The notes under the pieces: generated by a model
What the model saw: only the letters and a program-made list of their open reading frames with translations
What the model was told of the DNA's origin: nothing
The model's database searches: none
Translations under genes and position numbers: made by a program
In this document: positions 1 through 64,000 of the stretch, piece by piece
How the letters are laid out: each line of letters opens with the position of its first letter
Position numbering within the stretch: the first letter of the stretch is position 1
Assembly: GCF_039566955.1 (NCBI RefSeq)
Contig: NZ_CP154796.1
Span: 3,038,001 to 3,102,000 of the forward strand
Source: Micromonospora sp. DSM 45708
GTDB lineage: Bacteria > Actinomycetota > Actinomycetes > Mycobacteriales > Micromonosporaceae
Length of the DNA stretch: 64,000 nt
Direction of reading: 5' to 3'

Positions 1-47
1 GGCTGCCCGGCCTGCCGCTGCCGCTGCCGCCCACACCGGCGGGGTGA
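1..47 (+). CDS. possible 3' end of an upstream gene (partial)
   Basis: Reading from base 3, the frame gives a Leu/Pro-rich tail (LPGLPLPLPPTPAG) that stops at TGA 45-47, just before the convergent transporter gene. Codon use looks like a real reading frame, but 14 residues are too few to name a family. It may be non-coding. Confidence 0.3.
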   Translation, partial: LPGLPLPLPPTPAG

Positions 48-54
48 GCCCCGG

Positions 55-1536
55 TCAGTGGATGCCGGCCATCAGGCCACGGATCTGCCGGGTGAACATC
101 ACCGCGGCCACCCCCAGCAGCACCGAGGCCAGCCCGAACGTCAGGAAGTACGTCGACTGCGACCAGTTCTGCGCCAGCCGGGCGACCTGACCGCCGATCG
201 CGTCGCCGACGGCGGTGGCGAGGAACCACAGGCCCAGCATCTGGCTCGCGTACTTCACCGGGGCCAGCTTCGTGGTGGCCGACAAGCCGACCGGGCTCAG
301 CGACAGCTCGCCGGCGACCTGGATCGCGTACACCGCGACCAGCCACCACGGTGAGACCAGGTTGCCGTCCACGGCGGCCCGCGCGGCGGCGGCCATCAGC
401 ACGAACGACAGGCCGTTGAGGACCAGACCGACGGCGAACTTCGTCGGCGTGGACACCCGGTGGCCGAGACGCAGCCACAGCCAGGCGGCCAGCGGCGCGC
501 CGATGATGATCAGGATCGGGTTGACCGACTGGAGCCAGGACGCCGGGAACGTGAACCCGGCCACGTTCCGGTCGGTGCGCTCGGCGGCGAAGATGTTCAG
601 CACCGACCCGGCCTGGTCGTAGATCAGCCAGAACGCGGTGGCGAACACGAACAGCCACACGTACGCCTTCATCCGGCGACGTTCGGTGCCGCTGATCTCC
701 CGGTCGGTGAGGATCCGCGCGAAGTAGCCGACGGTCACCACCACGGTCACCGTGGTGAGCAGGTTGACCACCGTGTTCACGGTGAACCAGCCGGCCAGCA
801 GCAACACCAGCAGGACCACCAGCAGCGCGACGGTCACCGCGCCGGCGCGGGTCAACGCCCGCCGCCGGTCGGCGCCGAGCAGCGGGTCGGCGGGGCGGGC
901 GCCGGCCTCGCCCAGGTTGCGCCGGCCGAGCACGTACTGCACCACGCCGAAGGTCATGCCGACCGCGGCGGCGCCGAACCCCAGATGCCAGTTGACCTTC
1001 TCGCCGAGGAACCCGGTGACCAGCGGCGCGATGAACGCGCCCAGGTTGATGCCCATGTAGAACAGGGAGAACCCGGCGTCGCGACGCGGCGAGTCCCGCT
1101 CGTACAGGTCACCGACCATGGTGGAGATGTTGGGTTTGAGCAGGCCGGTGCCGAGCACGATCAACGTCATGCCGGCGAACACGCTCCACCCGGTGGGCAC
1201 CGCCATCACGTAGTGGCCGACGGCGATCACCACGCCGCCCCACAGCACGCTGCGCCGGGCCCCGATCAGTCGGTCGGCGACCCAGCCGCCGGGCAGCGCC
1301 ATCAGGTAGACCATCGCGTTGTAGGCGCCGTACACGGCGTTGGCGGTGGACCCGTCGATGCCGAGACCGCCGTCGGTGACCGCCGCGGTCAGGTACAGCA
1401 CCAGGATGGCGCGCATGCCGTAGAAGCTGAACCGCTCCCACATCTCGGTGAGGAAGAGCGTGGACAACGCCCGCGGGTGCCCGAAGAAGGTCGGTCCCGC
1501 GGGCGGTCGGGCCCCGACCGGCGCGTCACTGCTCAT
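55..1536 (-). CDS. POT/PTR family proton-dependent oligopeptide transporter
   Basis: This is a 493-residue polytopic membrane protein of the proton-coupled peptide transporter family (DtpT/PTR2 type), which imports di- and tripeptides. The N-terminal half has the family signatures: a WERFSFYGMRAIL helix near residue 32, GGWVADR in the loop after the second or third helix, and FYMGINLGAF in helix 5. About 12-14 hydrophobic segments fit the family length. I chose ATG 1536 because GGAGGTGA lies just upstream; a GTG five codons earlier is possible. It is divergent from rbpA and monocistronic as far as visible. The exact peptide range cannot be read from sequence. Confidence 0.9.
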   Translation of the reverse strand: MSSDAPVGARPPAGPTFFGHPRALSTLFLTEMWERFSFYGMRAILVLYLTAAVTDGGLGIDGSTANAVYGAYNAMVYLMALPGGWVADRLIGARRSVLWGGVVIAVGHYVMAVPTGWSVFAGMTLIVLGTGLLKPNISTMVGDLYERDSPRRDAGFSLFYMGINLGAFIAPLVTGFLGEKVNWHLGFGAAAVGMTFGVVQYVLGRRNLGEAGARPADPLLGADRRRALTRAGAVTVALLVVLLVLLLAGWFTVNTVVNLLTTVTVVVTVGYFARILTDREISGTERRRMKAYVWLFVFATAFWLIYDQAGSVLNIFAAERTDRNVAGFTFPASWLQSVNPILIIIGAPLAAWLWLRLGHRVSTPTKFAVGLVLNGLSFVLMAAAARAAVDGNLVSPWWLVAVYAIQVAGELSLSPVGLSATTKLAPVKYASQMLGLWFLATAVGDAIGGQVARLAQNWSQSTYFLTFGLASVLLGVAAVMFTRQIRGLMAGIH

Positions 1537-1666
1537 CGTCACCTCCGGCACGCATGGTGGGTAACATCCCCGGTGACGGGCGAAACACTCCAGCCGATTC
1601 GGGCGGCTGCCCCGGCCGGTTACCCTTGACGCTCCCGACCCGCGTACGGTCCGACCGGCGTGGGTG

Positions 1667-1694
1667 GGGAATGGGCGGGCGGTGACCGGCCGTT
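1667..1694 (+). promoter_or_regulatory. SigR-like promoter of rbpA
   Basis: GGGAAT at 1667-1672 is followed after 19 nt by GTT at 1692-1694. This matches the actinobacterial SigR/SigH thiol-stress promoter pattern (GGGAAT, 18-19 nt, GTT). It lies about 40 nt before the rbpA start. Known biology agrees: rbpA of Streptomyces coelicolor belongs to the SigR regulon. Confidence 0.6.
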
Positions 1695-1734
1695 ACACCT
1701 GAGGACCAGCACCACGAACGAGGGGAAGTCGATC

Positions 1735-2076
1735 ATGGGCGAGCGTATGCTGCGCGGTAGCCGGCTGGGCGCGGTCAGCTACGAATCCGACCGCAACACG
1801 GAGCTCGCGCCGCGTCAGACCCGCGAGTACCTGTGCGCCAAGGGCCACCAGTTCGAGGTGCCGTTCGCCGTCGACGCCGAGGTCCCCACGACCTGGGAAT
1901 GCAAGTTCGACGGCAGCGTCGCCCGGCTGGTCGACGGCAACGAGCCGGAGCAGAAGAAGGCCAAGCCGCCGCGCACCCACTGGGACATGCTGCTGGAGCG
2001 GCGGTCCATCGCCGAGCTGGAGGACATCCTCGCCGAGCGGCTCCAGGAGGTCCGCACCCGCCGCGGACGCGCCTGA
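1735..2076 (+). CDS. rbpA: RNA polymerase-binding protein RbpA
   Basis: RbpA is an actinobacterial transcription factor that binds RNA polymerase holoenzyme, stabilises open complexes with housekeeping sigma and raises basal rifampicin tolerance. The 113-residue protein has the family layout: basic N-terminal tail (GERMLRGSRLGAVSYESD), central core with the paired-cysteine region (YLCAKGHQFEVPF ... WECKFDG), and a C-terminal sigma-interacting helix (RTHWDMLLERRSIAELEDIL). Start ATG 1735 is preceded by AGGGGAAG; the longer open frame back to 1660 lacks family similarity. A SigR-like promoter sits directly upstream. Confidence 0.96.
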   Translation: MGERMLRGSRLGAVSYESDRNTELAPRQTREYLCAKGHQFEVPFAVDAEVPTTWECKFDGSVARLVDGNEPEQKKAKPPRTHWDMLLERRSIAELEDILAERLQEVRTRRGRA

Positions 2077-2084
2077 GCACCCGT

Positions 2085-2123
2085 CGAAGCGCCCCCGGGG
2101 ATGATCTCCCCGAGGGCGCTTCG
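2085..2123. terminator. bidirectional terminator hairpin between rbpA and fxsA
   Basis: A perfect 10-bp inverted repeat, CGAAGCGCCC (2085-2094) and GGGCGCTTCG (2114-2123), extended by CCGGGGA/TCCCCG pairing inside, lies between two convergent stop codons. It has no clear U-tract, as usual in this GC range. Confidence 0.75.
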
Positions 2124-2139
2124 TCACGTCCGCGACGAT

Positions 2140-2667
2140 TCAGCGGTCCACGATCTCACCCTCGATGGCCGGTCCCGGCTGCTGCGGCGACTGCCCCGCC
2201 GTCGGCGACTGCGGCGCCGGCGAGGGCGCGGGCTGCGGCGCACCCGGGTACACCCGCACCCGACGCGGGCCGAACAGGTCACCGGCGACCATCGACGACA
2301 CCCGTCGCTCCGCGGTGCGGCGCACCCCGCCGCCGGCGAGCCGGCGCAGCGGCGGCACCAGCAGCAGCAACCCCACCGCGCCGCTGACCAGCCCCGGCAA
2401 CGCCAACAGCAACGCGCCGGCCAGCCCCACCAGCCCGTCGGTCACCTGCGGCCCCGGCGGCTGGCCGGCCTGCGCGGCGGCCCGGAACCGCCGCCACGCC
2501 CGCATGCCCTCCCGGCGCAGCAGCACCAGACCCAGCAGCGACGCCGCGAACACCAGCAGCAGCGCCGCGCCGAACCCGACAGCGCGGCCCACCAGGACGA
2601 AAACGGCCAGCTCCAGCAGCGTCAGCAGCAGCAGAGCCAACGGTACGAATCTCAGTCCTCGGCGCAT
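2140..2667 (-). CDS. fxsA: FxsA family membrane protein
   Basis: This is a 175-residue integral membrane protein of the FxsA family, named for an E. coli protein whose excess relieves phage T7 exclusion by the F factor. It shows the family pattern: two hydrophobic N-terminal segments (residues 6-50), a cytoplasmic stretch with LRREGMRAWRRF, and a second hydrophobic pair (about 80-108). The C-terminal third is Pro/Gln-rich and variable. ATG 2667 has GAGGTGAG upstream. It sits just downstream of the mannose synthase gene on the same strand. Its cellular role is not established. Confidence 0.85.
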   Translation of the reverse strand: MRRGLRFVPLALLLLTLLELAVFVLVGRAVGFGAALLLVFAASLLGLVLLRREGMRAWRRFRAAAQAGQPPGPQVTDGLVGLAGALLLALPGLVSGAVGLLLLVPPLRRLAGGGVRRTAERRVSSMVAGDLFGPRRVRVYPGAPQPAPSPAPQSPTAGQSPQQPGPAIEGEIVDR

Positions 2668-2723
2668 CTCACCTCATCGGCCCGCATGTGTCGTCACGCC
2701 CCTCCAGCATGACACGCCCCCGC

Positions 2724-3500
2724 TCACGGCCACCGGGCCAACGCGTCCGGGCGGCCCCGCACCGCCGCCCGCCGGTCCCGCACCCCCCACCGGGTGACCC
2801 GCCACAACGCCTCCGCCACGATCAGCGGGCTCATCTTGCTGTCGCCGTGCTCCCGCTCGGCGAACGTGATCGGCACCTCCACGATGCGCACCCCGGCACG
2901 GTGCGCCAGCCGGGACAGCTCCACCTGGAACGCGTACCCCTGGGACCGCACCGAGCCCAGGTCGATGGCGTCCAACGCGACCGACCGGTACACCCGGTAG
3001 CCGCCGGTGGCGTCGCTGACCGGCATGCCCAGCGCCACCCGCGCGTACAGGTTGCCGACCCGCGACAACAGCAGCCGCCGCCACGGCCAGTTCAGCACCC
3101 GCGCGCCGCGCGTCCACCGGGAGCCGATCACCACGTCGGCGTCGCGGGCGGCGTCCAGCAACGCCGGCAGGTCCTCCGGGGCGTGCGAGCCGTCCGCGTC
3201 CATCTCCACCACCGCGTCGTAGCCGCGCTCCCGCGCCCACCCGAACCCGGCCAGGTAGGCCGCGCCGAGGCCGTCCTTGCCGGGCCGGTGCAGCACGTGC
3301 ACCTGCGGGTCGACGCCGGAGATCGCGTCGGCGATGCCGCCGGTGCCGTCGGGGCTGTTGTCGTCGGCGACGAGCACGTCCACCGCGGGCGCCGCCGCGC
3401 GGACCCGGGCGACGATCCGACGCACGTTGTCCGCCTCGTTGTAGGTGGGGATGACCACCAGGACCCGCCCCACCCCGGGATGACCGGCTTGCACACCCAC
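2724..3500 (-). CDS. polyprenol-phosphate mannose synthase (GT2, Ppm1/DPM1 type)
   Basis: The enzyme transfers mannose from GDP-mannose to polyprenyl phosphate, giving the lipid-linked donor for lipomannan synthesis and protein O-mannosylation. The 258-residue protein has a GT2 fold with VIPTYNEADN at the N-terminus, ADDNSPDGT, and the metal-binding DxD in VVEMDADGSH, then the DPM1-like GGYRVYR and AEREHGDSKM motifs. No membrane anchor is visible. GTG 3500 is chosen: AGGAGAGG lies about 10 nt upstream and the start is 22 nt after the lnt stop. In mycobacteria this catalytic domain and an Lnt-like domain form one polypeptide; here they are two adjacent genes. Confidence 0.9.
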   Translation of the reverse strand: MGVQAGHPGVGRVLVVIPTYNEADNVRRIVARVRAAAPAVDVLVADDNSPDGTGGIADAISGVDPQVHVLHRPGKDGLGAAYLAGFGWARERGYDAVVEMDADGSHAPEDLPALLDAARDADVVIGSRWTRGARVLNWPWRRLLLSRVGNLYARVALGMPVSDATGGYRVYRSVALDAIDLGSVRSQGYAFQVELSRLAHRAGVRIVEVPITFAEREHGDSKMSPLIVAEALWRVTRWGVRDRRAAVRGRPDALARWP

Positions 3501-3522
3501 AGTCGTACCGCCTCTCCTCGGC

Positions 3523-5136
3523 TCAGCCGGGGACGACCTCCCGGCGGCGACGCGCCACGGCCGCGCCGACCAGGGCCGCGACCGCCAGCGCCGCGAGCGC
3601 CACCTCCGGCCACACCCCGACCACGGTGGCCGGGGTACGCCCGTCCCCGAGCCGCATCTGCCGCACCACCACCTCGGCGGTGTTGAACCCGGTGGCACCG
3701 TCTACCCGCCCGTGCGGGGAAACGAACCCGGACACCCCGACCGTGGAGGCCATCAACGCGGCACGGCCGTGCTCGACGGCACGCAGCCGCACCATGGCCA
3801 ACTGCTGGCGGGCCTCCGCCGCGTCGAACGTGGCGTTGTTGGTCTGCACCACCAGCAGTTGCGCGCCGCCGGTGACGGTGTCCCGCACGATGCCGTCGTA
3901 GGCGACCTCGAAGCAGATCACATCACCGAGCGTGGCCACGCCGGCGTCCAGCACGCCCGGCCGGTCACCGGGGACGAAGTCGGAACGCACCCGGTCGACC
4001 TCGGCGCTGACCTTGCGGGCGATCGCGCGCAGCGGCACGTACTCGGCGAACGGCACCGGATGCCGCTTGGTGTACACCTGGGCCAGGTCGGGGCCGTCGC
4101 CGGGCCGCCACAGCAGGCCGGCGTTGCGGACCTGCCCCGGGCCGGGGCCCAGCAGCACGGCGCCGACCAGGATCGGCGCGCCGATCGCGTCGGCGGCCTG
4201 GGAGATGCGGTACCCGGCGCCGGGGTTGCGCAGCGGGTCGATGTCGCTGGAGTTCTCCGGCCACACCACCAGGTCGGGGCGCTCCTCCTCGCCGCGGGCG
4301 ACCCGCTCGGCCAGCTTCACGGTGGCGTCGACGTGGTTGTTGAGCACGGCCTGCCGTTGGGCGTTGAAGTCCAACCCGAGCCGCGGCACGTTGCCCTGCA
4401 CGATCGCCACGGTGACGGTGTCACCGCCGCCACGTACCCCCGTCGGGACGGCCGCCGCCGCGGCCAGCAGCGCCACCAGCGCGGCGGTCAGCCCGGCGAC
4501 CGGCCGCCACCGCCCCACCGGGCGACGCCAGTCCCGCCAGGCGAGAGCGAGCAGCAGCCCCCCGGCGAACGCGACGGCGAACGTGACCAGCGGGGCGCCG
4601 CCGAGCGCGGCCAGCCGCAGCAACGGCGAGGCGTCCTGACTGAACGCCAGCCGCCCCCACGGGAACCCGCCGAACGGGGTGCGGTCACGCAGCGCCTCCT
4701 GCCCCACCCACAGCACACCGGTCACCAGCGGCCACCCCACCCGCCACCGGTCCGCCAGCGGCGACACCCACGCCGTGGCGGCGCCCAGCAGCGCCAGGTA
4801 ACCGGCCTGCAACAGCGACAGCAGCGCCCACGGCAGCCAGCCGGTGTGCAGGTTCGTCCACTCCAGCAACGGCGCGAACAGCGCCACCCCGGCCAGGAAA
4901 CCCAACCCGGCGCCGGCGCGCAGCCGCCGCCGGTGCGCCGCGGCGGCCAGCAACGCCACCCCGACCGGCGCCAGGGGCCACAGCCCGTACGGCGGGAACG
5001 CCAGCAGCAACGCCAGCCCGGCCGACACGGCGGCCGGCACGGCCAGCTTCAACGGCAGCGGACGCGCGGCGGCGTCCGGGCGGCGTGCCCCGTCGGTGGC
5101 ACGCGGCTGTTCCCGGTCGAGCGTCGTCACCGGCAC
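3523..5136 (-). CDS. lnt: apolipoprotein N-acyltransferase
   Basis: Lnt N-acylates the lipid-modified cysteine of lipoproteins on the outer face of the cytoplasmic membrane. The 537-residue protein has an N-terminal block of about six membrane helices (residues 28-240), a nitrilase-fold domain (about 250-490) and a last membrane segment. The Glu-Lys-Cys triad is visible in VVWPENSSDID, YTKRHPVPFAEYVP and DVICFEVAYDG. Starts with GTG; a second in-frame GTG two codons on is equally possible. It is followed after 22 nt by the mannose synthase. Both lipoprotein substrate-binding proteins in this window are possible substrates (inference). Confidence 0.92.
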   Translation of the reverse strand: MPVTTLDREQPRATDGARRPDAAARPLPLKLAVPAAVSAGLALLLAFPPYGLWPLAPVGVALLAAAAHRRRLRAGAGLGFLAGVALFAPLLEWTNLHTGWLPWALLSLLQAGYLALLGAATAWVSPLADRWRVGWPLVTGVLWVGQEALRDRTPFGGFPWGRLAFSQDASPLLRLAALGGAPLVTFAVAFAGGLLLALAWRDWRRPVGRWRPVAGLTAALVALLAAAAAVPTGVRGGGDTVTVAIVQGNVPRLGLDFNAQRQAVLNNHVDATVKLAERVARGEEERPDLVVWPENSSDIDPLRNPGAGYRISQAADAIGAPILVGAVLLGPGPGQVRNAGLLWRPGDGPDLAQVYTKRHPVPFAEYVPLRAIARKVSAEVDRVRSDFVPGDRPGVLDAGVATLGDVICFEVAYDGIVRDTVTGGAQLLVVQTNNATFDAAEARQQLAMVRLRAVEHGRAALMASTVGVSGFVSPHGRVDGATGFNTAEVVVRQMRLGDGRTPATVVGVWPEVALAALAVAALVGAAVARRRREVVPG

Positions 5137-5602
5137 CTCACCACGATCACGGGCCGAAGGCTACCCGCCCGCCGCGCCGACCTGCCCGTAGGTGGCCCAC
5201 TGACGGAAATCGGGGCGCGGCCCAAGCCGCGCCCCGATGCTCCCAGGCCCTCCCCGGCCGGTGGGGCGAGGACGATCGGCGCCGACCTTCGGACCGACCG
5301 GACGTGGACTGGCTGCCCCCGCCTGGCCGTTGTCTACTGGCCGTTCCTCTCACCCTGCCCGTACACCGGTAACCGCGACCGGTTCGCGCCGCCCCGCCGA
5401 CCCCCGCCCGCTGGACCTGGCCGCCGCAACCTTCCGGTCGCTCGGCCAGCGGACGGGAGGACGAAACGAACAACAGCCGCTTCCCGTGGTAGGACTCAAA
5501 GACGGTACGGCGTGCACCCCCGCCGCTGTCAACCCACCCCGGCCTGTCGTGTGTTGCGCCACGGCGTGTCGCGTCGGCGCGTCTCGATGGGTGGACGACC
5601 GG
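5137..5602. other. 466-bp intergenic region between the mutL-like gene and lnt
   Basis: No convincing gene was found here. Short GC-rich open frames have no family features, and no tRNA-like T-loop or cloverleaf was recognised. The only clear structure is the hairpin at 5211-5236. The lnt promoter must lie in the left part (about 5140-5200). A sequence with ACCGGT twice (about 5364-5382) has no assigned role. Confidence 0.5.
5211..5236 (-). terminator. terminator hairpin for the lysine operon
   Basis: A perfect 11-bp stem, CGGGGCGCGGC and GCCGCGCCCCG, has a 4-nt loop and is followed on the minus strand by ATTTCC. It is about 370 nt past the last gene of the operon, so it probably stops read-through into lnt. 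Confidence 0.6.
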
Positions 5603-6937
5603 TCACGCGCCGAGATGCCGCCGCAGCACCTCCGCCGCCGCACCCGGATGCTCGGCGGCGAGCAGCCCGGCCGCCGCCAGAACGTAGTCGACGTCGACGA
5701 CCGGACGGGCCGCCCGCGGCACCGCCCACCCGCCGGCATGGTCGCCGAGCACCGCGTCCAACACCACCGCCGCGTCCGCCCGCTCGGCGTGCCGCAACAC
5801 CCCACCGGAGCCGACCAGCAGCCGCACCTCCCGCAGGTCCCGGCCGGCCCGTTCCCCGGTGGCCACACCACGGGCGTGCCGACGCACCGCCACGGTCGCG
5901 GCCAGCGCCGCGATCCGCCGGTCCGCCGCCCGGTCGACGTCCCCCACCGGCAGGAACCCCGGATCGGCGGCCCGCGCCGCCGCCGCGGCCACCAGCGTCT
6001 CCTGCTCACCCGGGGCCAGCAGCCGCTCCTCCGCGGCGGCCCGCACCACACCCGGCGCCGACCAGCGCACACCCAGGTCCCCCTCGACGGTGCGGGCCCG
6101 CCACAACGTGCCGGTGACCTCCCGACCCGGGCCCACCTCCCGCTCGTCCGGAGTGAGCACCGAGTACACGTCCGTGGTCGCGCCGCCGACGTCCACCACC
6201 GCCAGGTCACCACCGAGCGTGTCGGCGAGCACCTCCACACCGGTGAGCACCGCGTCCGGGGTCGCCGCCCGGACCAGCCGCGCGAACCGGGACCCCCGCG
6301 ACAGCTTCTTGCCGCCGATGACGTGCCGCAGGAACACCTCCCGGATCGCCGCGCGCGCCGGCCCCGGCTCCAGGACCCCGATGCGCGGCAACACGTTGCC
6401 CGCCACCGTCACCGGCACCCCCGCGCCGGCCAGCACCGCGCGCAGCCCGTCCCGGGCGTCGACGTTGCCGGCCAGCACCACCGGCACCCGCCACCGCGCC
6501 TTCGCCAACCGCGTCGCGTTGTGCGTCAACGTGTCCGCGTCCCCACCGTCGGTGCCGCCGACCAGCAGCACCACGTCCGGGCGCGCCGCCCGCAACGCCG
6601 ACAGTTCCGCCGCGCCCAACCGGCCCGCCGCCACGTGCACCACGTTCGCGCCCGCCGACAGGCCCACCCGCCGGCCCGCCTGCGCCGTCACCAGCGGCTC
6701 GTAGCCGATCACCGCCAGGCGCAGCCCACCACCGGCCGACGAACACACGTACCAGGGCACCTCGCGGACGCCCGCCGACGCGGTGGCCGCGCCGACCGCG
6801 GCGTCCAGGCCGTGCAGCACGTCCGACCCGACAGTCGTCGGCGCCGACGCCGCACCGACCAGCCGACCGCCGTCGAGGTCGACCACCGCCGCCTTCGTGT
6901 ACGTCGACCCGACATCGGCGCAGACGACGGCGCTCAC
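5603..6937 (-). CDS. MutL/GlmL-family ASKHA ATPase, likely reactivating chaperone for the B12-dependent aminomutase
   Basis: The 444-residue protein belongs to the MutL (GlmL) family found beside B12-dependent carbon-skeleton and amino mutases. It shows the actin-like ATPase phosphate-1 motif (ADVGSTYTKA), VLLVGGTDGGD, phosphate-2 (AVVDVGGATTDVYS) and a C-terminal LVGSGGVLRH adenosine-type motif. As last gene of the kdd-kamD-kamE-kal operon, it probably exchanges damaged cobalamin in the KamDE enzyme (inference by analogy with diol dehydratase reactivases). I prefer GTG 6937, with AGGGCGAGG upstream and the family start MSAVVCADVGST; a GTG at 6964 would add nine residues. Confidence 0.85.
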   Translation of the reverse strand: MSAVVCADVGSTYTKAAVVDLDGGRLVGAASAPTTVGSDVLHGLDAAVGAATASAGVREVPWYVCSSAGGGLRLAVIGYEPLVTAQAGRRVGLSAGANVVHVAAGRLGAAELSALRAARPDVVLLVGGTDGGDADTLTHNATRLAKARWRVPVVLAGNVDARDGLRAVLAGAGVPVTVAGNVLPRIGVLEPGPARAAIREVFLRHVIGGKKLSRGSRFARLVRAATPDAVLTGVEVLADTLGGDLAVVDVGGATTDVYSVLTPDEREVGPGREVTGTLWRARTVEGDLGVRWSAPGVVRAAAEERLLAPGEQETLVAAAAARAADPGFLPVGDVDRAADRRIAALAATVAVRRHARGVATGERAGRDLREVRLLVGSGGVLRHAERADAAVVLDAVLGDHAGGWAVPRAARPVVDVDYVLAAAGLLAAEHPGAAAEVLRRHLGA

Positions 6938-6995
6938 GCCGCCTCGCCCTTCGTTCCCGACCACGGAACACGCAGAACCGGCCCGCTCCTCGCGC

Positions 6996-7394
6996 TCACG
7001 CCGACGGCGGCACGACCACCGTGCCGGTCGCGGTGACCGCCACCACCGGCACGGCCAGCACCTCCGCGGCCGACTCCCCCCGGTCCGGGCGACCCCGACA
7101 CACCACCCGCGCCTCGAAGTCGATCGTGCGGCTGCGGGTACCCACCCGCGTCACCGTCGCCACCACCTCCAGCACGTCACCGGCCTTCATCGGCGCCCGG
7201 AACTGCACATCCGAGTAGGACGCGAACAGCCCCTCGTCCCCGTCGGTGCGGATACACACCTCCGTGGCCACATCCCCGAACAACCCCAACGCGTACGCCC
7301 CGTCGACCAGATTCCCCGCATAGTGGGCATGGGAGTACGGCACATACCGGCGGTGGGTGACGGTCAACCCCAACCGCGGATCCTGCTCGCTCAA
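6996..7394 (-). CDS. kal: 3-aminobutyryl-CoA ammonia-lyase (hotdog fold)
   Basis: Kal removes ammonia from L-3-aminobutyryl-CoA to give crotonyl-CoA, the last dedicated step of lysine fermentation. The 132-residue protein is a single hotdog domain of the usual family length, with the conserved YSHAHYAGNLVDGAY segment near residues 20-34, then GDEGLFASYSDVQFRAPMKAGD. It overlaps kamE by 4 nt (ATGA), so the two are probably translationally coupled. A generic hotdog thioesterase could look similar; its place in an otherwise complete kam operon makes Kal the better call. Confidence 0.88.
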   Translation of the reverse strand: MSEQDPRLGLTVTHRRYVPYSHAHYAGNLVDGAYALGLFGDVATEVCIRTDGDEGLFASYSDVQFRAPMKAGDVLEVVATVTRVGTRSRTIDFEARVVCRGRPDRGESAAEVLAVPVVAVTATGTVVVPPSA

Positions 7395-8143
7395 CGACTC
7401 GCCTTCCTGGACGTGATCAACGCGTGCACGAGGTAACTGGCGACCTCACCCGGAGTCGTACCGCGACCGAAGATCCGATCCACACCCAACTCGGCGGTCA
7501 TCGTCTCGTCGAACCGCGGCCCACCCACGATCAACAACGGCCGCTTCCCCGCCGGCATCGCCTCCCGGAACGCCGCCGACATCTCCCGCGTGTTGTGCAG
7601 ATGCGCGTCGCGCTGCGTCACCACCTGCGACACCAGCACCGCGTCGGCCCTCTCCCGCCGGGCCGCCTCGACCAGCTCCGGCACGCTCACCTGCGCACCC
7701 AGATTGCTGACCTTCAACTCCCGGTAGTACTCCAGGCCCTTCTCCCCGGCGATGCCCTTCACGTTCAGGATCGCGTCGATGCCCACCGTGTGCGCGTCCG
7801 TGCCGATACACGCCCCCACCACCGACAACTTGCGGCGCATCCGCTGCTTCACCACCGCGTTGACCTCCTTGGCCGACAGCAGCGGGAAGTCCCGCTCCAC
7901 CACCTGCACCCGATCCAGGTCGACGAGGTGGTTCACCCGCCCGTACACCACGAAGAACGTGAACCCGTCACCGATGGGCTTGGCGTGCACCAGCATCGCC
8001 GGATCCATGCCCATCTTGTTCGCCAACTGCACCGCCGCGCCCTCGGCCCGCTTGTCGTGCGGCACCGGCAACGTGAACGACACCTGCACCATGCCGTCAC
8101 CCGTGGTGTCCCCGTACGGCCGCACCACCGTCTTCCCGCTCAC
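7391..8143 (-). CDS. kamE: lysine 5,6-aminomutase beta subunit (B12-binding)
   Basis: KamE is the small subunit of the adenosylcobalamin- and PLP-dependent enzyme that moves the terminal amino group of D-lysine or L-beta-lysine to the neighbouring carbon. The 250-residue protein has an N-terminal dimerisation region and a Rossmann-type B12 domain with the DxHxxG ligand motif (D116, H118, G121) in GTDAHTVG. Lys129 (in NVKG) lies 11 residues after the histidine, as do the cobalamin histidine and PLP lysine of the characterised clostridial enzyme (His133 and Lys144). GTG start overlaps the kamD stop. Confidence 0.95.
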   Translation of the reverse strand: MSGKTVVRPYGDTTGDGMVQVSFTLPVPHDKRAEGAAVQLANKMGMDPAMLVHAKPIGDGFTFFVVYGRVNHLVDLDRVQVVERDFPLLSAKEVNAVVKQRMRRKLSVVGACIGTDAHTVGIDAILNVKGIAGEKGLEYYRELKVSNLGAQVSVPELVEAARRERADAVLVSQVVTQRDAHLHNTREMSAAFREAMPAGKRPLLIVGGPRFDETMTAELGVDRIFGRGTTPGEVASYLVHALITSRKASR

Positions 8144-9765
8144 GGCGCCACCCCACTCCCGCTCGACGCCGACTGCTCCAGAATCTCCGTGGCCGGGTTG
8201 TAGTAGTCGCCCTCGTGCCTCGCCACCCCGTCCAGACCCTTACCCCGGTCCGCCGGCCGCTTCATGATCCCGAACGTGCCCTCGGCGATCGCCGTCAACA
8301 ACGACTGCTCCCCGATGCGCTCCAGCAACTCCACCGCCTCACCGAGCACCCGGTGCGCCCGCTGCTGGATGAACCCGCCCGGCGCCGGCACGAAATCCTC
8401 GTGCAACCCGCCCGCCGCACCCAACACGTACCGCACGTTCTGCAACGCCACGTCCCGGTCCGACAGCCACGGCGTCACCACCGCCTCCGTCATCATCCCC
8501 ACCAGCAGGATGCCCTGCCCCGTCATGGCGCCCACCAGGTTGAAGAAACCGTCCAGCAGGTTGCCCCGGAACACGTCCCCGGTCATGTGCTTCGTCGGCG
8601 GCATCCACTTCAACGGCGCGTCCGGGAACAACTCCCGCGCCAGCAACGCGTGCGCCAACTCCAACCGGAACGACTCCGGCAGATCCGGGTTGATCTCGAA
8701 CGCGTGCCCCAGACCCAACAGCCCGTCCGACAACCCCGCCTCGTGCGCGAAGAACTCGTTGAGCAACTGCGACACCGTCACCGTGTGCGCCTCGTCCACC
8801 GCGTCCGCGGTGGTCAGGTAGTTGTCCTCACCGGTGTTGATGATGATCCCCGCCCGCGCGTGCACCTGCCGGGAGAACCGCTGATCCACGAACGTCCGGA
8901 TCGGGTTGATGTCCCGGAACAGGATCCCGTACATCGAGTCGTTGAGCATCATGTCCAGCCGCTCCAGGCCGGCCAACGTCGCCATCTCCGGCATGCACAG
9001 CCCCGACGCGTAGTTCGTCAACCGCACGTACCGGCCCAACTCCCGCGACGAGGAGTCCAACGCCGCCCGCATCAACCGGAAATTCTCCTGCGTCGCGTAC
9101 GTGCCCGCGAAACCCTCCCGGGTCGCCCCCTCCGGCACGTAGTCCAACAACGACTGCCCCGTCGACCGGATCACCGCGATCACATCCGCGCCCGCCCGCG
9201 CCGCCGCCTGCGCCTGCGGAATGTCCTCGTAGATGTCCCCCGTCGCCACGATCAGATAGATCCACGGCCGCTGCTTCGGATCCCCGTGCCGCCTCACCAG
9301 ACGGTCCCGCTCCGCGCGCCGCCGGTCGATCTGCCGCACCCCCGCCGCCGCCGCCCGCCGCGACGACCGCCGCGCCGCCGTCGCCGCCTTCCCCGACGGC
9401 ACCCCGAACCGCACCGACCCCGCCGCCGCCTTCTGCGCCAGCAACGTCACATCCGCGATGCCCTCCCGCGCCAACGCGTCGAACACCGGCAACGCCACCC
9501 CGTGCCCCAGGCCCACATCGGCCACCACGGCGTCCACCAGACGGTTCACCCACGGAATACCGTCCGGATCCGCGCCCGACACCCCGGCCAGCCGCAACAC
9601 CGCCCGCTCCACCGACACCGTGGTGTGGCTACGCGCCAGATCCACCACCGGCTGCCCCGCCCGACGCGCCAACTCCCGCGCCCGCGCCACCAACACCGGA
9701 TCCAACCCGAGCTTCCCGCTCACGCCGTCACCCCGCGCCGATGGTCCACCCGCAAGCTCACTCAC
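8140..9765 (-). CDS. kamD: lysine 5,6-aminomutase alpha subunit
   Basis: KamD is the large catalytic subunit, with a TIM barrel that holds PLP and adenosylcobalamin and works with KamE. The 541-residue protein has family-typical blocks: GDIYEDIPQAQAAARAGADV, IRSTGQSLLDYVPEGAT, LTNYASGLCMPEMA, DSMYGILFRDINP and KWMPPTKHMTGDVFRG. Its N-terminus is somewhat longer than clostridial KamD (about 516 residues). The GTG at 9765 overlaps the preceding stop by 4 nt, which favours it; GTG 9723 (MSGKLGLDPV) is an alternative with GGGGTGA upstream. Confidence 0.95.
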   Translation of the reverse strand: MSELAGGPSARGDGVSGKLGLDPVLVARARELARRAGQPVVDLARSHTTVSVERAVLRLAGVSGADPDGIPWVNRLVDAVVADVGLGHGVALPVFDALAREGIADVTLLAQKAAAGSVRFGVPSGKAATAARRSSRRAAAAGVRQIDRRRAERDRLVRRHGDPKQRPWIYLIVATGDIYEDIPQAQAAARAGADVIAVIRSTGQSLLDYVPEGATREGFAGTYATQENFRLMRAALDSSSRELGRYVRLTNYASGLCMPEMATLAGLERLDMMLNDSMYGILFRDINPIRTFVDQRFSRQVHARAGIIINTGEDNYLTTADAVDEAHTVTVSQLLNEFFAHEAGLSDGLLGLGHAFEINPDLPESFRLELAHALLARELFPDAPLKWMPPTKHMTGDVFRGNLLDGFFNLVGAMTGQGILLVGMMTEAVVTPWLSDRDVALQNVRYVLGAAGGLHEDFVPAPGGFIQQRAHRVLGEAVELLERIGEQSLLTAIAEGTFGIMKRPADRGKGLDGVARHEGDYYNPATEILEQSASSGSGVAP

Positions 9766-11333
9766 GAACTGCCTTCCTGATAGATGACGTCACCGCGCAA
9801 CACCGTCGCCCGACACACCGGCAGCGGCGTCGGATCATCCGGCCCCCGCAACTCCGGATCCGCCGCCAGCACCACCGGCAAACCCCGCTCCACCCCCGCC
9901 GGGGCGTCCCACACCGCGAACGTCGCCGGCGCACCCAACGCCAACACCCCCTCGTTGTCCAGATGCACCGCCCGCCACCCGCCGCGCGTGTGCGCCGCGA
10001 ACGCCGCCCGCACACTCATCCGCTGCGACGGATTGTGATGCGCCGCCGCCGCCCGCACCGACCCCCACGGGTCCAACGGCGTCACCGGCGAATCCGACCC
10101 GAACGCCAACGCCACCCCCACCCCGTGCATCGCACCCATCGGATTCGACTCCCACGACCGCGCCAACCCCAACCGCGACTCGTACATCCGACCCGAGCCA
10201 CCCCACAACCGGTCGAACGCCGGCTGCATCGACGCCACGATCCCGAACTCCACGAACCCGGCGATCAACCGCTTGCTCATGATCTCCGCGTGCTCCACCC
10301 GGTGCCGCGCCGCCCGCAACCGCTCCGTGCCCACCTTCTGCGCCGCCGCCGCGAACCCCGCCAACACCGTGCCGATCGCCGCATCCCCGATCGCGTGGAA
10401 CCCGCCCTGCACCCCGTGCGCCGCACAGTCCAACAAATGATCACGAACCTGCTCCGCCGACACGTACCCGTGCCCACACGCCCCCGGCTCCCCGTCCAGG
10501 TACGCCGCCGACACGTGCGCCGTCCGCGACCCCAACGCCCCGTCCGCGAACAGATCCCCACCCGCACCCACCGCACCCAGGTCCCGGGCCTTCGCGGCGC
10601 CCAGCAGCTCACCCCAGTACCCGTACACCTCCGGCACCCCGGCCCCCGACAGGGCCAACAGCCCGGTGAAGTCCTCCTCGTCCGAGATGTCCGGACCACC
10701 GCACTCGTGCACCGCCGCGATCCCCAACGACGCCGCGTGCGCCAACGCCCGCCGCTGCGCCGCCACCCGCTGCGCCCGCGTCACCGACCCGAACGCCGCC
10801 GCCCGCACCACATGATGAGCGTCCCGACGCAACCAACCCGACCGGTCGAACCCCGCCGCCGACGCCGCCTCCGGACACGCCCCCAGCAACGCCGCCGACA
10901 CCAACGCCGAATGGATCGACGCCTGCGACAGGTACACCCTCCGGCCCCCCGCCGCCCGATCCACCGCCGCCGCGTCCGGCAACACCGGCTCCGCCCAGCA
11001 CGACTCGTCCCAACCGTGCCCCAGCACCACCGCGTCACCCGGCAACCCCGCCGCGAACGCCGACACGGCGTCCAACAACTCACCCGCCGACCGCACCCCC
11101 GACAGATCCAGCCCCGACAACGCCAGCCCGGTGTCCGTCGCGTGCACGTGCGCGTCCACGAACGCCGGCGTCACCAACGCGCCGTCCAACTCCACCACCC
11201 GGTCGGCAGCCGGCGCGTCGGCGTCCACACCCAACCAGGCGATCCGCCCGTCCCGCACCAGCAGCGCCGTCGCGCTCGGCTCGGCCGGACAGTGCAACAC
11301 TCCACCGCGGTACAGCGTCGAGGGGTTCGTCAT
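9762..11333 (-). CDS. YtcJ-like metal-dependent amidohydrolase
   Basis: This 523-residue member of the amidohydrolase-3 (YtcJ-like) family has a beta-sandwich start (LYRGGVLHCPAEP) and a metal-binding HxH in DAHVHATD. Later histidines typical of the family lie in FHAIGDAAIGT, RVEHAEI and FGSDSPVTPLDPW. Substrate unknown: such enzymes hydrolyse amides, carbamates or cyclic ureas. It sits between kdd and kamD (4-nt gap to kdd, GTGA overlap with kamD), so it is probably co-expressed with lysine catabolism, but it is not part of the known pathway. ATG 11333 is preferred over upstream in-frame starts inside kdd. Confidence 0.8.
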   Translation of the reverse strand: MTNPSTLYRGGVLHCPAEPSATALLVRDGRIAWLGVDADAPAADRVVELDGALVTPAFVDAHVHATDTGLALSGLDLSGVRSAGELLDAVSAFAAGLPGDAVVLGHGWDESCWAEPVLPDAAAVDRAAGGRRVYLSQASIHSALVSAALLGACPEAASAAGFDRSGWLRRDAHHVVRAAAFGSVTRAQRVAAQRRALAHAASLGIAAVHECGGPDISDEEDFTGLLALSGAGVPEVYGYWGELLGAAKARDLGAVGAGGDLFADGALGSRTAHVSAAYLDGEPGACGHGYVSAEQVRDHLLDCAAHGVQGGFHAIGDAAIGTVLAGFAAAAQKVGTERLRAARHRVEHAEIMSKRLIAGFVEFGIVASMQPAFDRLWGGSGRMYESRLGLARSWESNPMGAMHGVGVALAFGSDSPVTPLDPWGSVRAAAAHHNPSQRMSVRAAFAAHTRGGWRAVHLDNEGVLALGAPATFAVWDAPAGVERGLPVVLAADPELRGPDDPTPLPVCRATVLRGDVIYQEGSS

Positions 11334-11337
11334 GGCC

Positions 11338-12399
11338 TCAGTCTGCCGCCAGCCGCGCCTCGAACAGACCACGGACCCCCGGCTCGGCCCGCAACAACTC
11401 CAACGCCAGCTCCGCGTGCCCCGGCACGAACCCGTTCCCCACCAGCATCGTCACGTCCGCCGCCAGACCCTCCGCGCCCAACGCCGCCGCCGCGAAACTC
11501 GTCGCCATCGAGAAGAAGATCACCGTGCCGCCGTCCGCCGTGGCCAGCACCGCGCCGTGCTCACAGCCCGGCACGTCCACGCACACCACCGTCACGTCCG
11601 CCGGCACCCCCAACGCCGTGGTCACCGCCGTCGACAGGCCCACCGGATCCCGCGCGTCGGCCAGCGCCACCGAGTCGGCCAACCCGGCCGCCGTCAGCGC
11701 GTCCCGCTCCGCCGCCACCGGCACCACCCCGACCGTACGACCCGCGCCCGCCCGCCGCGCCGCCGCCAGCGACAACGAACCGCTCTTACCGGCCCCGCCG
11801 ATCACCGCCACCGACACCGCACGCGGATCACCCTCCCGGGCCCGCCGCGCCACCTGCTCGGCCACCACCCGCGCCGTCAACGCCGGCGCCCCGCACACGT
11901 CCAGCACCGCCAGAGACAACTCCGGATGCAGGTCCGCCGGCAGCACCGCGGCGATCGACCGCGCGAACAGGATCGCGTACCCGTCGCACGGCACCTGCTC
12001 GCTGCGCCCGTCCCAGCGGGCCAGCCCGTCGGAGATCGTCAACGGCGTCAGCGTCAACGACACCAGCGTGGCCACCCGGTCGCCCGCGCGCAGCCCCAGC
12101 GGGGACCGGCGCCCCGCCTCCTCCACGGTGCCGATCAGCATCCCGCCCGACCCGGTCACCGGGTTCTGCATCTTCCCCCGGGTCGAGATGATCTCCAGCA
12201 CCTCGGCGCGGACCTTCTCCCCGTCCCCGCCGTGCTTCTCCGCCAGCTGGCGGAAACTCGCCGCGTCCAGGTTCAGTCGCTCCACCCGGATCCGCACCTC
12301 GTTCGCCGCGATCCGCGGGTCGGCGTCCAGCCGCCAGGCCGCCTGCGGCAGCACCCCCGCAGGTTCCACGACTCGGTGCAGACCCACCGGTGACGTCAC
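11338..12399 (-). CDS. kdd: L-erythro-3,5-diaminohexanoate dehydrogenase
   Basis: Kdd oxidatively deaminates 3,5-diaminohexanoate to 3-keto-5-aminohexanoate with NAD(P)+, the step after KamA and KamDE. The 353-residue protein matches the family: LDAASFRQLAEKHGGD near residue 45, ISTRGKMQNPVTGSGGMLIG, a Rossmann nucleotide site in VAVIGGAGKSGSLSLAAARR, and DVPGCEHG later. First gene of the leftward operon; GTG start with a GGGGG ribosome-binding site. It is divergent from kamA across a 143-bp control region. Confidence 0.93.
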   Translation of the reverse strand: MTSPVGLHRVVEPAGVLPQAAWRLDADPRIAANEVRIRVERLNLDAASFRQLAEKHGGDGEKVRAEVLEIISTRGKMQNPVTGSGGMLIGTVEEAGRRSPLGLRAGDRVATLVSLTLTPLTISDGLARWDGRSEQVPCDGYAILFARSIAAVLPADLHPELSLAVLDVCGAPALTARVVAEQVARRAREGDPRAVSVAVIGGAGKSGSLSLAAARRAGAGRTVGVVPVAAERDALTAAGLADSVALADARDPVGLSTAVTTALGVPADVTVVCVDVPGCEHGAVLATADGGTVIFFSMATSFAAAALGAEGLAADVTMLVGNGFVPGHAELALELLRAEPGVRGLFEARLAAD

Positions 12400-12451
12400 G
12401 CCGACCCCCTACGTTCAGCCGCCCGAACCCCTGGGCGAGGTTCGCGTCGCG

Positions 12452-12493
12452 GGAAAACTTACGGCAGACTAATTTCTTCACCGCAGATTTTCC
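12452..12493. promoter_or_regulatory. inverted repeat in the kdd/kamA control region
   Basis: GGAAAA (12452-12457) and TTTTCC (12488-12493) are inverted arms in an AT-rich island inside otherwise GC-rich DNA, between the divergent kdd and kamA starts. The spacing (30 nt) and A/T-rich centre suit an Lrp/AsnC-type regulator or DNA bending. An Lrp gene lies 3 kb away (14977-15483). The link is inference. Confidence 0.4.
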
Positions 12494-12542
12494 AGTAGCC
12501 TTCGCAAGGTTGATCAACCCGCAGCGCAGACGAGGAGGGGCC

Positions 12543-13949
12543 GTGACCCAGACCCAACCGGTGGAGACCATCCCGACGCCCCGCTCCACGCCGGTCGCCG
12601 TCCCCGCCGCCGGACAACCCTACGAATACCGGCGGACCCCCCTGGTCGAACCGGACTGGACCCGCTTCCCCGGCTGGCGCCACGTCACCCGCGAACAGTG
12701 GGAGAACGCCCAGTGGCAGCGCGTCAACTGCGTCAAGAACATCAAGCAGCTCCGCGTCGTCCTCGGCGACACCGTCGACGAGACGTTCTACGCCGACCTG
12801 GAGGCCGACCAGAAGGCCCTGGCCACCATGTCCATGCTGGTGCCACCACAAATGATCAACACGATGGTGCCGTTCGCACCCATGACCACCGAGGCACTGC
12901 TCGCCGACCCGGTCCGCCGCTACATGATCCCCGTCGCCTCCGACCGGCGCACCGACTGGCCCTCACACCCCTACGCCAGCCGCGACAGCCTCCACGAACA
13001 CGACATGTGGGTCGCCGAGGGCCTCACCCACCGCTACCCCACCAAGGTCCTCGCCGAGCTGCTCTCCACCTGCCCGCAGTACTGCGGGCACTGCACCCGC
13101 ATGGACCTCGTCGGCAACTCCACCCCCGCCGTCGACAAGCTCAAGCTCACCCTCAAGCCGGTCGACCGCTACGACGCCCACATCACCTACCTCAAGGCCC
13201 ACCCCGGCGTCCGCGACGTGGTCGTCTCCGGCGGCGACGTGGCCAACGTGCCCTGGCGCAACCTCGAGTCCTACCTGATGCGCCTGCTGGAGATCGAAAC
13301 CATCCGCGACATCCGGCTCGCCACCAAGGCCCTCATGGGCCTGCCCCAGCACTGGCTCCAGCCCGACGTCGTCGAGGGTCTCGAACGCGTCGCCCGCACC
13401 GCCGCCCGGCGCGGCGTCAACCTCGCCATCCACACCCACGTCAACCACGCCCAGTCGCTGACCCCGCTGGTCGCCAGGGCCGCCCAGACCGCCCTCGATG
13501 TCGGCGTCCGCGACGTCCGCAACCAGGGCGTGCTCATGCGCGGCGTCAACGCCACCAGCGCCGACCTGCTCGACCTCTGCTTCGCGCTTCAAGGCGAGAC
13601 GGGCATCCTGCCGTACTACTTCTACATGTGCGACATGATCCCCAACGCCGAGCACTGGCGGGTCCCGGTCTGGCACGCCCAGCAGCTCCAGCACGACATC
13701 ATGGGTTACCTGCCCGGCTACGCCACCCCGCGCATCGTCTGCGACGTGCCGTTCGTCGGCAAGCGCTGGGTGCACATGCTCACCGACTACGACCGCGAGC
13801 GCGGCATCTCCTACTGGACGAAGAACTACCGCACCTCGATCGAGTCCGCCGACCTGGAGGCGCTCAACAAGCGCTACGCGTACTACGACCCGATCGACAC
13901 GCTGCCCGAGGCCGGCCAGTCCTGGTGGCACGCCCACCGCGACGACTGA
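12543..13949 (+). CDS. kamA: lysine 2,3-aminomutase (radical SAM, PLP)
   Basis: KamA interconverts L-lysine and L-beta-lysine, the entry step of this pathway. The 468-residue protein carries the radical-SAM cluster motif CPQYCGHC (C177, C181, C184), DVVVSGGDVANVP, and MCDMIPNAEHW with the Asp (D364) that contacts the substrate side-chain amine in the clostridial enzyme. The PLP lysine is probably K407 in CDVPFVGKRW: the usual glycine run (PGGGGK) is replaced here, so substrate preference could differ. GTG 12543 has GAGGAGGGG just upstream. It is divergent from the rest of the cluster. Confidence 0.9.
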   Translation: MTQTQPVETIPTPRSTPVAVPAAGQPYEYRRTPLVEPDWTRFPGWRHVTREQWENAQWQRVNCVKNIKQLRVVLGDTVDETFYADLEADQKALATMSMLVPPQMINTMVPFAPMTTEALLADPVRRYMIPVASDRRTDWPSHPYASRDSLHEHDMWVAEGLTHRYPTKVLAELLSTCPQYCGHCTRMDLVGNSTPAVDKLKLTLKPVDRYDAHITYLKAHPGVRDVVVSGGDVANVPWRNLESYLMRLLEIETIRDIRLATKALMGLPQHWLQPDVVEGLERVARTAARRGVNLAIHTHVNHAQSLTPLVARAAQTALDVGVRDVRNQGVLMRGVNATSADLLDLCFALQGETGILPYYFYMCDMIPNAEHWRVPVWHAQQLQHDIMGYLPGYATPRIVCDVPFVGKRWVHMLTDYDRERGISYWTKNYRTSIESADLEALNKRYAYYDPIDTLPEAGQSWWHAHRDD

Positions 13950-14021
13950 CCCCCCGCCCCACCCGTCGCCCCCGCCGCCGCTCCCGGCCGCGGGGACGAC
14001 GCCGTTCCCACCTCGGCACAC

Positions 14022-14057
14022 GCCGGCGGGCCCCCGGGGTTCCGGTGGCCCGCCGGC
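14022..14057. terminator. bidirectional terminator between kamA and the csbD-like gene
   Basis: A perfect 11-bp stem, GCCGGCGGGCC (14022-14032) and GGCCCGCCGGC (14047-14057), with a 14-nt loop, lies between convergent stop codons. Confidence 0.7.
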
Positions 14058-14064
14058 CGCACGG

Positions 14065-14259
14065 TCACTTCTCGAACGCGTCCTTGACGTCCCGACCGGC
14101 CTGCTTGACGTTCTGACCCGCCTGCCGGGCCCGCGCCGTGCTCTGCTCGTTGGCGCCCTCGGCCCGCAACCGCTCGTTGTCGGTGACGTCACCGATGCGC
14201 TCCTTGGCCGCGCCGTTCATCTCCTGGGCCTTGTTCTTCGCCTTGTCGGTGAAGCTCAT
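14065..14259 (-). CDS. CsbD family general stress protein
   Basis: This is a small hydrophilic helical protein of 64 residues, rich in Lys, Asn and Ala, with the CsbD pattern SFTDKAKNKAQEMNGAAKE followed by repeats of A-Q-x-N-V-K type. CsbD proteins are induced by general stress; their molecular role is unknown. ATG 14259 follows GAGGAGGG. A longer frame to 14340 is less likely because its extra part is not family-like. A SigB-type promoter candidate lies about 40 nt upstream. Confidence 0.85.
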   Translation of the reverse strand: MSFTDKAKNKAQEMNGAAKERIGDVTDNERLRAEGANEQSTARARQAGQNVKQAGRDVKDAFEK

Positions 14260-14296
14260 GTCGCCCTCCTCGTCTGGACTGCGCGTTGCGCTCGTC

Positions 14297-14321
14297 GCGT
14301 CCCCGGTGTGCTGCTCCGCAA
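14297..14321 (-). promoter_or_regulatory. candidate SigB/SigF-type stress promoter
   Basis: On the minus strand GTTT is followed after 15 nt by GGGGAC, close to the actinobacterial stress-sigma pattern (GTTT, 14-16 nt, GGGTAT/C). It lies 38 nt before the csbD-like start. The -10 half deviates at one base, so this is a candidate only. Confidence 0.4.
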
Positions 14322-14435
14322 ACGGTGCGCGGCTGCGCACATCCCGTAAGGCATCCTAGGATAATAGGTTGTAGGGCAGGGGCGGACCGCTGAGTGATCC
14401 CGGCGGCCCCGCCGACGGCGTGGTTGACTGGGTCG

Positions 14436-15047
14436 ATGAACGAGATCCTGCTGGTCCGGCACGGCGAAACCACCTGGAGCGCCAGCCACCGGCACACCTC
14501 GTACACCGATCTGGAGCTGACCGCCGACGGCGAACGGCAGGCCCGCGCGCTCGCTCCCCTGCTCGCCGGCCGGCGCTTCGTGCGGGTGCTGTCCAGCCCC
14601 CGGCAGCGCGCCACCCGCACCGCGCTGCTGGCCGGGCTCACCGTCGACGCCACCGACCCCGAGCTGGCCGAGTGGAACTACGGCGAGTACGAGGGCCGCA
14701 CCACCGCGGCCATCCAGGAGGAGCGGCCGGACTGGAGCATCTGGACCGACGGCGGCCCCGGCGGGGAGTCACCGGACGACATCGGCGCCCGTCTCGACCG
14801 GGTCCTCGCCCGGATCACCCCGCTGCTGGAGCGGGGCAGCGTCGCGCTGGTCGGGCACGGCCACAGCCTGCGGGTGCTCGGGGCACGCTGGATCGGGCTG
14901 CCGCCGTCGGCCGGCGGGCTGCTGCGGCTGGACACCGCCACGCTCAGCGTGCTCGGCCACGAGCACGGCCGGCGGGTCATCCAGCGGTGGAACCTGCCGG
15001 CTCCGACGACGACCGGGGACGACCCCGACCAGGCAGCTCGGCACTGA
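14436..15047 (+). CDS. histidine phosphatase superfamily protein (phosphoglycerate mutase-like)
   Basis: The 203-residue enzyme has the phosphohistidine motif LVRHGETTW at residues 6-14, and the second catalytic His in VALVGHGHSLRVLG. Other family residues are in SSPRQRATRTALLAG and EWNYGEYEGRT, the layout of small-molecule phosphatases of the broad-specificity PhoE or alpha-ribazole phosphatase (CobC) type. The substrate cannot be fixed from sequence. No strong ribosome-binding site is visible before ATG 14436, so expression may be leaderless or weak. Its 3' end overlaps the convergent Lrp gene by 71 nt. Confidence 0.85.
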   Translation: MNEILLVRHGETTWSASHRHTSYTDLELTADGERQARALAPLLAGRRFVRVLSSPRQRATRTALLAGLTVDATDPELAEWNYGEYEGRTTAAIQEERPDWSIWTDGGPGGESPDDIGARLDRVLARITPLLERGSVALVGHGHSLRVLGARWIGLPPSAGGLLRLDTATLSVLGHEHGRRVIQRWNLPAPTTTGDDPDQAARH

Positions 15048-15483
15048 TCTTCGGCGGCCGGTTCTCGTAGGGCGTGGAGAGCACCACCGTGGTGCGGGTG
15101 GTGACGTTCGCGGCGATGCGGATCTCCTGCAACAGCCGCTCCAGGTCGGCCGGGCCGGCCACCCGCACCAGCAGGAGATAGAAATCCTCCCCCGCGACCG
15201 AGTAGCAGGAGTCGATCTCGGGCAGGTGGGCCAGCCGCTCCGGCGCGTCGTCGGGCTGCGACGGGTCGAACGGCCGGATCGCCACGAACGCGGTCAACGG
15301 CAGCTCCAGCGCCTCGAACGACACGCGTGCGGCGTACCCCTTGATCACGCCGCGCTGCTCCAGCCGGCGGACCCGCTGGTGCACGGCGGACACCGACAGG
15401 CCCACCCGCTCGGCCAGATCCGTGTACGACAGGCGACCGTCTCCGGTCAGTGCGGCCACGATCGCGCGGTCGATCTCCTCCAC
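14977..15483 (-). CDS. Lrp/AsnC family transcriptional regulator
   Basis: The 168-residue protein has an N-terminal winged helix-turn-helix (VEEIDRAIVAALTGDGR ... LAERVGLSVSAVHQRVRRLE, residues 1-50) and a C-terminal RAM ligand-binding domain (about 65-140). Lrp-type regulators sense amino acids and control their metabolism; it lies 1 kb past kamA, so lysine catabolism is a reasonable target (inference). GTG 15483 has AGG about 12 nt upstream. The last 20 residues are a basic, Pro/Ser-rich tail. It overlaps the convergent phosphatase gene and is third in a possible acyl-CoA dehydrogenase-DUF433-lrp transcript. Confidence 0.88.
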   Translation of the reverse strand: MEEIDRAIVAALTGDGRLSYTDLAERVGLSVSAVHQRVRRLEQRGVIKGYAARVSFEALELPLTAFVAIRPFDPSQPDDAPERLAHLPEIDSCYSVAGEDFYLLLVRVAGPADLERLLQEIRIAANVTTRTTVVLSTPYENRPPKISAELPGRGRPRSSSEPAGSTAG

Positions 15484-15542
15484 GCGCTGCAACCTACCGG
15501 AGATAACGCTCCCACGCCGTACCCGCCCCGCCGTGGCGACGC

Positions 15543-15758
15543 TCAGCGGGCGGTCCGGTCGCGGACCGCGTCGGCGGCGTAGCTCAACACCTCCGCCATG
15601 TCCTCCTCGTCGAGGAACGGCAGATCGGTGAGGATGTCCGTCACGGACATGCCGTCGGCCATCATGGCCAGCAGCGTGGCCACCGGGACGCGGGACTGCC
15701 GCACGCAGGGCGCCCCGCCCATCACGTCGGGGTCGGCGGTGATCCGGGGGAAGGTCAC
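15543..15758 (-). CDS. DUF433 protein (orphan antitoxin-like)
   Basis: This 71-residue DUF433 family protein has the signature GGAPCVRQSRVPVATLLAMMADG and a short helix-turn-helix-like region. DUF433 proteins often serve as antitoxins for PIN-like toxins (VapB45/VapC45 type). No toxin gene is next to it: upstream is an acyl-CoA dehydrogenase (9 nt away) and downstream the Lrp gene (59 nt). It may be an orphan antitoxin or a DNA-binding regulator. GTG start. Confidence 0.8.
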   Translation of the reverse strand: MTFPRITADPDVMGGAPCVRQSRVPVATLLAMMADGMSVTDILTDLPFLDEEDMAEVLSYAADAVRDRTAR

Positions 15759-15767
15759 CGCGACAGG

Positions 15768-16910
15768 TTAGCCCCTGGCGAGGGCACGCGAGATGACCAG
15801 CCGCTGGATCTGGTTGGTGCCCTCGACGATCTGGAGCACCTTCGCCTCGCGCATGTACCGCTCGACCGGGTGGTCGGCGACGTAGCCGGCGCCGCCGAGC
15901 ACCTGCACCGCGTCGGTGGTCACCCGCATCGCCAGGTCGGTGGCGAACAGCTTCGCCTTCGCCGCCTCGATCGAGTACGGCCGGCCCGCGTCGCGCAGCC
16001 GCGCGGCGGCCAGCAGCAGCGCGCGGGCCGCGGAGATGCCGGTGGCGTGGTCGGCGAGCATGAAGCCGAGCCCCTGGAAGTCGACGATGGCGCGGCCGAA
16101 CTGCTGCCGCTGGCGCGCGTAGTCGACCGCGTAGTCCAGCGCGGCCTGTGCCAGGCCGACCGCGCAGGCGGCGATGCCGAGACGGCCGGAGTCCAGCGCC
16201 GACATGGCGATGGTGAAACCGGCGCCCTCGCCGCCGATCAGCCGCTCGGCCGGCACCCGGGCGTCGTCGAACGCGATCTGCGCGACCGGGGAGGCGTGCA
16301 GGCCCATGGTGCGCTCGGCGGCCTGCGGTGCGATGCCGGGCGTGGCCCGGTCGGCCAGCAGGCAGGAGATGCCCTTCGGGCCGGGCCCGCCGGTGCGACA
16401 GAAGACGTTGTAGAAGTCGGCGACGCGGGCATGGGTGATCCACGCCTTGGTGCCGGTCACCACGTACGCGTCGCCGTCGCGGACCGCCCGGGTGGTCAGC
16501 GCCGCCGCGTCCGACCCGCCCTGCGGCTCGGAGAGGCAGTACGCCCCGAGCAGCTCCCCGCCGATCATGTCGGGCAGCAGCTTGCGCTGCTCGTCGGTGC
16601 CGAACTGGGCCAACGGGTAGCAGGACAGCGTGTGCACGCTGACCGCCTCGGCCACGGCCAGCCACCGGCTGGCGAGGATCTCCAGCACCTGGAGGTAGAC
16701 CTCGTACGGCTGGGCGGCGCCGCCGTGCTCCTCGGCGTACGGCAGACCGAGCAGGCCGGCGCGGCCCAGTGTGCGCAGCACGTCGCGGGGGAACTCGGCG
16801 CGCTCCTCGAAGCCGGCGGCCTTCGGCGCCAACTCCCGGTCGGCGAGCTCGGTGGCGAGCTCCAGCAGGTCGTGGGCCTCGTCGGTGGGCAGGATCCGGT
16901 CGACGTTCAT
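15768..16910 (-). CDS. acyl-CoA dehydrogenase
   Basis: This FAD-dependent enzyme of 380 residues introduces an alpha-beta double bond into an acyl-CoA and passes electrons to ETF. Family motifs are clear: GAYCLSEPQGGSDAAALTT, GTKAWITHARVADFYNVF, and near the C-terminus VLGGAGYVADHPVERYMREAKVLQIVEGTNQIQ, which holds the catalytic Glu position (IVEGT) of short-chain and butyryl-CoA dehydrogenases. With crotonyl/butyryl-type intermediates produced by the nearby lysine pathway, a short-chain substrate is possible but unproven. ATG 16910; a small inverted repeat lies about 65 nt upstream. Confidence 0.92.
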   Translation of the reverse strand: MNVDRILPTDEAHDLLELATELADRELAPKAAGFEERAEFPRDVLRTLGRAGLLGLPYAEEHGGAAQPYEVYLQVLEILASRWLAVAEAVSVHTLSCYPLAQFGTDEQRKLLPDMIGGELLGAYCLSEPQGGSDAAALTTRAVRDGDAYVVTGTKAWITHARVADFYNVFCRTGGPGPKGISCLLADRATPGIAPQAAERTMGLHASPVAQIAFDDARVPAERLIGGEGAGFTIAMSALDSGRLGIAACAVGLAQAALDYAVDYARQRQQFGRAIVDFQGLGFMLADHATGISAARALLLAAARLRDAGRPYSIEAAKAKLFATDLAMRVTTDAVQVLGGAGYVADHPVERYMREAKVLQIVEGTNQIQRLVISRALARG

Positions 16911-16974
16911 AGCGCGATGAGCTCCGTGGGGTGGGTGAGCCGGTGCGGCGTCCGGGTGCGGACCCTGCCAGCTT

Positions 16975-16984
16975 AACGGTCGTT
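16975..16984. promoter_or_regulatory. small operator-like inverted repeat upstream of the acyl-CoA dehydrogenase
   Basis: AACG-GT-CGTT, flanked by T on the right, is a short perfect palindrome in a less GC-rich patch between divergent genes. TetR-type fatty-acid regulators bind sites of this form. Too short to assign. Confidence 0.3.
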
Positions 16985-17076
16985 TGGGCAGTGGCGGGAG
17001 GGCGCGTTCCTGTCGTACCGATGGTCCATGATCCTTGTCGTCACAGCGGCACGGAGCACGGGCCGGCGACGGCGTT

Positions 17077-17104
17077 CCGGCGTGCCCGGCGCCGGGCACG
17101 CCGG
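17077..17104. repeat. 28-bp perfect palindrome before the five-gene operon
   Basis: The half-site CCGGCGTGCCCGGC is followed directly by its exact reverse complement, with no spacer. The palindrome ends 15 nt before the start codon of the first operon gene and abuts its ribosome-binding site (GGGGAGG, 17105-17111). It could form a very stable hairpin in the leader, hiding or exposing the ribosome-binding site, or be a protein operator. Confidence 0.7.
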
Positions 17105-17119
17105 CGGGGAGGTCGAAAG

Positions 17120-17629
17120 ATGACGGAGCCGACGGACGCCACACGGCGACGACGGAGCGTGCTGCGGGTCGCACCCCCGGCGCGGGCCCGCAAGCTGGCC
17201 AAGGTGCCCTTCGTGGAGCTGGCCGACGGCCGGTTGCAGGGAGTGGTGTCCAGCGGGTCCGACGTGGAGCGGGTCTACGTCTCCTCGGTGACCGCCGGCA
17301 GCCACGCGGTCAACTGCAGCACCAACAACAACCGCCCCTGCGGCGGCCTGCGCGGCAGCCTGCTCTGCAAGCACCTGCACGCGCTGGCCGACGAGGCCGT
17401 GCTCCAGTACGGCGTCGAACAGGTCGCCCGTTACCTGCGTATCGACCCCGGCGACGGCGTCGACAGCGGTGCCGCGCTGCTGGCCCGCACCGACGCGCGG
17501 CACGAGCCCGGGCCGGCGGCGGTGGTGTTCAGCCGCTTCCTGCGCCACCTGGCCTACCTGGAGGTCCCGCCGAGCACCGCGCCGGTGCCCGAGCTGCACT
17601 GGTTCCCGGCCACCGCGGCGGTGCGCTGA
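17120..17629 (+). CDS. SWIM-like zinc-finger protein, first gene of a yeh-like VWA/MoxR operon
   Basis: The 169-residue protein has a basic N-terminus, a short beta-rich domain, and a cysteine/histidine cluster: C66, C74, C83 and H85 (NCSTNNNRPC ... LCKH). It resembles a SWIM zinc finger (CxC...CxH) with wider spacing between the first two cysteines. SWIM domains bind DNA or protein. Start ATG 17120 follows GGGGAGG. Its stop overlaps the next start (TGATG). In E. coli the analogous cluster encodes the SWIM protein YehQ; this gene plus the next may together correspond to it. Function unknown. Confidence 0.7.
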   Translation: MTEPTDATRRRRSVLRVAPPARARKLAKVPFVELADGRLQGVVSSGSDVERVYVSSVTAGSHAVNCSTNNNRPCGGLRGSLLCKHLHALADEAVLQYGVEQVARYLRIDPGDGVDSGAALLARTDARHEPGPAAVVFSRFLRHLAYLEVPPSTAPVPELHWFPATAAVR

Positions 17630-19035
17630 TGCTCGCCGCGCAGCTCACCCAGCTCGACGACGACGCACCCGCCGGGCTGGCCGAGGCGCTCGCCGTCGTC
17701 GACGCCGTCGACGACTCGCTCACCCGCGGCCTGGCCCGGCTGAGCGAGCCGGACGCCGCCGCCTGGACGGCGCTGGCCACCGCTGTCGACGGCACCCCGC
17801 TGGCCGAGCGCACCGCCGAGGCGGTGCGCGCCGCGACAACCGGCGCGCTCACCGAGGAGCACCTGGCCGTCCTCGTCGGCGCCCGCGCCGCGCTGCTCGG
17901 CGCCGTCCACGACGCGCTGCTGGACCGGCTCGACACGGCGCTGCACCGGTCCCGCGGCCCGTGGCTCGCCGCGCCGTCGGACGCCGCGCCCGCGCCGGGC
18001 GTCACCCCCGCCCTGGCCGGGGCCCGCGCCTGGCTGCACGAGCTGACGCTCGCCGGCTGGCAGGGCGCCGACCACGAACTGCTCTCCGGCGCCGCCGGGC
18101 CGGTCGAGGCCGCGCTCGCCGAGCCGGCCCAGCGCCGCCTCGCGGTGCTGCTCGACGGGCTCGCCGCCGAGCTGCGCGCCGGCCTGCCGGTGACCGCCGC
18201 GACGCCGGCACCCGCCCGCCGGTGGGCCGACCTGTGGGCCCGGGCCGTGCTGCTCGCCGCCGGCGCCACCACCGAGACCGCCCCGGCGGAGACGGTGTCC
18301 GGCCGGCTGCTGCCGCTCGGCGTCGACGTGCACGAGCACGACACCGCGTTCCAGGCGCAGCTGCACGCCCTGCTCGAACCGGCCGGCGGCGGTCCGGGCC
18401 GGCTGGTCCGGGTCACCGTCGTCGCGGCCAAGGTCGCCACCATCGTCGGCCCGGCCGGCTGGCGGCTGCTGGAGGCGTACCCGGTGCTGCTCAAGGCCCT
18501 CGCCGAGCGGCGGGCCGTGACCGTCACCGACCTGCCCGCGCACGGCGCCGACCTGCACTGGGTCGAGGAGCGCGCCGTGCTCGGCGACCCCGCCGACCCG
18601 TTCGCCACCGCCCGGGTGCTGCTCGCCGGCGCGACCGCGTCGGCCACCCCGCCGCTGCAACGCCATCCCGCCGCGCTCGCCGAACCGGTCCTGGTCGAGG
18701 GCCGCGTCGTCCGCGACGACGACGGTGAGCCGGTGGTCGCGCTCGACGGCCGGACGATCCCGCTGGCCGTCGACCGGCTGCCCGCCGCCGGGCCGCTCAC
18801 CCCGGCACTGGTCGGCGCCGCCACCGCGTGCCTCGGCCTGCTCCGCTGGGACGACGGCCGCTGGCTGCTGCAACCGCTCGCCGTGCGGGCCACCGTCAAA
18901 CGGCAGACCGTCGAGGCGCACAACGGCGACTGGGCGTGCGGCATCACCGACCCGAAGGCGGCCAAGGCCGAGGCGCGCGCCGGCGACGCGGTGGCCGTGC
19001 TGCGCGAACGCGCCGGAAGGTTGCTGCGCCGATGA
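17629..19035 (+). CDS. DUF5691-like protein of the yeh-like operon
   Basis: This 468-residue protein has no recognised catalytic motif. It is almost entirely Ala/Leu/Arg-rich helical repeats, with a more beta-like C-terminal third that ends in a conserved-looking NGDWACGITDPKAAKAE segment. In actinobacteria a DUF5691 protein commonly sits in this position, between the SWIM protein and the VWA protein; my assignment rests on that order, length and helical character. It begins within the stop codon of the SWIM gene and overlaps the VWA gene by 4 nt, so it is translationally coupled on both sides. It may act as a scaffold. Confidence 0.6.
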   Translation: MLAAQLTQLDDDAPAGLAEALAVVDAVDDSLTRGLARLSEPDAAAWTALATAVDGTPLAERTAEAVRAATTGALTEEHLAVLVGARAALLGAVHDALLDRLDTALHRSRGPWLAAPSDAAPAPGVTPALAGARAWLHELTLAGWQGADHELLSGAAGPVEAALAEPAQRRLAVLLDGLAAELRAGLPVTAATPAPARRWADLWARAVLLAAGATTETAPAETVSGRLLPLGVDVHEHDTAFQAQLHALLEPAGGGPGRLVRVTVVAAKVATIVGPAGWRLLEAYPVLLKALAERRAVTVTDLPAHGADLHWVEERAVLGDPADPFATARVLLAGATASATPPLQRHPAALAEPVLVEGRVVRDDDGEPVVALDGRTIPLAVDRLPAAGPLTPALVGAATACLGLLRWDDGRWLLQPLAVRATVKRQTVEAHNGDWACGITDPKAAKAEARAGDAVAVLRERAGRLLRR

Positions 19036-20351
19036 CCGCCGACCGCGACCACGCCAACCGCCGCCAGGTGCTCTACTGGCGGCTGCTCGCCCGCCTGTTC
19101 CACCCCGACGAGCAGCCGGCGCTGGAATCCGCCAGCGTCGCCGTCGTCGACGACCTCGGCCTGCCCACCGCGCTGCTGGACCCGGCCGTCTCCGTCGACA
19201 CCGTCGTCCAGCGCTTCCCGGCACTCGCCGACGAGCTGCGCGGTCTGCTCACCCCCGACCCCGACGCCCCGGCCGGCCCGTTCCACCCCACCGAGATCGA
19301 GGTACGCCGGGCCGCGCTGGCGTCGAAGCTGCTGCTCAACGTGTTCGCCACCGGCGCCGGCGAGGTCAGCGCCGGGCAACTGGCCCGCTGGCAGGCCGAT
19401 GCCGGCTGGTTCGAGCAGGCGTGCGGCGCCGCCCCCGGCGAGCTGCGCCGGGACGGGACCGGTCTCGGCGCCACACTCGCCGGCCTGGAGGGCGACCTGG
19501 TCCGCCGGATGCGCCTGCGGGAGGTGCTCGCCGACCCGGTGCTGGCCGCCCGGCTCACCCCGAGCATGTCCCTGATCGAGCAGCTCCTGCGCGACAAGTC
19601 GAACCTGTCCGGGGTGGCGCTGGCCAACGCCAAGTCACTGATCCGCCGCTACGTCGACCAGGTCGCCGAGGTGCTGCGCACCCAGGTCGCGCAGGCCACC
19701 GTCGGCGCGGTCGACCGGTCGGTGCCGCCCAAGCGGGTCTTCCGCAACCTCGACCTCGACCGCACGATCTGGCAGAACCTCACCAACTGGAGCCCCGACG
19801 ACGAACGCCTCTACGTCGACCGGCTCTACTACCGGCAGACCGCGCGGCGCACCACGCCGTCGCGGCTCATCGTGGTCGTCGACCAGTCCGGCTCGATGGT
19901 CGACTCGATGGTCAACTGCACCATCCTCGCCTCCATCTTCGCCGGGCTGCCCAAGGTCGACGTGCACCTCATCGCGTACGACACCCGGGCGCTGGACCTC
20001 ACCCCGTGGGTGCACGACCCGTTCGAGGTGCTGCTGCGCACCAACCTCGGCGGCGGCAACGACGGCCCGGTCGCCATGGCGCTGGCCCGCCCCAAGATCG
20101 TCGAGCCGCGCAACACGGTAATGGTCTGGATCTCCGACTTCTACGAGTTCGACCGCTCCCAGCCGCTGTTCGACGGCATCGAGGCCGTGCACCGCTCCGG
20201 GGTGAAGTTCATCCCGGTCGGCTCCGTCAACAGCTCCGGCCACCAGAGCGTCAACCCCTGGTTCCGGCAGCGCCTCAAGGACCTGGGCACCCCCGTCATC
20301 TCCGGCCACATCCGCAAGCTCGTCGTCGAGCTGAAGAACTTCCTCACCTAG
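19032..20351 (+). CDS. VWA-domain protein (YehP-like)
   Basis: The 439-residue protein has an N-terminal helical region (1-260) and a C-terminal von Willebrand A domain. Its metal-ion adhesion site is DQSGSM (D284, S286, S288), followed by the TNLGGGNDG and WISDFYEFD loops that complete the site. In MoxR-VWA pairs the VWA protein presents metal-bound clients to the AAA+ ATPase; E. coli YehP is the closest analogue by architecture and neighbours. ATG 19032 overlaps the upstream stop (ATGA) and the ATPase gene starts 13 nt after its stop. It is cytoplasmic: no signal peptide is visible. Confidence 0.88.
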   Translation: MTADRDHANRRQVLYWRLLARLFHPDEQPALESASVAVVDDLGLPTALLDPAVSVDTVVQRFPALADELRGLLTPDPDAPAGPFHPTEIEVRRAALASKLLLNVFATGAGEVSAGQLARWQADAGWFEQACGAAPGELRRDGTGLGATLAGLEGDLVRRMRLREVLADPVLAARLTPSMSLIEQLLRDKSNLSGVALANAKSLIRRYVDQVAEVLRTQVAQATVGAVDRSVPPKRVFRNLDLDRTIWQNLTNWSPDDERLYVDRLYYRQTARRTTPSRLIVVVDQSGSMVDSMVNCTILASIFAGLPKVDVHLIAYDTRALDLTPWVHDPFEVLLRTNLGGGNDGPVAMALARPKIVEPRNTVMVWISDFYEFDRSQPLFDGIEAVHRSGVKFIPVGSVNSSGHQSVNPWFRQRLKDLGTPVISGHIRKLVVELKNFLT

Positions 20352-20364
20352 GAGAGCACCCCTG

Positions 20365-21477
20365 ATGTCCGACATGCTCCGCGCCCCCGCCGAGGTCACC
20401 TACGCCGACGAGCTGGCCTACCTCGAGTCGGTCGACACCGGGCCGAAGCCGTTCTCCTGGCGCCTGAGCCCCCGCATGGTCCGGCTGTTCGTGCTCGGCT
20501 CCGAACGCGCCGACGGCCTCGACCGGGAGATCCCGCAGAAATGGTTCGGCGACCGCAGCTTCGTCGAACGCAGCATCGTCACGCTCGCCTCCGACCGGGG
20601 CCTGCTGCTCATCGGCGACCCCGGCACCGGCAAGAGCTGGCTCGCCGAGCTGCTCTCGGCCGCGATCTGCGGCAACTCCACGCTCGTCGTGCAGGGCACC
20701 GCCGGCACCACCGAGGACCACATCAAGTACTCGTGGAACGTCTCCATGGTCATCGCGCGTGGCCAGTCCCGCGAGTCGATGATCCCCTCGCCGATCATGA
20801 CCGCGATGGAACGCGGCGTCATCGGCCGCTTCGAGGAGCTGACCCGCTCCACCAGCGACGTGCAGGACGCGCTCATCTCGATCCTGTCCGAGAAGTACGT
20901 CGCCATCCCCGAGCTGGACCAGGACAACATCGTCTTCGCCCAGCCCGGCTTCTCGATCATCGCCACCGCGAACAGCCGCGACCGGGGCGTCAACGACCTC
21001 TCCTCCGCGCTCAAGCGCCGGTTCAACTTCGTCCGCATCCCGGTGGTCACCAACAAGCGCAGCGAGGCCGAGATCGTCCGCTTCCGCACCGAGGAGCTAC
21101 TGCGCCGGCACCGCATCGAGCTGGAGGTCCCGCCCACCCTGCTCGACATCCTGCTGCAGAGCTTCGCCGACCTGCGCGCCGCCGCGTCCGCCGCCACCAG
21201 CGACGACGAGAAGCTGGAGTCGGCGCTGTCCACCGCCGAGCAGATCGGCGTGCTGGAGGACGCCGTCCTGCACAGCCAGTTCTTCGGCGACCGCACCCTG
21301 CGCGCCGGGACGCTCGCCGGGTCGCTGGTCGGCTCGCTGGCCCGACGCAGCCCGGAGGACCTGGCCATCCTCAACAAGTACCTGCACGGCGTCGTCGAGC
21401 CCCGGGCCAAGGCCGACGGCGGCGGCTGGGACGACTTCCTCGACGGCGGTCGCCAGGCGATCGCGTCGCTGTCATGA
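20365..21477 (+). CDS. MoxR-type AAA+ ATPase (YehL-like)
   Basis: The 370-residue AAA+ ATPase has Walker A GDPGTGKS (residues 84-91). A Walker-B-like strand, GVIGRFEEL, has Glu-Glu in place of Asp-Glu. FSIIATANSRD gives the sensor-1 Asn, and SSALKRRF the arginine-finger region. MoxR ATPases act as chaperones that remodel or load metals into partners through VWA proteins, here the upstream gene. Start ATG 20365 follows GGAGAG. It overlaps the next gene by 4 nt. E. coli YehL is the likely counterpart. Confidence 0.9.
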   Translation: MSDMLRAPAEVTYADELAYLESVDTGPKPFSWRLSPRMVRLFVLGSERADGLDREIPQKWFGDRSFVERSIVTLASDRGLLLIGDPGTGKSWLAELLSAAICGNSTLVVQGTAGTTEDHIKYSWNVSMVIARGQSRESMIPSPIMTAMERGVIGRFEELTRSTSDVQDALISILSEKYVAIPELDQDNIVFAQPGFSIIATANSRDRGVNDLSSALKRRFNFVRIPVVTNKRSEAEIVRFRTEELLRRHRIELEVPPTLLDILLQSFADLRAAASAATSDDEKLESALSTAEQIGVLEDAVLHSQFFGDRTLRAGTLAGSLVGSLARRSPEDLAILNKYLHGVVEPRAKADGGGWDDFLDGGRQAIASLS

Positions 21478-24305
21478 CCGCACCCGCCCCGACCGGCCTC
21501 TTCGGCGCGCTGCGCGAGCAGCTCACCGACGCCGCCGCCGCGTTCGCCGACTCCCCCGACGCGCTCGCCGGGATCCTCGCCGGCATGGTCGACGACGTCG
21601 ACCGCGCACTCGGCGAACGGCTGGAGATCTTTCCGGTCTGCCACCACTCCCCCGCGTCCGCGCTGGCCATGGCCCGGCGACTACGCGCCCACCCACCCAA
21701 GGTCATCTACCTCGAACTCTGCGAGGACCTGCGCCCCCTCCTCGACGAGCTGCGCAACTGCCGCCTCCCCGTGGCCGTGCAGGCGTTCGCCACCGAACTC
21801 GACGGCTTCCCCGCCGAGTGGAGCCCGCTGAGCGTCATCGCCCCGATCACCGAGGCCTCCGCGGAATACCAGGCCATCGCGTACGCGCTGGACACGCCGG
21901 GCGTGGAGCTGGTGCTGGTGGACCGCTCCACCGACCACGTCTTCCAGTGGACGCCGCGCGACGACCAGCCGGCCGGCCCCGACCCGGCCCCGACCGCCGA
22001 CGAGGACGCGGCGCTGCACGGCGACGCGGTCGGCGTGGAGATCGGCGACCTGCGTCCCCGCTTCGCCGAACTGGAAGCCCACCTGCTGCACCACGGCAAG
22101 GTCCGGCACTGGTCGGAGTGGTGGGACCAGTACGTCGAACGTCCCCTCGCCGACGCCGACCACGACACCTACCGGCAGGTCATGGTGCTGATCGGCAGCC
22201 TGTTCCGGCGGCTGCGCCCCACCCGGTCGGCCCGCGACGACCGCGACGAGGACCGGGAACGCCACATGTGGACGCGGATGCGCCAACACCTCGCCGCGTC
22301 CGGCGCCGACCCGGCCGACTGCCTCTACGTCTGCGGCGCGTTCCACGCCGCCAGCCGCGTCGAACAGTTCGGCCTCGACTCCACCGCCCCGGACTTCCCG
22401 ATCAGCCCCCGCACCGGCACCCGCTGGCGCTACGGTCTCATCCCGTCCAGCCACTCCGCCATCGAGGCCCAGTTCGGCCTCGCCCCCGGCACCGTCTCCA
22501 TCGCGGCGGCGAACTGGGCCGCCGCGATCGGCCGCAGCCGGCTCACGCCGTACCGGCTGGCCGGGCAGCAGACCGGGAAGAAGGGCCGCCGCACCCGGGC
22601 GACCCCGACCGCCGCCCCGCCCGAGGTGGTCGCCGACCGGCTCAGCGGCTTCCTGGCCGCGCCACCGGCGCTCGACGGGCTGGACGAGGCGGAACTGCGC
22701 GGCTGGTGCGTCGACATCGTCCGACTCGCCCGCCGCAACGGCTACCTCGCCAGCACCGCCGACGCGATCGCCGTGTTCGAGACCTCGATCCTGCTGGCCA
22801 ACCTGCGCAACCGGGCCAAGCCGACCCCCTACGACTTCGCCGACGCCGCGGTCACCTGCATCGAGAAGGACGTGGTGCCGGGCCGACGCGACGTCCGCCG
22901 GCTCTGCGAGATCCTGCTCGGCGGCGACCGCGTCGGCCAGGTCGGATACGACTCGCTGCCGCCGCTGGCCCGCGACGTGCTCGACCGGCTCCGCCCGCTC
23001 GGGCTCGACCTGGAGCGGCGCACCGTGCAGCGGGCACTGCTCGACCTGCGCGCCGACCCGGCGCTGGAGCCCTGCTCCGACCTGCTCTGGATGCTGCGCC
23101 ACCTGCTGCCCGCCGACGCGGTCCGCCCGATCATGGGCGAGCGCCGCCTCGGGCACCGCTCCACTCAGGAGAGCTGGGACCTCGCCCTCGGCCGCAACCA
23201 ACGCGCCCTCATCGAGCTGGGCTACGAGGGCGTCACGGTCGAGCAGGTGCTGGAGCAACGGCTGCGGCGCGCGGTCCGCGGCCCGGACGCCACCGCCGCC
23301 CGCGCGCTCGCCGCGGTCGAGGACGCCATCCGCCTGCTCGACAGTCCCCGGCTGGTCGACGAGCTCGGCACGCGGGCCGTCGAGCTGCTCGCGGCCGAAC
23401 GCACCGTCGACGACGCGCCGGAGGTGCTGCGCCGCATCCGGCGGCTGCTCGCCCACCACCGCACCACCGCGCCGACGCTGCCGGCCTGGTGTCAGGCGTT
23501 CGTCACCACCGGGTACGCCCACTACTGCACGCTGCTGCCCACCGCGTTCGTCGACGAGGCCACCGGCGTCCGTCAGGTCGGCGCCATGCTCGGCTTCCTG
23601 TTCCACATGGAGAGCCTCGCGCTGTCGCTGGGCTGCGACCGGTCGCAGCTCGAACTGGCCGTCGCCCAGGCCCACCCCGAGGCGCCGGCCAAGCTGGCGC
23701 TGCTCTGGGCCGCCCGTCACCAGCTCGGCCTGCTGCCGCTGGCCCGGCTCCGTGAGCACTGCGCCGAGTTGCTGGGCAACCCGCTGGTGGTGCCGGCGTT
23801 CCCGCAGTACCTGTCCGGGTTCGTGCACGCGCTCGACCCGGTGCCGCGGCTGGCGCCGTTCGTGGTGGAGACCATGTCGGCCGCGTTCGCCGGGCTGCCG
23901 GACCCGGTGCTGTTGCCGTGGCTGCCCACCCTGATCACCACGCTGCGGGAGCACGGCCCGGAACTGGTGCCGCTGCTGGTCCGGGAGGCGGAACGCACCT
24001 TCCCCGGCACCCTGCCCGAGCTGGACGCCTGGACGCCGCCGTGGGCCGCCGCGCCAGCGCCGTCGACGTCCGGGCCGGCGGTGACGCCCACCGGGCCGGT
24101 GCACGGCCTACTGACCGCGTATCCGGTGGCCGTCGACGCGGTGGCGGCGCTGCTCGGCTGCGACGGGTCGTGGCGCCCGCCCGTCGACGACGCCCCACCG
24201 ACGTGCGGGGCGGCCGGCACGCTGGTGGCCGCCCATCCGGCGAGCGCCCGCGCGGTGGCGTCCCTGCTGGCGCGACCGGATCGGGCCGGGCTCAGTGCGG
24301 GGTGA
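21474..24305 (+). CDS. DUF5682-like large protein (YehM-like) with a TraB/ChaN-like N-terminal domain
   Basis: The 943-residue protein is the largest component of the operon. The N-terminal 320 residues hold three motifs spaced like those of the TraB/ChaN/EreA esterase-peptidase superfamily: CHHSPAS (H57, H58), VIYLELCEDL (E81) and YVCGAFHAAS (G288-H291, a GxxH motif). The rest (about 380-900) is helical repeats without known motifs, ending in a Pro-rich linker and a short Ala-rich tail. It starts inside the ATPase stop codon (ATGA) and its 3' end overlaps the convergent cupin gene by 14 nt. The family match to DUF5682/YehM is from memory of gene order; enzymatic activity is inference. Confidence 0.75.
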   Translation: MTAPAPTGLFGALREQLTDAAAAFADSPDALAGILAGMVDDVDRALGERLEIFPVCHHSPASALAMARRLRAHPPKVIYLELCEDLRPLLDELRNCRLPVAVQAFATELDGFPAEWSPLSVIAPITEASAEYQAIAYALDTPGVELVLVDRSTDHVFQWTPRDDQPAGPDPAPTADEDAALHGDAVGVEIGDLRPRFAELEAHLLHHGKVRHWSEWWDQYVERPLADADHDTYRQVMVLIGSLFRRLRPTRSARDDRDEDRERHMWTRMRQHLAASGADPADCLYVCGAFHAASRVEQFGLDSTAPDFPISPRTGTRWRYGLIPSSHSAIEAQFGLAPGTVSIAAANWAAAIGRSRLTPYRLAGQQTGKKGRRTRATPTAAPPEVVADRLSGFLAAPPALDGLDEAELRGWCVDIVRLARRNGYLASTADAIAVFETSILLANLRNRAKPTPYDFADAAVTCIEKDVVPGRRDVRRLCEILLGGDRVGQVGYDSLPPLARDVLDRLRPLGLDLERRTVQRALLDLRADPALEPCSDLLWMLRHLLPADAVRPIMGERRLGHRSTQESWDLALGRNQRALIELGYEGVTVEQVLEQRLRRAVRGPDATAARALAAVEDAIRLLDSPRLVDELGTRAVELLAAERTVDDAPEVLRRIRRLLAHHRTTAPTLPAWCQAFVTTGYAHYCTLLPTAFVDEATGVRQVGAMLGFLFHMESLALSLGCDRSQLELAVAQAHPEAPAKLALLWAARHQLGLLPLARLREHCAELLGNPLVVPAFPQYLSGFVHALDPVPRLAPFVVETMSAAFAGLPDPVLLPWLPTLITTLREHGPELVPLLVREAERTFPGTLPELDAWTPPWAAAPAPSTSGPAVTPTGPVHGLLTAYPVAVDAVAALLGCDGSWRPPVDDAPPTCGAAGTLVAAHPASARAVASLLARPDRAGLSAG

Positions 24306-24624
24306 CCAGGGGCCGGCGGTCGTCGACGAAGTACGAGGAGAGCATCCGCGTCTCGACGCTCCCGACGTTGCGGGCGTTGTGCACCACACCCGGCGGAATC
24401 AGGAAGGGTTGGCCGGCACCGACGCGGAGAGCGGGGCGGTCGTCGAACTCCATGACGATGTCGCCCTGGATCAGGTAGCCGACCTCCTCGCCGGGATGGC
24501 TGTGCCGCCCCGACTCCCGGCCGACCGGGATCTGGAACAGGGTCTGCACGATCAGCCGGCCCGGCACCTCGGAGTGGGCGCGCTGCAACTCGGCGCGGGT
24601 GACGCCTTCGGTCGAAGGTCCCAT
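24292..24624 (-). CDS. small cupin-domain protein
   Basis: The 110-residue single-domain cupin has both conserved motifs. Motif 1 is GRHSHPGEEVGYLIQGDIVMEF (two His and the Glu), motif 2 is PFLIPPGVVHNARN (last metal His). Such proteins bind a metal and act as dioxygenases, isomerases or sensors; no specific reaction can be read. ATG 24624 is used. It is convergent with, and overlaps, the end of the large yeh-like gene by 14 nt, so it is not part of that operon. Confidence 0.85.
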   Translation of the reverse strand: MGPSTEGVTRAELQRAHSEVPGRLIVQTLFQIPVGRESGRHSHPGEEVGYLIQGDIVMEFDDRPALRVGAGQPFLIPPGVVHNARNVGSVETRMLSSYFVDDRRPLVTPH

Positions 24625-24725
24625 GGCGGCGTGCTCCTCTCCGTGCGGCTGGCCGGGACGCCGCTTCGACGGTAGCCGGGAACGCCCGGGCCTTCTGGCT
24701 GCTTGCCGGCGGCGGGCACCATTGG

Positions 24726-25109
24726 GTGGTGATCCGCTTCCTGCTGAACCTGCTGTGGCTCGTCTTCGGCGGCGGCATCGTCCTGGCCCTGGGCTACGGC
24801 GTGGCCGCCCTGATCTGCTTCGTCCTGGTCGTCACCATCCCGTTCGGCGTCGCCTCGCTGCGCCTGGCCTCGTACGCGCTGTGGCCGTTCGGGCGCACGC
24901 TCGTGCCGAAGCCCGGCGCCGGCGTCCCGTCCGGCCTGGCGAACGTGCTCTGGGTGCTGCTGGCCGGCTGGTGGCTCGCCCTGTCGCACATCCTCGCCGG
25001 GGTCGCGCTCTGTGTGACGATCATCGGCATCCCGTTCGGGGTGGCCAACTTCAAGCTGGTTCCGGCCGCGCTCTGGCCGCTCGGCCAGGAGGTCGTCGAG
25101 ACGCCCTGA
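24726..25109 (+). CDS. YccF-domain inner-membrane protein
   Basis: This 127-residue integral membrane protein carries the duplicated YccF motif: FVLVVTIPFGVASLRLASYALWPFG and CVTIIGIPFGVANFKLVPAALWPLG (only key residues IPFGVA and ALWPxG matter), each followed or preceded by membrane helices. Family function is unknown. Start is GTG at 24726 or 24729. It stands alone, followed by a strong terminator. Confidence 0.88.
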   Translation: MVIRFLLNLLWLVFGGGIVLALGYGVAALICFVLVVTIPFGVASLRLASYALWPFGRTLVPKPGAGVPSGLANVLWVLLAGWWLALSHILAGVALCVTIIGIPFGVANFKLVPAALWPLGQEVVETP

Positions 25110-25110
25110 C

Positions 25111-25147
25111 GGGACCGCTGCCCGGTGGCCCGCCGGGCAGCGGTCCC
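25111..25147 (+). terminator. terminator after the yccF-like gene
   Basis: A perfect 15-bp stem, GGGACCGCTGCCCGG (25111-25125) and CCGGGCAGCGGTCCC (25133-25147), with a 7-nt loop, starts 1 nt after the stop codon. Confidence 0.8.
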
Positions 25148-25251
25148 GGTCCACGGCGGCAGTGACCCCGGGTCGTGATTCGTCGCCGCAGCGGGTGCCG
25201 CGTTCGTGCGTGCCGCAACTCGCACCCCCTAAAGCGTCCTAGGAGGATAGC

Positions 25252-26082
25252 GTGGTGGCGGAAAGACGGAATGCCGCTCGCGTCCGACAACGGGTGGTTA
25301 CGGTCGGTGAGGTGGGCGGTCGGAACGAGGTGATCGAGGCACTGAAGGCCGATCCGGCGCTGTCCGGACTGCGCCGTTCGCTGGAGTTCTACCACGGCGA
25401 CCGGGCCCGCGAGGCGGCGCTGGACGCGTTCTACGCGGCCCTGGTCCGCGCCGGCGACCTGGTCTTCGACATCGGCGCGCACGTCGGTGACCGGCTGGCC
25501 AGCTTCCGCCGGCTCGGCGCCCGGGTGGTGGCCGTGGAGCCGCAACCGCTCTGCGCGCGGGTGCTGCGCGCCCTGCACGCGGGCGACGAGGCGGTCACGG
25601 TGGTGGAGGCGGCCTGCGGGCGGACCGCCGGACCGGTGCGGCTGCACGTGAACTCCGCCAACCCGACCGTCTCCACCGCCTCCCCCGGCTTCGTGCGGGC
25701 CGCGGGGCACGCCGCCGGCTGGGAGGGCGAGACCTGGGACGCCGAGATCGAAGTGGCCGGCACCACCCTGGACGCGCTCACCGCGGACCACGGCGTGCCG
25801 GCGTTCATCAAGATCGACGTGGAGGGCTTCGAGGACGCCGTGCTGGCCGGGCTGAGCCGGCCGGTGCCGGTGCTGTCGTTCGAGTTCACCACCATCGCGC
25901 GGGACCTGGCCGAACGCTGCCTGGACCGACTGACCACGCTCGGCTTCACCGGGTTCACCGTGGCGCTCGGCGACGAGATGGGATTCGCACTGCCCGGGTG
26001 GCGACCGGCCACCGAGGTCGCGGCGTACCTGTCCGCGGTGCCGCACGAGGCGAACGCCGGCGACGTGTACGCGCGGAGCTGA
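25252..26082 (+). CDS. FkbM family SAM-dependent methyltransferase
   Basis: The 276-residue class I methyltransferase has the SAM site in LVFDIGAHVGDRLASFRRLG, the acidic residue in VVAVEPQPL, and the FkbM signature FIKIDVEGFEDAVLAGL near residue 185. FkbM-family enzymes O-methylate sugars or natural products; no biosynthetic neighbours are present, so the substrate is unknown. AGGAGG at 25241-25246 sets the start at GTG 25252 or 25255. It appears to be monocistronic, and an A/T-richer stretch with a T-run follows at about 26164-26170. Confidence 0.88.
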   Translation: MVAERRNAARVRQRVVTVGEVGGRNEVIEALKADPALSGLRRSLEFYHGDRAREAALDAFYAALVRAGDLVFDIGAHVGDRLASFRRLGARVVAVEPQPLCARVLRALHAGDEAVTVVEAACGRTAGPVRLHVNSANPTVSTASPGFVRAAGHAAGWEGETWDAEIEVAGTTLDALTADHGVPAFIKIDVEGFEDAVLAGLSRPVPVLSFEFTTIARDLAERCLDRLTTLGFTGFTVALGDEMGFALPGWRPATEVAAYLSAVPHEANAGDVYARS

Positions 26083-26245
26083 CGCCGCTCCACATCGGAC
26101 GACCGGCCCGAGGCCGCATCGACGCTGCTCACCGGCTTGATCCACGCATCCGCTGCCCGGCCGCTTTTTTCAGGTGTCGAAATTAGGCGTGATTCGTTAC
26201 CTACCCGTTATTGACGTGACCGGCGCCACTTCGGTTGACTGCCAC

Positions 26246-26269
26246 GGAACCGCTACCGCAACCGGTTCC
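26246..26269. promoter_or_regulatory. LacI-type operator before the lacI-family gene
   Basis: GGAACC (26246-26251) and GGTTCC (26264-26269) are inverted arms, and the right arm itself contains the 8-bp palindrome AACCGGTT (26260-26267, CG centre) typical of LacI-family sites. It lies 39 nt before the regulator start, so autoregulation is likely. Confidence 0.6.
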
Positions 26270-26307
26270 GAAACATCCCCCTCACCCCTGCGACCCGGGA
26301 GCGTCAC

Positions 26308-27309
26308 GTGCCGATCACCATCGCCGACGTCGCCACCCGGGCCGGGGTGAGCAAGACGACCGTCTCGCGCGTGCTCAACGGCAAGGGCGAGGTGCACATC
26401 CGCACCGCCGACCGGGTCCGCGCCGTGATCAGCGACCTCGGCTACGTGCCCAGCGCCCGCGCGGTCGGCCTGGCCCGCGGGCGCACCCGGGTGGTCGGCA
26501 TGCTGGTGCCGGCGCTGACCTGGCCCTGGATGGGCGAGGTGCTCCAGGGCGCGGCCGACGCGGTCGAGGCCGAGGGCTACGGCATGCTGCTGTTCACCTG
26601 CACCCACGGCGACGAGTCGATGCGGCGGTTCGCCTCCCAGGTGTCCGCCAAGTCCTTCGACGGCCTGCTCGTGGTCGAACCCGAGGGCACCCTGGACTAC
26701 ATCACCGGGCTGCACCGACGCGGCCTGCCGGTCATCCTCATCGACGACCGCGGTCACCAGCCCGGCTTCCCGTCGGTGCGGACCACCAACGAGGCCGGCG
26801 CGCGGGCCGCCGCCACGCATCTGCTGGCACTCGGACGCCGACGACCGCTCGTCATCACCGGCCTGCGCCGGTTCGGCTGCACCCGGGAACGGCTCGCCGG
26901 CTTCGCCGGCGGCTACGCGGACGCCGGCGTACCCATCGAGCCGGCGCGGGTGGTGGAGGGCGACTTCACGTTCGAGTGCGGGCGCGCGGCGGTGCGCCGG
27001 CTGCTCGCCGACGGCGTGCCGTTCGACGCGGTCTTCGCGCACAACGACCTCTCCGCCGCCGGCGCGCTCCAGGCGCTGCGCGACGCCGGCCGCCGGGTCC
27101 CCCAGGACGTGGCGGTGGTCGGCTTCGACGACCTGCCGCTGGCCGGGCACACCCACCCGCCGCTCAGCTCGGTGCACCAGCCCCTGCGGGAGATGGGCGC
27201 GGCAGCCGCCCGGCTCCTCATCGCCCACCTCACCGGCACGCCGCTGCCGGACACCCCGACCGTCATCCCCACCGGTTTCGCCGCCCGCGCCTCCACCCGC
27301 ACCACCTGA
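26308..27309 (+). CDS. LacI family transcriptional regulator
   Basis: The 333-residue regulator has an N-terminal helix-turn-helix ([20 protein letters not shown]), the hinge helix ([12 protein letters not shown]), then a periplasmic-binding-like sugar sensor domain (residues 60-330) with VDP-type motifs such as [18 protein letters not shown] near the C-terminus. It precedes an ABC importer and a GH1 beta-glucosidase on the same strand, so it probably represses them until a beta-glucoside or its phosphate-free oligosaccharide binds. GTG start. An operator-like palindrome lies upstream. Confidence 0.92.
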
Positions 27310-27339
27310 GCAGTCACCCCGCCGAAGCCGGCGACCACG

Positions 27340-27361
27340 CCGGCGGGCAGCCGCCCGCCGG
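27340..27361 (+). terminator. hairpin between the lacI-family gene and the importer operon
   Basis: A perfect 9-bp stem, CCGGCGGGC and GCCCGCCGG, with a 4-nt loop. It may end the regulator transcript or attenuate read-through into the transporter genes 72 nt further on. Confidence 0.5.
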
Positions 27362-27432
27362 TGGCACCACCGCACACCCTCCATCCACCACATCCCGCCC
27401 GATGACATGCGGGACCACCGAGGGAGACCTCC

Positions 27433-29112
<1,680 letters not shown>

Positions 29113-29120
29113 CCCGGCGT

Positions 29121-29158
29121 CGTCTCCCCGGCCGGCTCGTCCGCCGGCCGGGGAGACG
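29121..29158 (+). terminator. intra-operon hairpin after the substrate-binding protein gene
   Basis: A perfect 16-bp stem, CGTCTCCCCGGCCGGC and GCCGGCCGGGGAGACG, with a 6-nt loop. Placed between the binding-protein gene and the ATPase and permease genes, it probably stabilises the upstream mRNA or causes partial termination. Confidence 0.65.
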
Positions 29159-29198
29159 GTGCCCGCCCTCACCCCGGCAACCCAGACAGGAATTCGGC

Positions 29199-30289
29199 AT
29201 GACGACGACCGAGAGCGCCCCGGCGCCGGCCGACGAGGTGGTGCTGGAGGCCGTCGGCCTGACCAAGCACTTCCCGGTCCGCCGGCGGCTGCGCGACCTC
29301 CTCTCCCGGACCTCGGCGGTGGTGCACGCCGTCGACGACGTCTCGATCGCGCTGCGCCGCGGCCGGGTGACCGCGCTGGTCGGTGAGTCCGGCTCCGGCA
29401 AGTCCACGGTGGCCCGGCTGCTTGCCCAGCTCTATCCGCGCACCGCCGGCGACATCCGGCTGCACGGCGTCTCGACCCGGGTCCGCGGCGGCCGGCGCTT
29501 CCGGGCGTACGTGCGCCGGGTGCAGTTGATCCTCCAGGACCCGTTCGCCTCGTTGAACCCGGTGCACACCGTGCGCTACCACCTCACCCGGTCGCTGCGC
29601 ATCCACGGCAACGCCGGCGACGGCGCGGACGGGCTGGAGAAGGCGCTGGCCGACCTGCTCACCCGGGTCAGCCTCACCCCGCCCGAGCGCTACCTCGACG
29701 CGTTCCCGCACGAGCTGTCCGGCGGCCAGCGCCAGCGCGTCGCCATCGCGCGGGCGCTCGGCGCGGACCCGGAGGTGCTGCTCGCCGACGAGCCGGTCTC
29801 CATGCTGGACGTCTCGATCCGCCTCGGCGTGCTCAACCTGCTCCAGGACCTCAAGGACCGGCTGAACCTGGCCATCCTCTACATCACCCACGACATCGCC
29901 TCGGCCCGCTACTTCGCCGACGAGACGATCGTCATGTACGCCGGGCGGATGGTCGAGGGCGGCGACAGCGAGACGGTCACCCAGCGGCCGGCGCACCCGT
30001 ACACCCGGTTGTTGATCGATTCGGCGCCGGACCCGCAGCGGATCACCGGCGCGGGCGCCGGCGACGCCGCGGCGGCCGAGCGGGACCACGGCGAGCCGCC
30101 GAGCCTGATCCACCCGCCGGCCGGCTGCCGGTTCCACCCGCGCTGCCCGCACGTCATGCCCCGGTGCGCCACCGAGCTGCCGCCGCCGATGACGATCGAC
30201 GACCGGCCCGGGCACTGGGCGGCGTGCTGGCTGTTCGACAGGGCAACCATCGCGGCGGCGGAGGCAACCGTGCCCGAGGAGGCAGCCCG

Positions 30290-30293
<4 letters not shown>
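29199..30293 (+). CDS. ABC transporter ATP-binding protein (DppF/OppF type)
   Basis: The 364-residue nucleotide-binding subunit has Walker A GESGSGKS, the Q-loop ([12 protein letters not shown]), signature [16 protein letters not shown], Walker [14 protein letters not shown] and the H-loop THD. The C-terminal oligopeptide-transporter extension has the CRFHPRCP cysteine motif. Start ATG 29199 with AGG upstream. It overlaps the first permease gene by 4 nt (ATGA). It works with the second ATPase at 32314-33321. Confidence 0.92.
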
Positions 30294-31267
<974 letters not shown>

Positions 31268-31270
31268 GCG

Positions 31271-32313
31271 ATGACAATCTCCCCGTCCAGCATCGAGCAG
31301 GTGATCCCCGGTCAGGGGGCGATGGCGCAGCCGTCGGCCCGGGCGCGGCGCCGCCGGTTCCGTTTCGTGGCCAACGCCAAGGCCGCCACCGGCCTCGGCC
31401 TCCTCGGCGTGTACGTGCTGCTGGCGGTCATCGGGCCGTGGATCGCGCCGTACGACCCGGACGCGCGCGGCGCCGACGTGCTCCAGGCGCCGTCGACCCG
31501 GCACTGGTTCGGCACCACCCACCTCGGGCAGGACATCTTCAGCCAGATCCTGGTGGGCGCGCGCAGCGTGATGGTGGTGGGCCTGATCGCCGGCGTGCTG
31601 GCCACGATCCTGTCCGTCCTGATCGGGGTGACCGCCGGCTACCTGGGCGGCGCGGCCGACGAGGGGCTGTCCGCGCTGTCCAACGTGTTCCTGGTGATCC
31701 CGGCGCTGCCGCTGATCATCATCGTGGCGTCGCTCGTCGACCAGGCCGGTGACCTGCTGGTCGCGCTCATCATCGGGCTCACGTCGTGGGCGTGGGGCGC
31801 CCGGGTGCTGCGCGCCCAGACGCTGTCGTTGCGTCGCCGCGACTACGTCGAGGCGGCCCGGGCCAACGGCGAGCGGACCTGGCGGATCATCGGCTTCGAG
31901 GTGCTGCCGAACCTGACCGCGATCATCGCCTCCGGCTTCGTCGGCACCGTGATCTTCGCGGTCATGTCGGAGATCACCCTGGCGTTCATCGGCATCTCGT
32001 CGGTCAGCTCCTGGAACTGGGGCACCATCCTGTTCTGGGCGCAGGGCCAGCAGGCGCTCGCGCAGGGCGCGTGGTGGTGGTTCGTGCCGGCCGGGCTGGC
32101 CATCGCGCTGCTCGGCACCGCCCTCGCGCTGATCAACTTCGGCATCGACGAGTTCGTCAGCCCCCGGCTGCGCACCGGCGGCCGGACCCGGATCCGCACC
32201 GCGGACGGCCGCACGGTCCGGATGCGCGTGGGGTTCACCCCCGTGCTGGCCCCGGCGGCGGCCCCCGTCCCGATGCGACGGCCGGCCGAGGACATCCGAG
32301 AGGACGCCAACTC

Positions 32314-32317
<4 letters not shown>
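31271..32317 (+). CDS. ABC transporter permease (DppC type)
   Basis: The 348-residue partner permease has an N-terminal cytoplasmic extension of about 35 residues. A first membrane helix precedes a DPDARGADV segment and FGTTHLGQDIFSQILVGARS, the DppC/OppC signature, and the EAA loop lies in AARANGERTWRIIGFEVLPN. Its hydrophilic C-terminal tail of 60 residues is longer than usual. It overlaps the next ATPase by 4 nt. Confidence 0.92.
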
Positions 32318-33321
<1,004 letters not shown>

Positions 33322-33355
33322 GAAGTCCGAGCCCACCGCTACCGCGAGGAGAATT

Positions 33356-34765
<1,410 letters not shown>

Positions 34766-34775
34766 CCCGACGTCC

Positions 34776-34819
34776 GGGGCGACCGCACGGGAGCTTCCCG
34801 GGCGGTCGCCCCTTTCTTT
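34776..34819 (+). terminator. intrinsic terminator after the GH1 gene
   Basis: A perfect 11-bp stem, GGGGCGACCGC (34776-34786) and GCGGTCGCCCC (34802-34812), is followed by TTTCTTT. It is the most classical intrinsic terminator in the window. Confidence 0.88.
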
Positions 34820-34822
34820 CAT

Positions 34823-34851
34823 GTCTTGACATAAGACCGGAACAACGGTTC
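34823..34851. promoter_or_regulatory. promoter/operator region of the GH30 gene
   Basis: A -35-like TTGACA (34826-34831) overlaps the inverted repeat GTCTT-GACAT-AAGAC (34823-34837). A second one, GAAC-AACG-GTTC, follows at 34840-34851. No good -10 was found. The second repeat recalls the GGAACC/GGTTCC arms before the lacI-family gene, so shared control is possible. Confidence 0.4.
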
Positions 34852-34890
34852 GCTCATTCACGGATGTCAATTCATCCGGAAGGAGCCTCC

Positions 34891-36774
34891 GTGTCCCCCA
34901 CCACCGTTGCCCGCCTCGCCGGCCGCGTCGCCCTGACGCTCTGCCTCACCGCCGGCGCCCTCGCCCCCACCACCGCAGCCCACGCCGCCGGCGAACGCGT
35001 CGACGTCTGGCTCACCACCACCTCCGACAGCGGCGGCCGGACCGTCACCCGCGGGTTGCAGCAGCAGAGCCCGCTCGCCTTCGCCGCCACCAGCCCCGGC
35101 GCCACCCACACGATCACCGTCGACGAGAACACCCGGTACCAGCCGTTCGAGGGCGCCGGCGCGTCCATCACCGACACCACCGCGTACCTGCTGCGCGGCG
35201 GACCGGTCAGCGCGGCCACCCGGGACGCGGTGATGCGCAAGCTGTTCAGCCCCACCGACGGGATCGGACTGTCGTTCGTGCGCAACCCGGTCGGCGCGTC
35301 CGACCTGTCCCGACCCGGCAACGTGTCCCTCGACGACACCTGCTGCGACCTCAACGACTTCGGCGCGAACGGCTACGACACGAACGTCGAGGTGCTCACC
35401 GCGCAGGCCCGCCAGCTCAACCCGGCGCTGCGGGTGATGGTGGTGCCGTGGAGCGCGCCCGGCTGGATGAAGGACAACGGCCGGATGGACCAGATGGGCT
35501 GGCTGAAGTGGGAGCACTACGCCACCTACGCGCAGTACCTGGTCAAGACCATTCAGGCGTACGCGGCGCGCGGCGTCACGGTCGACTACCTGTCGGTGCA
35601 GAACGAGCCGAACTGCTGCCAGGCCGGCAACCCCACCGCGATGGACTACCCCGGCATGAGCTGGAACGCCTCCGGCCTGACGGAGCTGACCAAGAACTTC
35701 GTCTACCCGGCGTTCCGTGCCGCCGGGATCAGCACGAAGGTGCTGGTGCACGACTGGAACTACGGCGACTACGGCACCATCGGGTCCGGGCTGCTCGCCG
35801 ACAGCGCGGTCCGCACCGACCCGCTCTTCGGCGGCATCGCCTGGCACGGCTACTTCGGTGACCCGGCGGTCGGCAGCCAGGTGCGCGCGCAGTACCCGGC
35901 GGTGCCGCAGTTCAGCACCGAGCACTCCGGCGGCACCTGGATCACCAACCAGCACAACGAGGACATGGCCGACATCGTGAACTACGCCCGGAACTGGAGC
36001 CGCAGCGTGGTGAAGTGGAGCCTCGCGGTCAACCAGAACATGGGCCCGCACAACGGCGGCTGCGGCACCTGCACCGGCCTGATCACCGTGCAGGAGGGCG
36101 GCGCCCGGGCCGGTCAGGTCGACTACACCATCGAGTACTACACCACCGGTCACCTGACCAAGTTCGTCCGGCCCGGGGCCACCCGGGTCGACTCCACCGC
36201 CAACGGCACCGTGCCGAACGTCGCCTACCGCAACCCGGACGGCTCCAAGGCGCTGCTGGCGCACAACGGCGGCGCGTCCGCGCAGTCGGTCCGGGTGGTG
36301 TGGGGCGGGCAGTCCTTCAGCTACACGCTGCCGGCCCGCACCACCGCCACGTTCACCTGGTCCGGCACCCAGTCCGGTGGCGGCGCGACACCGACCGGAC
36401 CGGTCACCGGTATCGGCGGCACCTGCCTGGACGTCACCGACAACGCCAGCGCCGACGGCACGCCGGTGCAGATCTGGAGCTGCACCGGGGCGGCCAACCA
36501 GCGCTGGACCCGGGCCGCCGACGGGACGCTGCGCGCACTCGGCAAGTGCCTGGACGTGGCCGGCGGCGGCACCGCCGACGGCACGAAGGTGCAGCTGTGG
36601 ACGTGCAACGGCAGCGCCGCCCAGCAGTGGACCGCGACCACCGGGCGGGACCTGGTGAATCCACAGGCGGACAAGTGCCTCGACGTCACCGGCAACACGT
36701 CCGCCAACGGGACGAAGACGCAACTGTGGAGCTGCACCGGCGGCGCCAACCAGAAGTGGACCCTGCCGTCCTGA
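34891..36774 (+). CDS. secreted GH30 glycosidase with ricin-type lectin domain
   Basis: The 627-residue exoenzyme has a Sec signal peptide (cleavage about AHA-AG, residue 31). A GH30 catalytic domain (about 45-490) carries acid/base E239 in SVQNEPN and nucleophile E344 in STEHSGG. A ricin-B (CBM13) domain (about 505-627) contains three CLDV...QxW repeats. GH30 enzymes of this type cleave beta-1,6-glucan, glucosylceramide-like or xylan substrates; the subfamily is not certain, with beta-1,6-glucanase/glucosidase most likely. GTG 34891 has GGAAGGAG upstream. Its products could feed the adjacent importer. Confidence 0.9.
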   Translation: MSPTTVARLAGRVALTLCLTAGALAPTTAAHAAGERVDVWLTTTSDSGGRTVTRGLQQQSPLAFAATSPGATHTITVDENTRYQPFEGAGASITDTTAYLLRGGPVSAATRDAVMRKLFSPTDGIGLSFVRNPVGASDLSRPGNVSLDDTCCDLNDFGANGYDTNVEVLTAQARQLNPALRVMVVPWSAPGWMKDNGRMDQMGWLKWEHYATYAQYLVKTIQAYAARGVTVDYLSVQNEPNCCQAGNPTAMDYPGMSWNASGLTELTKNFVYPAFRAAGISTKVLVHDWNYGDYGTIGSGLLADSAVRTDPLFGGIAWHGYFGDPAVGSQVRAQYPAVPQFSTEHSGGTWITNQHNEDMADIVNYARNWSRSVVKWSLAVNQNMGPHNGGCGTCTGLITVQEGGARAGQVDYTIEYYTTGHLTKFVRPGATRVDSTANGTVPNVAYRNPDGSKALLAHNGGASAQSVRVVWGGQSFSYTLPARTTATFTWSGTQSGGGATPTGPVTGIGGTCLDVTDNASADGTPVQIWSCTGAANQRWTRAADGTLRALGKCLDVAGGGTADGTKVQLWTCNGSAAQQWTATTGRDLVNPQADKCLDVTGNTSANGTKTQLWSCTGGANQKWTLPS

Positions 36775-36798
36775 CTCCCCGGCCACCGCGCGGCGACG

Positions 36799-36838
36799 CC
36801 GGTCGGGCCACCCGCCACGGCGGTGCCGGCCCGGCCGG
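36799..36838. terminator. bidirectional terminator between the GH30 and ROK genes
   Basis: CCGGTCGGGCC (36799-36809) pairs with GGCCCGGCCGG (36828-36838), 11 bp with one G-U pair in RNA, between convergent stop codons. Confidence 0.55.
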
Positions 36839-38080
36839 TCAACGGCCCCGCGACCGCCGCGCCGGGGCGGGGCGGGCCGCCGGGTCGCGGGGCACACCGC
36901 CGTCGCGCAGCAGCCGGGTCATCGGCAGGGTGGCCGCGCCCATCGCGACCGCGTCCGGCCCGAGCCGGCACAGCTCGACCGAGGTCTGCGCGTACGGCTG
37001 GCGCAGCGCGTGCCGCGCGGTGGCCTCGCGGATCGCCGGCAGATGGCGCTCGCCCAGCGCCAGCCCCGCCCAGCCACCCAGCACCACCCGCTCCGGGTTG
37101 AACAGGTTCACCAGGTTGGCCAGGCCGGCGCCGAGGTAGCCGACCGTCTCGTCGATCACCGAGGCGGCGGTGCGGCTGCCGGCGCGCAGCAGCTCACCGA
37201 ACGCGCTCTCCTCGTCCCCGCCGGGCGCCGGGCGGCCCCGGTTGGCCCGCCGGAACCGGTCGAGCACCCCCTCCGCCCCGACGTACGCCTCGAGGCAGCC
37301 GAGGTTGCCGCAGCGGCAGCGCCGGCCCCCGTACACGATGGTGGTGTGGCCCCACTCGCCGGCGCTGCTGTGCGCGCCGCGGTAGCCGACGCCGTCGGCG
37401 ACCACGCAGGCGCCCACGCCGGACCCGACCAGGACGACCACCGCGTGCCGGACGCCGCGACCGGCGCCGAACCACATCTCGGCCTGGCCGAGCGTCTTGG
37501 CGCCGTTGTCGATGTGCACCGGCACGTCGGTGCCGGCACGCAGCATCGCGCCGAGCGGGACGCCGTCCCAGCCGAGCGTCTGCGCGTGCACCACGGCGTC
37601 GGCGGCGCGCTCGACCGTGCCGGAGACGGCGACGCCGAAGCCGAGCACCGCGGCCGGGTCGACGCCCGCCTGCTCGGTCACCGCGGCGAGGCCGTGCAGC
37701 AGGTGCGAGGCGACCTGTCGCGGGTCGGGCTCGGCCGCGGCGATCGGGTACTCCGCCTTGGCCAGCGCGGTCATGGACAGGTCGAACAGCTCGACCTGCA
37801 CCCGGGTCTCGCCCACGTCGGCGCCGACCAGGTAGCCGTAGCCGGGGGCGACACGCAGCAGCACCCGGGGACGCCCGCCGTCGGACTCCACCGAGCCGGC
37901 CTCCTCGACCAACCCCTCGGCGATCATCTCGCCGACCAGGTTGCTCACGCTGGCCAGGCTCAGCGCGGTGGACTGGCCCAGCTCGTGCCGGCTGAGCGGG
38001 CCGTCCAGCCAGATCCGGGTGAGCAGGACCGACCGGTTGGCCCGGCGCATGTCGCGCACCGTGGTGCGTCTGGCGTCCAC
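36839..38080 (-). CDS. ROK family transcriptional regulator
   Basis: The 413-residue ROK (NagC/XylR type) regulator has an N-terminal winged helix-turn-helix (RRANRSVLLTRIWLDGP ... SRHELGQSTALSLASVSNLV), then a sugar-kinase-like sensor domain. The zinc-binding cysteine cluster is CRCGNLGCLEAY. ROK signature residues are in GSGVGACVVADG. I prefer GTG 38080, with GGGGAAGGA upstream; longer frames have no family features. It is divergent from the GH18 chitinase gene across a 139-bp region with a palindrome, so it probably controls chitin or amino-sugar use. Confidence 0.9.
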   Translation of the reverse strand: MDARRTTVRDMRRANRSVLLTRIWLDGPLSRHELGQSTALSLASVSNLVGEMIAEGLVEEAGSVESDGGRPRVLLRVAPGYGYLVGADVGETRVQVELFDLSMTALAKAEYPIAAAEPDPRQVASHLLHGLAAVTEQAGVDPAAVLGFGVAVSGTVERAADAVVHAQTLGWDGVPLGAMLRAGTDVPVHIDNGAKTLGQAEMWFGAGRGVRHAVVVLVGSGVGACVVADGVGYRGAHSSAGEWGHTTIVYGGRRCRCGNLGCLEAYVGAEGVLDRFRRANRGRPAPGGDEESAFGELLRAGSRTAASVIDETVGYLGAGLANLVNLFNPERVVLGGWAGLALGERHLPAIREATARHALRQPYAQTSVELCRLGPDAVAMGAATLPMTRLLRDGGVPRDPAARPAPARRSRGR

Positions 38081-38170
38081 GTCCGCCGCCGTCCTTCCCC
38101 ACGGGCCGCCCGTCGGCGGCGCGCATTCAGACCCTGAATCAAGTGGTGACAGACTACTGCGCATTTACAC

Positions 38171-38183
38171 TTAACAAAGTTAA
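38171..38183. promoter_or_regulatory. operator-like palindrome between the ROK and chitinase genes
   Basis: TTAAC-AAA-GTTAA is a perfect palindrome in an AT-rich island (38161-38192) of otherwise about 75% GC DNA, followed by a partly overlapping second copy of the arm (GTTAACTGATAAC). It is 37 nt before the chitinase start and 90 nt before the regulator start, suited to control both. Confidence 0.6.
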
Positions 38184-38219
38184 CTGATAACGTCCGCCGC
38201 ATCGATGAGGAGGTATGTC

Positions 38220-39584
38220 ATGCGAATCGGACGTGGGACGACCGCTCTGCTCGGTGGCGTCGCGCTGCTCGCCGCCACCGTGGCCCTGCCCGCCGCCGGC
38301 GGCTTCGCCGCCGCCGCGAACCCGACCGCGCTGGTGGCCTGCGACGCGCCGGCCTGGGCCGAGGGCGTCACCTGGACCGCCGGCAGCCGGGCCAGCTACG
38401 CCGGCCGGCTCTACCAGGCGTTGGTCACGCACACCCCGCCGGTCGGGGCGGGCTGGACGCCGGCCGCCGTACCGGCGCTCTGGACCGACCTCGGCGCCTG
38501 CACCGGCGGCACACCGTCGCCGAGCCCCACCACCCGGCCGCCGTCACCCACGCCCACGCCCTCCCCCACCCGCACGCCGACGCCCACCCCGACGCCGACC
38601 GCGACGCCCAGTCCGACCACGCCGGGCGGTGACACCTGCGCGCCGAAGCCCCGGCCGGCCGGCAAGGTGCTCCAGGGCTACTGGGAGAACTGGGACGGCG
38701 CGGCCAACGGCGTGCACCCCGGGCTCGGCTGGATCCCGATCACCGACACCCGGATCACCGGCCACGGCTACAACGTCGTCACCGCCGCGTTCCCGGTCAT
38801 CCGCGCCGACGGCACCGTGCTCTGGGAGGACGGCATGGACGCCGGCGTGAAGGTGCCCACCCCGGCACAGGTGTGCCAGGCCAAGGCCGCCGGCCTGACC
38901 GTGCTGCTCTCCATCGGCGGCGCCGCCGCCGGCATCGACCTCAACTCCGCCGCCGTCGCCGACCGGTTCGTCGCCACCGTCGTGCCGATCCTCAAGCGGC
39001 ACAACTTCGACGGCATCGACATCGACATCGAGACCGGGCTGACCGGCAGCGGGAACATCAACCAGCTCTCGCCCTCGCAGGCCAACCTGACCCGGATCAT
39101 CGACGGCGTGCTGGCCCAGATGCCGGCCGGCTTCGGGCTCACCATGGCGCCGGAGACCGCGTACGTCACCGGCGGCAGCGTCACCTACGGCTCGATCTGG
39201 GGCGCGTACCTGCCGATCGTCAAGAAGTACGCCGACAACGGGCGGCTCTGGTGGCTGAACATGCAGTACTACAACGGCTCCATGTACGGCTGCGCCGGTG
39301 ACTCGTACCCGGCCGGCACCGTGCAGGGCTTCACGGTGCAGACGCAGTGCCTGAACAACGGGCTCACCGTCCAGGGCGTCACCATCCGCGTCCCCTACGA
39401 CAAGCAGGTCCCCGGCCTGCCGGCGCAGCCCGGCGCGGGCGGCGGGTACATGGGCCCGTCGCTGGTCAGCCAGGCCTGGAACTCCGTGCCGGGACTGAAG
39501 GGGTTGATGACCTGGTCGATCAACTGGGACGGGTCGAAGAGCTGGACGTTCGGCGACAACGTCCGGGCGCTCCAGGGCCGCTGA
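38220..39584 (+). CDS. secreted GH18 chitinase with N-terminal chitin-binding module
   Basis: The 454-residue exochitinase-like enzyme begins with a signal peptide (about 1-35). A CBM5/12-type module follows (residues 40-88, with WTAGSRASYAGRLYQAL and W at the end), then a Thr/Pro-rich linker (90-136) and the GH18 barrel. The catalytic motif is DGIDIDIE with acid E271. Substrate-binding residues lie in MQYYNGS and GLMTWSINWD. ATG 38220 has GAGGAGGT 5 nt upstream; ATG 38205 would place the ribosome-binding site inside the gene. Confidence 0.95.
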   Translation: MRIGRGTTALLGGVALLAATVALPAAGGFAAAANPTALVACDAPAWAEGVTWTAGSRASYAGRLYQALVTHTPPVGAGWTPAAVPALWTDLGACTGGTPSPSPTTRPPSPTPTPSPTRTPTPTPTPTATPSPTTPGGDTCAPKPRPAGKVLQGYWENWDGAANGVHPGLGWIPITDTRITGHGYNVVTAAFPVIRADGTVLWEDGMDAGVKVPTPAQVCQAKAAGLTVLLSIGGAAAGIDLNSAAVADRFVATVVPILKRHNFDGIDIDIETGLTGSGNINQLSPSQANLTRIIDGVLAQMPAGFGLTMAPETAYVTGGSVTYGSIWGAYLPIVKKYADNGRLWWLNMQYYNGSMYGCAGDSYPAGTVQGFTVQTQCLNNGLTVQGVTIRVPYDKQVPGLPAQPGAGGGYMGPSLVSQAWNSVPGLKGLMTWSINWDGSKSWTFGDNVRALQGR

Positions 39585-39587
39585 GCC

Positions 39588-39623
39588 GGTCCGGGGCCCC
39601 GCCGACCCGCGGGGCCCCGGACC
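39588..39623 (+). terminator. terminator after the chitinase gene
   Basis: A perfect 15-bp stem, GGTCCGGGGCCCCGC (39588-39602) and GCGGGGCCCCGGACC (39609-39623), with a 6-nt loop, begins 3 nt after the stop codon. Confidence 0.82.
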
Positions 39624-39626
39624 CGG

Positions 39627-39766
39627 TCAACCGACCTTGATCGACTCGTGCCGGACTGCCCGGCCGGGGTGCCGCCGGCGATCGCGGTCCATCCCGCCGG
39701 CACGGTCACCCGGATGTCGTAGAGCGCCTCGTCGGCGGGCTGGTCGTTCGCCGGGTACCAGGTGTC
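39627..39766 (-). pseudogene. remnant of an M1-family aminopeptidase gene
   Basis: The minus-strand frame from 39766 reads [20 protein letters not shown], then VTVPAGWTAIAGGTP, then loses similarity and stops after about 45 codons. This matches the region before the catalytic site of M1 metallo-aminopeptidases (W-[FY]-P-x-N-D-x-P-x-D-K-A ... VPAG-x-x-x-x-A-N-G). No HExxH motif or start codon exists here, so it is a decayed fragment. It runs up to the start of the transhydrogenase gene. Confidence 0.65.
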
Positions 39767-39809
39767 CCTCCGCTGGCGTCCGCCGGGACATGCTGCCAGG
39801 CTGTCGGGC

Positions 39810-41213
39810 GTGTATGACTACGACCTGCTGGTGCTGGGCTCCGGACCGAGTGGACAGAAGGCGGCGATCGCCGCGGCCAAGCTGGGCCGCCGCGTCGCCG
39901 TCGTGGACCGTCGCGACATGCTCGGCGGGGTGTGCATCAACACCGGCACCGTGCCGTCCAAGACGTTGCGCGAGGCGGTCCTCTACCTGACCGGGCTGAG
40001 CCAGCGTGACCTCTACGGAAGCAGCTACCGGGTCAAGGAGGACATCACGGTCGCCGACCTGGCCGCCCGGACCCAGCACGTGATCGGCCGGCAGACCGAC
40101 GTGATCCGCGACCAGCTGGCCCGCAACCGGGTCACGATGATCACCGGCACCGGCCGGTTCGCCGACGCGCACTCGGTCTGGGTGGACGCCGGCTCCGGCC
40201 GGGAGACCCGGGTCAGCTTCGACAAGGCGGTCATCGCCGCCGGCACCCGCCCGGCACGCCCGGACAGCGTCGACTTCGACGACCGGACGATCGTCGACTC
40301 CGACGGCGTCATCAACCTCCAGGCCGTGCCGCGCAGCATGGTCGTGGTCGGCGCCGGCGTGATCGGGATGGAGTACGCCTCGATGTTCGCCGCGCTCGGC
40401 ACCAAGGTGACGGTGGTGGAGCGCCGCGAACGGATGCTCGGCTTCTGCGACGAGGAGATCGTCGAGTCGCTCAAGTACCACCTGCGGGACCTGTCCGTGA
40501 CGTTCCGCTTCGGCGAGGAGGTGGCCTCGGTGGAGAAGCACCGCACCGCCGCGCTCTGCGTGCTGCGCAGCGGCAAGAAGATCGTCGCCGACACGGTGAT
40601 GTACTCCGCCGGCCGCCAGGGGCAGACCGACGAACTCGCGCTGGAGGCGGCCGGGCTCACCGCCGACCACCGCGGCCGGATCCAGGTCGACGCCGACTAC
40701 CGCACCGCGGTCGAGAACATCTACGCCGTCGGCGACGTCATCGGCTTCCCGGCGCTCGCCTCCACCTCGATGGAACAGGGCCGCCTGGCCGCGCAGCACG
40801 CCTGCGGGGAACCGGCCCGCGCGATGCCGGAACTACAGCCGATCGGCATCTACACCATCCCGGAGATCAGCTTCGTCGGGAAGACCGAGGAGGAGCTGAC
40901 CGAGGCGTCCACCCCGTTCGAGGTGGGCATCGCCCGTTACCGGGAACTCGCCCGGGGGCAGATCGTCGGCGACCCGTACGGCATGTTGAAGCTGCTCGTC
41001 TCGCCGGCGGACGGGCGGCTGCTCGGCGTGCACGTGTTCGGCACCGGCGCCACCGAGATCGTCCACATCGGGCAGGCGGTGATGGGCTGCGGCGGGACGG
41101 TCGACTACCTGCTCGACGCGGTGTTCAACTATCCGACGCTGGCCGAGGCGTACAAGGTGGCGGCGCTGGACGCCGCCAACAAGATCCGCAACATCACCCG
41201 GATCGACGGCTGA
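39810..41213 (+). CDS. sthA: soluble pyridine nucleotide transhydrogenase
   Basis: The 467-residue flavoprotein transfers hydride between NADPH and NAD+. It has the FAD motif [12 protein letters not shown], then [17 protein letters not shown], where the second redox cysteine of disulfide reductases is Thr. This C-x4-T change and the SK are typical of SthA. NAD-binding [16 protein letters not shown] and a C-terminal dimerisation domain follow. GTG 39810 gives the family start [11 protein letters not shown] methyltransferase gene follows after 5 nt. Confidence 0.93.
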
Positions 41214-41218
41214 GCGAC

Positions 41219-42079
41219 ATGCGGGCGAGCCGGACCGCGGTGCTGGTGTGCCAGGGCCGGGCCGCCGCCGACGGGCGGCTCGCCCCGGGGCGCTTCGCCG
41301 ACCCGACCGCGTCGCCGATGCTGCGCCCGGACGAGCGCGTCGCCGTCGACCGGGTCCGCGCCGGCGCGGCGCCGCCCGGCTGGCGGCCCCGGGTCGACTA
41401 CGAGAGCGTCCGCGCCTGCGCCGAGGTGATGGCGCCCCGCACGGTCGCCGTCGACGACGCCGTCCGGGAGCGGCCCGGCGCGCAGGTGGTGATCCTCGGC
41501 GCGGGGCTGGACGGGCGCGCGTGGCGGATGCCGGAACTCGCCGGGGCGGCCGTCTTCGAGGTCGACCAGCCGGCCAGCCAGCGGGACAAACGCGACCGGG
41601 CCGGCGCGCTGCCCGGCGCCCCGCCCCGGTTCGTTCCGGTGGACTTCGGCCGGGACCGGCTGGCCGAGGCGCTGGCCGCCGCCGGGCACCGTGCCGACAC
41701 GCCGACGACCTGGGTCTGGGAGGGCGTGGTGCCGTACCTGACCCGGGCGCAGGTGGCGGCCACCGTCGAGGCGGTGGCCGCCCGTTCCGCGCCGGGCAGC
41801 CGGCTCGTGGTCAACTACCAGACGCCGGCGGTGACCACCACGCTCGGCCGGCTGCTGGCCCGGCTGCTGGCCGCCACCACCGGCCGGTCGAGTGTCTGGG
41901 CGGACGAGCCGTGGCGCTCCACGTGGACCCCGGCCGCGATGGCCGCCCTGCTCACCCGCAACGGCTTCACCGTCACCCGGACCGGGCACCTGCTCGACAC
42001 CGCCCGCCGCCTGGGCACCCCCACCCACCACCCCCGCTCCCTCCGCCACAGCCACGTCACCACCGCCGACCACCCCTGA
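41219..42079 (+). CDS. SAM-dependent methyltransferase (leucine carboxyl methyltransferase-like)
   Basis: The 286-residue class I methyltransferase is related to the LCMT/TIGR00027 group common in actinobacteria. The SAM site is VVILGAGLDGRAWRMPEL, the acidic residue follows in VFEVDQPASQRDKR, and WVWEGVVPYLT is the typical post-motif. Substrate unknown. It lies 5 nt after sthA and is likely co-transcribed with it. Its C-terminal tail is low-complexity (Thr/His/Arg-rich). Confidence 0.85.
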   Translation: MRASRTAVLVCQGRAAADGRLAPGRFADPTASPMLRPDERVAVDRVRAGAAPPGWRPRVDYESVRACAEVMAPRTVAVDDAVRERPGAQVVILGAGLDGRAWRMPELAGAAVFEVDQPASQRDKRDRAGALPGAPPRFVPVDFGRDRLAEALAAAGHRADTPTTWVWEGVVPYLTRAQVAATVEAVAARSAPGSRLVVNYQTPAVTTTLGRLLARLLAATTGRSSVWADEPWRSTWTPAAMAALLTRNGFTVTRTGHLLDTARRLGTPTHHPRSLRHSHVTTADHP

Positions 42080-42118
42080 CCCCCGCCCCCGCCCCCCTCC
42101 CGCCCCCTCTCTCCCCCG

Positions 42119-42187
42119 CGATCTTGCAGTTGCGGCCCGGTGGAAGCCCGGTTTGTCCGCGATGCCGGGGCCGAATCTGCAAGATCG
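42119..42187. repeat. long imperfect hairpin between convergent genes, possible repeated element
   Basis: CGATCTTGCAG (42119-42129) pairs perfectly with CTGCAAGATCG (42177-42187), and the stem resumes inward with CGGCCC/GGGCCG after two mismatches. It lies between the methyltransferase and gamma-glutamyltransferase-like stops and can end both transcripts. From memory, similar GATCTTGCA-type palindromes recur between genes in Micromonospora genomes. Confidence 0.6.
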
Positions 42188-42218
42188 ACGCAGCGAGGGG
42201 AGGGAACGGGTGGGTGGG

Positions 42219-44006
42219 TCAGCGGCCGGTGGCGTAGTTCTGGGCGCCCCGGGGGTTGGCGGCGGCCGACAGGACTCCGGTGGCCGGGTCGCGGGCGACG
42301 GCACACAGGCGGCCCAGGCTCCACGGGTCGGCGCGACGGACGATGTGACCCTTAGCGCGCAACGCTTCCCGCACGTCCGGGTCGACGCGGTCCTCCACCA
42401 CCAGCACGCCCGGCTCGACCTCGCGCGGGTAGAACGACGCCGGCAGGCTGGTGGTGTGCCAGGCCGGCGCGTCGATCGCCTCCTGCAACTCCTGCCCGCC
42501 GACGAGATGACGCAGCAGGAACAGCAACTGCCACTGGTCCTGCTGGTCGCCGCCGGGCGTGCCGCAGGCCAGCACCGGCTCGCCGTCACGCAGCACCAGC
42601 GTCGGGCTCAACGTGGTACGCGGACGCCGGCCCGGCCGCAGCGACGACGCGAGCCCCTCCTCCAGCCAGCACATCTGCAACCGGCTGCCCAGCGGGAAGC
42701 CCAGCTCTTCGATGGTGGGCGAACTCTGTAGCCAGCCGCCGCTCGGGGTGGCCGAGATGATGTTGCCCCACCGGTCGACCACGTCGACGTGGCAGGTGTC
42801 GCCGCGGGTCACCCCGTCCGCGCGTACCGTCGGTTCGCCGGTGCTCGGGTCCGGCGGGCCGGCCCGCCGGGCGGCGTGCGCGCGCAGGTGCGCCGCCAGC
42901 CGCGGCGACGCGCCCGCCGGGCGGCCCGGGCGCAGCTCGGTCGCGGCGCGGTCGTCGATCAGCGCGGCCCGCTCGCGGGCGTACGCCGACGAGAGCAGCG
43001 CCGCGCCCGGCACGTCGGTGTCGCCGTACCACGCCTCCCGGTCGGCGAAGGCGAGCTTCAGCGCCTCGGCCTGGGCGTGGATGCCGTCCACGGTGGACGG
43101 ATCGAGGGCCCGCGGGTCGTCGAGCGCGTCGAGCGTCGCCAGCGTCTGCAACAACACCGGACCCTGGCCCCAGAAACCGGTCTTCGCCACGGTGTGCCCA
43201 CGCCAGTCGCGCGTGACCGGCTCCTCCCAGGTGGCGGACCAGCCGGCCAGGTCGTCGCCGGTGACCAGGCCGGCGTGGGGGTGACCGCTGGAGTCGCGGA
43301 ACGGGCGGCGGCTGAACTCCTCGACCGCCTCGGCGACGAAACCCTCCCGCCAGGCCCGCCGGGCCGCCTCGATCTGCGCCACCCGGTCCGCCCCGGCCGC
43401 CCGGCCGGCCTCGACGAGCCGGCGCAGCGTCCGCGCGTACGCCGGGTTGGTGACCATCTCCCCCGGCGCGGGCGGACGGCCGTCGCGCAGCCACAGTCGC
43501 GCGGAGGTCGGCCAGTGCTCGGTGAACAGCGACCGGACCCGGGCCACGGTCTGCCCGGCCGCGCCGACCAGCGGATGACCGGCGGCGGCGTAGCCGATCG
43601 CCGGATCCAGCACCTCGTCGAGCGTGCGGGTGCCGTGGTCGCGCAGCAGGAGCAGCCAGGCGTCCACCGCGCCGGGCACCACGGCGGCGAGCGGGCCGGC
43701 GCCGGGCACCAGGTCCAGACCCAGCGCGCGGAAGTGCGCGACGGTCGCGCCGGCCGGAGCCGGGCCCTGGCCGCAGAGCACCCGCGGGGTGGGATCGCCG
43801 GCCGTGGCCAGGATCGCCGGCACCTCGCCGCCGGGACCGTTGAGGTGCGGCTCCACCACGTGCAGCACGAAACCGGCGGCGACCGCGGCGTCGAACGCGT
43901 TGCCGCCGCGCTCCAGCACGCCCATCGCGGACTGGCTGGCCAGCCAGTGCGTCGAGGAGACCATGCCGAACGTGCCGCGCAGCGTCGGCCGGGTGGTGAA
44001 CGTCAT
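42219..44006 (-). CDS. gamma-glutamyltransferase family protein (Ntn hydrolase)
   Basis: The 595-residue member of the gamma-glutamyltranspeptidase family has the N-terminal block MGVLERGGNAFDAAVAAGFVLHVVEPHLNGPGG (key residues GGNAFDAA and GPGG). The autocleavage and catalytic Thr are in RGDTCHVDVVDRWGN, later TPGGDQQDQW. No signal peptide is visible, so it is probably cytoplasmic. It is last in an Opp-type importer operon, which suggests cleavage of imported gamma-glutamyl peptides such as glutathione. Cephalosporin-acylase-like activity is a family alternative. ATG 44006 follows GGAG. Confidence 0.88.
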   Translation of the reverse strand: MTFTTRPTLRGTFGMVSSTHWLASQSAMGVLERGGNAFDAAVAAGFVLHVVEPHLNGPGGEVPAILATAGDPTPRVLCGQGPAPAGATVAHFRALGLDLVPGAGPLAAVVPGAVDAWLLLLRDHGTRTLDEVLDPAIGYAAAGHPLVGAAGQTVARVRSLFTEHWPTSARLWLRDGRPPAPGEMVTNPAYARTLRRLVEAGRAAGADRVAQIEAARRAWREGFVAEAVEEFSRRPFRDSSGHPHAGLVTGDDLAGWSATWEEPVTRDWRGHTVAKTGFWGQGPVLLQTLATLDALDDPRALDPSTVDGIHAQAEALKLAFADREAWYGDTDVPGAALLSSAYARERAALIDDRAATELRPGRPAGASPRLAAHLRAHAARRAGPPDPSTGEPTVRADGVTRGDTCHVDVVDRWGNIISATPSGGWLQSSPTIEELGFPLGSRLQMCWLEEGLASSLRPGRRPRTTLSPTLVLRDGEPVLACGTPGGDQQDQWQLLFLLRHLVGGQELQEAIDAPAWHTTSLPASFYPREVEPGVLVVEDRVDPDVREALRAKGHIVRRADPWSLGRLCAVARDPATGVLSAAANPRGAQNYATGR

Positions 44007-44041
44007 CGGCGACTCCTGCGGGCGACGTCGGCCCGGTGAGC

Positions 44042-45079
44042 CTACGCCGCGCCAGCGTCGGCGCGCGCCGCTCCGCCGTCTCGCTCCGGCCCGCCGGCGG
44101 CGGGAGGCCGCGCGCCGTCCAGCGGGAACAGGCAGGCGGCGTGCTGGCCGGGACCGACCTCGGCCAGCGCCGGATCGGTCCCGGCGCACGCGTCGCGGGC
44201 CTGCGGGCAGCGGGTACGGAAGCGGCAGCCGCTGGGCGGGTCCACCGGGCTGGGGATGTCGCCGGAGAGCACGATGCGCCGGCGTGCCCGCTCGACGCGG
44301 GGATCGGCCACCGGCACCGCCGACAGCAGCGCCGCCGTGTACGGATGGGCCGGCCGCTGGTAGATCCGCTCCGGCGGACCGGTCTCCACGATGCGGCCCA
44401 GGTACATCACCGCGATCCGGTCGCTCATGTGCTCGACGGCCGCCAGGTCGTGCGCGATGAACAGGTAGGTCAGCCCGAGGTCGCGTTGCAGGCGTCGGAG
44501 CAGGTTCATGATCTGCGCCTGCACGCTCAGGTCCAGCGAGGCGATCGGCTCGTCCAGCACGATCAGGTCCGGTTCGCCGGCCAGCGCGCGGGCCACCCCC
44601 ACCCGCTGGCGCTGGCCGCCGGACAGCTCGTGCGGGTGCCGGTCGGCGGTCTCCGGCCGCAGGCCGACCAGCTCCAGCAGCTCCGCCACCCGGGACCGGC
44701 GGGCGGCGGCGGAGGTGGCCAGCCGGTGCACCACCAGCGGCTCGGCGACGCTGTCCCCGACCGTACGGCGCGGGTCGAGCGACGCCTGCGGGTCCTGGAA
44801 CACCATGGCCACATGCCGGCGCATCCCGCGCAGGCGACGCCGGGACAGCCCCGTCACGTCCGCGCCGGCCACCCGGACCCGGCCGGCGGTCGGGTCGACC
44901 AGCCGCATCAGCGCCAGGCCGGCGGTGGACTTGCCGCTGCCGGACTCGCCGACCAGGCCGAGCGTCTCGCCCCGGCGTACGGCCAGCGTGACGCCGTCCA
45001 CGGCGCGGACCACACCGGCCGGGGTCGGGAAGTGCACCACCAGGTCGTCCAGTTCGGCGACCACGTCCGCCGCTGTCAT
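44042..45079 (-). CDS. peptide ABC transporter ATP-binding protein (OppF type)
   Basis: The 345-residue nucleotide-binding subunit has Walker [10 protein letters not shown]-loop ([13 protein letters not shown]), signature [16 protein letters not shown], Walker [14 protein letters not shown], and the oligopeptide-family tail [17 protein letters not shown] 45079 overlaps the oppD stop by 4 nt. An Ala/Gly/Arg-rich tail ends the protein. The GGT-like gene follows after 35 nt. Confidence 0.92.
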
Positions 45080-46110
45080 GGCGTTCCTCCCGGGTAGAAG
45101 GTACGGACGGTGTGCCCGTCGCCGACCGGCGTCAGCGGCGGCAGCTCGTGCTCGCACCGGGCGTCGGCGCGCACCGGGCAGCGCGGCCAGAACGCGCAGC
45201 CCGGCGGCAGGTCGAGCGGGCTCGGCGGGGCGCCCGGGATCGCCACCAGGTCCTCGCCCCGGCGGGCCGGGTCCGGCCGCGCCGCGAGCAGCGCCCGGGT
45301 GTACGGGTGCGTCGGCGCGTCGAACACCGCGTCGACCGGGCCCTGCTCGACGATCCGTCCGCCGTACATCACCGCGACGGTGTCCGCGATGCCGGCGACC
45401 ACGCCCAGGTCGTGGGTGACCCAGACGACCGCGGTGCCGAGCCGGTGCTGAAGGTCGGCGACCAGCTCGACGATCTGCGCCTGGGTGGTGACGTCCAGCG
45501 CGGTGGTGGGCTCGTCGGCGATCAGCAGGTCCGGCTCGCAGGCCAACGCCATGGCGATGACGACGCGTTGACGCATGCCGCCGGAGAACTGGTGCGGGAA
45601 CGCGTCGACCCGTTGCGCGGCGGACGGGATGCCGACCAGGTCGAGCAGCTCCACCGCCCGGGCCCGGGCGGCGCGGCGGGTCAGCCCGAGGTGCGCCTCG
45701 GCCGCCTCGGTGACCTGCCGGCCGACCGGCAGCACCGGGTTGAGCGAGGTCATCGGATCCTGGAACACGAACCCGACGTGCCGGCCGCGCAGCCTGCGCC
45801 GGCGGTCGTCGGGCAACGCACTCAGCTCGGTGTCGAGCAACCGGACCCGGCCGGTGACCGTGGCGGCGCGCGGCGCCAGGCCGGTGGCCGCGAGCAGCGT
45901 CATACTCTTGCCGCTGCCGGACTCGCCCACCAGCGCGAACGTCTCGCCGGCGCGGACCTGCCAGGACACGCCGGCCACGGCGCGGGCCGGGCCGCGGCGG
46001 GTGCCGACGGTGACGGTGAGGTCCTCGACCGAGAACACGGTCCTGTCGCTGGTGCGGTGCTGGCTGGGCATGCGCTCGTGGCCCTCGCTTCGCTCGGTGC
46101 GCTCGCTCAT
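45076..46110 (-). CDS. peptide ABC transporter ATP-binding protein (OppD type)
   Basis: The 344-residue nucleotide-binding subunit has Walker [10 protein letters not shown]-loop, signature [16 protein letters not shown], Walker [14 protein letters not shown] and tail [15 protein letters not shown]. The first 13 residues, [13 protein letters not shown], come from a short DNA repeat (GAGCG-type units) and are not family-like. Translation could instead start at ATG 46071 (MPSQHRTSD). The ATG at 46110 overlaps the permease stop by 4 nt, which favours the longer form. Confidence 0.9.
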
Positions 46111-46991
46111 GCGGTGCCGCCCCTGCGGGCCTCGCTGACGGTGAGCTGGCGCGGGTCGAGCACGTCGCGCAGCGCGTCGCCGACCAGGTTGAACGCGAGC
46201 ACGGTCAGGAAGATCGCCGCGCCCGGGAACACGCCCAGCCACCAGGCGTCGGTGACGAAGCCGCGCCCGTCGAAGAGCATCCGCCCCCAGGCCGGCGCCG
46301 GCGGCTGGATGCCCAGGCCGAGGAAGGACAGCGCCGCCTCGGAGAGGATCGCGAACGCCAGCGACAGCGACGTCTGCACGATCAGCGGCGCGGCGATGTT
46401 GGGCAGCACGTGCCGGCGCATGATGCGCAGGTCGGACGCGCCGATGGAGACGGCGGCCCGGACGAAGACCTGCTCGCGGACGGCCAGGACGCCGGCGCGG
46501 GTGATCCGGGCGAAGATGGGCGTGTAGACCACGCCGATGGCGACCATGGCGGTGAGCAGGCCGGGGCCGAGCACCGCCACGATGGCCACCGCCAGCAGCA
46601 GCACCGGGAACGCGAACAGCACGTCCATGCAGCGCATCAGCACGCTGTCCAGCCAGCCCCGGTAGTAGCCGGCGAACAGCCCCAGCGTCACGCCGGCGAC
46701 CAGCGCGATGCCGACGCTGACCACGCCGACCTGGAGCGAGACGCGCGCCGCGACGAGCACCCGGCTGAGCACGTCCCGGCCCAGCTCGTCGGTGCCGAAC
46801 GGGTGTGCCCCGCTGGGCGGTCGCAGCATCGCGTCGACGTCGACGTCGTTGACGCCCGACGGGGCCAGCCAGGGACCGGCGACGCCCACCACGACCAGCA
46901 GCAGCAGGACCAGCGTGCCGCCGACGGCGAGCGGGTCGCGGCGCAGCGCGTCCAGCACGCGACGCCGGGTGCTCTCCGATGCGCCGCTCAC
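46107..46991 (-). CDS. peptide ABC transporter permease (OppC type)
   Basis: The 294-residue permease has an N-terminal helix after RRDPLAVGG. HPFGTDELGRDVLSRVLVAAR is the OppC/DppC signature, and five further helices and an EAA loop follow (SIGASDLRIMRRHVLPN). GTG start overlaps the oppB stop (GTGA), and its own stop overlaps oppD. Confidence 0.92.
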   Translation of the reverse strand: MSGASESTRRRVLDALRRDPLAVGGTLVLLLLVVVGVAGPWLAPSGVNDVDVDAMLRPPSGAHPFGTDELGRDVLSRVLVAARVSLQVGVVSVGIALVAGVTLGLFAGYYRGWLDSVLMRCMDVLFAFPVLLLAVAIVAVLGPGLLTAMVAIGVVYTPIFARITRAGVLAVREQVFVRAAVSIGASDLRIMRRHVLPNIAAPLIVQTSLSLAFAILSEAALSFLGLGIQPPAPAWGRMLFDGRGFVTDAWWLGVFPGAAIFLTVLAFNLVGDALRDVLDPRQLTVSEARRGGTA

Positions 46992-47932
46992 TTGACCGTG
47001 ATCCTCGGGTCGAGGCGGGCGTAGAGAATGTCCACCAGTAGGTTGACCAGCAGGAACAGCGCGGCGACGAGCAGCACGGCACCCTGGAGGACCGGATAGT
47101 CGCGGGCCTGGACCGCGTCGAACGTGAGCCGGCCGATGCCGGGCCAGGCGAACAGCACCTCGATGACGATCACGCCGCCGAGCAGGCTGGCCAGTTGCAC
47201 CGCGACCACGGTGACGACCGGGATCAGCGCGTTGCGCAGCACGTGCCGCAGGATCACCACCCGGTTGCGCAGCCCCTTCGCCTCGGCGGTGCGCACGTAG
47301 TCGGCGGAGAGGACCTCCAGCACCGAGGAGCGGATGAACCGGGTGAGGATCGACGCGGTGACCAGGCCGACGGTGACCGCCGGCAGCGCCACGTGCGACG
47401 CCCACCGGCCCGGGTCCTCGGTGAGCGCCACGTAGCCCGACGGCGGCAGCCAGCCCAGCACACCGGCGAAGAGGATGATCCCCATGATGCCCATCCAGAA
47501 GTCGGGCACCGAGACGCCGAACTGGCTGAACACGCGCGCCGCGTGGTCGACCGCCGAGCCGCTGCGCACCGCCGCGACGATGCCCAGCGGGAACGCCACC
47601 AGCAGCGCGAACACCACCGCGGTCAGCGCCAGCGACAGCGTCGCCGGCAGCCGTTCCAGCACGATCCGGCTGACCGGCTGGCCGGTGCGGAAGCTGACTC
47701 CGAGGTCGCCGGTGAGCGCGTGGCCGAGGTAGCTGGCGTACTGCACGGGCAGCGGCTGGTCCAGGCCGGCGCGTTCCCGCAGCGCCTCGTACGTCTGCGG
47801 GTCGAAGCGGGTGCCGAGCGCCACCCGGACCGGGTCGCCGGGCACCAGTTGCAGCAGCAGGAAGACCACCAGGGTCACCCCGAGCAGCACGACCGCGGAC
47901 TGGAGGACCCGCCGCAGGACGAAGCGGGTCAT
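46988..47932 (-). CDS. peptide ABC transporter permease (OppB type)
   Basis: The 314-residue permease has the OppB signature LLQLVPGDPVRVALG at the N-terminus, TGDLGVSFRTGQPVS, six membrane helices and the EAA loop EAKGLRNRVVILRHVLRNA. ATG 47932 lies 1 nt past the substrate-binding protein stop, so the genes form one tight operon. Confidence 0.92.
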   Translation of the reverse strand: MTRFVLRRVLQSAVVLLGVTLVVFLLLQLVPGDPVRVALGTRFDPQTYEALRERAGLDQPLPVQYASYLGHALTGDLGVSFRTGQPVSRIVLERLPATLSLALTAVVFALLVAFPLGIVAAVRSGSAVDHAARVFSQFGVSVPDFWMGIMGIILFAGVLGWLPPSGYVALTEDPGRWASHVALPAVTVGLVTASILTRFIRSSVLEVLSADYVRTAEAKGLRNRVVILRHVLRNALIPVVTVVAVQLASLLGGVIVIEVLFAWPGIGRLTFDAVQARDYPVLQGAVLLVAALFLLVNLLVDILYARLDPRITVK

Positions 47933-47933
47933 C

Positions 47934-49475
47934 TCACTTGCCGAGGGCGACCGCGCGGAACCGGATCGCCCGGTCGCTGCGGACGTCGTAGCCGGAGACC
48001 TTCTTCGACCAGCCCTGCACCACGTCCGGGTTGTAGAGGTAGAGGTAGCTGGCGTCGTCGACGATCTGCTTCGCCGCCTGGTCGTACGCCTGCTTGCGGG
48101 CGGCCTGGTCGGTCTCGGTTCGGGCGGTGTCGAGCAGCTTGTCGACGGCCGGGTTGGCGTACTTGTGGAAGTTGAACGTGCCGCCGCTGTGGTGCTGGGC
48201 GTAGTAGAACTCGTCCGGGTCGACGTTGCCCAGCCAACCGAGCATGAACCCGTCGAAGTTCCCCTTGGCCTGCTCGTCGAGCCACTGGGCGAAGTCCAGC
48301 GTACGGATCTTCACGGTGATCCCGACGTCCTTGAGCTGCGCGGCGATGACCTGGGCGGCGGTGACCGTCTCCGGGTATTCACTCGTGACCATCAGGTCCA
48401 TGCTGAGGTTGGCGACGCCGGCCTGGCCGAGCATCTGCTTCGCCTTGGCCGGGTCGTGCGAGAAGGGCGCGTAGTCGTAGAAGAACGCGCTGTCGCGCGG
48501 GATGGCGGCCTGGTTGACCGTGGCGAGGCCGAACTTGGCCGCCTTGGTGATCGCCTCCCGGTCGAGCGCGTAGCCGATCGCGCGGCGGACCTCGGGGTTG
48601 TCGAACGGCTTGCGGGCCTCGTTGAGCGCCACGTACCAGTAGTCGGTGGAGGGGGCCGTCCTCACCACCGGGTCGTCGCCGTCGCGCAACGACTTCACCT
48701 GCTGCGGCGGCAGGTTGTCGGTCCACTGCACCTGGCCGCTGCGCAGGTTCTGCAACGCGACGGTCGGGTCCTTGACGAACGTGAAGGTGACGCCGTCGAG
48801 CTTCGGCTTGTCGCCCCAGTAGGCGTCGTTGCGGACCAGCTTGATGCTGTCGCCCGAGGTGTAGCCGGCGACCTTGAACGGGCCGCTGCCGACCGGCGCG
48901 GTCTTCACCTTGCCGGACTCCACGTTGGACTTCTCGACGATCGCCACGCCCTTGAAGCCGCCCAGGTTGGCCAGCAGGTTGGGGGTGGGCGCGCTCAGCG
49001 TCACCACGACGGTGGCCGGGTCGGGGCCGGTCACCGACTTGACGGTGGCGAACTTGTAGGCGGTGTTCAGCTTCTGCTTGATGATCCGCTCGTAGGAGTA
49101 GACCACGTCCTCCGAGGTCAGTGGCGACCCGTCGGAGAACGTCGCGCCGTCGCGCAGCGTGAACGTCCAGGTGAGCTGGTCGGAGCTGGTGGTCCACTTG
49201 GTGGCCAGCGACGGCACCATCTTCAGGTCGGCGTCCGGCTCGACGAGCGTGTCGTAGACGTTCTCCAGCACCTGGAAGCTGTAGTAGGCGGACGTCTTGT
49301 GCGGGTCGAGCTGGTCCGGTTCGCCGCCGATCGCGGCATTGAGGACGCCCCCCGCGCCCCCGGCGTTCCCGCCGCCGTCGCCGACGTCGACGCTCTCACC
49401 GCCGGTGCATCCGGACAGGACGCCGGCCGCGAGCGTGAGCGCCGCGCCGATCACGCCGAGCTTGTTCCTGGACAT
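47934..49475 (-). CDS. peptide ABC transporter substrate-binding lipoprotein, family 5
   Basis: The 513-residue lipoprotein has lipobox LSGC (Cys23) followed by a Gly/Asp-rich linker, then the SBP family 5 domain: GEPDQLDPHKTSAYYSFQV, GATFSDGSPLTSEDVVYSYE, VGSGPFKVAGY and NEARKPFDNPEVRRAIGYAL. The operon context with a GGT-like enzyme suggests gamma-glutamyl peptides or glutathione as ligand, as in E. coli GsiB, which also belongs to family 5. The upstream leader contains a hairpin. Confidence 0.9.
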   Translation of the reverse strand: MSRNKLGVIGAALTLAAGVLSGCTGGESVDVGDGGGNAGGAGGVLNAAIGGEPDQLDPHKTSAYYSFQVLENVYDTLVEPDADLKMVPSLATKWTTSSDQLTWTFTLRDGATFSDGSPLTSEDVVYSYERIIKQKLNTAYKFATVKSVTGPDPATVVVTLSAPTPNLLANLGGFKGVAIVEKSNVESGKVKTAPVGSGPFKVAGYTSGDSIKLVRNDAYWGDKPKLDGVTFTFVKDPTVALQNLRSGQVQWTDNLPPQQVKSLRDGDDPVVRTAPSTDYWYVALNEARKPFDNPEVRRAIGYALDREAITKAAKFGLATVNQAAIPRDSAFFYDYAPFSHDPAKAKQMLGQAGVANLSMDLMVTSEYPETVTAAQVIAAQLKDVGITVKIRTLDFAQWLDEQAKGNFDGFMLGWLGNVDPDEFYYAQHHSGGTFNFHKYANPAVDKLLDTARTETDQAARKQAYDQAAKQIVDDASYLYLYNPDVVQGWSKKVSGYDVRSDRAIRFRAVALGK

Positions 49476-49510
49476 TGGCCCCCCTGCCGCATTCCGAACA
49501 AAAGAAAGTT

Positions 49511-49530
49511 TCGGCGAGTCTTCTCGCCGA
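49511..49530 (-). promoter_or_regulatory. leader hairpin upstream of the peptide-binding protein gene
   Basis: TCGGCGAG-TCTT-CTCGCCGA forms a perfect 8-bp stem 36-55 nt before the start codon. On the minus strand it is followed by AAACTTTCTTTTG, which resembles a terminator with a U-rich tail. It may attenuate the operon or end short leader transcripts. No riboswitch class was recognised. Confidence 0.5.
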
Positions 49531-49643
49531 GCGGGATGATGTCAAACGAATCGAGCCAAATTGACTGGTCGCCGGGCGGTTGCCGGCCGGGACTGAACGG
49601 TGGTTCAATCCACCTTCCGCCGCCGCGTGCTGGGAGTGCCGCC

Positions 49644-51272
49644 GTGACCACACACGAGGTCGTCAACCAGGTTCCGCCGCTGGTCGGCCACGACACCGCC
49701 GACGACCCGGCGCTGCTCGACGGCCTGGCCCGGGAGGGCGCCGGCTGGGCGGTCGCCGGGCTGCACGACCTGGGCCGGCTGTCCGGCAGCGAGGCGGCCA
49801 CCGAGCACGGCCGGCTGGCCAACGAGCACCCGCCGGTGCTGCGCACCCACGACCGCTACGGCCACCGCGTCGACGAGGTGGAGTTCCACCCCTCCTGGCA
49901 CGAGCTGATGCGCACCGCGGTCGGGCACGGCCTGCACGCCGCGCCGTGGGCCGACGACCGACCCGGCGCGCACGTGGCCCGCGCCGCCGGCTTCTACGTC
50001 TGGCGGCCCGACGCCGGGCACGGCTGCCCGATCTCGATGACCTACGCGGCGGTGCCGGCGCTGCGGCACAGCCCCGACCTGGCCGCGCGCTACGAGCCGC
50101 TGCTCGCCAGCACCGAGTACGACTTCGGGCTGCGCCCGCCGGAGGGCAAGCGTGGCCTGCTGGCCGGCATGTCGATGACGGAGAAGCAGGGCGGCTCGGA
50201 CGTGCGCGCCAACACCACCACCGCCCGGCCCGAGCCGGACGGCAGCTACCGGCTGGTCGGGCACAAGTGGTTCACCTCGGCGCCGATGTGCGACCTGTTC
50301 CTCACGCTCGCCCAGGCGCCGGACGGCCTCACCTGTTTCCTGGTCCCCCGGGTGCTGCCCGACGGCGGTCGCAACCCGATGCGGCTGATGCGTTTGAAGG
50401 ACAAGCTCGGCAACCGCTCCAACGCCTCCGCCGAGGTCGAGTACGAGCACGCGGTGGCGTGGCGCGTCGGCGACGAGGGCCGCGGCGTACGCACCATCAT
50501 CGACATGGTCAACCTGACCCGCCTGGACTGCGTGATCGGCGCCGCGGCCGGGATGCGCCAGGGCGTGACCACCGCCGTGCACCACGCCACCCACCGGACG
50601 GCGTTCGGCCGCTACCTGGCCGACCAGCCACTGATGCGCAACGTGCTGGCCGACCTGGCGGTGGAGTCCGAGGCGGCCACCGTGCTGATGACGCGGCTGG
50701 CCGGCGCGACCGACCGGTCGGCGCGCGGCGACGCCGGCGAAACCGCGTTCAAGCGCCTGGCGCTGGCCGTCGGGAAGTACTGGGTGTGCAAGCGCTGGCC
50801 GGGGCACGCCGCCGAGGCGCTGGAGTGCCTGGGCGGCAACGGCTACGTCGAGGAGTCCGGCATGCCGCGGCTGTTCCGCGAGTCGCCGTTGAACTCCATC
50901 TGGGAGGGCTCCGGCAACGTCGCCGCGCTGGACGTGCTGCGCGCGCTCACCCGGGAGCCGCAGGTGCTGGCCGCGTACGAGGCGGAGGTGGCCGCCGCGG
51001 CCGGCGCGGACCCGCGCCTCGACGCGGCGGTCCGCGCGGTGCGCGACGAGCTGGCCGACCCCACCGACCTGGAGCTGCGCGCCCGCCGGGTGGTGGAGCG
51101 GCTCGCGCTGGTGCTCCAGGGCGCGCTGCTGGTGCGCCACGGCCATCCGGCGGTCGCGGACGCGTTCTGCGCGTCCCGGCTCGGCGGCGACCACGGTCAG
51201 GCGTACGGGACGCTGCCCGGCGGGCTCGACCTCGCCGCGATCATCGACCGGGCCACCCCGAAGCTCGGCTGA
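49644..51272 (+). CDS. AidB-like acyl-CoA dehydrogenase
   Basis: The 542-residue flavoprotein belongs to the AidB branch of the acyl-CoA dehydrogenase family. Motifs are AGMSMTEKQGGSDVRANTT, HKWFTSAPMCDLFL, RLKDKLGNRSNASAEVEY and the C-terminal FRESPLNSIWEGSGNVAALDVLR, which is characteristic of AidB. E. coli AidB is part of the adaptive response to alkylation and binds DNA through a C-terminal domain; here basic residues near the end could do so. GTG 49644 follows GGGAG. A MOSC protein follows 3 nt later. Confidence 0.9.
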   Translation: MTTHEVVNQVPPLVGHDTADDPALLDGLAREGAGWAVAGLHDLGRLSGSEAATEHGRLANEHPPVLRTHDRYGHRVDEVEFHPSWHELMRTAVGHGLHAAPWADDRPGAHVARAAGFYVWRPDAGHGCPISMTYAAVPALRHSPDLAARYEPLLASTEYDFGLRPPEGKRGLLAGMSMTEKQGGSDVRANTTTARPEPDGSYRLVGHKWFTSAPMCDLFLTLAQAPDGLTCFLVPRVLPDGGRNPMRLMRLKDKLGNRSNASAEVEYEHAVAWRVGDEGRGVRTIIDMVNLTRLDCVIGAAAGMRQGVTTAVHHATHRTAFGRYLADQPLMRNVLADLAVESEAATVLMTRLAGATDRSARGDAGETAFKRLALAVGKYWVCKRWPGHAAEALECLGGNGYVEESGMPRLFRESPLNSIWEGSGNVAALDVLRALTREPQVLAAYEAEVAAAAGADPRLDAAVRAVRDELADPTDLELRARRVVERLALVLQGALLVRHGHPAVADAFCASRLGGDHGQAYGTLPGGLDLAAIIDRATPKLG

Positions 51273-51275
51273 CCG

Positions 51276-52097
51276 GTGCGACTCGTCTCGACGCACGTCC
51301 ACCCGGTGAAGTCGCTGGCCGGTGTGGACGTCGACCGGGCCACGGTCGAGCCGTGGGGGTTGCGTCACGACCGGCGCTGGGTGCTGCTGCAACCCGACGG
51401 CGCGGTGCTCACCGCCCGCACCGCGCCCCGGATGCTCGGCCTGACCGCCGTGCCCGGCGTCGGCTCGCTCACGCTCACCGACCGGACCGGCGGTTCGTTG
51501 GCCGTCGCCGAACCGGTGGCCGGGCCGCCGGCCGCCACCACACTGTCCCGGCTGGACTCGGTGCGCCTCGCCGCCGCCGAGGCGCACGACTGGCTCTCCG
51601 AGCGCCTGGGTCGCCCGGTGCGGCTGGGCTGGCTGGACGACCCGCGCCGCCGCCCGGTGTCGACCGACCACGGTGGTCGCCCCGGCGACCCGCTGAACCT
51701 CGCCGACGCCGGCCCGTTGCTGGCCGCCACGCTGCCGTCGCTGCGCCGGCTGCGGGACTGGATCGTCGAGGGCGCGCTGGAGCGGGGCGAGCCGCCACCC
51801 GATCCGCTGCCGATGGCCCGGTTCCGGCCCACCGTGGTGCTCGACGGCCCGGTCGAGCCGTTCGCCGAGGACGGCTGGACCCGGGTGCGGATCGGCGCGG
51901 TCGACTTCCGGGTCGCCGAACGCTGCGACCGCTGCTCGCTCACGCTGATCGACCCGGTGACGCTCACCAGCGGCAAGGAGCCGATCCGCACGCTGTCGCG
52001 GTACCGGCGGCAGGACGGGAAGACGTGGTTCGGCATCCGGTTGATCCCGGTCACCACCGGCGAGATCCGGGTCGGCGACCCGGTCACCGCGGGCTGA
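51276..52097 (+). CDS. MOSC-domain protein (molybdenum cofactor sulfurase C-terminal-like)
   Basis: The 273-residue protein has an N-terminal MOSC beta-barrel (VHPVKSLAGVDVDRA) and a MOSC domain with the conserved Cys in ERCDRCSLTLID, then DGKTWFGIRLIP. MOSC proteins bind sulfurated molybdenum cofactor and act in N-hydroxylated compound reduction (mARC/YcbX type). It is co-transcribed with the AidB-like gene, 3 nt apart; a YcbX-like detoxifying role beside a stress flavoprotein is plausible inference. Confidence 0.88.
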   Translation: MRLVSTHVHPVKSLAGVDVDRATVEPWGLRHDRRWVLLQPDGAVLTARTAPRMLGLTAVPGVGSLTLTDRTGGSLAVAEPVAGPPAATTLSRLDSVRLAAAEAHDWLSERLGRPVRLGWLDDPRRRPVSTDHGGRPGDPLNLADAGPLLAATLPSLRRLRDWIVEGALERGEPPPDPLPMARFRPTVVLDGPVEPFAEDGWTRVRIGAVDFRVAERCDRCSLTLIDPVTLTSGKEPIRTLSRYRRQDGKTWFGIRLIPVTTGEIRVGDPVTAG

Positions 52098-52129
52098 CCG
52101 CCGGCTCCGGCCCCGGCTGACCCCGCCGC

Positions 52130-52690
52130 TCAACCGGCGCGGGACCGCCACTCGTCGGCGAGGACGGCGAAGACGAGCTGGTCGGCCCACTCACCCCGGA
52201 ACCGGTAGCTGCGCACGTGCCGGGCCTCCCTCCGCAGGCCCAACCGGGTGAGCAGGCGGGCCGAGGGCTCGTTGCCGGCGTGGCACCGGGCCATCACCCG
52301 GTGCAGCCCGAACGTGCCGAACCCCCAGTCCAGCAGCGCCCCGGCCGCCTCGGTGGCCAGGCCCCGGCCGCCGTGGTCGGGATGGAAGACGTAGCCCAGC
52401 TCGGCGGTGCGGTCGACCCGGCTGCGCCAGACCAGCTCCACCGTGCCGATCACCCGGTCGGCGGTGACCGCGGCCAGCGTCAGGCAGTCACCCTCCGCGC
52501 GCAGCGCGTCCTCGCCCACCATCGCGGCCACCGACGCCACGGACTCCTCCCGGGTACGCGGCTGCGCGCCGAGCGTCCAGCGGAACACGTCGGCACGGCG
52601 CTGCCAGGCGTGCACGTCGTCCAGGTCGTCGGGCGTGACCGGGCGCAGCAGCAGCCGCGGCGTCCGCAGGGGGTACGTCGGGTGGGCCAC
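52130..52690 (-). CDS. GNAT family N-acetyltransferase (RimJ/RimL-like)
   Basis: The 186-residue acetyltransferase starts [20 protein letters not shown] and has the acetyl-CoA motif A region [23 protein letters not shown] (GRGLATEA), followed by [22 protein letters not shown], typical of the RimJ/RimL subgroup. Acceptor unknown: a protein N-terminus or small molecule. GTG 52690 lies 33 nt from the divergent aminotransferase start, so the two share a promoter region. Confidence 0.88.
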
Positions 52691-52723
52691 CGGGCGATGG
52701 TAGAGCCCCCTAGGGTGGGCGGC

Positions 52724-53947
52724 ATGCGCGTTCCCGCCGACGACCGCAACCCGCTCACCCGGCTCACGCTGGACCAGCTCCGGCAGCGCACCAGCATCAA
52801 GTGGCGGCTGCACCCGCCGGACGTGCTTCCGCTGTGGGTGGCCGAGCAGGACGTGCCGCTGGCGCCGCCGGTGGCCGACGCGCTGCGCCGCGCGGTCGAG
52901 CTGGGCGACACCGGTTACGCGTACGGGACCGGCTACGCGGAGGCGCTCGGCGGGTTCGCCGCGCAGCGCTGGAACTGGCCGGACTTCCCGGTCGGACGCA
53001 GCACGCTGGTGCCCGACGTGATGACGGGCGTGGTGGAGGTGCTGCGGCTGGTCACCGGGCCGGGCGACGCGGTGGTGGTCTGCTCCCCCGTCTACCCGCC
53101 GTTCTACGCGTTCGTCACGCACGCCGACCGGCGGGTGCTGGAGGCCCCGCTCGGGCCCGACGGGCGGCTCGACCACGCCGCGCTGGACGAGGCGTTCCAC
53201 CGGGCCCGGGCGGCCGGCGGCCGGCCCGCGTTCCTGCTCTGCAACCCGCACAACCCGACCGGCGTGGTGCACCGGCGCGACGAGCTGGCCGCCGTCGCCG
53301 AGCTGGCCGCACGGCACGGCGTACGGGTCGTCTCCGACGAGATCCACGCCCCGCTGGCGCTGGCCGGCGCGCGGTTCACCCCGTACCTGACGGTCCCCGG
53401 GTCGGGGGACGCGTTCGCCCTGCTGTCGGCGTCCAAGGCGTGGAACCTCGCCGGCCTCAAGGCGGCGGTGGCGGTCGCCGGGCCGGGCGCCGCCGACGAC
53501 CTGGCCCGGATGCCGGAGGAGGTCAGCCACGGGCCCAGCCACCTCGGGGTGCTCGCGCACACCGCCGCGTTCTCCGCCGGCGGGCCGTGGCTGGACCAGC
53601 TCCTCGACGGCCTCGACGCCAACCGCACGTTGCTCGGGACGCTGCTCGCCGAGCACCTGCCCGCCGTCTCCTGGCGCCCGCCCGAGGGCACCTACCTGGC
53701 CTGGCTGGACTGCACCCGGCTCGGCGTGGCCACCCAGGCGACGGGCGACGGACCGGGCGTGGTCACCGACCTGTCCGGTCCGGCGCGGATGTTCCTCGAC
53801 GACGCCCGGGTGGCGCTCAGCTCCGGGCACGTCTTCGGCACCGGCGGCTCCGGCTTCGTCCGGCTCAACTTCGCCACCTCGCCCGCCGTGCTGACCGAGG
53901 CGGTGACCCGGATGGGCCGGGCCGCCGCCGCGCTGGCGGATGGATGA
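52724..53947 (+). CDS. PatB/MalY-type PLP aminotransferase (cystathionine beta-lyase-like)
   Basis: The 407-residue fold-type I PLP enzyme has [20 protein letters not shown] at the N-terminus (the MalY/PatB group mark is the W-V-A-D/E region), [17 protein letters not shown] and the Schiff-base lysine in [12 protein letters not shown]. PatB enzymes cleave cystathionine and related C-S bonds; other members are aminotransferases. ATG 52724 with a weak GGGTGG upstream. It ends near the convergent DinB gene. Confidence 0.9.
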
Positions 53948-53971
53948 CGGCGGGCGAGCACCGGCCCCGGG

Positions 53972-54556
53972 TCAGGTGGTGGTGCGCCGGTCGAGCGTCT
54001 CGCGCAGGATCTCCGCGTGCCCGGTGTGCTGCCGGGTCTCGGCGATGACGTGCATCAGCACCGCGCGCACGCTCAGCACCGTGCCGGGCTCGTTCCAGGG
54101 GGCCTCCGGCACCGGCTGGGCCGCCGACAGGTCGGCCACTGTGGAGACGATCTCCTCGGTGCGGGCGGCGACCCGCGCGTACCGGTCGAGAATCGCCGGC
54201 AGGGTGTCCTCGGGCAGCATCTGGAACGTCCGCTCCCGCTCGATCGCCCACTGCGGCAGCTCGCGCGCCGTGCCGGCCATGAACTCCGCCCAGGTCACGC
54301 CGTCGGGCAGGGCGAAGGTCATCACCGTCGGGCCCTCGACCACGAACCGCAGCCAGGCCTCCTCGCCGGACGCGACGTGCTTGAGCACGCCGCCCAGGCA
54401 GAGCGCGCTGGCGGTGGGGCGCTCCCCCGCCTGGACGTCGGTCAGGTCGCGCACCGTGGCGGTCAGCGCGGCCCGGGCGTCGGCCAGCGCCCGGAGCAGG
54501 TCGGTCCGTTCGGCGTCGAGCGTGGTGGGGGTCGTGGTGGGGACGGTCATGGTCAT
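53972..54556 (-). CDS. DinB/mycothiol-dependent transferase-like protein (DUF664)
   Basis: The 194-residue four-helix DinB-superfamily protein has a metal-binding histidine set: GGVLKHVASGEEAWL and VIAETRQHTGHAEILRE. This arrangement is typical of actinobacterial DUF664 proteins, which use mycothiol for detoxification or maleylpyruvate isomerisation. ATG 54556 with AAGGA 4 nt upstream; ATG 54550 is an alternative. It is divergent from the WYL regulator, which probably controls it through the palindrome between them. Confidence 0.88.
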   Translation of the reverse strand: MTMTVPTTTPTTLDAERTDLLRALADARAALTATVRDLTDVQAGERPTASALCLGGVLKHVASGEEAWLRFVVEGPTVMTFALPDGVTWAEFMAGTARELPQWAIERERTFQMLPEDTLPAILDRYARVAARTEEIVSTVADLSAAQPVPEAPWNEPGTVLSVRAVLMHVIAETRQHTGHAEILRETLDRRTTT

Positions 54557-54602
54557 CGGTTCCTTCCGGTTCTGATCGGTACGGGTCCACGCTCGCAGGC
54601 AT

Positions 54603-54625
54603 AGCGGTCAGTTTCTGTCCGCTAC
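54603..54625. promoter_or_regulatory. operator between the dinB-like and WYL regulator genes
   Basis: TAGCGGTCAG (54603-54612), spacer TTT, and CTGTCCGCTA (54616-54625) form an inverted repeat with 9 of 10 arm positions paired. It lies 10 nt before the regulator start and 46 nt before the dinB-like start, a position that would let one repressor close both promoters. Confidence 0.7.
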
Positions 54626-54635
54626 CGGGGGCAGA

Positions 54636-55685
54636 ATGCGGCACATGCCGACGACGTCCGCCCGCCTGCTCGCCCTGCTGTCGCTCTTGCAGGCCCGCCG
54701 CGACTGGCCGGGCGCGGTGCTGGCCGAACGGCTCGGGGTGAGCGCACGCACCGTGCGCCGCGACGTGGACCGGCTACGCGAGCTGGGCTACCCGATCGCC
54801 GCCGCCAAGGGCCCGGACGGGGGCTACCGGCTGGGTGCCGGGTCGGCGCTGCCGCCGCTGCTCTTCGACGACGAGCAAGCCGTGGCGCTCACGGTGGCGT
54901 TGCAGACCGCGGCGACCACCGTGACCGGCATCGAGGACGCCGCCGCGCGGGCGCTGACCACGGTCCGGCAGGTCATGCCGGCGCGGCTGCGCCACCGCGT
55001 CGACGCCCTGCGGGTGGTCGCGGTGGAGCGGGCCGGCGGCCCGGCCCGGCCCCGGGTCGAGCCGGGCCTGCTGGTGACGCTCAGCGCCGCCGTGCACGCC
55101 CGCGAGGTGCTGCGTTTCGACTACCCGGCCGGGCCGGCGGCCGACCCGGCGGACGGCGTGCCGCCACCCCGCCGGGTCCAGCCGCACCACCTCGTCACCT
55201 GGGGCGGGCGCTGGTACCTCGTCGCCTGGGACCTGGACCGGGACGACTGGCGCACGTTCCGGGTGGACCGGATCAGTCCGCGTACCCCCACCGGCCCCCG
55301 GTTCACACCCCGGGAGCTGCCCGGCGGGGACGTGGCGGCGTTCGTCGCCGGCCGGTTCCGCGGTGCCGGCGGTCCGGGTGACTGGCCGTGCCAGGGGGAG
55401 GTGATCCTCGACCTGCCCGCCCGGACGGTCTCCACGTGGACCCGCGACGGCCTGGTCGAGGAGCTCGGCCCGGACCGCTGCCGGCTGGTGCTGGGCGCCT
55501 GGTCCTGGCCCGGACTGGCCGCCCTGCTCGGCCGGTACGACGCCGACATCGAGGTGGTCGGGCCGCCCGAGCTGCGGGACGCGTTCGCGCGCCTGGCCCG
55601 GCGTTACGCCGCCGCGGCCGAGGCCCCGGACGCTCGGCGGGGAGACCCCGGCGGCGTCAGTCGGTCGGCAGGAGCGGGCGCATGA
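54636..55685 (+). CDS. YafY-type helix-turn-helix regulator with WYL domain
   Basis: The 349-residue regulator has an N-terminal HTH_11 domain (RLLALLSLLQARRDWPG ... LAERLGVSARTVRRDVDRLRELG). A WYL sensor domain follows (about 130-220, with HHLVTWGGRWYLVAWD and FRVDRISP) and a C-terminal WCX region. WYL proteins sense single-stranded nucleic acid or small ligands and often control DNA-damage or detoxification genes. It probably regulates itself and the divergent dinB-like gene. Its last 29 nt overlap the convergent NIPSNAP gene. Confidence 0.9.
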   Translation: MRHMPTTSARLLALLSLLQARRDWPGAVLAERLGVSARTVRRDVDRLRELGYPIAAAKGPDGGYRLGAGSALPPLLFDDEQAVALTVALQTAATTVTGIEDAAARALTTVRQVMPARLRHRVDALRVVAVERAGGPARPRVEPGLLVTLSAAVHAREVLRFDYPAGPAADPADGVPPPRRVQPHHLVTWGGRWYLVAWDLDRDDWRTFRVDRISPRTPTGPRFTPRELPGGDVAAFVAGRFRGAGGPGDWPCQGEVILDLPARTVSTWTRDGLVEELGPDRCRLVLGAWSWPGLAALLGRYDADIEVVGPPELRDAFARLARRYAAAAEAPDARRGDPGGVSRSAGAGA

Positions 55686-55968
55686 ACGTGCGCTCGTACC
55701 GCAGCACGCACCCCGACTCGTCGCGGATCCGGTCGGCCGCGACGAACTCCGGGTCCACGCCGAACCGGGTGCGGTACCGCTCGTACGCCGCCAGGCTCTC
55801 GAAGCTGAACAGCGCCTCGGCCCGGTCGCTGGCGCCCTCGGCGGGCAGGAAATAGCCGTGGTGCACGCCGCCGTGCCGGGCCACCAGCGTCATCCAGGCG
55901 CGGGCGAACCGTTCGAACGCCTCGATCCGCGCGGGGTCGATGGTGTAGTGCACGACGCACGTGATCAT
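55657..55968 (-). CDS. NIPSNAP family protein
   Basis: The 103-residue alpha-beta barrel (dimeric ferredoxin-like) protein has the NIPSNAP pattern CVVHYTIDPARIEAFERFARAW ... GGVHHGYFLP ... FSFESLAAYERYRTRF. The biochemical role of bacterial members is unknown. ATG 55968. It overlaps the WYL gene end by 29 nt and sits 23 nt past the stop of the TetR gene on the same strand. Confidence 0.88.
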   Translation of the reverse strand: MITCVVHYTIDPARIEAFERFARAWMTLVARHGGVHHGYFLPAEGASDRAEALFSFESLAAYERYRTRFGVDPEFVAADRIRDESGCVLRYERTFMRPLLPTD

Positions 55969-55991
55969 GCGGCCACCCTAGCGGGGCGCGG

Positions 55992-56798
55992 TCACCGCCC
56001 GGCGTCGGTCGGGGGCGAGCCGAGCGGGCCGGCCCCGCCCGTCCGCTCGGCGACCACCACCGCGATGCCGTCCAGCACCCGCCGCAGCCCGAACTCGAAG
56101 GCGTGCTCCGGGCCGTAGGCCGCGCCGTGCGCCGCCCCGGCCGCCGAGCCGACCCGGGCCGCGGTCGGGTAGCTGCCGGAGGTCATGAACTTCTCCAGCC
56201 ACGGGCCGTGGATCTGCCACCACTGCCCGTCGGTCATCCCGGTCTCGCGTTCCAGCTGCGCGCCGTCGTAGTCGGCGCGGGCGATGCTCTTGACGTGCCC
56301 CAGGACCAGGGTGAGCACGGCGTCCATCTCCACGTCGTCCAGCCCGATGTCGGCCACGGCGGTCAGCTCGTAGTCGTACTTGGCGAGCGTGTGGGGGCCG
56401 AGCACCGGCCGGCTGGTCTCGGCGCGCAGCAGCCACGGATGGGCACGGTAGAGCGCCAGGTTGTCCCGGGCGATCCGGTCCAGCCGGCCCCGCCAGCCGC
56501 CCGGCACGTCGGCCGGGCGCGGCATGTCGCCGTAGACCGTGTCGACCATGACGTCGAGCAGCTCCGACTTGCCGGGCACGTAGGTGTAGACCGACATGGT
56601 GCCGGCACCCAGCGCCTCGCTGACCCGCCGCATGGTGAGCGCGTCGATGCCCTCGGCGTCGGCGATCTCGACGGCCGCCCGCACGATCCGGTCGACGCTG
56701 AGGCCCGGACCCGTCCCACGGCTGGTGGGCTCCCGGGTGCGCCAGAGGATGGCCAGGCTGCGGGCGGGGTCGGCCTTGCCCCTGCGCTCCTTCGTCAT
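55992..56798 (-). CDS. TetR family regulator (TetR_C / drug-resistance type)
   Basis: The 268-residue regulator has an N-terminal helix-turn-helix after a 35-residue basic extension (VDRIVRAAVEIADAEGIDALTMRRVSEALGAGTMSVYTYV; key residues are the LTMRRV turn and SVYTYVPGK). The C-terminal ligand domain is of the TetR/Mce3R-like TetR_C type (residues 95-250). Such regulators often control DrrAB-type exporters, one of which lies 4 kb away. Its promoter carries a palindrome that recurs before the SNF2 operon and drrA-like gene. Confidence 0.9.
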   Translation of the reverse strand: MTKERRGKADPARSLAILWRTREPTSRGTGPGLSVDRIVRAAVEIADAEGIDALTMRRVSEALGAGTMSVYTYVPGKSELLDVMVDTVYGDMPRPADVPGGWRGRLDRIARDNLALYRAHPWLLRAETSRPVLGPHTLAKYDYELTAVADIGLDDVEMDAVLTLVLGHVKSIARADYDGAQLERETGMTDGQWWQIHGPWLEKFMTSGSYPTAARVGSAAGAAHGAAYGPEHAFEFGLRRVLDGIAVVVAERTGGAGPLGSPPTDAGR

Positions 56799-56822
56799 AG
56801 TGGGCCCATCCTAACGGGCACA

Positions 56823-56839
56823 TACCGTATCGCGTACGG
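56823..56839. promoter_or_regulatory. TetR operator site 1 (own promoter)
   Basis: CCGTA-TCGCG-TACGG (56825-56839) is a perfect palindrome within TACCGTATCGCGTACGG, 25-41 nt before the tetR start. The 16-mer differs from the site before the drrA-like gene at only the three central bases. Confidence 0.68.
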
Positions 56840-56851
56840 GCCGTCCGCTGG

Positions 56852-56888
56852 GGCGGCCGGCCGGAGCGGGACCCTCCGACCGGCCGCC
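56852..56888 (-). terminator. terminator of the SNF2-SWIM operon
   Basis: GGCGGCCGG (56852-56860) and CCGGCCGCC (56880-56888) form a perfect 9-bp stem just past the SWIM gene stop, with further CCGGAG/CTCCG pairing inside the loop. Confidence 0.6.
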
Positions 56889-56898
56889 GGTCCGCGGA

Positions 56899-58203
56899 TC
56901 AGTCCCGCGACAGGTCCAGCAGCGCGTCGGCCGGGTCCGGGCCGGGCGGACCCGCCGGCCACCACTGGCCGGAGCGCCTGCGGAACGGGTACCAGTGGCC
57001 GTCCCGGCCGTAGCGCACCTGCACGTCCCGGCCCACGGTCCAGCGGTTGCGCCAGTTCTTCACCTGCGGTGCGCCGTCGCCGGTGACCCCGGCCGCGCGC
57101 AGCGCGTCGGTGGCCCGGGACACCAGCTCCTTCGGCGGGCTGAACACCGCGTCGACCGCGTCCAGGCCGGCGACGCCGGCGTACTCCCAGGCCCTGATCG
57201 CCCGGGGCAGATCGTCGGCCCGGCCGCTGGCCTCGCCGAGGCGGCGCGCGGCCCGCGAGCGCGGCATCCGCGCCGCCAGCCGCACGGCGTCCTGCCAGGC
57301 GTCGGGCTCGGGCGCGAGCACCTCAGCCGCGGTGGCGGAGAGCAGGTGCCGGGCCCGGGACGCGGCGTCCGCGGCGAGCACGCCCAGCGCCTCGGCGTCC
57401 AGGCCGGGCGCGTCGTGCGGGTCCAGCAGCGGCGCGAGCGCCATCGGCTCACCGTGGACCGCCGGCGGCGGCGCGGGCAGCGCGGCCGGGGCGGTCGCGT
57501 ACGCCTCCTCGGCCCGGACGCCGACGACGGCCACCTCCTCGGCGGCGGCCGGGCGGCCGGTGTTGCGCGCGCGCAGCTCCTCGATCAGCTCCGGCTCCGC
57601 CCGCCCACGCATCAGCAGCAGCACGAACGGATCCCGGTCCAGCAGCCAGGACGCCTGGTAGGACAGCGCGGCGGCGTGCCGGCAGGGGTGGTCCCAGGAC
57701 GGGCAGTCGCACGCCGGCTCCAGGTCGCCGTAGCCGGGCAGCAGCCGCACCCCGGCGTCGTCGGCGGTGGCCACCAGTTCGCGCGGCATGTCCCGGTCGA
57801 GCAGCGCGGCGATGTGTCCGGCCCTGGCGGCGACCCGGTCCAGCAGGCGGTCCCACTGCGCGTCGGAGAGCGTTCCGATCCGGACCACGGTGTCGTGCGG
57901 GGTGTACTGGTCGCCGTCGTGCACCGGCGCGGAGATCCGCCCGGGGCTCACCGTGATCGGCCCGACCTGACCGGCGAACGCGTACCGCCGGCCCTTCCTG
58001 AGCTGGTCCGCGTCGAGCGCGGTGTGCTCCATCGACTCGATCCAGGCGTTGCCCCACCAGGTGTCGGCGAACGTCCGGCCGATCCGCCGGACCGGCCCGA
58101 ACGCCGCGAAGCTGCGGGCCCGCCCGTCGTCCCCGGCCGGCTCGGCCGCCTCGTCGTCGTCCAGCTCGTCGTCGAACCCGAAGTCGCAGTCCACGTCCGT
58201 CAT
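56899..58203 (-). CDS. SWIM zinc-finger protein paired with an SNF2 helicase
   Basis: The 434-residue protein has an acidic N-terminus (DDELDDDEAAEPAGDD), a domain starting FADTWWGNAWIESME, and a canonical SWIM finger CDCPSWDHPCRH (CxCx6CxH) about residue 165. A long Ala-rich C-terminal half contains a short GHWYPFRRRSGQWWPAG motif. SWIM proteins of this type occur next to SNF2 ATPases in many actinobacteria and probably give them DNA or partner specificity. Its ATG overlaps the helicase stop by 4 nt. Function unproven. Confidence 0.88.
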   Translation of the reverse strand: MTDVDCDFGFDDELDDDEAAEPAGDDGRARSFAAFGPVRRIGRTFADTWWGNAWIESMEHTALDADQLRKGRRYAFAGQVGPITVSPGRISAPVHDGDQYTPHDTVVRIGTLSDAQWDRLLDRVAARAGHIAALLDRDMPRELVATADDAGVRLLPGYGDLEPACDCPSWDHPCRHAAALSYQASWLLDRDPFVLLLMRGRAEPELIEELRARNTGRPAAAEEVAVVGVRAEEAYATAPAALPAPPPAVHGEPMALAPLLDPHDAPGLDAEALGVLAADAASRARHLLSATAAEVLAPEPDAWQDAVRLAARMPRSRAARRLGEASGRADDLPRAIRAWEYAGVAGLDAVDAVFSPPKELVSRATDALRAAGVTGDGAPQVKNWRNRWTVGRDVQVRYGRDGHWYPFRRRSGQWWPAGPPGPDPADALLDLSRD

Positions 58204-60992
58204 CCCTCGTCGTCGCGCAGCCGCACGAGCCGGAACAGCTCGGCGTCGGAGAGTTCGGTCAGCGCGGTCTCGCCGCCGGTGAGCACCGCGTCGGCCAGCT
58301 CCCGCTTGGACTCCAGCAGCGCCGCGATCCGGTCCTCCAGGGTGCCCTGGGCGATCAGCCGGTGCACCTGCACCGGCTTGGTCTGCCCGATCCGGTACGC
58401 CCGGTCGGTGGCCTGCTCCTCCACGGCCGGGTTCCACCACCTGTCGTAGTGGATGACGTGGTCGGCGCGGGTCAGGTTGAGACCGGTGCCGGCCGCCCTG
58501 AGGGAGAGCAGGAACACCGGCACCGCGCCGGCCTGGAACCGCTGGACCATCTGCTCGCGCTGCGGCACCGGTGTGCCGCCGTGCAGCAGTTGCGCCGGCA
58601 CGCCCCGGTCGGCCAGGTGCCGCTCCAGCAGCCGGGCCATCTGCACGTACTGGGTGAAGACCAGGGCGCCGCCGTCCTCGGCGAGGATGGTTTCCAGCAG
58701 GTCGTCGAGGAGCTGCAACTTCTCCGAGCGGCCGGACAGCTCGCCGTGCGGCTCCTTCAGGTAGTGCGCCGGGTGGTTGCACACCTGTTTCAGGCCGACG
58801 AGCAGCTTCAGCACCAGCCCGCGGCGGGCGATGCCGGTCGTACTGGTGCGGATCTCGCCCATCACCTCGTCGACGACCCGGCGGTAGAGCGTCGTCTGCT
58901 CGCCGGTGAGCGAGACCAGATGGTCGGTGACCGTCTTCGGCGGCAGCTCCGGCGCGATGCCCGGGTCGGACTTGCGGCGCCGCAGCAGGAACGGACGGAC
59001 CAGGCGGGACAACCGGTCCACGCCGGACGCGTCGCGGTCCACCTCGATCGGCCGGGCCCAGCGGGCCCGGAACGTGTCGACCCGGTCCAGCAGGCCGGGC
59101 GTGGTCCAGTCGAGAATGGCCCACAGCTCGGAAAGGTTGTTCTCCACCGGCGTGCCGGTCAGCGCCAGGCGGGCGTCGGCCGGGATCTCGCGCAGCGCCT
59201 TCGCGGTGCCGCTGAGCCGGTTCTTCACGTACTGCGCCTCGTCCGCGACCACCATCCCCCACCGCCGCCCGCCGAGCACCGCGGCGTCCAGCCGCATGGT
59301 GCCGTAGCTGGTCAGCACGAATCCCTCGGTGAGGTGGTCGAGTGAGCGGGCGGTGCCGTGGAACCGGCGGACCGGCACGCCCGGCGCGAACCGCCGGATC
59401 TCGCGTTCCCAGTTGCCGAGCACCGAGGCGGGGCAGACCACAAGCGTCGGCCCGGCGAGGGTCGGGTCGGCCCGGCGGCGCAGGTGCAGCGCGATGACCG
59501 TGATCGTCTTGCCCAGACCCATGTCGTCGGCGAGGCAGCCGCCGAAGCCGAGCGAGGTCATCCGGTCCAGCCAGCGCAGCCCGCGTAGCTGGTACCCGCG
59601 AAGCGTGCCGTCCAGCCCGGCCGGCGGGGCCGGGCGCTCCGGGCCGCCGTCCGGGTCGGCGATCCGCTCGCGCAGCGCGCCGAGCCAGCCGTCGGCCACC
59701 ACCTCGACGCGCTCGTCGTCCACCTCGGCGCTGGCGATCAGCGTGGCGGCCAGCGCGTCGTACGCCGTGAGCGGGCGGAGCCGGCGCTCCCGGGCCTTGC
59801 GCGCCAGCTCCGGCTCGACCGCCACCCACCGCCCGCGCAGCCGGACCACCGGCCGGGACGTGGCGACCAGGTCCATCTCCGCGTCGGTGAGCGCCGCGCC
59901 GCCGAGGGTGAGCTGCCAGCTTCGCGGCATCGGCGCGGCCGAGCGGAAGAAGCCGGCCGGATCGGCCGGCTGTTCCGGCGGCGAGGAGATCAGGACGCGG
60001 GCGTCGAGCTCGCGGGACAACCGCGGCGGCCACTCGACGTCGATGCCGGCCGAGGCGAGTCGCCGTTCGGCGCCGCCGAGCAGGTCGACCAGGTCCTCAT
60101 CGAGCAGCTCCAGCTCGACCGGGGCGGCCTCGTCGAGCAGCCGGGCCAGCGGCTGCCACACCGTGGCGGCCCGGCGCACCGCGCGCATGGCCTCGAACGT
60201 GGCCTGCTCGCCGAGCCCGTGCCCGTCGCCCGTCCACAGCGCCGCCGCGTCGCTGACCACTGTCGGGTCGGCGAGGCTGCGCAGGCGGACCACGGCGGTG
60301 AGACCGATGGCCCCGAGGTCGCCGCGCTCTTCCAGCCGCAATGCCACCCGCAGCCCGGTGTCCACGCCGGCGGAGACCTCCCGCGCCCACTCGCGCAGCT
60401 CCTCCGCCGGCTGCGGGGCCAGGCCCGCGAACCGGTCGTCGCCGGTCAGCCACGGCGCTGCCGGGATGCGCGGCAGCGTGTCGGCCACCGCGTCCAGGAA
60501 CGCCCGGACCAGGTTCTCGGCGTCGGGCAGCAGGAGCGTCTCGGCGAACGGGTCGACAGGCGTGGCGCGGGCCTCGGCCGGCATCGCCGCGGCGAGCGCG
60601 CGGACGCGTTCCACGTCCGCGACGTCGAACGGGCCGACCCGCCAGGCGTCGTGCCCGGCCGGCGTGACGCCGGGCAGCAGCCGGCCGCGCGCCACCAGGT
60701 GCAGGCCGGTGACCGCCACCGCCGACCAGAACGCGGCGGCGGGCGTCACGTCCGCCTCGTCGCGCAGCGCGACGAGCTGCCGGACCGCGTCGGCGACCGG
60801 TACGGCGCAGACCCGCACCCGCCACGCGGCGACCGGACCGTCGAGGGGCAGTGCCAGCTCCCCCTCGCGGACCTCGCCGAGGTCGTCGCACTCGTCCGGC
60901 ACGGCGTCGCCGGTCGGATCGTAGAAGCTCACCGTGCCGGCCCGGGGCGGGTCGCCCGGCGCGAAGACGACCGCGAACCGCCCGAGCAGCAC
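58200..60992 (-). CDS. SNF2-family DEAD/DEAH-box helicase (RapA/HepA-like)
   Basis: This is a 930-residue ATPase. The N-terminal half (1-450) is a family-specific SNF2_assoc region. Then comes the SNF2 core: Walker A ADDMGLGKT (K495), VCPASVLGNWEREI, DEAQ (584-587), ALTGTPVENNLSELW, and the helicase C domain with FTQYVQMARLLERHL, SLRAAGTGLNL and ATDRAYRIGQ. It likely moves along double-stranded DNA to remodel protein-DNA or transcription complexes. I choose GTG 60992 because GGGAGG lies 8 nt upstream; the longer frame to a TTG at 61046 has no such signal. A TetR-like site lies at 61053. Confidence 0.92.
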   Translation of the reverse strand: MLLGRFAVVFAPGDPPRAGTVSFYDPTGDAVPDECDDLGEVREGELALPLDGPVAAWRVRVCAVPVADAVRQLVALRDEADVTPAAAFWSAVAVTGLHLVARGRLLPGVTPAGHDAWRVGPFDVADVERVRALAAAMPAEARATPVDPFAETLLLPDAENLVRAFLDAVADTLPRIPAAPWLTGDDRFAGLAPQPAEELREWAREVSAGVDTGLRVALRLEERGDLGAIGLTAVVRLRSLADPTVVSDAAALWTGDGHGLGEQATFEAMRAVRRAATVWQPLARLLDEAAPVELELLDEDLVDLLGGAERRLASAGIDVEWPPRLSRELDARVLISSPPEQPADPAGFFRSAAPMPRSWQLTLGGAALTDAEMDLVATSRPVVRLRGRWVAVEPELARKARERRLRPLTAYDALAATLIASAEVDDERVEVVADGWLGALRERIADPDGGPERPAPPAGLDGTLRGYQLRGLRWLDRMTSLGFGGCLADDMGLGKTITVIALHLRRRADPTLAGPTLVVCPASVLGNWEREIRRFAPGVPVRRFHGTARSLDHLTEGFVLTSYGTMRLDAAVLGGRRWGMVVADEAQYVKNRLSGTAKALREIPADARLALTGTPVENNLSELWAILDWTTPGLLDRVDTFRARWARPIEVDRDASGVDRLSRLVRPFLLRRRKSDPGIAPELPPKTVTDHLVSLTGEQTTLYRRVVDEVMGEIRTSTTGIARRGLVLKLLVGLKQVCNHPAHYLKEPHGELSGRSEKLQLLDDLLETILAEDGGALVFTQYVQMARLLERHLADRGVPAQLLHGGTPVPQREQMVQRFQAGAVPVFLLSLRAAGTGLNLTRADHVIHYDRWWNPAVEEQATDRAYRIGQTKPVQVHRLIAQGTLEDRIAALLESKRELADAVLTGGETALTELSDAELFRLVRLRDDEG

Positions 60993-61052
60993 CCTCGAAA
61001 CCTCCCGATCGTCGATGCGGCGCAGCCGTCTGCCGATGCCCCACAACCCTGG

Positions 61053-61068
61053 CGTACAACGTACCGTA
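61053..61068. promoter_or_regulatory. TetR-like operator site 2 (SNF2 operon)
   Basis: On the minus strand TACGGTACGTTGTACG matches the tetR site (TACCGTATCGCGTACG) at 11 of 16 positions, including TAC.GTA and GTACG. It lies 61-76 nt before the chosen helicase start, a typical promoter position. Confidence 0.45.
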
Positions 61069-61109
61069 GATCGCCCGGCGGAGCCGTCCCGTCCGGGGCG
61101 GACGACGCG

Positions 61110-61943
61110 TCAGGCGCTCAGGGATCGGTACCTGACGACCGACAGCGGCAGGAAGATCGCGGCCAGGAGCAGTGGCCACACCACGGCCATCACCGGATAG
61201 TGGGAGGCCACCCAGGAGTCGCCGCCCCAGCCGGGGTTGCCGCACAGCTCCCGGACGGCGCCGACGGTGGCCGACAGCGGGTTCCACTCCGCCACCGCCC
61301 CGAGCCACGCGGGCATGGTGGACGGCGCCACGAACGCGTTGGACAGGAAACCGAGCGGGAACTCCACCGTCTGCACGCCGGCGACCGCCGCGGGCCCCTT
61401 CATCACCAGGCCCAGGAAGATGCCGACCCAGACCAGGGCGAAGCGCAGCAGCAGGATCAGCCCGAACGCGGCGAGCGTGTCGCCGGCGCCGCCGTGCGCC
61501 CGCCACCCGACGGCGAGGCCGGCGAGCACCATCACCGCGAGGGTGACCACCGCGAACAGCAGGTCGGCCACGGCGCGGCCGAGCAGCGGGGCCAGCGGCG
61601 ACACCGGCATCGACCGGAGCCGGTCGGTGACGCCGCGGTCCATGTCGGCGGAGACGGCCAACGTGGTGAGGCTGATGCCGAACACCATGGTCATGGCGAA
61701 CATGCCGGGCATCAGGAACTCGCGGTAGCTGCCGCCGCCCGGCACCCGCAGGGCGCCGCCGAACAGGTAGGCGAACATCAGCACCATGACGATGTCGAAG
61801 CCCAGCGACGCGATCAGCGGCCCCGGGTCGCGACGCCAGCGCGCCAGGCTGCGCATCGTCAGGGTGACGCTGTCGGCGAGCAGGCACGGCCGGCCGGGCA
61901 CGACGTCCGGGCCGACCGCGGTGGGCAGCGTCGCGCTGGTCAC
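61110..61943 (-). CDS. ABC-2 type exporter permease (DrrB-like)
   Basis: The 277-residue membrane protein has about six helices and the ABC-2 pattern: an N-terminal RSLARWRRDPGPLIASLGF, FLMPGMFAMTMVFG, and DRLRSMPVSPLAPLLGRAVADL. It resembles DrrB of the daunorubicin exporter and typical drug-resistance permeases. It starts with GTG overlapping the ATPase stop (GTGA). The transported compound is unknown. It probably forms a 2+2 exporter with the upstream ATPase. Confidence 0.92.
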   Translation of the reverse strand: MTSATLPTAVGPDVVPGRPCLLADSVTLTMRSLARWRRDPGPLIASLGFDIVMVLMFAYLFGGALRVPGGGSYREFLMPGMFAMTMVFGISLTTLAVSADMDRGVTDRLRSMPVSPLAPLLGRAVADLLFAVVTLAVMVLAGLAVGWRAHGGAGDTLAAFGLILLLRFALVWVGIFLGLVMKGPAAVAGVQTVEFPLGFLSNAFVAPSTMPAWLGAVAEWNPLSATVGAVRELCGNPGWGGDSWVASHYPVMAVVWPLLLAAIFLPLSVVRYRSLSA

Positions 61944-62911
61944 GCGGGCACCTCCCCGGCGGTCCCCGGGCGGTGGCCGGTCAGGTGCAGGAACACCTCG
62001 TCGAGCGTCGGACGGCGCAGCGCCACGTCCGCCACGGTGACGCCGCCGGCGTCGAGCGCCCGCAGCAGCTCGGTGAGCGCGCCCGCGCGGTTGCCGACCC
62101 GGGCGCTGACGAGGCGGCGGTCGGGGTCGACCTCCGGCTCCGCACGGGCGACCAGACGGAGCCGCGCGGCGGCCACGGTCAGGTCACCGGCGTCGTGCAC
62201 CACGAGGTCGATCCGGTCGCCGCCGAGCCGCGCCTTCAACTCGTCGGGGGTGCCCTCGGCGATGACCCGTCCGGTGTCGATCACCGAGATCTGGTCGGCG
62301 AGCTGGTCGGCCTCGTCCAGGTACTGCGTGGTGAGCAGCACGGTGGTGCCGGCGCGGACCAGCTCACGGACGGCCTCCCAGACCTCGTTGCGGCTGCGCG
62401 GGTCCAGACCGGTGGTCGGCTCGTCGAGGAAGAGCACCGACGGGGTGAGGATCATGCCGGCGGCGAGGTCGAGCCGGCGTCGCATGCCGCCCGAGTACGC
62501 CTTGACCGGCTTGTCGCCGGCCTCGGCGAGGCCGAAGCGCTCCAGCAGCTCGGTGGCACGCCGCCGGGCCCGCTTCGTGCCGAGGTGGCAGAGCCGGCCG
62601 AAGATGACGAGGTTCTGGTAGCCGCTGAGCACCTCGTCCACCGCGGCGTGCTCCCCGACCAGACCGATGCGGTGGCGCACCCGGTCGGCCTGCCGGGCGA
62701 TGTCGAAGCCGGCGACCTCGGCCCGGCCCTCGTCGAACCGGAGCAGGGTGGACAGGATGCGCACCGAGGTGGTCTTGCCGGCGCCGTTCGGGCCGAGCAG
62801 TCCGCACACGGTGCCCGGCGGGACCCGCAGGTCGAACCCGTCCAGGGCGTAGCTGTCCCCGTACCGCTTGCGCAGCCCCTCCGCGATGATCGCGTGCTCG
62901 CCCGCTGTCAC
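61940..62911 (-). CDS. ABC exporter ATP-binding protein (DrrA-like)
   Basis: The 323-residue ATPase of the daunorubicin-resistance family has Walker A GPNGAGKT, Q-loop region GEHAAVDEVLSGYQNL, signature YSGGMRRRLDLAAGMI, Walker B VLFLDEPTTGLDP and QYLDEADQLAD. The C-terminal extension ends with ALRRPTLDEVFLHLTGH, the DrrA mark. GTG 62911 follows GGAGGAGG; the frame further upstream lacks family features. A TetR-like operator lies 42-57 nt upstream. Confidence 0.93.
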   Translation of the reverse strand: MTAGEHAIIAEGLRKRYGDSYALDGFDLRVPPGTVCGLLGPNGAGKTTSVRILSTLLRFDEGRAEVAGFDIARQADRVRHRIGLVGEHAAVDEVLSGYQNLVIFGRLCHLGTKRARRRATELLERFGLAEAGDKPVKAYSGGMRRRLDLAAGMILTPSVLFLDEPTTGLDPRSRNEVWEAVRELVRAGTTVLLTTQYLDEADQLADQISVIDTGRVIAEGTPDELKARLGGDRIDLVVHDAGDLTVAAARLRLVARAEPEVDPDRRLVSARVGNRAGALTELLRALDAGGVTVADVALRRPTLDEVFLHLTGHRPGTAGEVPA

Positions 62912-62952
62912 GTGGCCTCCTCCTCCGCAGTGCCGGCCTTCGACGCCGCTAG

Positions 62953-62968
62953 CGTACATCATACGGTA
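62953..62968. promoter_or_regulatory. TetR operator site 3 (drrA-like promoter)
   Basis: On the minus strand TACCGTATGATGTACG is identical to the tetR promoter site except for the three central bases (13 of 16). It is 42-57 nt before the exporter ATPase start. This supports control of the exporter by the TetR gene 5 kb away. Confidence 0.65.
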
Positions 62969-63172
62969 AACAGTACGGCGAGACCGGACACGACGCGGGG
63001 ACGCCGGCTGGACGGCGGGGTCACGACATGCGGCGGGGCGCGATCCGGATTCGGCGGGGTGCGGTCCGGCGACGGCCGGGACGGCGCGGAGCGGGCCTCG
63101 CGACGGCGAATCGGCCCGGGAAAGAGCGGAGGCAAACGCGTCCTCCGCCACCACCACCATATAGCAGACCCC

Positions 63173-63191
63173 GGGTCTTGCGGCAAGACCC
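63173..63191 (+). promoter_or_regulatory. rifamycin-associated element (RAE) upstream of helR
   Basis: GGGTCTTGCGGCAAGACCC is a perfect palindrome: two 9-bp arms around a central G, 19 bp in all. Length, TTGC-N-GCAA core and position before a HelR-type gene agree with the RAE described upstream of rifamycin-inactivating and HelR genes in actinobacteria. It is 157 nt before the helR start and may overlap the -35 region (TTGCGG). Confidence 0.75.
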
Positions 63192-63348
63192 CGGTAGGGG
63201 CGCAGAATGGCCGGCCGAAGCGATTCCCCCGACAAGGACAAGGCCGCCAGGAGCGGCGGGTGGCTCGTGTCCGCGTCCGCCCGGACCGGCCCACCACAAG
63301 CCTCGCGGCACACCGGCCGGCCGCCGGCCGCAGATCGGAGCTGATTTC

Positions 63349-64000
63349 GTGAATCAATCCGCCACCAGCGTCTTCGACCTTCCCGAGCACCTCCGGGCGA
63401 AGGCCGATCCCGAACTGATCGCCGACGACGAACGGCACTTCACGACCATCGGGGAGAGCCTGCGACGGTCGATCGCCGAACTGTCCGACCGGCTGGACGC
63501 CGAGCGCCGGGCCGCCGGCGGCAAGGGCCGCCAGGCCGTCGACCGGGACCAGGAGATCCGCCGACTGACCGCGCGGCTGCGTACCCTGCGCCGGTACGGC
63601 CTCGACCTGTGCCTGGGCCGGATGGTCGGCGCGGACGGCGCCGACCCGGTGTACGTGGGCCGGCTCGGCCTCACCGACGGCGCGGGCGGCCGGCTGCTGC
63701 TGGACTGGCGCTCCCCGGCCGCCGAGCCGTTCTTCGGCGCGACCCACGCCAACCCGATGGGCCTGGCCAGCCGCCGCCGGTACCGCTGGACGCGGGGTCG
63801 GATCACCGACTACTGGGACGAGGTGTTCACCGCGGACCGGCTGGCCGGGCACGCCGCGCTCGACGACCAGTCCGCGTTCATCGCCAGCCTGGGCGACACC
63901 CGGTCGGCCCGGATGCGGGACGTGCTCGGCACCATCCAGGCCGACCAGGACGCCATCATCCGGGCCGGGTCGCGCGGCACGCTGGTGGTCGACGGCGGGC
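63349..64000 (+). CDS. helR: HelR/HelD-type RNA polymerase-recycling helicase-like ATPase (partial, 5' end)
   Basis: The first 217 residues of a HelD-family protein are present; the window ends just before the expected Walker A (VVDGG...). The N-terminal coiled-coil that enters the RNA polymerase secondary channel is visible at about residues 24-85 (ADDERHFTTIGESLRRS ... RLTARLRTLRRYG). It is followed by the 1A domain with VGRLGLTD and LLLDWRSPAAEPFF, typical of HelD. HelR displaces rifamycin from RNA polymerase. GTG 63349 has CGGAG 8 nt upstream. The RAE upstream implies induction by rifamycins. Confidence 0.85.
   Translation, partial: MNQSATSVFDLPEHLRAKADPELIADDERHFTTIGESLRRSIAELSDRLDAERRAAGGKGRQAVDRDQEIRRLTARLRTLRRYGLDLCLGRMVGADGADPVYVGRLGLTDGAGGRLLLDWRSPAAEPFFGATHANPMGLASRRRYRWTRGRITDYWDEVFTADRLAGHAALDDQSAFIASLGDTRSARMRDVLGTIQADQDAIIRAGSRGTLVVDGG

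Follow-up and report, generated by a model that had tools for sequence, protein, structure and literature searches.

An actinobacterial five-gene cassette as a distinct type of the MoxR-VWA family with one unexpected subunit

The five-gene cassette at positions 17120..24305 of the window (the whole stretch of DNA that was analysed, 64,000 nucleotides) is a real and distinct actinobacterial type of a widespread, little-studied MoxR-VWA family in which one subunit is unexpected, and no description of it was found in the literature searched. Across the loci compared, the core of the machine, consisting of the ATPase, the VWA protein, the DUF5682 protein and a SWIM-type protein, is kept, and the last partner seems to be exchanged: most of the other loci sampled have DUF5691 as this partner, the E. 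coli type has DUF4132, and the present cassette has an OB-like protein. As judged from a structure model, one subunit of the YehL-type machine seems to have been replaced here by a possible binder of single-stranded DNA or RNA. The best explanation, which is offered tentatively and by analogy, is that a MoxR-VWA motor acts on DUF5682, a putative metal-dependent hydrolase, by remodelling or activating it, and that the SWIM-like/OB-like pair would supply nucleic-acid recognition.

Layout, inheritance and spread of the cassette

The host genome consists of 7,016,307 bases (7.0 Mb) in a single contig. The five co-directional ORFs that had been reported in an earlier note on this DNA were confirmed, and their features are as follows, with the evidence in brackets.

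17120..17629, + strand: gene 1, SWIM-like small Cys/His protein, 169 aa (ORF; invariant C66/C74/C83/H85)
17315..17374, + strand: C-x7-C-x8-C-x-H cluster (C66, C74, C83, H85) of gene 1 (invariant in 45/45)
17629..19035, + strand: gene 2, helical and OB-like protein, 468 aa, in the position of DUF5691 in canonical loci, homology to DUF5691 undetectable (profile tests and model)
18271..18921, + strand: possible tandem OB-like part of gene 2, residues 215-431
19032..20351, + strand: gene 3, CoxE/YehP-like VWA protein with intact MIDAS DxSGS, 439 aa (Pfam, YehP comparison, MIDAS survey)
20365..21477, + strand: gene 4, MoxR AAA+ ATPase of the YehL type, 370 aa (Pfam, YehL comparison)
21474..24305, + strand: gene 5, divergent DUF5682 (YehM family) protein, 943 aa (homologue names, profile-profile comparison, alignment, model)
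21615..22538, + strand: gene 5 N-terminal alpha/beta domain with H57, E81, D150, R261, E262, G288 and H291, putative active site (alignment and model)
23217..24023, + strand: gene 5 C-terminal helix run, alpha-solenoid-like (model; weak structural matches)

The junctions read from the sequence were, in order, TGATG (1-nt overlap), ATGA (4-nt overlap), a 13-nt gap and ATGA (4-nt overlap). These are the four junction types described earlier; the total of five junctions given with them was wrong, since five genes have four. Third-position GC was strong in every cassette ORF (0.95-0.98). Because the preceding gene (15768-16910, acyl-CoA dehydrogenase) and the following gene (24292-24624, cupin) both run in the opposite direction, the cassette is a bounded unit.

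The window-type sample comprised 48 loci, namely 45 from genomes, two from Streptomyces plasmids, and the window. When trimmed models were used, all five genes were found in identical order in 46 of these loci, and the other two (L131 and L144) are cut short by the end of their contig and so lack the end gene. Since the 46 loci belong to separate genomes or plasmids, their shared order cannot be put down to chance, and this neighbourhood count, which had been set as a check, bore out the proposal that the five genes form one co-conserved unit. Outside the five genes, no flanking ORF family (ORFs of at least 120 aa, blastp E 1e-15) was common to more than 7 of the 48 loci.

Among the matches listed in the ATPase search, identity was either at least 85% (window type) or at most 50% (other YehL types), with nothing between. 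At the level of the window's family, class and phylum, the window type was present, among the matches listed, in 77 of 150, 22 of 296 and 5 of 296 genomes, respectively, in samples that overlap. The window's family (f1) was taken to be Micromonosporaceae from the closest named homologues of gene 5, which among the matches listed were from Micromonospora. On a cassette tree of 47 rows built by a quick method, in which the two plasmids were labelled f4 from their placement, family f1 needed 6 label changes, at least 3 of them forced by well-supported branches. Family labels were strongly clustered on the tree, so that most inheritance looks vertical. For one f1 locus (L124), the nearest relative of each of the five genes lay in f4 or in one of the two Streptomyces plasmids, which indicates that the cassette moved as one block. 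The five genes are thus inherited together and move as one block, and the cassette is patchy and mobile in actinobacteria, whereas yehM is core in E. coli.

A fixed chromosomal neighbourhood was rejected, because the interval between the acyl-CoA dehydrogenase and YccF genes varies among the genomes compared. This interval holds the cassette in the window, G339 and G417, and other genes with no cassette in G421 and G410. In G376 it holds the cassette together with a VMAP/NB-ARC cluster, YccF being just beyond the stretch examined.

The self-contained block with no conserved neighbours, its horizontal transfer and patchy distribution, the exchanged partner subunit, and the VMAP-C/EAD2 and NB-ARC cluster that adjoins the cassette in G376 are features expected if the cassette were an anti-phage or conflict system, in which DUF5682 would be the toxic effector and the SWIM-like/OB-like pair the sensor, by analogy with the MoxR-vWA ternary systems. 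However, VMAP-C lies beside the cassette in only 1 of 45 genomes, PADLOC returned only weak, generic AAA/VWA matches, and a relative of the cassette is core in E. coli. Moreover, the same five subunits occur throughout, without the changing effector domains described for the ternary systems in the accessible text of PMC7159879. A conflict role is considered unlikely, and activation of DUF5682 by the motor is still preferred.

The five proteins

Of the five cassette proteins, only the VWA protein and the ATPase had Pfam matches at E <=1; genes 1, 2 and 5 matched no Pfam family at that threshold. The Walker A, VWA metal-site, Cys/His and HHSP/GAFH motifs that had been noticed earlier were all found, as given below.

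Gene 4 matched AAA_5 (Pfam, 2.5e-36) and E. coli YehL (phmmer 3e-80; YehL-type by hhalign, E 7e-98), and its translation contains the Walker A word GDPGTGKS. Gene 3 matched VWA_CoxE (PF05762, 2.7e-29) and, in a single-sequence comparison, E. coli YehP (9e-43), and the MIDAS DxSGS was intact in 48 of 48 relatives, the window counted in. These comparisons identify the gene 4 ATPase as a YehL-type MoxR protein and gene 3 as a CoxE-like VWA protein with an intact MIDAS.

The suggestion that the large protein is DUF5682-like was upheld. Many of the 120 gene 5 homologues listed are named DUF5682, some with PF18934, and, at E values of 1 or below, this model matched 13 of the 24 gene 5 family members aligned (best 5e-36), the protein from the window not being among them. 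Against canonical DUF5682, hhalign gave a probability of 99.9 and E 5.2e-34 over 671 columns, compared with E 0.006 to 0.45 for six control families. Gene 5 is identified by this profile comparison as a divergent DUF5682 protein of the YehM family. Alignment of 61 DUF5682 proteins, of which 23 were window-type and 38 came from other types, gave invariant residues that include H57, E81, D150, W217, E222, R261, E262, G288 and H291. H57 falls in HHSP and G288/H291 in GAFH; E81 and G288-x-x-H291 are invariant over the 61 proteins, and the first His motif in the window protein is PVCH, without Gly. In the AlphaFold2 model (mean pLDDT 79.9, pTM 0.69), an N-terminal alpha/beta domain, with H57, E81, D150 and H291 in or just after strands, is followed by a long helix run. 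The structure search, which hardly sampled the N-terminal domain, gave for the helix run only weak matches, to importin- and HEAT-type solenoids. Because the His/Glu/Asp/His set is invariant, gene 5 is suggested to encode an enzyme, and its N-terminal domain is most likely a putative metal-dependent hydrolase.

In the gene 1 family, the spacing C-x7-C-x(6-9)-C-x-H was found in all 45 relatives aligned (45 of 46 proteins; L125, whose model match was short, was omitted), and canonical SWIM proteins from other loci had C-x-C...C-x-H in 79 of 84 cases. The Pfam SWIM profile (PF04434, CxCxnCxH) matched 0 of the 45 gene 1 family proteins. A comparison of gene 1 with SWIM by hhalign at the Cys region gave E 0.027 and a probability of 1.8%, and an unrelated control (SWIM-like versus DUF5682) gave E 0.012. 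The gene 1 product is therefore described here only as SWIM-like, with a variant Cys/His spacing. By eye, the words around the Cys/His cluster resemble each other in gene 1 and canonical SWIM proteins.

Gene 2 had been called DUF5691-like, and this assignment was rejected as unsupported: PF18944 matched 0 of 46 members and hhalign gave E 0.2, and two canonical Streptomyces DUF5691 proteins, used as a positive control, matched PF18944 at 1.7e-174 and 6.3e-176. The structure model of gene 2 was confident and contained helices and a beta-rich part, the latter with a weak resemblance to tandem OB folds (weak Z). This model makes nucleic-acid recognition somewhat more plausible. The SWIM-like protein and gene 2 are fused in 3 of 48 window-type loci, and SWIM::DUF5691 fusions were found in 9 canonical ORFs, L010 among these being annotated as two genes. 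These parallel fusions place gene 2 in the same relation to gene 1 as DUF5691 has to SWIM. No homology between gene 2 and DUF5691 could be detected, which reflects either subunit exchange or divergence beyond detection.

The presence of OB-like and SWIM-like subunits, together with the solenoid-like part of DUF5682 and the annotation 'DNA-binding protein' that a 1640-aa partner carries at the S. atratus locus, would also suit a DNA repair or replication-stress complex, in which the OB-like/SWIM-like module would bind ssDNA, the ATPase would remodel a repair intermediate and DUF5682 would be structural. This is quite improbable, as the invariant His/Glu/Asp/His set suggests that DUF5682 is an enzyme, and no repair gene recurs near the cassette, since no flanking gene does.

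Other YehL-type loci and the E. coli relative

The survey of other types covered 106 YehL-type anchors (105 loci) on both strands within 9 kb. SWIM, DUF5691, DUF5682 and VWA occurred together at 72 of the anchors, with DUF4132 as well at 4, and SWIM, DUF4132, DUF5682 and VWA at 12; the remaining 18 were without at least one component, several of them on short contigs. In the genome-contig subset, 68 of 80 had SWIM, DUF5691, DUF5682 and VWA; as the 80 best out of 587, this subset is biased to the query's type. In Streptomyces-type loci, SWIM-DUF5691 is divergent from the remaining genes. A second locus in the window's genome (L002) is of the DUF4132 type, with DUF5682 and VWA fused, and this fusion was found in 8 of 8 loci of the DUF4132 type.

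The E. coli K-12 locus contains yehI (DUF4132), yehL, yehM, yehP and yehQ, and DUF5691 was not found in it. The resemblance of the cassette to yehQ-P-L-M, which had been proposed earlier, holds for the ATPase, the VWA protein and, by profile-profile comparison, DUF5682; since the E. coli locus carries DUF4132 and no DUF5691 was found there, it is a cousin of another type.

The gene yehM was found in 5284 of 5426 E. coli genomes, at 80% or more of its length in 5166. This core status would fit a housekeeping chaperone for metal insertion or maturation, in which the MoxR-VWA pair would load metal into DUF5682 as a cytosolic metalloenzyme of metabolism or stress, with the SWIM-like protein and gene 2 as scaffolds and no sensing of foreign nucleic acid. 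Precedent comes from NorQ-NorD, in which an AAA+ ring acts through its VWA partner and inserts iron into a metalloenzyme, a twisting step being proposed for metal insertion (PMC13036017, accessible text). Weaker in its favour is the mutation of yehM in copper-exposed E. coli populations, but in the accessible text of that study (PMC12409786) yehM is only one of many mutated genes. The actinobacterial type, moreover, is patchy (77 of 150 family genomes among the matches listed) and moved as a block, and gene 2 may, from its model, be a nucleic-acid binder. A housekeeping role is possible but somewhat unlikely.

Proposed mechanism and comparison with known systems

In the preferred explanation, the five proteins would form one ATP-driven remodelling machine, in which a MoxR hexamer and its VWA adaptor would work like NorQ-NorD or RavA-ViaA. 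The client would be the co-encoded DUF5682 protein, a putative alpha/beta enzyme with a conserved His/Glu/Asp/His set on an alpha-solenoid, and is considered likely because of the NorQ-NorD precedent and the DUF5682::VWA fusions; the motor may metallate it or switch it on. The SWIM-like and OB-like proteins would form the likely recognition module bringing the complex to nucleic acid, probably single-stranded, and stress, DNA damage or invading nucleic acid may act as the trigger. A bolder, rather unlikely extension is a modular ATP-gated nucleic-acid surveillance machine found across several bacterial phyla. Its core (MoxR, VWA, the putative metallo-hydrolase DUF5682 and a SWIM-type protein) would be fixed and its recognition subunit exchangeable; here that subunit would be the tandem-OB protein, sensing ssDNA or RNA and licensing the motor to activate the effector.

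The census yields a defined gene set, putative catalytic residues and a possible nucleic-acid-binding subunit, and the gene fusions suggest which subunits touch. The role of YehL MoxR proteins thereby becomes a testable question, and a deletion phenotype can be looked for directly in K-12, given that yehM belongs to the E. coli core.

The TIKI/TraB/ChaN/EreA metallo-hydrolases have two GX2H motifs and a Glu. Gene 5 may share with them GX2H-like motifs and an invariant Glu, and the TraB/ChaN-like label given to it earlier is a candidate one; sequence support is absent, the EreA profile giving E 0.29 with three rows only.

MoxR proteins fall into seven subfamilies, YehL among them (PMC3893208, accessible text), and no function for YehL was found in print in a search largely confined to literature outside subscription. 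A literature search of the same scope found no mention of DUF5682, DUF5691 or their Pfam accessions, and among the matches listed no paper combined OB-fold, MoxR, von Willebrand and SWIM domain. Within the same scope, two papers name two or more of yehL, yehM, yehP and yehQ, and most of the titles listed for yehM, yehP or yehQ (30 of 71) look unrelated. The strain table of a butanol study (PMC6442406, accessible text) includes a yehQ deletion.

The cassette shares with the MoxR-vWA-VMAP ternary systems the combination of MoxR, vWA and a third protein (PMC7159879, accessible text). It differs in that the window's genome (G000) has no VMAP-C match, none of the five cassette proteins matches the VMAP models, and gene 4 falls far under the bpMoxR cut-off; no inactive STAND or FtsH partner is encoded with the MoxR-vWA pair, genes 1, 2 and 5 having no Pfam match at E <=1. 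The reading of the cassette as a VMAP system was rejected, and so was VMAP as its regular neighbour, VMAP-C being present anywhere in 20 of 45 genomes and adjoining the cassette in one. The words 'SWIM' and 'yehL' are absent from the accessible text of PMC7159879, and the corresponding text of a CRISPR clustering paper (PMC10910872) lists vWA-MoxR-VMAP associations and has SWIM among its abbreviations.

The canonical SWIM-DUF5691-AAA-DUF5682-VWA loci (Rhizobium, Deinococcus, Hymenobacter, Chloroflexi, Streptomyces) have the core trio in common with the cassette, and in both a SWIM-type protein precedes a partner gene to which it is sometimes fused, but the partner is DUF5691, VWA is last rather than third, and the ATPases are at most 50% identical among the matches listed. 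The E. coli yehI-yehL-yehM-yehP-yehQ locus has an ATPase and a VWA protein homologous to those of the cassette, YehM in the DUF5682 set that matches gene 5, and an annotated SWIM protein, whereas it differs in carrying DUF4132, in having no OB-like protein annotated, in its order AAA-DUF5682-VWA-SWIM, in the length of its SWIM protein (614 aa) and in being core in E. coli. Unlike the cassette, NorQ-NorD and RavA-ViaA are described in the accessible texts with no mention of SWIM, OB-like or DUF5682 partners; like the cassette, NorQ-NorD (PMC13036017) and RavA-ViaA (PMC3893208) combine a MoxR AAA+ protein with a VWA protein acting on a client.

Chromosomal surroundings of the cassette and further YehL-type loci

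What lies between the genes for acyl-CoA dehydrogenase and YccF (window positions 15768 to 25109) differs among relatives of the same genus: the cassette, the cassette together with other genes, or other genes alone. A gene cluster lies immediately upstream of the cassette in the same-genus genome G376 (locus L170, 2691 to 12378) and encodes the following proteins:
VMAP-C/VMAP-M0/EAD2 protein
NB-ARC/TPR protein
632-aa protein without a match
alpha/beta-hydrolase-EAD2 protein

A second YehL-type locus was found in the window's own genome (L002, 2112 to 14469; G000:C1:3935000-3954000), with the following gene content:
DUF4132
1585-aa protein without a Pfam match
AAA
DUF5682::VWA fusion
SWIM-like protein

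Three different YehL-type loci per genome, of the window, DUF4132-DBP and DUF5691 types, were present in three genomes:
G161: L139, L151 and L152
G023: L143, L153 and L154
G678: L147, L155 and L156

An AAA-DUF5682-VWA set was also found on a 14.2-kb record labelled Bacteriophage sp. (L006, MT835988.1), the sole match in the phage collection searched; this record is possibly bacterial DNA rather than phage.

An AidB-type ORF elsewhere in the window

48165 to 51272: ORF with an AidB-type acyl-CoA dehydrogenase at residues 501-928

The N-terminal 500 residues of this ORF had no Pfam match. Its third-position GC is lower (0.81), and therefore the assigned start may be wrong.

DUF5682 and VWA proteins of the cassette

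The Pfam model PF18934 undercalls the actinobacterial DUF5682 branch that includes the cassette's protein: at E-values up to 1 it matched neither the window's DUF5682 protein (21474 to 24305) nor 10 of 23 aligned relatives. In the VWA proteins of the window type, including gene 3 of the cassette (19032 to 20351), the MIDAS threonine position is occupied by Asn in 24 of 48 and by Thr in the other 24, whereas Thr occupies this position in 92 of 94 VWA proteins of the other YehL types.
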